This document shows, piece after piece, positions 1 to 34,757 of a stretch of DNA of 34,757 bases; positions within the stretch are counted from its first letter, which is position 1, and each line of letters starts with the position of its first letter. The DNA comes from Actinomycetota bacterium. GTDB lineage: Bacteria; Actinomycetota; Actinomycetes; S36-B12; UBA5976. The notes beneath the pieces are model-generated. The model did no database searches and had not been told where the DNA came from. It was given only the letters and a program-made list of their open reading frames with translations. Position numbers and translations under genes: made by a program. The stretch covers positions 1 to 34,757 of the forward strand of contig RGDC01000006.1 in the NCBI GenBank assembly GCA_009918005.1, given 5' to 3'.

Positions 1-186
1 CGGCCTTGGCAAGTGTTCTCTCGTGAGGTTTTGTTAGCGGATGTATGGGAATACCAGCATGCTGCGGATACCAGGCTTGTCAACGTTCACGTACAAAGGC
101 TTCGGGCAAAAATCGAAATCGACCCAGAACAACCTGAGATTGTCGTGACTGTGCGAGGCGTTGGCTACAAAGCTGGGCAACCTTAA
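1..186 (+). CDS. mtrA: DNA-binding response regulator MtrA, C-terminal part (truncated by window start)
   Basis: Frame 1 reads RPWQVFSREVLLADVWEYQHAADTRLVNVHVQRLRAKIEIDPEQPEIVVTVRGVGYKAGQP*, an OmpR/PhoB winged-helix C-terminus, directly upstream of mtrB and lpqB. Confidence 0.93.
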   Translation, partial: RPWQVFSREVLLADVWEYQHAADTRLVNVHVQRLRAKIEIDPEQPEIVVTVRGVGYKAGQP

Positions 187-189
187 GCC

Positions 190-1743
190 GTGAGCACCTT
201 GGCTCAAGAAAAGATTTCCATTAGAAGTCGTTGGCGAAGAAACCTGCAGCTACGATTGCTCACATTAACTTTCGTGATCTCTGCATCCGTATTAAGTATT
301 GTTGGTGTGCTCTTGGTAAATCAGGTCGCGTCCGGACTGCTTGAAGCAAAGCAACAAAGCGCATTGACTGAGTCGACAGCAGCGCGCCTAGAGGTTCAAC
401 GGCTACTCGATGCAGCAGATGTTGGACTAGTCGCGCCAAACAACACTCGACTTGTTGACTCTGTGATTACGGCCCTCGCAGTTCGTGCAGGCTCCCCAGG
501 TATTTACGATGCCTTATTCTTAAGCGACCCAGATTTAGTGGGAGTGCCTGAGCGCGGAACCAAATTGATTTCCCAAGCATCAATTCCCGAGGATCTGAGA
601 ACTGCAATTCGAGAACGAGATCGACAAGCTTGGGCTTACTCAAATTTGATTTATGAAGACGGCAAAACTACCCAGGGACTCGTTGTGGGATCTCCAGTTT
701 CAATTCCTCGAGTCGGGGCATATGAACTTTATTTGCTGTTTCCTCTTGATAGTGAGCAACGAACTATCGATCTTGTTCAACAAGGAGTTGCAGCAACAGG
801 AATCATTTTGTTGGTGAGTTTAATGGTGCTGGCCTGGTTTGCGACGGCTCGAGTCACTGACCCAGTAAGAGAAGCTGCAGAAATCGCAGTCCAAATCGCG
901 TCAGGTGATTTGGATCGAAGGATGCAGGTAAATGGTGAAGATGACATTGCAAGACTTGCAGGATCATTTAACGAAATGGCTACTAGCCTTCAAAGCCAAA
1001 TCATCCGCCTTGAATCTTTGTCGCAAATTCAGCAACAGTTCGTATCTGATGTCTCACATGAATTACGCACACCACTAACTACGGTGCGCATGGCAAGTGA
1101 AATGATCTATAACGCACGAGCTGATTTCGATCCTGATATGGCGAGGTCAGCTGAGTTACTGAGAAATCAGGTGGATCGATTTGATTTACTACTGAGTGAC
1201 TTGCTTGAGATGAGCAAGATTGATGCTGGGGCAGCTCCACTCGAAAGTGCACCTGTTGATTTAGCGGATCTCACTGAGGCAATTCTGCGGGACAATAGTG
1301 AAATTGCTGCTGAGCACTCGACCAACTTTAAATTCGAAAGTTTTGGCGATTCTACGGTTATGGCAGACATGCGTCGTGTCTCCAGAATCATTAGAAACTT
1401 AATCGTTAATGCGATTGAACATTGTGATGGCACTGACGTTGAGGTAAAGATTGCAGGTAATGAAACTTGCGTGTCGATTTCAGTTCGAGATTATGGTCAA
1501 GGAATTGCCAGCGAAGATCTCTCAAGAGTTTTTGGTCGCTTTTGGCGAGCAGATCCCGCGCGCCAACGCACCCTTGGAGGAACTGGACTCGGACTTTCAA
1601 TATCGGCTGAGGATGCAGCACTCCACGGCGGCATCATTGAGGTTTGGGGTGCTCCAAATAAAGGTGCACAGTTTGTCTTAACTTTGCCTCGGCTTGAGTT
1701 AGGTGCCATTACTAATGTGGCAATTTCAGTAGGTGCACCGTGA
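190..1743 (+). CDS. mtrB: Two-component sensor histidine kinase MtrB
   Basis: Two TM segments, HAMP, HisKA motif VSDVSHELRTPLTTVRMA, HATPase motifs (GTGLGLSIS); mtrA-mtrB-lpqB synteny. Confidence 0.95.
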   Translation: MSTLAQEKISIRSRWRRNLQLRLLTLTFVISASVLSIVGVLLVNQVASGLLEAKQQSALTESTAARLEVQRLLDAADVGLVAPNNTRLVDSVITALAVRAGSPGIYDALFLSDPDLVGVPERGTKLISQASIPEDLRTAIRERDRQAWAYSNLIYEDGKTTQGLVVGSPVSIPRVGAYELYLLFPLDSEQRTIDLVQQGVAATGIILLVSLMVLAWFATARVTDPVREAAEIAVQIASGDLDRRMQVNGEDDIARLAGSFNEMATSLQSQIIRLESLSQIQQQFVSDVSHELRTPLTTVRMASEMIYNARADFDPDMARSAELLRNQVDRFDLLLSDLLEMSKIDAGAAPLESAPVDLADLTEAILRDNSEIAAEHSTNFKFESFGDSTVMADMRRVSRIIRNLIVNAIEHCDGTDVEVKIAGNETCVSISVRDYGQGIASEDLSRVFGRFWRADPARQRTLGGTGLGLSISAEDAALHGGIIEVWGAPNKGAQFVLTLPRLELGAITNVAISVGAP

Positions 1744-3437
1744 GATTGAAACTTATCGGCGGAATCTTAATTGGAGTCCTAGCGTTGTCAGGCTGCACTG
1801 GAATCCCTACTTCTAGCAAAGTGCATTACGGCGACGAAATCTCTGAAGATACGTCAACACAGTTCGTGAGAGTCATTGCTCGACCACCAAGCCTTGGCAT
1901 GAGTCCAGCTGAGATAGTTCGGGGATTTTTAGATGCTTGCGCAGACCCATCGGAAAATTATGGAATTGCGCGACAGTACCTTGCGATTGAATCCGCCGGT
2001 GACTGGAATCCATTAACGGGTATCGAGATATATGAGGCATCTACTGTTGAGGTGGCAGAAAGTGCGGCAAGCGTTACTGTCGCCGCAGAAAAACTAGGTG
2101 CAATTTCAGATTTGGGAAGATTTCAAATTGCCGATCCTGGTACTCAAGTTTCTAAATCTTTTGAGCTTCAAGAAGATGCAGCTGGGCAATGGAGAATCTC
2201 AAAGGCGAGCGATGGCATCTTGCTTTCGAGCGGAGACGTTGACCGATCCTTCCGAAGTTTCCCAATCTATTTTTTCAACACCGATTTGACTTCTTTGGTG
2301 ACTGACAACTTATTGGTTCCGGTTAGCAATTCTGGGGCAGCGACCTCGCTAGTTCGCGCTCTTCTTGACGGACCTTCACCTTATCTGTCACCAGTTGCCA
2401 CTAGCGCTTTTCCTGTGGGCACAACTTTGACTTATGGTTCCGTTCCAGTAACTAACGGGATTGCACAAGTAGATTTTTCAAATGAGATTTTGGGTGCTGA
2501 TGAATTGACCCGACGTGCACTTTCAGCCCAGTTGGTTTGGACTCTGAGTAAGCTTGCAAACGTTTCTGCCGTTCAAATTTCAGTCTCAGGTCAACCGTTT
2601 GTGCTGTCCAAAATTGGTCCACTGCAAACCGTCAAGGACTGGCAGAATTTTTCACCCGTACCAAACGCTAGTGAAATTACATTAAACGTGATCAGGAACG
2701 AAAAAATAGTGTCTTTCAGCAACGATGTGGAAAATTTAAGGTACGTCGCGCCAACTCCATTAGCTTTTGCAGTACCAAATATAAATAACTCTCAGATAGC
2801 AACGGTGTCGGCAGATCGTAAGTCGGTTTTAGTCACAGATTCCGCAAAATCTAACTTTAGAGTTGTCGCACAGGGTGATCAGATCTCTAAGCCAACTTGG
2901 GATCGAGACGGAAGAATTTACTTCTCAGATTTCGGACAGGGAGTACGAGAAGTATTGAGCGATAGCTCACTTCGAATAGTTCCTGTTGACGCATCAGCAC
3001 TCGGCACGAGTGACCAAGTCAAACAGGTTTCAATTTCAAGTGATGGCGTTCGAGTTGCCGTCGTTTTATCAAACGGAATCCAAGATGTCATTGCAGTCGG
3101 TGCAATTTTTAGGACTGATGCCGAGACCAGAATCATCGGACTACATCGAATTGAACGTAGTATTACTTCTGTTCGGGAAATAGTTTGGAGTTCACCTACT
3201 TCGATCGCCGCGTTAGGGACAGATGAATCAAATAGTGACTTGCTTTTTGACATCTCATTACTAGATGGAAAATCTAAGATGTTTAGCGCGCCAATTGGCG
3301 CACAGCAGCTTTCGGTGGACGGTACTGGAAGGCTTCACGTCTCAGCCGTAGATGGCGCAGATCAACTTGTCTACCAACAGAATTTTGGATCGTGGACTCA
3401 AGTCACATCGGGAATTGGCGGATTTTTCACCAACTAA
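1740..3437 (+). CDS. lpqB: Lipoprotein LpqB (GerMN domain / beta-propeller)
   Basis: Lipobox LSGC near the N-terminus, GerMN-like region, position directly after mtrB with a 4-bp overlap. Confidence 0.93.
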   Translation: MRLKLIGGILIGVLALSGCTGIPTSSKVHYGDEISEDTSTQFVRVIARPPSLGMSPAEIVRGFLDACADPSENYGIARQYLAIESAGDWNPLTGIEIYEASTVEVAESAASVTVAAEKLGAISDLGRFQIADPGTQVSKSFELQEDAAGQWRISKASDGILLSSGDVDRSFRSFPIYFFNTDLTSLVTDNLLVPVSNSGAATSLVRALLDGPSPYLSPVATSAFPVGTTLTYGSVPVTNGIAQVDFSNEILGADELTRRALSAQLVWTLSKLANVSAVQISVSGQPFVLSKIGPLQTVKDWQNFSPVPNASEITLNVIRNEKIVSFSNDVENLRYVAPTPLAFAVPNINNSQIATVSADRKSVLVTDSAKSNFRVVAQGDQISKPTWDRDGRIYFSDFGQGVREVLSDSSLRIVPVDASALGTSDQVKQVSISSDGVRVAVVLSNGIQDVIAVGAIFRTDAETRIIGLHRIERSITSVREIVWSSPTSIAALGTDESNSDLLFDISLLDGKSKMFSAPIGAQQLSVDGTGRLHVSAVDGADQLVYQQNFGSWTQVTSGIGGFFTN

Positions 3438-3510
3438 ATCAACAAGCTGGGATTATAAACAGCACCTAAATTATTGGAGTACTCGATCAAATTTCGTTAC
3501 ATACTTTCCT

Positions 3511-4131
3511 ATGTCAATTTTGAAAGAGTTAGTGTTTACCCCGAAATGTTTAGGCTGTAAAAGGCTTGGTGTTGCGTATTGCAACACATGTATTGAAAAG
3601 ATTCAACCGTTTAGAGCTAGGGATTTGCTTGAATTGGATTCCTGCTTTTGTGCTAGCGAATACTCCGGCTGGATTAGAGATTCGATAATTCGCTACAAGA
3701 ATGGCGATGCGAAGTATGCTGAACCGCTCTCAAAGCTTTTGCGAAAAACTTTAGAAGAACTTGATGTGTCTGGAAATCTGATCGTAGTTCCAATCCCTAG
3801 TTCGCAACTAAAGATCCGAGAGCGTGGGTTTAATACAATTGCAAACTTGTGCACACACTTGACTCATGAGTGTGACTCATTAAAGCTCGACACCTCAAAT
3901 TTATTTCTACGTAGACCAGTGATTGATCAAGTTGGATTATCTGCGGCCCAAAGGTTGGCAAACCTAGACGGTGTATTTGGGGTGCACAGAGTTATAAATG
4001 GAACTGTAGTAATTGTTGATGATGTCGTAACAACAGGTGCAACTCTAAACAGCGCCGCCAGAATCCTTAGATATGCCGGTGCACAACGAGTCTTTGGATT
4101 GGCTTTGTGTGGCACTCCAAAAACCAGATAG
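3511..4131 (+). CDS. ComF family protein / phosphoribosyltransferase
   Basis: Likely start ATG at 3511 inside the 3352 ORF (the upstream part overlaps lpqB); zinc-ribbon CLGCKRLGVAYCNTC and PRTase motif VVIVDDVVTTGATLNSAA. Confidence 0.9.
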   Translation: MSILKELVFTPKCLGCKRLGVAYCNTCIEKIQPFRARDLLELDSCFCASEYSGWIRDSIIRYKNGDAKYAEPLSKLLRKTLEELDVSGNLIVVPIPSSQLKIRERGFNTIANLCTHLTHECDSLKLDTSNLFLRRPVIDQVGLSAAQRLANLDGVFGVHRVINGTVVIVDDVVTTGATLNSAARILRYAGAQRVFGLALCGTPKTR

Positions 4132-4134
4132 CCT
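4129..4134 (+). promoter_or_regulatory. Candidate -10 (TAGCCT) for the structured RNA, overlapping the comF stop codon
   Basis: TANNNT hexamer 4129-4134 would place +1 at about 4141, two nt before the closing helix. Confidence 0.4.
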
Positions 4135-4140
4135 TAACAT

Positions 4141-4405
4141 CGGCACCCACCCGGGTCCGTGATTGCGCGGCAAAGCAGTTCTTCGAAGTTGTTTTGCAGC
4201 AAGCCGATGCCAGCCGCAGGCAAAGCGGTCCACGTAAGACGACTTTTGGTCGTTGAGCACGGTGCGGTTTAGAAGTAAGTCCTGCCTGTTCTTTGATCCA
4301 GATGGTCAAAACCAACAGTGAGGGTTAGTAGTGGCGATTGACGCTGCAAACGCTCCTGCAGGCGAATGTGGGGTCGAAAATCAGGTCGGACGGGTGGGTG
4401 CTTTC
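4141..4405 (+). ncRNA. Candidate structured ncRNA between comF and the MFS gene; possible raiA-motif RNA
   Basis: GCACCCACCC(4143-4152)-GG-GTCCG(4155-4159) is the exact complement of CGGAC(4387-4391)+GGGTGGGTGC(4392-4401): 15 bp with one 2-nt bulge closing ~260 nt. Internal hairpins: 4170-4180/4187-4197, 4213-4217/4225-4229, 4239-4243/4249-4253, 4286-4298/4304-4318. No convincing ORF on either strand. Confidence 0.72.
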
Positions 4406-4442
4406 ATAAATCCCAAAATTATTCGAATCATTGAGACCCACT

Positions 4443-4448
4443 AGGCTT
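4443..4448 (+). promoter_or_regulatory. Candidate -10 (TAGGCT) for the MFS gene
   Basis: TANNNT hexamer upstream of an SD-like AAAGGGAG and GTG at 4473. Confidence 0.35.
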
Positions 4449-4472
4449 AACGCAGCAGTAAAGGGAGTTTTG

Positions 4473-5684
4473 GTGTCGGATTCAGCCGTTAAGTCCCAGC
4501 AAAAATTTATCTTAAGAGCTATGCCACTCTTCTTTGTAGGCATGACCTTGCGCCCACTAACTACCTCTGTTGGTCCGGTACTTCCCGAAATTCGTGCCGA
4601 ATTCGGACTCAGTGCTACCGCCGCTTCGCTACTGAGCACTCTGCCAATCCTCATGTTTGGATTTGGCGCGATGCTAGTTCCTAGATTGCTCCACCGGGTA
4701 ACACCGAATCGAGCAGTTTCCGTTGCCTTGATAGCTCTTGCAATAGGTGGAACTTTGCGACTTGTACCATCTGTAATTGTTCTCTATTTAGGAACTATAG
4801 TTATCGGCCTTGGCGTAGCCGTTGGAAACGTAGTTCCGTCAATAATTACCCGCAGAGATTTCCCTAAAAATATTGGTGGAGTCATGGGGATGATCGCGGG
4901 CGCCATCTCAATCTCGGCAGCCGTTGCTGCGCTAATCACATATCCGCTAACCGAAACTTTTGGGTCCTGGCGTGGAGCGTTAGAAGTTTGGGCGATTTTG
5001 CCATTAATTGCCTGGACCGTTTGGCGCTTTTATCGCCATGCAGGAACTGTTGATGAAACCCTGACTACACCTCGCGATATGCGTGCGTTATTCCATAGCA
5101 AGTTGGCTTGGGCATTAGTTCTTTACTTTGGCTTCCAGTCTATGAATTATCATTCAATGAACGCATGGTTGCCATCTATTTTGCGAGATTCAGGAATCGA
5201 TCCAACGATGGCTGGAAACCAACTAGCACTCCTAGTTCTACTCGGCTTTCCAGCTGGACTTTTTGTTCCGCCGCTGGCAGCAAAGTTCAAATCCCAGGTA
5301 ACACTTTGCGTGATCTTTGTAGTTATTTTTTCGATAGGCCTAGTTGGAATTTATCTCTTTTCAACGACTGGATGGTGGCTAAATGGAACTTGGCTCTGGG
5401 TTTCGTTGCTTGGGATTGGATTAGGCTCATCATTTCCGCTGGCTTTAACTTTAGTGTTGCTTCGCTCTGATAGTCACCAAACAGCTCGAGACCTAGGCTC
5501 GTTTATGCAAGGTGGTGGTTACATCATCTCAGCGCTTGGGCCACTAACTTTGGGATTACTCAAAGACTTAACACACACGTGGGGTGCTTCATTTATTGCT
5601 TTGGGTGTAGCGCTGATCATTCAATTATTTTCCGGCATCATTATTTCCCGACCTGGAATCATTAGCGGCACATCAAAAGGGTAA
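4473..5684 (+). CDS. MFS transporter (CynX/NimT-like)
   Basis: About 12 hydrophobic segments; FVGMTLRPLTTSVGPVLPEIRAEFGLS N-terminus typical of CynX-type MFS. GTG start at 4473 preferred over 4431 because AAAGGGAG lies just upstream. Confidence 0.8.
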   Translation: MSDSAVKSQQKFILRAMPLFFVGMTLRPLTTSVGPVLPEIRAEFGLSATAASLLSTLPILMFGFGAMLVPRLLHRVTPNRAVSVALIALAIGGTLRLVPSVIVLYLGTIVIGLGVAVGNVVPSIITRRDFPKNIGGVMGMIAGAISISAAVAALITYPLTETFGSWRGALEVWAILPLIAWTVWRFYRHAGTVDETLTTPRDMRALFHSKLAWALVLYFGFQSMNYHSMNAWLPSILRDSGIDPTMAGNQLALLVLLGFPAGLFVPPLAAKFKSQVTLCVIFVVIFSIGLVGIYLFSTTGWWLNGTWLWVSLLGIGLGSSFPLALTLVLLRSDSHQTARDLGSFMQGGGYIISALGPLTLGLLKDLTHTWGASFIALGVALIIQLFSGIIISRPGIISGTSKG

Positions 5685-5742
5685 ATCACAAAAATCAGCA
5701 CATGAGTATCAGTCCAGTCTTAACAAAGTGCAAGAATAGGGT

Positions 5743-7806
5743 GTGCCTAACCGACTCGTAGATTCAACATCGCCGTACTTGTTGCAGCACGCCGAAAATC
5801 CTGTTGATTGGTATCCGTGGTCTGAAGAGGCGTTTGAACTAGCTCGTAGTCGAGATGTACCGATTTTCTTAAGTGTTGGATACAGCGCTTGCCATTGGTG
5901 TCACGTTATGGCACATGAAAGCTTTGAAAACCCTTCCGTTGCAGCCTTGATGAATGAGTACTTTGTGAACATAAAGGTAGATCGTGAAGAGTTGCCTGCC
6001 GTTGATTCGTTGTACATGGAGGCAACTCAGGCAATGACTGGACAAGGTGGTTGGCCAAATTCAGTTTGGCTTGACCATGATCGAAGGCCTTGGTACGCGG
6101 GAACTTATTTTCCTCCCCGCCCATCACATGGAATGCCCTCGTTCACCCAAGTCCTCCTAGCATTAAATGACACTTGGACCAACGAGCGAGAGCGAGTTAG
6201 TGAATCGTCGACTCGAATCATGGAGCACATCGGATCACGAAATGAACTAATTGTTAAATCTAAATCAGAATTTACTCGAGATGAAATTTCATTTGCAGTA
6301 ACTTCAGGCATAGATTCTCTCGCTTTAGGTTTTGATTCGGTAAATGGCGGATTTGGTGATGCTCCCAAATTCCCACCCTCTCTGGCATTGGAATTCCTAC
6401 TTAGATGTGAAGCATTAAATAAAATTGAAGGCAGCGAATCAGACTTTCGCATTATGCAAATGGTCGAGCAAACCTGTGATGCCATGGCACGAGGTGGAAT
6501 TTACGACCAACTAGGTGGAGGTTTTGCTCGGTATAGTGTGGATGCAACCTGGACCGTTCCACACTTTGAAAAAATGCTCTACGACAATGCGCAACTTCTT
6601 TCCATATATGCACATCTATATCGCCTGACCGGGGATACGCAAGCGCTACGGATTACAACTGAAACTGCGGAGTTCCTAATTCGTGAAATGCAAACCCCAG
6701 AAGGTGGCTTCGCAGCAGCGCTTGATGCCGATAGCAACGATCTGGAAACTGGGCATACCGAAGAAGGCGCTTTCTATGCCTGGACGCCGAAGCAAATAAC
6801 CGAAGTGCTCGGTGCGGCTGATGCAGATTGGGTGATACGCCTTTGCAATGTAACCGTAGATGGAACTTTCGAACTCGGTAAATCGGTTCTAACTCTTCAC
6901 CAGGATCCAGATGACTGGGGTAGATGGTTTAACTTGCGAGAAAAGCTTTTGCTATCCAGAGAAACTAGACCTCGCCCCGGTAGAGACGACAAGATAGTCG
7001 CAAGTTGGAATGGACTCACAATCCGTGCCTTAGTTGATGCTGGCAGTATCTGCAGTAGGCAAGACTGGATTGACTGCGCCACACGTGCTGGAGACCTGTT
7101 GGTGAGCACACATCTGGGGGCTGACGCAGAACACTCGAGCAGATTGGTAAGAGTTTCACGCGATGGCAAACCGGGACTTCATGCACTTGGTGTCCTAGAG
7201 GATCAAGCACTGGTGGCAAGTGCGTTTCTGGCTTTGGCGCAGGTCAATGGCGACGACGCTTGGCGCGAATTAGCTGGGACTTTGCTTGCTGACATTAAAG
7301 ATCATTTTCAGCAAGGTTCTGGATTAACAGATACTGCAAACGATGTTGAACCAGTTGCTAAAGATGTTACTTCGAGACAAGTAGATCCAACGGACAACGT
7401 AACTCCATCGGGCTGGGCCGCGACGATTGATGCAGCTTTAACGTACTCAGCATTATCGGGAGATACCGAGATGCGAAGCTGGGCCGAATCCTTTATGCCA
7501 GCGCTAATCCCATTGGTTGCATCTCATACTCGGTTTGCGGGATGGGGAAGTGCCACATTCGTTACCTGGCTAGATGGTCCTCGCGAAGTAGCGATTGTTG
7601 GTCCAAGTGATTCTGAGCTCCAAAACGTATTGGCTCAAGGAACTGCGCCAGGTTTGGTTTACGCTTGGGATGCCGAACAGCCATTACTTCAGAATCGAAA
7701 AGTGCTTAAAGAAACGGCGACTGCGTATGTATGTCGCGGATTTGTTTGCGATGCCCCAACTAATGATTTACAAACATTAAAAAAATCAATTGGAGTTTTC
7801 AACTAA
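5743..7806 (+). CDS. Thioredoxin domain-containing protein (DUF255 / YyaL family)
   Basis: Starts [38 protein letters not shown] motif; [32 protein letters not shown]. Confidence 0.93.
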
Positions 7807-8579
7807 ACACCAAAACGTCGATTTCTTGCAGTGTATGAGCGCACAGCCCGCAAGAAATCAATTTTGCGAAAGTTAGGCCAGTAGGCTTCGCAAAAATAAA
7901 ACTCAGAATGCGCACTTTGCCAGAGTAAAAAACCGCTTAGTCTTTGTTCACCAGAAGTTCGGATCACTAAATCGGGGTCAGGTTGCCCTTTAGTGTAAAG
8001 ATGTGAAGCAATGTGCTCGATATCGATTTCGGATGCAATTTCTGCTAGAGATTTGCCGATGGCCGCTTCCGCAATAAGCAATGATCTAACTGCATCCACA
8101 ACTTCTTGCCGACCACCGTATCCAATTGCAACATTGACCAAAAGCCCTGGGACATGTTCGGTCGCAACTTTAGTTCTATTAAGTAGATCTCTAGTTTTCA
8201 CGGGAAGTAGTTCAAGTGCGCCAACTGGATGGATCTGCCATCTTCCGGTGTTACCCAAAGAGGTCACAGTCTCTTCAATGATTTCTAGTAATGCGTCTAA
8301 CTCAGAAGGTTCACGAAGTAGATTGTCCGTAGAAAGTAGCCAGAGAGTTACAACCTCAACACCCAGTTCCTCACACCACCCAAGGAACTCAGCAATCTTT
8401 TCACCACCGGCCCGATGACCGTAGGCACTTGATGAACCCATCTCGGCAGCCCAGCGACGATTCCCATCCAAGATCACGCCAACATGAGCAGGAAGCTGAT
8501 CTTTGGGGAGTGAAGAAGTTAGCCGATGTCCATACAAGTCGTATGCGACATCACCCACAAGAGTGCGAATTCTTCCCAT
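7803..8579 (-). CDS. uppS: Isoprenyl (undecaprenyl/decaprenyl) diphosphate synthase
   Basis: [13 protein letters not shown] motif, [36 protein letters not shown]. Start at 8579 preferred over 8612 (TAATCT upstream). Confidence 0.92.
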
Positions 8580-8586
8580 GCGCCCA

Positions 8587-8592
8587 AGATTA
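8587..8592 (-). promoter_or_regulatory. Candidate -10 (TAATCT) for uppS
   Basis: TAATCT-N7-ATG(8579, minus strand). Confidence 0.4.
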
Positions 8593-8764
8593 GTAGATCG
8601 CCAAAGATGCAACTACATCCCTGTAATTGTTCAGAAATTCACCAACGCGCAACTCTTTGTCTCGGCGTGTCTGACCTAGCAAAATGCAGTGCAGGAATAC
8701 GGTCATTTGTATCGGGCAATTCCGAGCCTTCCCAAGGATAAATCTGAAAATCTGGGGTGAGCTC

Positions 8765-10072
8765 GTGGCCGAATCGAACACTCAAAAGCGCACGTATGTT
8801 TTGGATACTAGCGTCTTGCTTTCTGATCCGAGTGCCCTGTTTCGATTTGATGAACATGAAGTAGTTATTCCGGTAGTTGTAATTACGGAATTGGAAACAA
8901 AGCGCACTCATCCCGAACTTGGTTACTTTGCACGTTCAGCACTCCGCAGCCTTGATGATCTGCGAATTAAGCATGGGCGACTTGATGCCCCACTTCCACT
9001 TGGCGATAAAGGTGGAGTCCTAAGAGTTGAACTTAATCATACGAACTCAGAAATTTTGCCTGCCGGTTTTCGTTTAGGTGATAACGACACCAGAATTCTT
9101 TCCGTCGCCAAAAATCTTTCTTCTGAGGGCTGTGACGTAGTTCTAGTAAGCAAAGATTTACCACTTCGAGTCAAGGCTTCAGCCGTGGGATTAGAGGCGC
9201 AGGAATATCGCGCTGAGATTGTGCCATCAAGTGGCTGGACCGGCATGGCAGAAGCGTCCGTAAGTTCTTCTGAGATTGATTCTCTCTACAGCGATGACAT
9301 CATCGATCATGAAAGCGCACGGGAAAATCCATGTCACACCGGAATTGTTCTTTCCAGTGAAAGAGGAAGCGCATTAGCTAGAGTGACACCAGATAAGCGC
9401 CTACAACTTATTCGAGGTGATCGGGAAGCATTTGGCTTACATGGCAGAAGTGCAGAGCAGCGAATCGCATTGGATTTACTGCTTGATCCTGAGATCGGAA
9501 TTGTTTCACTTGGTGGGCGAGCTGGAACGGGTAAGAGTGCCTTAGCACTTTGTGCTGGCCTTGAGGCTGTCATGGAGCGCCAACAGCACCGCAAAGTAGT
9601 CATTTTTCGGCCACTTTATGCAGTAGGTGGCCAGGAACTTGGCTACTTACCGGGTAGTGAAAACGAAAAAATGTCTCCATGGGCCCAAGCAGTATTTGAT
9701 ACCTTGTCAGCCGTCACTTCTGGTGATGTGATCGATGAGATTTTGGAACGAGGAATGCTCGAAGTCCTGCCTTTAACTCACATTCGGGGTCGTTCATTGC
9801 ACGACACTTTTGTCATTGTGGATGAAGCGCAATCACTGGAGCGAAATGTTTTACTGACAGTACTTTCGCGCATTGGAAAAGATAGTCGAGTTGTTTTAAC
9901 ACACGACGTTGCGCAGCGAGATAACTTACGCGTTGGTAGACATGACGGTGTTGTTGCAGTTGTAGAAAAACTCAAAGGTCATCCATTGTTTGCACACGTA
10001 ACTCTTAATCGATCAGAGCGGTCTCCAATTGCTGCATTGGTAACAGACTTATTGGAAGACCTGCCTGCCTAA
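8765..10072 (+). CDS. PhoH family protein with N-terminal PIN domain
   Basis: PIN start [14 protein letters not shown]; Walker [30 protein letters not shown] 8765 preferred over 8684. Confidence 0.92.
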
Positions 10073-10089
10073 TTCAAAAAATGGTTCGT

Positions 10090-10095
10090 TAGAAT
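10090..10095 (+). promoter_or_regulatory. Candidate -10 (TAGAAT) for the Rpf-like gene
   Basis: TAGAAT-N7-GTG(10103). Confidence 0.45.
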
Positions 10096-10102
10096 TAAGC
10101 CC

Positions 10103-10516
10103 GTGATAAGAAATCGTGTTTGGATATCTACGGCATTTATTTTTTGTGCGTTGCAGTCGGTCCAATCAACAGTAAATGTGACGAATGCTGCAGTCATTCA
10201 CGTGGCCGATGACCCAACTCGAAACTTGTCCAAAGCAGAGCGCAAAAAGATTTCGTTTGAAGTTTGGGTAAATTCACCAACCGCAAAATATGTGAAAAAA
10301 GTTGAGTCTCACAACAATTGCAAGTCAACTGGCGGCAAGGGAAAGTATCAAGGAACTTGGCAAGTTAGCGCAGGATTTTGGCAATCGTACGGAGGACTGA
10401 AGTATGCCTCAAAAGCAAGTAAGGCAACTTGTAATGAACAAGATCTAGTTGCATATAAGGGCTGGCTAGCTAGGGGCTGGAGCCCGTGGCCACCAGCAAA
10501 AAACTTCAAACCTTAA
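10103..10516 (+). CDS. Small secreted transglycosylase-like / resuscitation-promoting-factor-like protein
   Basis: N-terminal signal-like segment, then YVKKVESHNNCKSTGGKGKYQGTWQVSAGFWQSYGG...GWSPWPPAKNF, resembling the Rpf fold pattern (catalytic-type Glu, YxGxxQ, W..YGG, C-terminal W.PWP). Confidence 0.68.
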   Translation: MIRNRVWISTAFIFCALQSVQSTVNVTNAAVIHVADDPTRNLSKAERKKISFEVWVNSPTAKYVKKVESHNNCKSTGGKGKYQGTWQVSAGFWQSYGGLKYASKASKATCNEQDLVAYKGWLARGWSPWPPAKNFKP

Positions 10517-10517
10517 A

Positions 10518-12182
10518 TTATTTCGGTGGACCAATTGGGATATTCAAGGCAATTGGGCGAAGCGTTTCGGCAAAGAAGTCATTTCCTTTGTCGTCCACCA
10601 CAACAAAAGCTGGGAAATTTTCAACCTCAATTTTCCAAACTGCTTCCATACCCATCTCAGGGAAATCAAGGACTTCAACTTTTTTAATGTTGTCCTTAGC
10701 TAATCGTGCTGCTGGACCTCCAATTGAGCCTAAGTAGAACCCACCGTTTTCCCGACAAGCCTTTGTTACTGCATCGCTGCGATTTCCTTTTGCCAGCATT
10801 ACAAACGAACCACCAGCTTTTTGAAACCGGTCAACATAAGCGTCCATGCGACCTGCAGTAGTTGGTCCAAAGGATCCTGATGCGTAACCAGCTGGAGTTT
10901 TAGCCGGGCCGGCATAGTAAACGGCGTGATCTTTGAAGTACTGCGGCATCTCTTCGCCACGTTCAATCATTTCCAAGATCTTTGCATGCGCTAAGTCGCG
11001 TGCAACTATCAGCGGTCCAGTAAGTGACACTCGAGTTCTGACAGAAAGTTTTGAAAGCGTTTCACGAATCTCTGACATTGGACGCGTTAGGTCAATGCTG
11101 ACAACATTGTCTTCAAGATGCTCATCTGTGATTTCTGGCAAAAAGCGAGCTGGATCAGTTTCAAGCTTTTCAATGTAAGCACCAGTTGCATCTATCTTCA
11201 CAAGTGCTTGTCGATCTGCTGAGCAGGAAACTGCGATTGCGATCGGGCAAGAAGCACCATGTCGTGGCAATCGAATCACTCGAACGTCGTGACAGAAATA
11301 TTTGCCACCAAATTGTGCACCAATTCCGAAGTTTTGGGTGAGCTTAAGAATTTCAGTTTCCATTTCAAGATCGCGATAGCCGTTACCCTCGGGACCACCT
11401 TCAGTTGGCAACGAGTCAAGATACTTTGTGCTAGCAAGCTTTGATACCTTCAGGGCGTACTCCGCGCTGGTTCCACCTACAACAATTGCTAAGTGATACG
11501 GAGGGCAGGCTGAAGTTCCAATAAGTCGTAATTTTTCATCCATAAACCGCAGGAAGCTCTCTTGATTTAGGACTGCTTTGGTTTCTTGATACAAGTAACT
11601 CTTATTTGCGCTACCGCCGCCCTTGGCAATAAATAGCATTTCGTATGAGTTCTCATGACCTGGCTTGGTGTCGGAATAGATCTCAATCTGGGCCGGTAAA
11701 TTATCACCGGTATTTTTCTCATCCCACATGTTTAATGGGGAAAGCTGTGAGTAACGCAGGTTTAATTTTTGATAGGCGTCATATATTCCACGACTAATCG
11801 CAACTTCATCGGGGCCGTCAGTCAAAATCTGAGAACCGCGTTTAGCTGAAACAATTGCAGTTCCGGTGTCCTGACACATCGGCAAAATACCACCGGCAGC
11901 AATGTTGGCATTCTTCATCAAATCGATTGCAACGAATCTGTCATTTGGTGAGGCTTCGGTATCATCGATGATTTTCTTCAGTTGTTCAAGATGGCTCGTT
12001 CTCAAATAGTGCGAAATATCGTGAATTGCCTCGTAAGCTACTTTTTCTAACACGCTGGATTCAACATTTAGAAAGGTTCGCTCGCCAATTTTTGTAGTCG
12101 TGATTCCCTCAGTGGTTACCAGGCGGTACTCCGGGGCATTTTCTGCAATTGGAAGAATTTCGGTGTAGTTAAACGAGCTCAT
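10518..12182 (-). CDS. Fumarate hydratase, class I (4Fe-4S)
   Basis: [51 protein letters not shown] motifs; single-chain class I architecture. Confidence 0.93.
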
Positions 12183-12188
12183 GTTATT

Positions 12189-12194
12189 AGCCTA
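12189..12194 (-). promoter_or_regulatory. Candidate -10 (TAGGCT) for fumarase
   Basis: TAGGCT-N6-ATG(12182, minus strand). Confidence 0.45.
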
Positions 12195-12267
12195 ATGCCG
12201 TTGCAAGTAGTACCACGGACCTGACGACTCGAGAGCAGACTTTGCGGAAAGCAGGCAAAATAGAGGT

Positions 12268-12813
12268 ATGGCCAACAAAAAACCAAGAGGGCGGGAAACT
12301 GCTTGGGACATGATTCTGTCCATGAGTGCAGTAATCGCAACAGTTGGCGTAATTATGTTGATCGCCTGGCGACCACAACAAGAGGTAAAACAGCAAGTGG
12401 ATTACGAAAGTGCAGTTGCCAGCGCAGTGTTGGCGCAAACTTGGCCAATTTCGATTCCAAAAGCTTTACCAACTGGATATCAAGCAACGAGTGCTCGGCT
12501 TGAGGCAGAGTCTTACGGCGAGGATGGTGACATTCGGTGGATTTTAGGTTTTCAAACTAGTGCAAATGAGTATGTCTCGCTCTGGCAAAGTGATGGCCCA
12601 GTTAAATCGGTCGTTTCGGCAGCGACAAATAGTGCTACCTGCGCATCGACGTTAACTATCAATGAAGTGCTCTGGCAAAAGTGTGAAATTGATAAGCCAC
12701 TAACTAGGGCATACGTAAAGTCGGAAGGTGATGTAACTTCCATAGTTTCTGGCACCGCTTCGTGGGAAGAGTTACTGCGTTTTACCGAATCTTTGGTGCT
12801 AGCAAAACCGTAG
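12268..12813 (+). CDS. DUF4245 domain-containing protein
   Basis: Single N-terminal TM and actinobacterial DUF4245-like pattern, next to fumarase/xseB. Confidence 0.75.
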   Translation: MANKKPRGRETAWDMILSMSAVIATVGVIMLIAWRPQQEVKQQVDYESAVASAVLAQTWPISIPKALPTGYQATSARLEAESYGEDGDIRWILGFQTSANEYVSLWQSDGPVKSVVSAATNSATCASTLTINEVLWQKCEIDKPLTRAYVKSEGDVTSIVSGTASWEELLRFTESLVLAKP

Positions 12814-12816
12814 AAT
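12811..12816 (+). promoter_or_regulatory. Candidate -10 (TAGAAT) for xseB
   Basis: TAGAAT-N6-ATG(12823). Confidence 0.45.
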
Positions 12817-12822
12817 CTAGAC

Positions 12823-13038
12823 ATGGCTAAAGATCAATCATCGGAAATGACTTACGAGGCAGCAAAGTCTGCGTTAGACGATGTTGTAGCGCGGCTCGAA
12901 AACAAGGATCTGCCACTTGATGACATGGTCACTTTGTGGGAGCAAGGGGAAAAACTCGCAGCAATCTGCGAAGAGCGCCTTGCGGGAGCCAAAGCCAGAC
13001 TCGAAGCGCTGCGCCCGAACCAATCAGATGAGGATTAA
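12823..13038 (+). CDS. xseB: Exodeoxyribonuclease VII small subunit
   Basis: MTYEAAKSALDDVVARLENKDLPLDDMVTLWEQGEKLAAICEERLAGAKARLE matches the XseB pattern. Confidence 0.93.
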   Translation: MAKDQSSEMTYEAAKSALDDVVARLENKDLPLDDMVTLWEQGEKLAAICEERLAGAKARLEALRPNQSDED

Positions 13039-14258
13039 CTCTCTTCAACTCGAGTTACGATTTCGCCTTCAGCAAATTTGATTCGTAACTCGTCACCAGG
13101 TTTAGCATTCGATGCACTCTTAACTATTTGGTTCCTTGCATTTCGAACAATCGAAAATCCTCGTTCGAGAGTCCCTTGCGGAGAAAGTGCACGCAACGTT
13201 GCGTTAGTGCCATTTAGGTGCGCGCCCTCTAGTTCTATAAAGTTCCTGACTTTGATATGCATAGCTGAACGCAATCCATTGTTTTCATTAATGCGCTGAG
13301 TAATGAGTGTTGCAGGGGAGGCCAAAGCCGGACGACTTCTCGTAAGGGCAAGTTGTTGTTCCAGTTTTGTTATGCCAGCTGAGATAAGTGCTTGGATTCT
13401 GGAGCGAGCATTCCTTAGGTCAGAAATTTCCTGCAAGACATCAGGCACTATTTTGCGAGCGGCATCGGTTGGAGTTGAAGCCCGATAATCAGCTACGTAG
13501 TCAATTAGCGGGCGATCTTCTTCATGACCAATAGCAGCTACGACTGGGGTATCAACACTGGCAACAACTCGAATTAAAGATTCGTCGCTGAATGGCAAAA
13601 GATCTTCGAATGCGCCACCACCGCGGGCAATCACGATCACATCAATGTCAGAAATGGCATCGAGTTCCGTAAGAGCACTACTGACTTGTCTTACGCAATT
13701 GACACCTTGCACTGCGACTTCGCGCACTTCAAACTGCACATCAGGCCAACGACGCTTGGCGTTTTCAATTACATCGTGCATAGCATCACTACTTTGACCA
13801 CAAATCAAGCCAATTCGTCTTGGCAAGAATGGCAAAGGTTTTTTACGATCTTCATTAAACAAACCCTCGGCAGCCAAGAGATTTCTTAAAGCTTCTAGCC
13901 TGGCCATTAGTTCGCCAATACCGACGGCACGCATTTGCAAAACTTTGAATTGCAAAGATCCGCGCTTAGCCCACCAGTCTGCTTTCACTTGAACCAATAC
14001 ACGACTACCTTGCTCAACGGTGGTTGCGAGAGATTCCATCACACCGGACGCTACATAAAGTGACAATGAAACATCACGATCGGTATCGCGTAGTGAAATG
14101 TAAGTCAACCCTTTTCTAGGGTTAACTTCAGCAAGTTGACCTTCAACCCAGATAGTTCCAAGCCGACCAATATATTCACCAATCATGGTGCTCACCGAGT
14201 GGACTGCTAGGGGTGCTTCGGGGTCTAGTCCAGGCTTGGCTGGGTCGCTCTGATCCAT
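13035..14258 (-). CDS. xseA: Exodeoxyribonuclease VII large subunit
   Basis: OB-fold N-terminus IWVEGQLAEVN, DVIVIARGGGAFEDLLPFSDE, VVAAIGHEEDRPLIDYVADYRASTPTDAA. Start at 14258 (MDQSDP...) preferred over 14351, which would overlap ispH. Confidence 0.95.
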   Translation of the reverse strand: MDQSDPAKPGLDPEAPLAVHSVSTMIGEYIGRLGTIWVEGQLAEVNPRKGLTYISLRDTDRDVSLSLYVASGVMESLATTVEQGSRVLVQVKADWWAKRGSLQFKVLQMRAVGIGELMARLEALRNLLAAEGLFNEDRKKPLPFLPRRIGLICGQSSDAMHDVIENAKRRWPDVQFEVREVAVQGVNCVRQVSSALTELDAISDIDVIVIARGGGAFEDLLPFSDESLIRVVASVDTPVVAAIGHEEDRPLIDYVADYRASTPTDAARKIVPDVLQEISDLRNARSRIQALISAGITKLEQQLALTRSRPALASPATLITQRINENNGLRSAMHIKVRNFIELEGAHLNGTNATLRALSPQGTLERGFSIVRNARNQIVKSASNAKPGDELRIKFAEGEIVTRVEES

Positions 14259-14305
14259 GGATCTATTGTGCCTAATGTCGGAAAGCGGCAGGGGAGGCGC
14301 GGGCT

Positions 14306-14311
14306 TACGAT
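14306..14311 (+). promoter_or_regulatory. Candidate -10 (TACGAT) for ispH
   Basis: TACGAT-N6-GTG(14318). Confidence 0.45.
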
Positions 14312-14317
14312 AGGAGA

Positions 14318-15283
14318 GTGAGCGAAACAAAGAAAAAAGTCCTGTTAGCAAAGCCGCGTGGTTACTGCGCTGGCGTCGACCGAGCTGTTGTCACTGTTGA
14401 AAAGGCTTTGGCAGTTCATGGCGCACCAATTTATGTTCGTAAGGAAATCGTTCACAATAAGTATGTAGTCACGGAACTTGAAGCCAAGGGTGCAATTTTT
14501 GTGGATCAAACCGATGAAGTTCCTGAGGGTGCCACCGTTGTATTTAGCGCTCATGGAGTGTCACCGGCAGTTCATGAAGAAGCTGAGCAGCGAAATCTAA
14601 AGACGATTGATGCCACCTGCCCATTGGTTACAAAAGTTCACTCAGAGGCGCGACGCTTTGCCTCTGACGATTATCAGATTCTCTTTATTGGTCATGAAGG
14701 ACATGAAGAGGTCGAAGGCACCATGGGTGAAGCGCCAGAGAATATGACTTTGGTTGATGGACCAGATCACGTCCAAGAAATCGAAATTGACCCGACTCGG
14801 CCTGTCGCTTGGCTTTCCCAAACCACACTTTCAGTTGACGAGACTTTGGAAACCGTTGACAAGCTGCGGGTTAAGTTTCCAAACTTAATTGATCCACCAA
14901 GTGACGACATTTGTTATGCAACTCAAAACCGTCAAAAAGCTGTAAAAGAAATTTCCCAAGCCTGCGATGTAATGCTCGTAGTGGGCTCCGCTAATTCCTC
15001 CAACACAGTCCGCTTGGTTGATGTGGCATTAGAAGCAGGTGCTAGAGCTGCATATCGCGTTGATTTTGCTGGCGAAATTGACGAAGCTTGGGTCAAAGAT
15101 GCCCAGACTATTGGATTAACGAGTGGCGCATCAGTTCCTGAGATTTTAGTAAGTAGCGTACTGGCTTGGTTAGCCGAACGCGGCTATACCGATGTCGAAG
15201 AAGTGGAAACTATCGAAGAGCACTTAATTTTTGCTTTGCCACCCGAGTTGCGACGAGATATTAAGTCCGCCGGCCACGCCTAA
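14318..15283 (+). CDS. ispH: 4-hydroxy-3-methylbut-2-enyl diphosphate reductase
   Basis: [65 protein letters not shown]. Confidence 0.97.
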
Positions 15284-15671
15284 ATATCGCAATGCTTGCA
15301 CTTAGAGCAGTTGCTCCAAATATCCACCACGCGTGCATAGCAAGACCATAAGCAAGATGTAAAACTTGTTCGCGTAAAAATGACCCACCACGCATTGGAG
15401 CGAGTTGGCCAGTTGTCAATAATGAAATCATCCAGGCAATCGGAACTACCCAAATTGCAGCCTGGTAATCTGCGGGACGCACTTTAAGTGCTCCAATGAC
15501 ACCAAGAAAAACCAAGCCAATATTCGATATGACGCCGATGTCACCAGAAACAAAGATGTCAAGAGCCATCACAACCATCATGGCGACACTCGTCAATATG
15601 ATGACGCCTGGATAGGTCCAACCAGTTAGAGCAGGCTCACTGGCAGGTGGCTCACTTGTTGTAATTGCCAT
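15261..15671 (-). CDS. Small membrane protein, DUF6542-like
   Basis: Four hydrophobic segments; convergent with ispH and divergent from ychF; family call is tentative. Confidence 0.6.
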
Positions 15672-15677
15672 GGATTA

Positions 15678-15683
15678 AACGTA
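15678..15683 (-). promoter_or_regulatory. Candidate -10 (TACGTT) for the DUF6542-like gene
   Basis: TACGTT-N6-ATG(15671, minus strand). Confidence 0.45.
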
Positions 15684-15737
15684 TCGGGTCAAGGCCGAGT
15701 CTGTTGAAAGGTTGAAATACGGCTACGCTTATGTGCC

Positions 15738-16811
15738 GTGGCCCTAACTATCGGAATCGTCGGATTACCCAATGTCGGAAAGTCGACTTTATTCAACGCA
15801 TTGACAAAAAATAATGTACTTGCGGCGAATTACCCGTTCGCCACTATTGAACCGAATACTGGTGTTGTTGAGGTGCCAGATGTGCGACTTCCCGTGTTGG
15901 CACAGATTTTTAGCTCAGAACGAATATTGCCCGCGACTGTAACATTTGTGGATATTGCAGGCATCGTTCGCGGTGCGAGCGAAGGTGAAGGACTAGGAAA
16001 TAAATTTCTAGCAAACATTCGAGAGTCAGAAGCTATTTGCCAAGTTATTCGGGCGTTCAAAGATCCTGATGTAGTTCATGTTGATGGAGCAATTTCACCA
16101 AAAGATGATATTGAAACTATCAACACAGAATTGATTTTGGCTGATATGCAAACGCTTGAGAAAGCCATGCCTCGATTGCTGAAAGAATCGCGTTTAGATA
16201 AATCAAAAGCTGAATCCTTGGCAACTGCGGAAAAAGCCGTTGAAATTTTAAATTCGGGAAAAACCATTTTTGAGTCGGGATTGGATTATGAACCAATTCG
16301 TGAGTTGTTTTTATTAACGGCAAAACCGTTTCTTTATGTTTTCAACTTGGATGAAGAAGAATTGACTGACGAGAATTTGAAAAAAGAGTTGAGCGCGTTG
16401 GTTGCGCCAGTTGAAGCTGTCTTTATGAATGCAAAACTTGAAGCAGAGCTTGGCGAACTTCCAGAAGATGAAGCATTAGAACTTTTGCAATCTGTTGGTC
16501 AGCAAGAAAGTGGTATTGCAATTTTGTCTCGAGTCGGATTCAAGACTCTAGGGTTGCAAACGTACTTAACTGCTGGTCCAAAAGAATCTCGGGCTTGGAC
16601 TATTCCAGTTGGCGCAACTGCGCCGGAAGCTGCCGGTGTAATTCATACCGATTTTCAAAAAGGATTTATCAAGGCCGAGATTGTTGCATTTGATGATTTA
16701 GTTTCTGCTGGATCAGTAGCTGAAGCAAAGTCAAAAGGAAAAGTCCGCATGGAGGGCAAAGAGTACGTAATGTCTGATGGGGATGTTGTTGAATTCAGGT
16801 TCAACGTCTAG
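15738..16811 (+). CDS. ychF: Redox-regulated ATPase / Obg-like GTPase YchF
   Basis: [56 protein letters not shown]-terminal TGS-domain end [25 protein letters not shown]. Confidence 0.97.
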
Positions 16812-16825
16812 TTGAATCTGAATTC
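16791..16825 (+). repeat. 15-bp inverted repeat/hairpin with the ychF stop codon starting in its loop
   Basis: GAATTCAGGTTCAAC - GTCTA - GTTGAATCTGAATTC; all positions pair with one G-U wobble; TAG stop is 16809-16811. Confidence 0.8.
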
Positions 16826-16856
16826 AACAATCAACAAGGCTGAATTTCATTGGGAG

Positions 16857-16882
16857 CAACGTTTAGTTGAATCTAAATTCAA
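16857..16882 (+). repeat. Second copy of the ychF-tail repeat
   Basis: CAACGTTTAGTTGAATCTAAATTCAA versus 16802-16827 CAACGTCTAGTTGAATCTGAATTCAA: 24/26 identical, 55 nt apart. Confidence 0.8.
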
Positions 16883-16932
16883 TGCCCTAAAGGGCCCGTG
16901 TTACGTGGTTCTAAACAGCGAGATATCTCAAC

Positions 16933-16938
16933 TAGAAT
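16933..16938 (+). promoter_or_regulatory. Candidate -10 (TAGAAT) for typA
   Basis: TAGAAT-N7-GTG(16946). Confidence 0.45.
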
Positions 16939-16945
16939 AAGGACA

Positions 16946-18817
<1,872 letters not shown>

Positions 18818-18826
18818 GTACGTACG

Positions 18827-20605
18827 GTGAAGTCAAATCGCTGGATTAAGTTCGCAACACTCGCAGGAATCGCCTTTGTAAGTGTTGCACTTTTGAGTGG
18901 ATCAATAATTGTTAGTAATTCACCAGGCGGATTTAATGCAGGTCTAACTCGTGCTGTCGGAAATGGCGATACTCCCGGTGGTTTACTTCGACTAGGGTCG
19001 TCGGCACCGTGTGACTCGCTAGATCCAGCGCAAACTTTCGATCCTTGGTGCGCTGTAGTTCACCGTGCGTTTTCCCGAAACTTAATGGCATTTGCAGGCA
19101 AGCCAGGTGAAGAAGGACTAATTGTGGTTCCTGATTTAGTTACTGACCTACCAGTTTCAAATTCGGACAAGACTACCTGGACTTTTAGACTTCGGACCGA
19201 TGTGTTTTGGAGCGATGGTTCTCCGGTGACAACTACCGATGTTAAGTATTCGATACAACGTTTATTTGATGACTCACTGCAAAGTCCGGTTGCGCTGGAC
19301 ACATTATGTCTCTTAAGCACTTGTAGCGGTGGTGTGCCCGATTACAAAGGCCCGTATGTAGCTCCAAAAGAAGATTTAGTTTCAATCGTTACACCAGATG
19401 AAAAAACCATTGTTTTTAATTTAAATAGACCCTTCAATGAATTCCCGCGTTTGCTCGCTACCCCACAATATGCACCTATTCAGAAGGCGCGCGATTTGTC
19501 ATTACTTGCTGCTGGCTCGAATTATGCAGCTAATCCAGCATCAAATGGACCGTTCGTTCTAACTATTGACCAAGCGGGTTTGCAGTATTCGTTTACAAGA
19601 AATGCACTTTGGACTCAGGAATCAGACGGAATCCGAATTCCAAAGGTTGACGCCATGTCTTGGAAAGTTTTTCCAGATGTAGACTCCACAGATCAAGCGT
19701 TACTCGCTGGCGAGATTGATGTGAAGTTAAATTATGGGCTAGCCCCCACCGCACGCGATGCAACTTTAGCTGATAAATCTCAACGTGCACTTATCGATAA
19801 TCCAGAAATGAGTTTTGTTAATTTTCTTGTAGTTAACCCGACCGTTCCTCCGCTAGATCGAGCCCCTTGTCGAGATGCAATCTTTTTTGCGTTAGACAAA
19901 TTTGATCTCCAAAATATTCGCGGGGGGAGTGCGACTACAGCGGTTGCGCACTCGCTAAGCCCGCCAACGATTTTAGGGTTCGATAGTTCATACAATCCTT
20001 ATCCAAGTGGTAGGGACGAAACTGGAAACTTGCGCAAGGCAAAGCAAAGTCTGGCTCAGTGCGGTTACCCAGACGGTTTCCAAATCAATATGGCTTACGT
20101 TGCAATTGGTATTGGAAAAGACATATTTCTTTCAGTGCAAAAGAGTTTGGCACGAGTTGGAATAGTTGTAGATCCAGTCGAGTTTGCGAATTTTGCGGAG
20201 TACTTCACAACAGGTATCGGCTCTCCAGAAACGATGAGCGCTCAAGCAATAGGGCTGGCATCTTCTGGTTGGGGACCAGATTATTCATCTGCATACTCTT
20301 ACTGGGCACCGCTTGTCGATGGGCGAAAAATTAAACCTTCGTCAAATCAGAACTTTGCGGAACTCAACCTTGATGAGATTAACTCTCTTCTTGATTTGTT
20401 GGATGCATCTGATTCGGCAGTAGAAACCGCACGACTAAATCGCGAAATCGAAAAGTTGGTTATGCAGGAATCTGTTTACCTTCCGTATGCCGTAGATCGC
20501 ATCGTGCTGTATCGGCCTGACTCACTCACAAACGTCTACGCTCAGATCGCACTTGGTAATCAATATGACCTGGTAAATATCGGAAAGCGCGAAATTTTGC
20601 CATAA
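18827..20605 (+). CDS. ABC transporter substrate-binding protein family 5 (peptide type), N-terminal TM anchor, no lipobox
   Basis: SBP_bac_5 pattern (TWTFRLRTDVFWSDGSPVTTTDVKYSIQRLFD); hydrophobic N-terminus LAGIAFVSVALLSGSIIVSN without a cysteine. Confidence 0.88.
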   Translation: MKSNRWIKFATLAGIAFVSVALLSGSIIVSNSPGGFNAGLTRAVGNGDTPGGLLRLGSSAPCDSLDPAQTFDPWCAVVHRAFSRNLMAFAGKPGEEGLIVVPDLVTDLPVSNSDKTTWTFRLRTDVFWSDGSPVTTTDVKYSIQRLFDDSLQSPVALDTLCLLSTCSGGVPDYKGPYVAPKEDLVSIVTPDEKTIVFNLNRPFNEFPRLLATPQYAPIQKARDLSLLAAGSNYAANPASNGPFVLTIDQAGLQYSFTRNALWTQESDGIRIPKVDAMSWKVFPDVDSTDQALLAGEIDVKLNYGLAPTARDATLADKSQRALIDNPEMSFVNFLVVNPTVPPLDRAPCRDAIFFALDKFDLQNIRGGSATTAVAHSLSPPTILGFDSSYNPYPSGRDETGNLRKAKQSLAQCGYPDGFQINMAYVAIGIGKDIFLSVQKSLARVGIVVDPVEFANFAEYFTTGIGSPETMSAQAIGLASSGWGPDYSSAYSYWAPLVDGRKIKPSSNQNFAELNLDEINSLLDLLDASDSAVETARLNREIEKLVMQESVYLPYAVDRIVLYRPDSLTNVYAQIALGNQYDLVNIGKREILP

Positions 20606-20727
20606 AAATAGGCCTTTTCTCTCGCAATACTTATGGTTATTCCCCTATTCGAGTACTCGTAGCCCACAGTATCCAAATAGACTTCAAAAGGTGAATTAAA
20701 GGTGAACAACTGGAAGGCAAATCGAAA

Positions 20728-21693
20728 ATGTCGTTAGTCGAAGCCACTGAAACACAGGCTGTCGTTGGGCGAACCCTGCGACAGCTGGCGTGGGCTCGGC
20801 TGCGCAAAGATCGGGTTGCAGTTGTCAGCATTTTTGTTCTGGTATTTATCCTGTTCATTGCTGCCTTTGGGCCATTGATTTCTAAGTGGATTGGCGTTAA
20901 TCCTTACGATTTCAACACTGATTTGCTAAGTGATGCCGGAAGTTTGCCGCTTGGTCCATTTGGCGGGGTTTCTTTAGAGCATCCGCTTGGAGTTGAGCCA
21001 CTAACAGCTCGTGACATTTCGGCTCGACTGTTATTCGGCACGCGCATCTCATTGTTTATCGCACTATCTGCAACGCTAATTACCGTTGTGGTTGGAACAG
21101 TAGTTGGAATCGTTTCTGGTTATTCTCGTGGCAGAACCGATACTTTATTAAGCCGGTTCATGGACATCACACTTGCATTCCCGTTACTCCTCGTAATTAT
21201 TGCCATGTCGCCAGTTTTGGAACAGCGCCTACAGGCTTGGGGATTACCGGAAGGAAATCCCTCACGTATTACAACTTTGATTTTGGTACTGAGCATCTTT
21301 GGCTGGCCTTACCTAGCGAGGTTAATTCGTGGCCAGGTACTTTCGTTGCGCGAACGAGAATTCGTCGAGGCAGCCGTTTCCATTGGTTCGAGTAATCGAA
21401 GGATTTTGTTTCGCGAGCTATTGCCAAATCTTTGGGCACCTATTTTGGTTTATGCAACTATCGCAATGCCGGGACTAATTGGTGCTGAGGCCGCCCTTGC
21501 TTACCTTGGAATCTCAGTGGTGCCTCCAACCCCTACTTGGGGTTCCATGCTTGAAGAATCAGTTGGCTACTTTACCGTTGACCCGTTCTACTTCTTTGTG
21601 CCACTTTCGATGCTTCTAGCTGCTGTGCTTTCGTTTAATTTGCTTGGAGATTCCTTGCGAGATGCACTGGATCCGAAAGCGGACAGAAACTAA
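20728..21693 (+). CDS. ABC transporter permease, DppC/OppC type
   Basis: N-terminal LRKDRVAVVSIFVLVFI; EAA-type loop SLREREFVEAAVSIGSSNRRILFRELLPN; C-terminal GDSLRDALDPKADRN. Confidence 0.92.
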   Translation: MSLVEATETQAVVGRTLRQLAWARLRKDRVAVVSIFVLVFILFIAAFGPLISKWIGVNPYDFNTDLLSDAGSLPLGPFGGVSLEHPLGVEPLTARDISARLLFGTRISLFIALSATLITVVVGTVVGIVSGYSRGRTDTLLSRFMDITLAFPLLLVIIAMSPVLEQRLQAWGLPEGNPSRITTLILVLSIFGWPYLARLIRGQVLSLREREFVEAAVSIGSSNRRILFRELLPNLWAPILVYATIAMPGLIGAEAALAYLGISVVPPTPTWGSMLEESVGYFTVDPFYFFVPLSMLLAAVLSFNLLGDSLRDALDPKADRN

Positions 21694-21694
21694 G

Positions 21695-21721
21695 TTTTTC
21701 AGTTTCTCGAGAACTGAAAAA
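21695..21721. repeat. Intercistronic hairpin 1 upstream of the second SBP gene
   Basis: TTTTTCAGTT - TCTCGAG - AACTGAAAAA, 10 bp, directly after the permease stop codon. Confidence 0.7.
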
Positions 21722-21751
21722 AATCACAACCTCAACCGGGGAAGTGAAAAT

Positions 21752-21769
21752 GTGATTCATCCGAATCAC
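21752..21769. repeat. Intercistronic hairpin 2
   Basis: GTGATTC - ATCC - GAATCAC, 7 bp perfect, tetraloop. Confidence 0.65.
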
Positions 21770-21776
21770 GACCTAA

Positions 21777-21794
21777 AGATGCGAACCCGCATCT
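21777..21794. repeat. Intercistronic hairpin 3, just upstream of the SD of the second SBP gene
   Basis: AGATGCG - AACC - CGCATCT, 7 bp perfect, followed by TCAATGGAGGAAATATG (SD and start). Confidence 0.7.
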
Positions 21795-21807
21795 CAATGG
21801 AGGAAAT

Positions 21808-23499
21808 ATGAAGAAGTCGACAGGCATCCGCTTCGGCGTTGGTGCAGTGTCGCTGGCTCTTTTGCTCACCGCGTGCGGTGGCGGAAGTGACTCAGCGAAC
21901 GGAAGTGGAACGAAAGGTGGAACGCTAACAATCCTTACGGAAGCAGAGCAGATTCTTCACTTAGATCCACAGCGTAATTACACGGGTGAAGACCTAGCTT
22001 TTGCTAGCGCTTACCTAAACCGCACCCTTACTCAGTACACACTGAGCAAGGACAACAATGAAGCCAGCCAGCTAGTTGCAGATGCAGCTACTGACACCGG
22101 CACCACACCAGATGGTGGTCTAACTTGGGAGTTCACTCTTAAGGACGGCATGAAGTGGGAAGACGGCAAGGATGTAACTTGTGAAGATTTCAAGTATGGA
22201 ATCTCTCGCACATTTGCAACTGACATCATCACTGATGGTCCGGCTTACGCAATGACCATGCTCAATGTCACTGATTACAAGGGACCATATGTAGATGATG
22301 CTGCGGGTCAGGCATCCTATGACGCAGCTGTTGTTTGTGAAGGCAACAAGATTACATTCAATCTTGCAAAGCCAGCATCTGACTTCAACTACGCAGTTAC
22401 CTTGAGTGCATTTGCGGCAGTCCGTAAAGACGCCGACACTGGTGAAACTTATGATGACAAACCACTGTCAAACGGTCCATACAAGATTGAGTCCTACGTA
22501 AAGAAGGACAAGCTAGTTTTGGTTCGTAATGAGAATTGGGATCCAGCCACAGACACTTTCCGTGGTGCTTTCCCAGATCGCATCGAATATGTATTCGCCC
22601 AACCAGCAGCAGTTATCACTGAACGTTTGATGGCAGATGCTGGCGACGATCAGACTGCGATTTCGCCAGATAGCGTTGATTCAGCGAAACTTGCTGTTGT
22701 CTTTACTGATGCCAAGTATGAAAAGCGTCGTTATGACGAACTAGATCCATATGTTCGTTACTACGCAATCAACACCAAGAAAGTTCCAAACGTTAAGCAC
22801 CGCCAAGCTATTCTTGCCGCTGTAAACCGTGCCGAACTTCGCACAATTGCTGGTGGCGAGTATGCCGGTGATTATGCAGACGGTGTCGTGAAGCCAAACA
22901 TCGGCGCTGACTATGCACCGACTGGCTTGTGGGATGGCCTATTAGGCGAAGCAGTTCCAGCCGAAGGTAATCCAGATCTAGCTAAGAAGTTAATTGCGGA
23001 TTCGGGAGAACCATTCCCACAACCATTCGTAATTGACTATGGCCAAAGTGAAACAGCGGATAAAGCTGCTGCATCTCTTGTTGCGTCATTAGCTAAGGCT
23101 GGCATTGTTGCCAAGCTAAATCCACTAGAGCCAGGCGCTTACTACGGCGTGGTTTTGGATCCAGCAAAGCAGGGCTCCATGTCAGCATCTGGCTGGGCTC
23201 CGGACTGGTCAAATGCATCTACAGTTATTCCTGAACTGTTTGCTGCAAACGGTGGATTCAACCTTTCGCAGTGGGATGATGCAGCTTTCTTGGCTGAATC
23301 AGATGCTGCAAAGGTGATCACAGATCGCGCAGAACAAGCTAAGGCTTGGCAGGCACTAAGCAAGAAGTCGATGGAATTGGCGCTTGCTTTACCTACCCGC
23401 TTTGGTAAAGAACAGCGCATTCATGGCTCAAAGGTTAATGGTGCCTACATTTGGGGACCATACGGCTCATGGCCATATGCATCACTATCAGTTAAGTAA
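21808..23499 (+). CDS. ABC transporter substrate-binding lipoprotein family 5 (peptide type)
   Basis: Lipobox LLTACGGGSDS; SBP_bac_5 pattern LTWEFTLKDGMKWEDGKDVTCEDFKYGISRTF; strong SD GGAGG. Confidence 0.93.
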   Translation: MKKSTGIRFGVGAVSLALLLTACGGGSDSANGSGTKGGTLTILTEAEQILHLDPQRNYTGEDLAFASAYLNRTLTQYTLSKDNNEASQLVADAATDTGTTPDGGLTWEFTLKDGMKWEDGKDVTCEDFKYGISRTFATDIITDGPAYAMTMLNVTDYKGPYVDDAAGQASYDAAVVCEGNKITFNLAKPASDFNYAVTLSAFAAVRKDADTGETYDDKPLSNGPYKIESYVKKDKLVLVRNENWDPATDTFRGAFPDRIEYVFAQPAAVITERLMADAGDDQTAISPDSVDSAKLAVVFTDAKYEKRRYDELDPYVRYYAINTKKVPNVKHRQAILAAVNRAELRTIAGGEYAGDYADGVVKPNIGADYAPTGLWDGLLGEAVPAEGNPDLAKKLIADSGEPFPQPFVIDYGQSETADKAAASLVASLAKAGIVAKLNPLEPGAYYGVVLDPAKQGSMSASGWAPDWSNASTVIPELFAANGGFNLSQWDDAAFLAESDAAKVITDRAEQAKAWQALSKKSMELALALPTRFGKEQRIHGSKVNGAYIWGPYGSWPYASLSVK

Positions 23500-23514
23500 T
23501 TAATTGACGTTGGC

Positions 23515-23546
23515 GTCTGTGAGCGGACTTAGGTTCGCTCACAGAC
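23515..23546. repeat. Intercistronic hairpin 4 downstream of the second SBP gene
   Basis: GTCTGTGAGCG - GACTTAGGTT - CGCTCACAGAC, 11 bp perfect; no following U-run. Confidence 0.75.
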
Positions 23547-23599
23547 TGCCCTCGTTTCTGGTCACTTTAAATGAAGTAAAACTTCAATCAGAAAGGTAA

Positions 23600-24592
23600 A
23601 TGATGTTTCCTTACATAGTGCGACGTATTTTTGTCATGATTCTTATGTTGACAATCCTGAGCATCATTACTTTCTTGTTGTTTAACGCAGTTCCTACTGA
23701 CCCGGCCAAGTTGACTTGTGGCAAAACTTGCACGCCAGAAATCGTCGCAGCAAATCGGATCAGACTGGGTCTGGATCAACCCCTATATGTTCAATACATC
23801 GAGTGGATAAAAGGTATTTTCGTCGGACGTACCTACGGCAGCGGTACTGCCACATTTGATTGTTCAGCTCCTTGTCTTGGTTACTCCTTCCGTAATGGCG
23901 AAGAAGTTACAACCATGATTGTTGATGCTCTTCCAGTAACCCTTTACTTAGCGATTGGTGCTTTCGTTCTTTGGATGCTCATTGGCATCTCATCGGGTAT
24001 TGTCGCGGCAAAGAATCATGGTAATTGGAAAGATCGAACCATCATGGGGATTTCCTTAATTGGTTACTCACTCCCAGTTTTCTTTGTTGGACTTTTACTT
24101 TTGATATTCGTAATTGTTCGATGGAATTTGTTACCTTATCCCGATTACGCTTCTCCATTTGAAGACCCAGTAGCTTTCTTCCAAACCATGCTCCTGCCTT
24201 GGTTGACTCTCGCGATTCTTTACGCGGCTTACTACACCCGCCTGACACGTTCCCAGATGTTAGAAACAATGGGCGAGGATTACATTCGCACCGCTCGCGC
24301 CAAAGGCCTTTCTGAACGTGTGGTTTTCCGTAAGCATGCGTTCCGTGCCGGCCTAACTCCAATTGTCACCTCGGCGGGACTTGATCTTGCGGGACTATTG
24401 GGCGGTGCAGTAATCACTGAATACATTTTTAGTTTGCCAGGACTTGGGCGCTTAGCAATTGGTGCAGTAACTGAATATGACTTGCCAACTATCACAGCAA
24501 CTGTGCTAGTTGCAGCAGTATTTGTCATTGTCGCCAATTTAATAGTCGACATTCTTTATGCCGCGATTGATCCAAGGGTGCGCTTGTCATGA
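23600..24592 (+). CDS. ABC transporter permease, DppB/OppB type
   Basis: Starts M(M)FPYIVRRIFVMILMLTILSIITFLLFNAVPTDPAK; loop MGEDYIRTARAKGLSERVVFRKHAFR; ends [14 protein letters not shown]. Confidence 0.93.
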   Translation: MMFPYIVRRIFVMILMLTILSIITFLLFNAVPTDPAKLTCGKTCTPEIVAANRIRLGLDQPLYVQYIEWIKGIFVGRTYGSGTATFDCSAPCLGYSFRNGEEVTTMIVDALPVTLYLAIGAFVLWMLIGISSGIVAAKNHGNWKDRTIMGISLIGYSLPVFFVGLLLLIFVIVRWNLLPYPDYASPFEDPVAFFQTMLLPWLTLAILYAAYYTRLTRSQMLETMGEDYIRTARAKGLSERVVFRKHAFRAGLTPIVTSAGLDLAGLLGGAVITEYIFSLPGLGRLAIGAVTEYDLPTITATVLVAAVFVIVANLIVDILYAAIDPRVRLS

Positions 24593-25620
24593 CAATTGAT
24601 TCAAATTTGATTTTAGAAGTTAAGAACTTAAATGTTGAGTTCACAACGGATGATGGAATCGTCCATGCTGTTAACAACGTTTCCTACAAAGTTGAGCGCG
24701 GTAAGACCCTAGCAATTGTTGGTGAATCAGGTTCTGGCAAGAGCGTATCCAGCCTTGCGGTTATGGGTTTGTTGACCGCTTCAAACTCAAAGATTACAGG
24801 CGAAGTATTTTTCAACGGAAAAGAATTAGTTGGCGCGGATCCCGAAGAAGTTCGCAAACTTCGTGGCGATGAAATGGCAATGATCTTCCAGGATCCATTA
24901 AGCGCCTTGCATCCTTATTACACAATCGGCGATCAATTAATTGAAGCAGTACTCGTTCATAACAAAGTAAAAGATTCTGAGGCACGTTCTAGAGCTGCTG
25001 AGATGTTAACGAGAGTTGGGATTCCATCAGTTGAGCAGCGTATGAATGAGTACCCGCATCAACTATCGGGCGGTATGCGCCAGCGCGTAATGATTGCAAT
25101 GGCTTTGATCAATGGACCCGAACTTTTGATTGCAGATGAACCAACAACAGCTTTAGATGTAACGGTCCAAGCGCAAATTTTGGATTTGTTGCGAGAGTTG
25201 CAGAAAGAATTCGGCACCGCGATTGTGTTGATCACACATGACTTAGGGGTAGTTGCAGATTTAGCTGATGAAGTTTTAGTTATGTACGGTGGCAGTGCAG
25301 TGGAACATGCGCCAGTTCGCGAGATTTTTTACGAGCCGCAAATGCCGTATACCTGGGGTTTGCTGGCATCGATCCCACAGATTTCCGCAAAGAAGGAACA
25401 ACTTGATCCGATTCCTGGTTCACCGCCATCATTGCTGAACCTGCCCATGGGATGTGTGTTCGCACCTCGTTGCACCTTTAAGGCTCAAGTTTCTGATGAT
25501 GCTTGTGCCAACAAGTTTCCTGACTTGCTTGCAGTATCAGTGGATCACGAAGCGCGTTGCCATCTAACTGAGTCCCAACGTACTGCGATTCGGTCTGAAC
25601 GCAAGATTGGCAAGGTATAA
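24589..25620 (+). CDS. Peptide ABC transporter ATP-binding protein, DppD/OppD type
   Basis: Walker A GESGSGKS, signature QLSGGMRQR, Walker [14 protein letters not shown]-terminal oligopeptide/dipeptide-type CVFAPRC. Confidence 0.94.
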
Positions 25621-25622
25621 CC

Positions 25623-26645
25623 ATGCCGGAACCAATCCTAAAAGTTAAAGAATTACAGAAGTATTTTCCAATCCAAGGTGGGGGGTTGTTCAATCGAGTT
25701 GTTGGAAATGTTCAGGCTGTTGATGGACTAAGTCTGGAAGTTTTCCCTGGTGAAACTCTTGGTCTAGTTGGTGAAAGCGGTTGTGGTAAATCAACAGCTG
25801 GCCGTGCCATGTTGCGACTGATTGAACCAACTGCTGGCTCGATCGAATTTGATGGTCAAGACATCACAAAAATCAAGAAAAAAGAACTCGTACCACTTCG
25901 TCGCGAAATGCAGATGATTTTTCAGGATCCATTTTCATCTCTAAATCCTCGACACACGATTGGTGACATCATTGGGGCCCCATTTAGAGTTCAGGGCGTT
26001 AAGCCCGAGGGTGGCATCATGAAAGCCGTTCAAGGTCTAATGGATCGCGTTGGATTAAATCCTGAACATTACAACCGCTACCCAAATGAATTTTCTGGCG
26101 GCCAACGTCAGCGGATTGGAATTGCTCGAGCTATTGCGCTAAAACCGAAGTTAATTGTTTGTGATGAACCGGTATCAGCACTTGACGTCTCGATTCAAGC
26201 TCAAGTTCTCAATCTACTGGATGATATCCAGCAAGAGTTTGGCCTTGCCTACATATTCATCGCGCACGATTTATCGGTAGTTCGACATATTTCTGACCGT
26301 GTTGCAGTTATGTATCTTGGCAAAATTATGGAACAGGCACCGCAAGAGGTTTTGTATCAGGCACCGTTGCACCCATACACACATGCATTGCTTTCAGCAG
26401 TTCCAATTGCAGACCCAGATCTTGAGCGCTCCCGAGAGCGAATCATCTTGTCTGGTGATTTGCCAAGCCCAAGCAACCCACCAAGCGGTTGTGTCTTTAG
26501 AACCCGTTGCTTTAAGGCGCAGGCCCGGTGTGAATCTGAAGTTCCAGAATTACGCGAGTTAGCATCTGGTCACAAAGTGGCCTGCCATTTCCCAATGGAT
26601 ATCTCAGGCAGTTCTTCGGCCTCTGGAACAGACTTCCTGAAGTAA
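25623..26645 (+). CDS. Peptide ABC transporter ATP-binding protein, DppF/OppF type
   Basis: Walker [44 protein letters not shown]. Confidence 0.94.
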
Positions 26646-26663
26646 TCCCAGCGTCAGGTTTAA

Positions 26664-28796
26664 TTACTCGACGCCAAGTTGTTCTTTCAAGTACTCAACA
26701 GTTAACAACATCAAATTTTCTGAAATTATTTCTTGCGGTGTCATGTGAGTTACTCCAGAAAGCGGAAGCACAGTGTGTGGCTTTTTATTTGCCAAGAGTG
26801 ATCCGCTTAACGAAAGCGAATGAGCTGCAACCACATTGTCATCTGCTAGTCCGTGAACCAACATCAGAGGTCTTTCCAGCTGATTGGCCATAGAGATTAG
26901 CGAGTGATCCTCGTAGATTTCAGGAAATTTTTCAGGATGACCCAAGTAGCGCTCGGTGTAAGCGGTGTCATACCAAAGCCATTCAGTTACTGGGGCACCC
27001 GCTACCGCAGCGTGAAATACATCGGGTCGTTTCATTACTGCTAACGCAGACAAGTAGCCACCAAATGACCACCCAGTAATTCCAACTCGAGTTGCATCAA
27101 TGTCATCTGGGAAATGGTTGGCAACATCTGCAATTGCAGTTACTTGGTCATCGATTACTGGCACTACGAAATCTTGATAAATCGAATGATCCCAAGCAGG
27201 TCCACGGCCACCGGTGCCACGATTGTCGGCAATAACAACAACAAATCCTTGATCAGCAAACCACTGATCTATTGCGTAACTGAGGGCGCCATTTTGGACC
27301 TGGGGACCATGCGGGCCGCCATATGGACGCATCAGGACGGGAAGCTTCTTGCTCCCGTGAACATGGTCCTGAGGAAATATCACAGCAGTATTGACTTTGT
27401 GAGGACCAGTTTGCAGGACGTGAACCTGAGAAGTGAAGTTTGGTGTTTCCGCCAATGAATCAAAGTAATGTTCGGTTTTAACTCCTCGTCGAAGTTGGTA
27501 ACTGCGAGTGTTGGTATCAAGCCGAGATTCAACTACTACCTGGAGCTCAGTAGTTGTTGCAGTTGCACTTGCCAAACCGCCTTGGGAAATCTCAGTGATT
27601 GATCCATCGAACCCAATTCGCAATAAGTCGCGGGATAGCGCATCCTGGGTGGCAATCACATCTATGTATTCATCTTTGATGTCGACAATAGACATGACCT
27701 GAAGTCCTGCAGGGGAAATTGTATTTCCAGCGACCTGAAGTTCTCTAGTATCAGATTGTCGATTGTCGACGACTGAAACAATCTGATTGTTAAGCCAACG
27801 CGGTTGACTAGGGATTACTTCAACAAATTCATGGTCGGATACTTCATGAACATTTTCAAGACCTAAAGGATTTGCCGAGTAAGTTACAAATTGTTGTTGA
27901 GCCCGATCAGCCACAGTAATGAGCGCATTGCAATCTTTTTGCCAGGAAACTGATATCAGATATTCAAAGGAATCGTTATCCCATCGAAGAGGTTCTCGCT
28001 CACCAGTTATTGAAATTCTTTCGAGGCCAACTGTTGCATTTGTAGTACCAGCGGCTGGGTATTTGATTTCTTGCGGAGCTTTTGCAGGAGTTGCTGGATC
28101 CGAGATCCACCAACTCTGAACATCTGCATCAGTGACGGATTCAATAATTAAGCTATCGCTATCTGGTGACCACCAGTAGCCGTGCATGCGCCCAAATTCT
28201 TCAGAGGCAATGAAATCTGCTAAACCCCATGCGGTGTTAACTGATCTCTCGTTAGTTAAGTTACGTACCTCTTTACCCGAAAAGTCGGTAATGAATAGAT
28301 CTTTTCCATTGGACCAAGCAATGAAGTTTCCGTCAGGTGATAACCGCGGATCTATAACGGGACCTTCGACGTTTAGATTATTTAGTTCTCGCGTGGTGGA
28401 GTTTCCTGCAAACAACTGCCCAGAAAGTGCAAAAGTAACGTTAACTCCGATGGCGTCAGTTGAATAAGAGGTAATTCCTGAAGTAGTTTCCCGCATTCGC
28501 TCACGACGGGCTCGTTCAGCTGCTGGAACTTCAGCATCGTCAGCAAGAATCACTCTAGGGTCGGCAAACTTGGTTTCGACTCGATTTACTACGTCGTAGA
28601 TCCAGAGTGAATTAACCGAATCTCGGCCACTTTCACTTCGCAAGAACAATACTTGCTCACCAGATTCGCAAATGGTGAAGCTGCGCGGTGCACCTAGTTG
28701 AAAATTACGAGTAGCGGCACTTTGGCGTGGAAATGATTCGGTCACACCTTGATCCTGCCACGTTTGTCTATCAAGTGTCTCGTACAGTTGGTACAT
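26664..28796 (-). CDS. S9 family peptidase (dipeptidyl-peptidase IV type)
   Basis: N-terminal propeller-like region; catalytic GWSFGGYLSALA, LVHGLADDNV, VTHMTP. Start 28796 (MYQLYE...) chosen, codon M5 of the 28808 ORF. Confidence 0.88.
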   Translation of the reverse strand: MYQLYETLDRQTWQDQGVTESFPRQSAATRNFQLGAPRSFTICESGEQVLFLRSESGRDSVNSLWIYDVVNRVETKFADPRVILADDAEVPAAERARRERMRETTSGITSYSTDAIGVNVTFALSGQLFAGNSTTRELNNLNVEGPVIDPRLSPDGNFIAWSNGKDLFITDFSGKEVRNLTNERSVNTAWGLADFIASEEFGRMHGYWWSPDSDSLIIESVTDADVQSWWISDPATPAKAPQEIKYPAAGTTNATVGLERISITGEREPLRWDNDSFEYLISVSWQKDCNALITVADRAQQQFVTYSANPLGLENVHEVSDHEFVEVIPSQPRWLNNQIVSVVDNRQSDTRELQVAGNTISPAGLQVMSIVDIKDEYIDVIATQDALSRDLLRIGFDGSITEISQGGLASATATTTELQVVVESRLDTNTRSYQLRRGVKTEHYFDSLAETPNFTSQVHVLQTGPHKVNTAVIFPQDHVHGSKKLPVLMRPYGGPHGPQVQNGALSYAIDQWFADQGFVVVIADNRGTGGRGPAWDHSIYQDFVVPVIDDQVTAIADVANHFPDDIDATRVGITGWSFGGYLSALAVMKRPDVFHAAVAGAPVTEWLWYDTAYTERYLGHPEKFPEIYEDHSLISMANQLERPLMLVHGLADDNVVAAHSLSLSGSLLANKKPHTVLPLSGVTHMTPQEIISENLMLLTVEYLKEQLGVE
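28783..28788 (+). promoter_or_regulatory. Candidate -10 (TACAGT) for mshB, inside the S9 peptidase gene
   Basis: TACAGT-N6-ATG(28795). Confidence 0.4.
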
Positions 28797-29709
28797 GACA
28801 TCTAGCACGACTAGCCTGCCAAATCAGCGGTTACTTTTGGTTCACGCTCACCCAGACGATGAAACCATCGGTAGTGGCGCAACTATGGCGAAGTATGTTG
28901 CCGCTGGAGCACAAGTAACTTTAGTCACTTGCACTTTGGGCGAAGAAGGCGAAATTTTAGTTCCTGAACTGGCACATTTAGCAGCTGATAAAACTGACGA
29001 ATTGGGAAAACATCGAATTACTGAATTAGCCGCAGCCATGTCGGAACTCGGTGTCTCTGACTGGCGCCTCTTGGGAGGGGCACACACCTATCGCGATAGT
29101 GGAATGGTGGGCACGCCGCCAAACGAGCGAGCAGATTGTTTTTGGCGCAGCGACCTCTTGGAAGCCGCAAAACATTTAGTGAAGATTATTCGGGAAACCT
29201 GCCCACGAGTATTGATTACGTATGACGACTTCGGGGGATACGGACATCCTGATCACATCCAGGCTCATCGCGTGGCAACCTATGCCCGAGAGCTAGCAGC
29301 CGCACCAAGTTTTGCTCCCGAGCTTGGTGAACCTTGGCTAATCGAAAAGGTTTATTGGACCGCGTTTCCAGTAAGTGTGATGCGAGCTGGTATCGAAATG
29401 CTTAAGGCTGCCGGCGAAGATACTGGGTTTGCAGCACAGGACCCCGATGAAATTCCGTTTGCCTGTCCAGACGAATTGGTTACTACCGCAATTGATGGTG
29501 GGGAATTTGCTGATCAGAAAATGCGCGCACTTAGGGCACATGCGACTCAAATCAGTACTGAAGAAGGATTCTTTGCGCTCTCCAATAACTTAGGTTCACA
29601 AGTTATGGGGACCGAGTACTACAGATTAGTTGCCGGAAATGCTTCTGGACCTTTTGACGATTTAGGCCGCGAGACAGATCTGTTCAATGGCCTAGAAAGC
29701 GTCAACTAG
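28795..29709 (+). CDS. mshB: PIG-L deacetylase family, likely MshB (N-acetyl-GlcN-Ins deacetylase of mycothiol synthesis)
   Basis: LLLVHAHPDDETIGSGATMAKY, DDFGGYGHPDHIQAHRV, EEGFFALSN; precedes a small membrane protein and fdxA as in other actinobacteria. Confidence 0.88.
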   Translation: MTSSTTSLPNQRLLLVHAHPDDETIGSGATMAKYVAAGAQVTLVTCTLGEEGEILVPELAHLAADKTDELGKHRITELAAAMSELGVSDWRLLGGAHTYRDSGMVGTPPNERADCFWRSDLLEAAKHLVKIIRETCPRVLITYDDFGGYGHPDHIQAHRVATYARELAAAPSFAPELGEPWLIEKVYWTAFPVSVMRAGIEMLKAAGEDTGFAAQDPDEIPFACPDELVTTAIDGGEFADQKMRALRAHATQISTEEGFFALSNNLGSQVMGTEYYRLVAGNASGPFDDLGRETDLFNGLESVN

Positions 29710-29718
29710 GTTAGTTAA

Positions 29719-30117
29719 ATGACAAAACTTAGAATCGTCCTGATCAGTGCGTTAGTCAGTTTGTTTGTCAGCGTTGTCGCAGGATTTGCGCATGCTGATC
29801 GCGTTGTGATTCAAGGAGTTCGGATCCCATACGGCTTGGTTTTAGCCTTGAGTATTTGTGTGTTAGCAATGCTTTGGCTGAATCGACAGTTTCAAACCCG
29901 ATTGGGCGGCACAGTTTTTTTGGTGATCTGGGTTTTGGTTACCCTTCGAATGGCAATCGAATCTAATAATGGGGACTTAGTTTTCACAGTCACCTGGTAT
30001 TCGACTTCCTATATCCTGGCCGGCGCGATACTGCTTTCAATGTCTGCCGTCCTGCCAGTTATGCGCCAGCCCAGTGAAAAATGGGCCAGCCCAATAAGTA
30101 ATGCACCAACTCAATAG
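29719..30117 (+). CDS. Small membrane protein, possibly DUF6113-like
   Basis: 132 aa with ~4 hydrophobic segments between mshB and fdxA; family assigned by synteny only. Confidence 0.55.
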   Translation: MTKLRIVLISALVSLFVSVVAGFAHADRVVIQGVRIPYGLVLALSICVLAMLWLNRQFQTRLGGTVFLVIWVLVTLRMAIESNNGDLVFTVTWYSTSYILAGAILLSMSAVLPVMRQPSEKWASPISNAPTQ

Positions 30118-30176
30118 ATCTCGACAGTTAGCTCAGGAATCACAAGCCTGATGCGACAAAAAACTCAATAGACAGG

Positions 30177-30182
30177 TAAGTT
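30177..30182 (+). promoter_or_regulatory. Candidate -10 (TAAGTT) for fdxA
   Basis: TANNNT hexamer with GCGACA at 30153-30158 (18-nt spacing) as weak -35; SD GGAGG before ATG 30233. Confidence 0.35.
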
Positions 30183-30232
30183 TGGAGTGCTGAGAAAGTT
30201 ACTTTTCTCGCAGGATTTGTATGGAGGTCGAA

Positions 30233-30553
30233 ATGACTTATGTGATCGCACTGCCTTGTGTGGACGTTAAAGATAAGGCTTGCATCGAAGAATGCCCAGT
30301 AGATTGCATCTACGAAGGCGATCGCATGATGTACATCCAGGCCGATGAATGCGTTGACTGTGGCGCATGTGAACCAGTTTGCCCAACAGAGGCTATCTAC
30401 TACGAAGATGATGTCCCAGAAAAGTGGGATAACTTCAAGGGAGTCAACACCGCATTTTTTGAAACCCTTGGCTCTCCAGGTGGCGCATCAAAAACTGGAA
30501 AGACCAGCAATGATCCAGAAGAAATCAAGTCACTTCCGACCCAGGTGAGTTAA
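30233..30553 (+). CDS. fdxA: 7Fe-type ferredoxin FdxA
   Basis: MTYVIALPCVDVKDKACIEECPVDCIYEGDRMMYIQADECVDCGACEPVCPTEAIYYEDDVP; GGAGG SD upstream of ATG 30233. Confidence 0.95.
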   Translation: MTYVIALPCVDVKDKACIEECPVDCIYEGDRMMYIQADECVDCGACEPVCPTEAIYYEDDVPEKWDNFKGVNTAFFETLGSPGGASKTGKTSNDPEEIKSLPTQVS

Positions 30554-31620
30554 CTGATTTCACCACTTGCAAACGGCTTACCAGATTTTCCTTGGGACCG
30601 GATTGCAGCAGCCGGCGAAGTTGCAAAAAAGCATCCAGATGGAATTATTGATCTGTCCATTGGGACACCGGTTGATGACACTCCAGAAGTTATTACTTCT
30701 GCGCTGGCCGCCGCCGCTAATGCACCTGGCTACCCAACTGCAGCTGGACTAATCGAACTCCGACAAGCATGGGTCTCTTGGGCTTCGCGCATCTTGTCGG
30801 CTGAATTAAACGTCGATCAAGTTGTGCCATCAATTGGATCTAAAGAAATTGTTGCTTGGCTCCCGGTTGTTTTTGGATTAAATGCCAGCAGTACAGTTGC
30901 CATTCCAGAACTTGCTTATCCAACGTATGCAGTTGGCGCATTGATGGCTCATGCAAAATACGTAACCTACAAACAAGCCTCTGATATTCCAGATAACGCT
31001 GACTTGATTTGGGTGAACTCCCCAAGCAATCCAACAGGGGAAGTTTTAACCGCAGATCAACTAAAAGAAATTGTTGCCCGCGGCCGGGAACTATCTGCAC
31101 CAGTTGTAAGCGATAGCCAATTTCAATTTTGGATCCACGAGTTTGCGGAACAGACTTCACTGGAATTTTGGCAGTCCACTCGTTGTCAAAGCGTTCAAAT
31201 CTTGCTGGCTATCGTTCTGGCGCTGTGCTAGGTGACACCAAATTGATTGCAGACATAGTCTCTCTGCGAAAGCACGCTGGAATGCTCGTCTCAACTCCGG
31301 TGCAGTTGGCGACGGTTGCAGCACTTGGCGATGACGCACACGTTGCAGCGCAAAAAGCGCGTTACGCCAAACGACGTGACGTACTTCACACCGCACTCAT
31401 TTCAGCCGGTTTCAAAATCGAACATTCTCAGGCAGGCCTATATCTGTGGGCAACAAATGGGACAGACTGCCTTGAAACGGTTAACTGGCTTGCCAGCAAG
31501 GGTATTTTGGCAGCTCCGGGAGATTTCTACGGGCCCGCAGGTCAGAATCACGTGCGTTTGGCGCTAACTGCGACTGACGAGCGGATTGCTAGCGCAGTTT
31601 CGCGGTTAACGGTTAATTAA
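30554..31620 (+). pseudogene. dapC: Succinyldiaminopimelate transaminase DapC, reading frame disrupted
   Basis: Frame of 30554 gives LISPLANGLPDFPWDRIAAAGEVAKKHPDGIIDLSIGTPVDD...RELSAPVVSD (to 31114); the homologous continuation PISILDPRVCGTDFTGILAVHSLSKRSNLAGYRSGAV... is in another frame from 31117. Confidence 0.85.
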
Positions 31621-31681
31621 CACTTGCCCGTTTTTTGCAAATAATCAAAATCCTGATTAGTGCTAATGACATGACAAATAG

Positions 31682-31687
31682 TAAGTT
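31682..31687 (+). promoter_or_regulatory. Candidate -10 (TAAGTT) for leaderless gltA
   Basis: TAAGTT-N6-ATG(31694). Confidence 0.45.
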
Positions 31688-31693
31688 TGGGTT

Positions 31694-32977
31694 ATGTCCC
31701 AAGCAAAACTGGTCCACCCAAATGGCGAATTACTTCTTGGCGAAGTTCCAGCAACGGTCGGTGCCTCCGGATATGACGTTTCTTCGTTATTGAAAGAAAC
31801 TGGCCACATAACGCTTGACCATGGCTTCATGAACACTGCTTCTTGCGAATCTGCAATTACATACATCGATGGCGACAACGGTATTTTGCGTTACCGCGGA
31901 TATCCAATCGAAGAGCTTGCAGAAAAAAGTACTTTCATTGAAACTTCTTTCCTTTTGATCTACGGACACCTGCCGAGTGCAAGTGAGCTAAGTAAATTTA
32001 CGCAAGACATCACTATGCACACCATGGTGCACGATGACCTTCGTCGATTCTTTGATGGTTTCCCACGGGATGCGCATCCAATGCCGGTATTGAGTAGTGC
32101 AGTTAGCGCGCTTTCAACTTTCTACCAAGACTCATTAGACCCATTTGATGAGCGTCAGGTTGAGATATCAACAATCCGCTTGCTTGCAAAGATCCCAACA
32201 CTTGCTGCATATGCATACAAAAAAACCATTGGTCAACCATCCCGTTACCCAGACAATTCACTTGATTATGTCTCTAACTTCATGAATATGACATTTGGTG
32301 TTCCTGCAGAACCATATCAAGTAAATCCTGCAATTGTTAAGGCGCTGGACATGCTTTTCATATTGCACGCAGATCACGAACAGAATTGTTCAACTTCAAC
32401 GGTTCGCATGGTTGGCTCGTCGCATGCAAACTTGTTTGCATCAGTTTCAGCTGGTATTAATGCGCTGTTTGGACCGCTTCATGGTGGTGCCAATCAAGCA
32501 GTCCTAGAAATGCTGGAAGAAATTCAAAGTTCTGGCGATACGGTTCAGCAGTTCATTCAGCGCGTTAAGAATCGCGAAGAGGGCGTGAAGCTCATGGGCT
32601 TTGGTCACCGGGTTTACAAGAGCTACGATCCACGTGCCGCGATTGTGCGCAAGTACGCTCACGATATTTTGACCATGCTAGGCGTGCAGGATCCGCTGTT
32701 CGACATTGCGCGCGAACTTGAGGAAGCGGCTCTAAATGATGAATTCTTCATCGAGCGCAAACTTTACCCAAATGTTGATTTCTACACTGGATTGATTTAT
32801 CGCGCCATTGGTTTCCCAACACGAATGTTTACCGTGCTCTTTGCAATTGGTCGAGTACCAGGATGGATTGCACAGTGGCAGGAAATGATTACCGACCCGG
32901 ACACCAAGATCGGCCGACCACGGCAGGTTTACATTGGTGAAGCTGAACGCGGTTACGTCGATTTAGCTAAGCGATAG
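31694..32977 (+). CDS. gltA: Citrate synthase
   Basis: LDHGFMNTASCESAITYIDGDNGILRYRGYPIEELA, LHADHEQNCSTSTVRMVGSSHAN, LMGFGHRVYKSYDPRA. Confidence 0.97.
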   Translation: MSQAKLVHPNGELLLGEVPATVGASGYDVSSLLKETGHITLDHGFMNTASCESAITYIDGDNGILRYRGYPIEELAEKSTFIETSFLLIYGHLPSASELSKFTQDITMHTMVHDDLRRFFDGFPRDAHPMPVLSSAVSALSTFYQDSLDPFDERQVEISTIRLLAKIPTLAAYAYKKTIGQPSRYPDNSLDYVSNFMNMTFGVPAEPYQVNPAIVKALDMLFILHADHEQNCSTSTVRMVGSSHANLFASVSAGINALFGPLHGGANQAVLEMLEEIQSSGDTVQQFIQRVKNREEGVKLMGFGHRVYKSYDPRAAIVRKYAHDILTMLGVQDPLFDIARELEEAALNDEFFIERKLYPNVDFYTGLIYRAIGFPTRMFTVLFAIGRVPGWIAQWQEMITDPDTKIGRPRQVYIGEAERGYVDLAKR

Positions 32978-32984
32978 TTAGTAC

Positions 32985-33905
32985 TTAGTTTTTGTGCAGG
33001 GCTTCGTTTAGCCCACCCCAAGTACCTTCTCTAGTTACGGCCTCGAGTGCGCCTGAAACTGAATTGCGGCGGAATAGCAAACCATTAGCTCCTGACAACT
33101 CCTTGGCTTTAACAACGGTGTTGTCTGGCAGCGTGATTTTTGATCCGCCGGTTATGTAGCAGCCAGCTTCAACGACGCAACTGTCACCAAGTGAAATGCC
33201 AACTCCGGCATTAGCTCCAACCAGGCAATTCTCACCGATCGTGATTACTTCCTTGCCGCCACCCGAGAGTGTTCCCATAATGCTGGCGCCACCACCGATA
33301 TCAGAGCCATTGCCGACTACAACTCCAGCTGAGATACGTCCTTCAACCATGCTGGCTCCCAAAGTTCCGGCATTGAAGTTAACAAAACCTTCATGCATGA
33401 CAGTTGTGCCAGCTGCGAGGTGAGCACCCAATCGAACTCGATCAGCATCGGCAATTCGCACCCCGCTTGGAACCACGTAGTCCAGCATTCGCGGAAACTT
33501 ATCTAGACCGAAAACGTTCAGGTAGATGCCCTTGGCTCGGGCTTTGATTGCCACTTCAGAAACGTTTTCAACGGCAACCGGACCAAGGGAAGTCCAGGCG
33601 ACATTTGTAAGCAAGCCAAATAACCCATCCAGATTGATAGTTCTCGGTGCCATCAAGCGGTGGGAAAGTAAATGTAAGCGCAAGTACGCATCCGCAGCAT
33701 CTGTAGGCGCAGCACTCAAATCTGAAGTGGTTGTAATTACCTCAACGCGAACTCCACGCAGGGCATCAGTATCTATTCCACGTTCTAGTCCGGTAACGTG
33801 CGCTGGATTATCGCCAAGCACAGGCTGTGGATACCAAACATCAAGCAGCACATCAGCCGAGTAAGTGGCTAATCCGGTTGCAGTTGCGATCTGACTCTGG
33901 CTCAT
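32985..33905 (-). CDS. dapD: 2,3,4,5-tetrahydropyridine-2,6-dicarboxylate N-succinyltransferase
   Basis: Left-handed beta-helix repeats; [69 protein letters not shown]. Confidence 0.94.
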
Positions 33906-33956
33906 GTCATTCCTTGAATTTAGGGGTCATAAGTAGTGAAAAAAGCATTACAGGAC

Positions 33957-33962
33957 TACCGT
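33957..33962 (+). promoter_or_regulatory. Candidate -10 (TACCGT) for dapE
   Basis: TACCGT-N6-GTG(33969). Confidence 0.35.
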
Positions 33963-33968
33963 AGTCGT

Positions 33969-34757
33969 GTGGACATAGTTGCGTTAAACCCGCACGCCGA
34001 CATAGTTGCGCTGACTGCAGATCTAGTCAATATTCCTAGCGTTTCAGGTAATGAAGCGGCTTTGGCAGACGCCATTTTCCAAGAGTTAAGCAAATGTAAC
34101 TGGCTAGAAGTTCATCGCTTCAAGAACTCGGTGGTAGCAAAAACCAACTTAGGTAAAGCCTCGCGAGTGATTGTTGCGGGTCACATAGATACCGTTCCTG
34201 TAGCCGACAATGAAAAAGCAGTCTTTGTAACAAGCGGTCAAGGCCTGCCAAGTGATGGCACCCAAGTACCTGAAGATGTAGTTTTTGGAATTGGCTCCTG
34301 CGACATGAAGGGTGGGGTGGCCGTAGCCCTTCGAGCTGCGGTTTCAATTGAGAACCCTCAGTTTGACGTGACCTATATTTTTTACGAATGCGAAGAAGTC
34401 GACAGCGAGCGAAATGGCCTAACCCTGATTGCTGCGGAACATCCAGAATGGCTTGTCGCCGACATTGCCGTTTTGTTAGAGCCATCAAATGCAAACATTG
34501 AAGCCGGCTGCCAAGGAACCCTGCGGGCAAAAGTCTCAACGGTAGGCACTCGCGCTCATAGCGCACGATCGTGGCTAGGGAATAACGCAATCCATAATCT
34601 TGGTGACATCTTGGCCAGACTCAATTCCTACGAGCCAGCAAAAGTAATGATCGATGGACTTGAATATCGGGAAGGCTTGAACGCGGTACAAGTAACTGGT
34701 GGAATTGCTGGAAATGTTATTCCGGATTCGGCAACTGTTGAAGTTAATTACCGATAC
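33969..34757 (+). CDS. dapE: Succinyl-diaminopimelate desuccinylase, N-terminal part (truncated by window end)
   Basis: Absent from the ORF track because no stop lies in the window; translation ALTADLVNIPSVSGNEAALADAIF...VIVAGHIDTVPVADN...FGIGSCDMKGGVAVALRAA...YECEEVDSERNGL. Alternative start GTG 33936. Confidence 0.93.
   Translation, partial: MDIVALNPHADIVALTADLVNIPSVSGNEAALADAIFQELSKCNWLEVHRFKNSVVAKTNLGKASRVIVAGHIDTVPVADNEKAVFVTSGQGLPSDGTQVPEDVVFGIGSCDMKGGVAVALRAAVSIENPQFDVTYIFYECEEVDSERNGLTLIAAEHPEWLVADIAVLLEPSNANIEAGCQGTLRAKVSTVGTRAHSARSWLGNNAIHNLGDILARLNSYEPAKVMIDGLEYREGLNAVQVTGGIAGNVIPDSATVEVNYRY

Follow-up and report, generated by a model that had tools for sequence, protein, structure and literature searches.

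Organization of the dapC locus

The window, the whole stretch of 34,757 nucleotides analysed here, belongs to a MAG of 218 contigs and 1.52 Mb (84% complete, 4.5% contamination; G000 below). The genus falls within the freshwater Ca. Nanopelagicales, and its named same-genus relatives are freshwater MAGs of that group. The forward strand of the window encodes an actinobacterial-type succinyldiaminopimelate transaminase (dapC) in two parts that lie in different reading frames. The N-terminal part (30554–31114) opens at 30554 (LISPLANGLPDFPWDRI..., as in relatives), ends in ...RELSAPVVSD and matches positions 1–184 of the 357 positions of the DapC_actino model (TIGR03539) with 227 bits. Position 30794, where an earlier note on this DNA had placed the start of the upstream ORF, is an internal TTG. 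Beyond 31114 this frame continues without homology to a stop codon at 31229–31231. The C-terminal part (31117–31620, forward strand; PISILDPRVCG...RLTVN) resumes in another frame with a CCA codon at 31117 after two bases (AG), the same break that the earlier note had described, and runs to a stop codon at 31618–31620. It matches model positions 194–357 with 257.4 bits and shows 91–96% amino-acid identity to its closest congeners.

Directly upstream, the ORF list gives a forward-strand gene (30221–30553) that we take, from its sequence, to encode a ferredoxin; fdxA or fdxC is the usual neighbour of dapC. As for the nearby dapD and dapE genes mentioned previously, a dapD-like ORF on the reverse strand (32985–33905) is intact, and a dapE-like ORF on the forward strand (33936–34757), taken from the open-ended ORF list, runs past the end of the contig. 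Both were assigned by sequence reading rather than by a family-library scan.

The two parts of dapC together span the whole family model, with nine positions falling inside the gap. The family cut-off of 355.65 bits is reached in neither frame, whereas an intact congener dapC scores 529.6 bits. The locus resembles that of actinobacterial DapC of the TIGR03539 type (M. tuberculosis Rv1178 and C. glutamicum DapC) in the end-to-end match of both halves and in the adjoining ferredoxin gene, but differs in that 31 nt are gone at the SDECY block and the enzyme is encoded by no single frame. Rv1178, the orthologue type of the window gene, is likely to be the true mycobacterial DapC; it is held to be so in M. 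tuberculosis, and it shares 61% identity with the validated enzyme of C. glutamicum (PMC12910592).

The junction and its flanks

A nucleotide alignment with 29 relatives, including 20 congeners, places a single gap between 31114 and 31115 (forward strand), where the window is exactly 31 nt shorter than every congener. The junction is blunt, and the absent segment corresponds to the block ECYIELGW(D/E)x. The 34 gap columns seen in the wider alignment reflect one extra codon in two order-level relatives. Every relative has an open frame across the site, reading SDECYIELGW-(D/E)x(E/Q)P(I/V)S or similar, and dapC is unbroken in all congeners, with a length of at least 343 residues (the 343-residue case ends at its contig end). 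The alignment therefore upholds the earlier proposals that about 31 nt were lost at the active-site segment and that the defect is not a one-base slip. Only SD is left of the SDE-x-Y segment; its tyrosine, which in fold-type-I aminotransferases makes contact with the phenolic oxygen of PLP, lies in the absent block. The retained bases are GAT to the left of the junction and AGCCA to its right; whichever synonymous codons are used for the conserved block, no base is shared across the breakpoints. Because the junction contains neither a repeat nor microhomology, slippage of replication across direct repeats was rejected.

Both halves of dapC have dN/dS values of 0.03–0.07 against six congeners (187 aligned codons for the N-terminal part), compared with 0.02–0.07 for intact congeners among themselves. 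The flanks are thus otherwise intact, as had been noted from the sequence, and show no relaxation of selection, although a very recent lesion would look alike. These values imply that the lesion, if not spurious, is very young.

Similar deletions elsewhere in the assembly

A census of comparable lesions was begun because an unrelated aminotransferase on another contig of the assembly (C195) was also found broken in the first search. ORFs of three relatives (G015, G013 and G009) were compared by tblastn with 386 kb of G000, about a quarter of the assembly, and comparisons of the relatives with each other served as controls. Over 216.0 kb of coding sequence aligned with G015, G000 contains 14 clean deletions of 31–65 nt, leaving aside three further in-frame gaps located in repeats or low-complexity stretches. 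The alignments were inspected and the flanks are clean at the deletion sites. Ten of the deletions are out of frame and four are in frame; the latter proportion is about the one third expected in the absence of selection on frame. The controls gave three deletions for G013 (192.8 kb) and none for G009 (86.4 kb), with Fisher p about 0.015 for each comparison, so that the rates per 100 kb are 6.5 (G000), 1.6 (G013) and 0 (G009). Some census contigs were picked for aminotransferase hits and C195 was already known to be broken, which introduces some ascertainment bias into the G000 rate; omission of both C195 and the window still leaves 10 of the 14 deletions.

The 5.4 kb contig C195 (L069) carries four deletions of ∼32–65 nt, at about 790, 3474, 4588 and 4879, two of them in the gene of a MalY/PatB-type aminotransferase and one each in those of an Ogt-type methyltransferase and a membrane protein. 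On C25, a class-III aminotransferase gene is interrupted by a similar loss, and lgt has a further out-of-frame deletion (−52 nt) with G009 as the reference. A few similar deletions, at the lower rate given above, are also present in G013, at about 10005 of contig C39 (L100) and about 18970 of contig C7 (L107); the G013 losses comprise −64 and −67 nt and a 14-residue in-frame loss in an aminotransferase.

Several of the affected G000 genes are indispensable. In rplB (C153, 1862–2632), 63 nt are gone in frame, removing 21 conserved residues of ribosomal protein L2; the remainder is 100% identical to G015, and the assembly contains no second rplB. On C210 (at 1393), a loss of 46 nt disrupts the replicative dnaE, and the one other DnaE-like gene is a paralogue at 31% identity. 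The succinate dehydrogenase iron–sulfur subunit gene (sdhB; C80, at about 4365) lacks about 50 nt, and deletions are also found in truA, in pheA and in the gene of an SDR, which is deprived of its YxxxK active site. Since the sole rplB, the sole replicative dnaE and the other genes could not all be broken together in a living cell, the assembly itself must make such lesions.

Origin of the deletion in dapC

The lesion in dapC is like the others in size range, in its blunt form and in its indifference to function, which makes a common cause by far the most likely. Lesions of the same class occur in other genes of the assembly, some of them indispensable, and their rate exceeds that in the relatives. 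On these sequence comparisons, we consider it very probable that the split of dapC is an assembly artefact, in which correctly assembled flanks were joined bluntly with the loss of 31 nt. The organism most likely carries an ordinary, intact, single-copy, ferredoxin-linked actinobacterial dapC. Among the three causes offered by the earlier note, an assembly-made lesion therefore stands, and a recent or a polymorphic biological lesion is disfavoured by the same kind of deletion in the sole rplB, the sole replicative dnaE, sdhB and lgt.

Small local indel errors are a known class of assembly fault (PMC10582259). The G000 deletions share with short deletion errors in draft (metagenome) assemblies the clean loss of tens of bases, many times per genome and irrespective of function or frame, but they are unusually uniform (31–65 nt) and lie off repeats. 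Blunt, non-overlapping joins are not expected from a k-mer graph, so the likeliest source would be a later gap-closing or scaffold-joining step, for example one in which an unresolved gap was removed, rather than chimeric reads. Unusual processing is also suggested by the contig sizes, which resemble a fingerprint of assembly or trimming software: 26 of the 40 known G000 contigs have sizes of 0 or ±1 modulo 30 (about four expected), 12 of them exact multiples of 30, and no multiple of 30 occurs among the sizes of 20 G009 contigs. On contig C149 (L088), a near-perfect tandem duplication of 23 nt at 9502–9547 breaks a gene that is intact in G013 and G015, as would be expected where two overlapping ends are abutted. 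The duplication and the contig sizes fit processing at a gap step but do not prove it.

A different assembly fault, in which the contig was stitched from two co-occurring relatives with bases lost at the seam, is suggested by a switch of affinity across the dapC junction. The segment 30674–31034 is 90–94% identical to G013 and G021 and about 82% identical to G009, whereas 31154–31394 is 90% identical to G009 and 76–81% identical to G013 and G021, against a background of about 80%. A chimeric join of a G013-like left part to a G009-like right part is nevertheless unlikely. The changeover is gradual over 31054–31160, around the deletion; both kinds of site occur on either side of it, and the outer flanks show no clear preference. 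The mosaic indicates either real recombination at the locus or a mixed consensus; intragenic recombination among congeners and a mixed-population consensus are both compatible with it, and the former accounts for it as well as a chimeric join does. As a general cause, chimeric joining was rejected, because no step in G015 identity is seen at nine other lesions (mean difference of 2.8 points compared with 3.9 at random points).

A real, recent deletion of 31 nt in the strain or in part of the population is the literal reading of the deposited DNA, and the intact, purified flanks would also be expected of a young pseudogene. It would entail strain-specific inactivation of dapC with retention of dapD and dapE, such that another aminotransferase supplies N-succinyl-LL-DAP or the cell depends on external DAP or lysine; we regard both the deletion and this consequence as very improbable. 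In its favour, neither a second intact DapC_actino copy on another contig nor an intact ECYIELGW block was found in the assembly, which is 84% complete. Against it, no substitute is in sight in the same incomplete assembly: five class-III aminotransferases were scanned and all score below the argD cut-off, and a further one, on C25, is itself interrupted. The dapD and dapE ORFs are kept, every congener that has dapC keeps it intact and the junction lacks the direct repeat or microhomology of slippage. Lesions of this class in the sole rplB and the sole replicative dnaE arise in the assembly without any biology, so that the gap in dapC cannot be taken as biological either. If the deletion is an artefact, no substitute DAP aminotransferase, ArgD-type or other, is needed, contrary to the earlier suggestion. 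A literature search on dapC frameshifts returned only papers on muscular dystrophy and unrelated subjects.

A functional DapC made as two polypeptides or by programmed frameshifting, for which the open frames in both halves and a TTG at 31129 might speak, is practically out of the question and was rejected: no reading frame encodes the residues lost between the two halves, among them the motif tyrosine, so that neither route could rescue activity, no in-register slippery heptamer precedes the junction, and none of the relatives compared has this shorter arrangement.

Consequences for gene-content inference

In G000, every 15 kb or so of coding sequence contains one deletion of tens of bases, essential genes included, and completeness scores do not reveal them. 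Without read mapping, split or truncated genes in this assembly should therefore not be taken as evidence of gene loss, auxotrophy or pseudogenization; the same holds for G013, where such deletions are less frequent. Elsewhere in the window, in the region of a minus-strand ORF (7803–8612), the frame differs from that of G015 by one base at about 8600; local identity is low there, and either an error or an alignment effect could be responsible.
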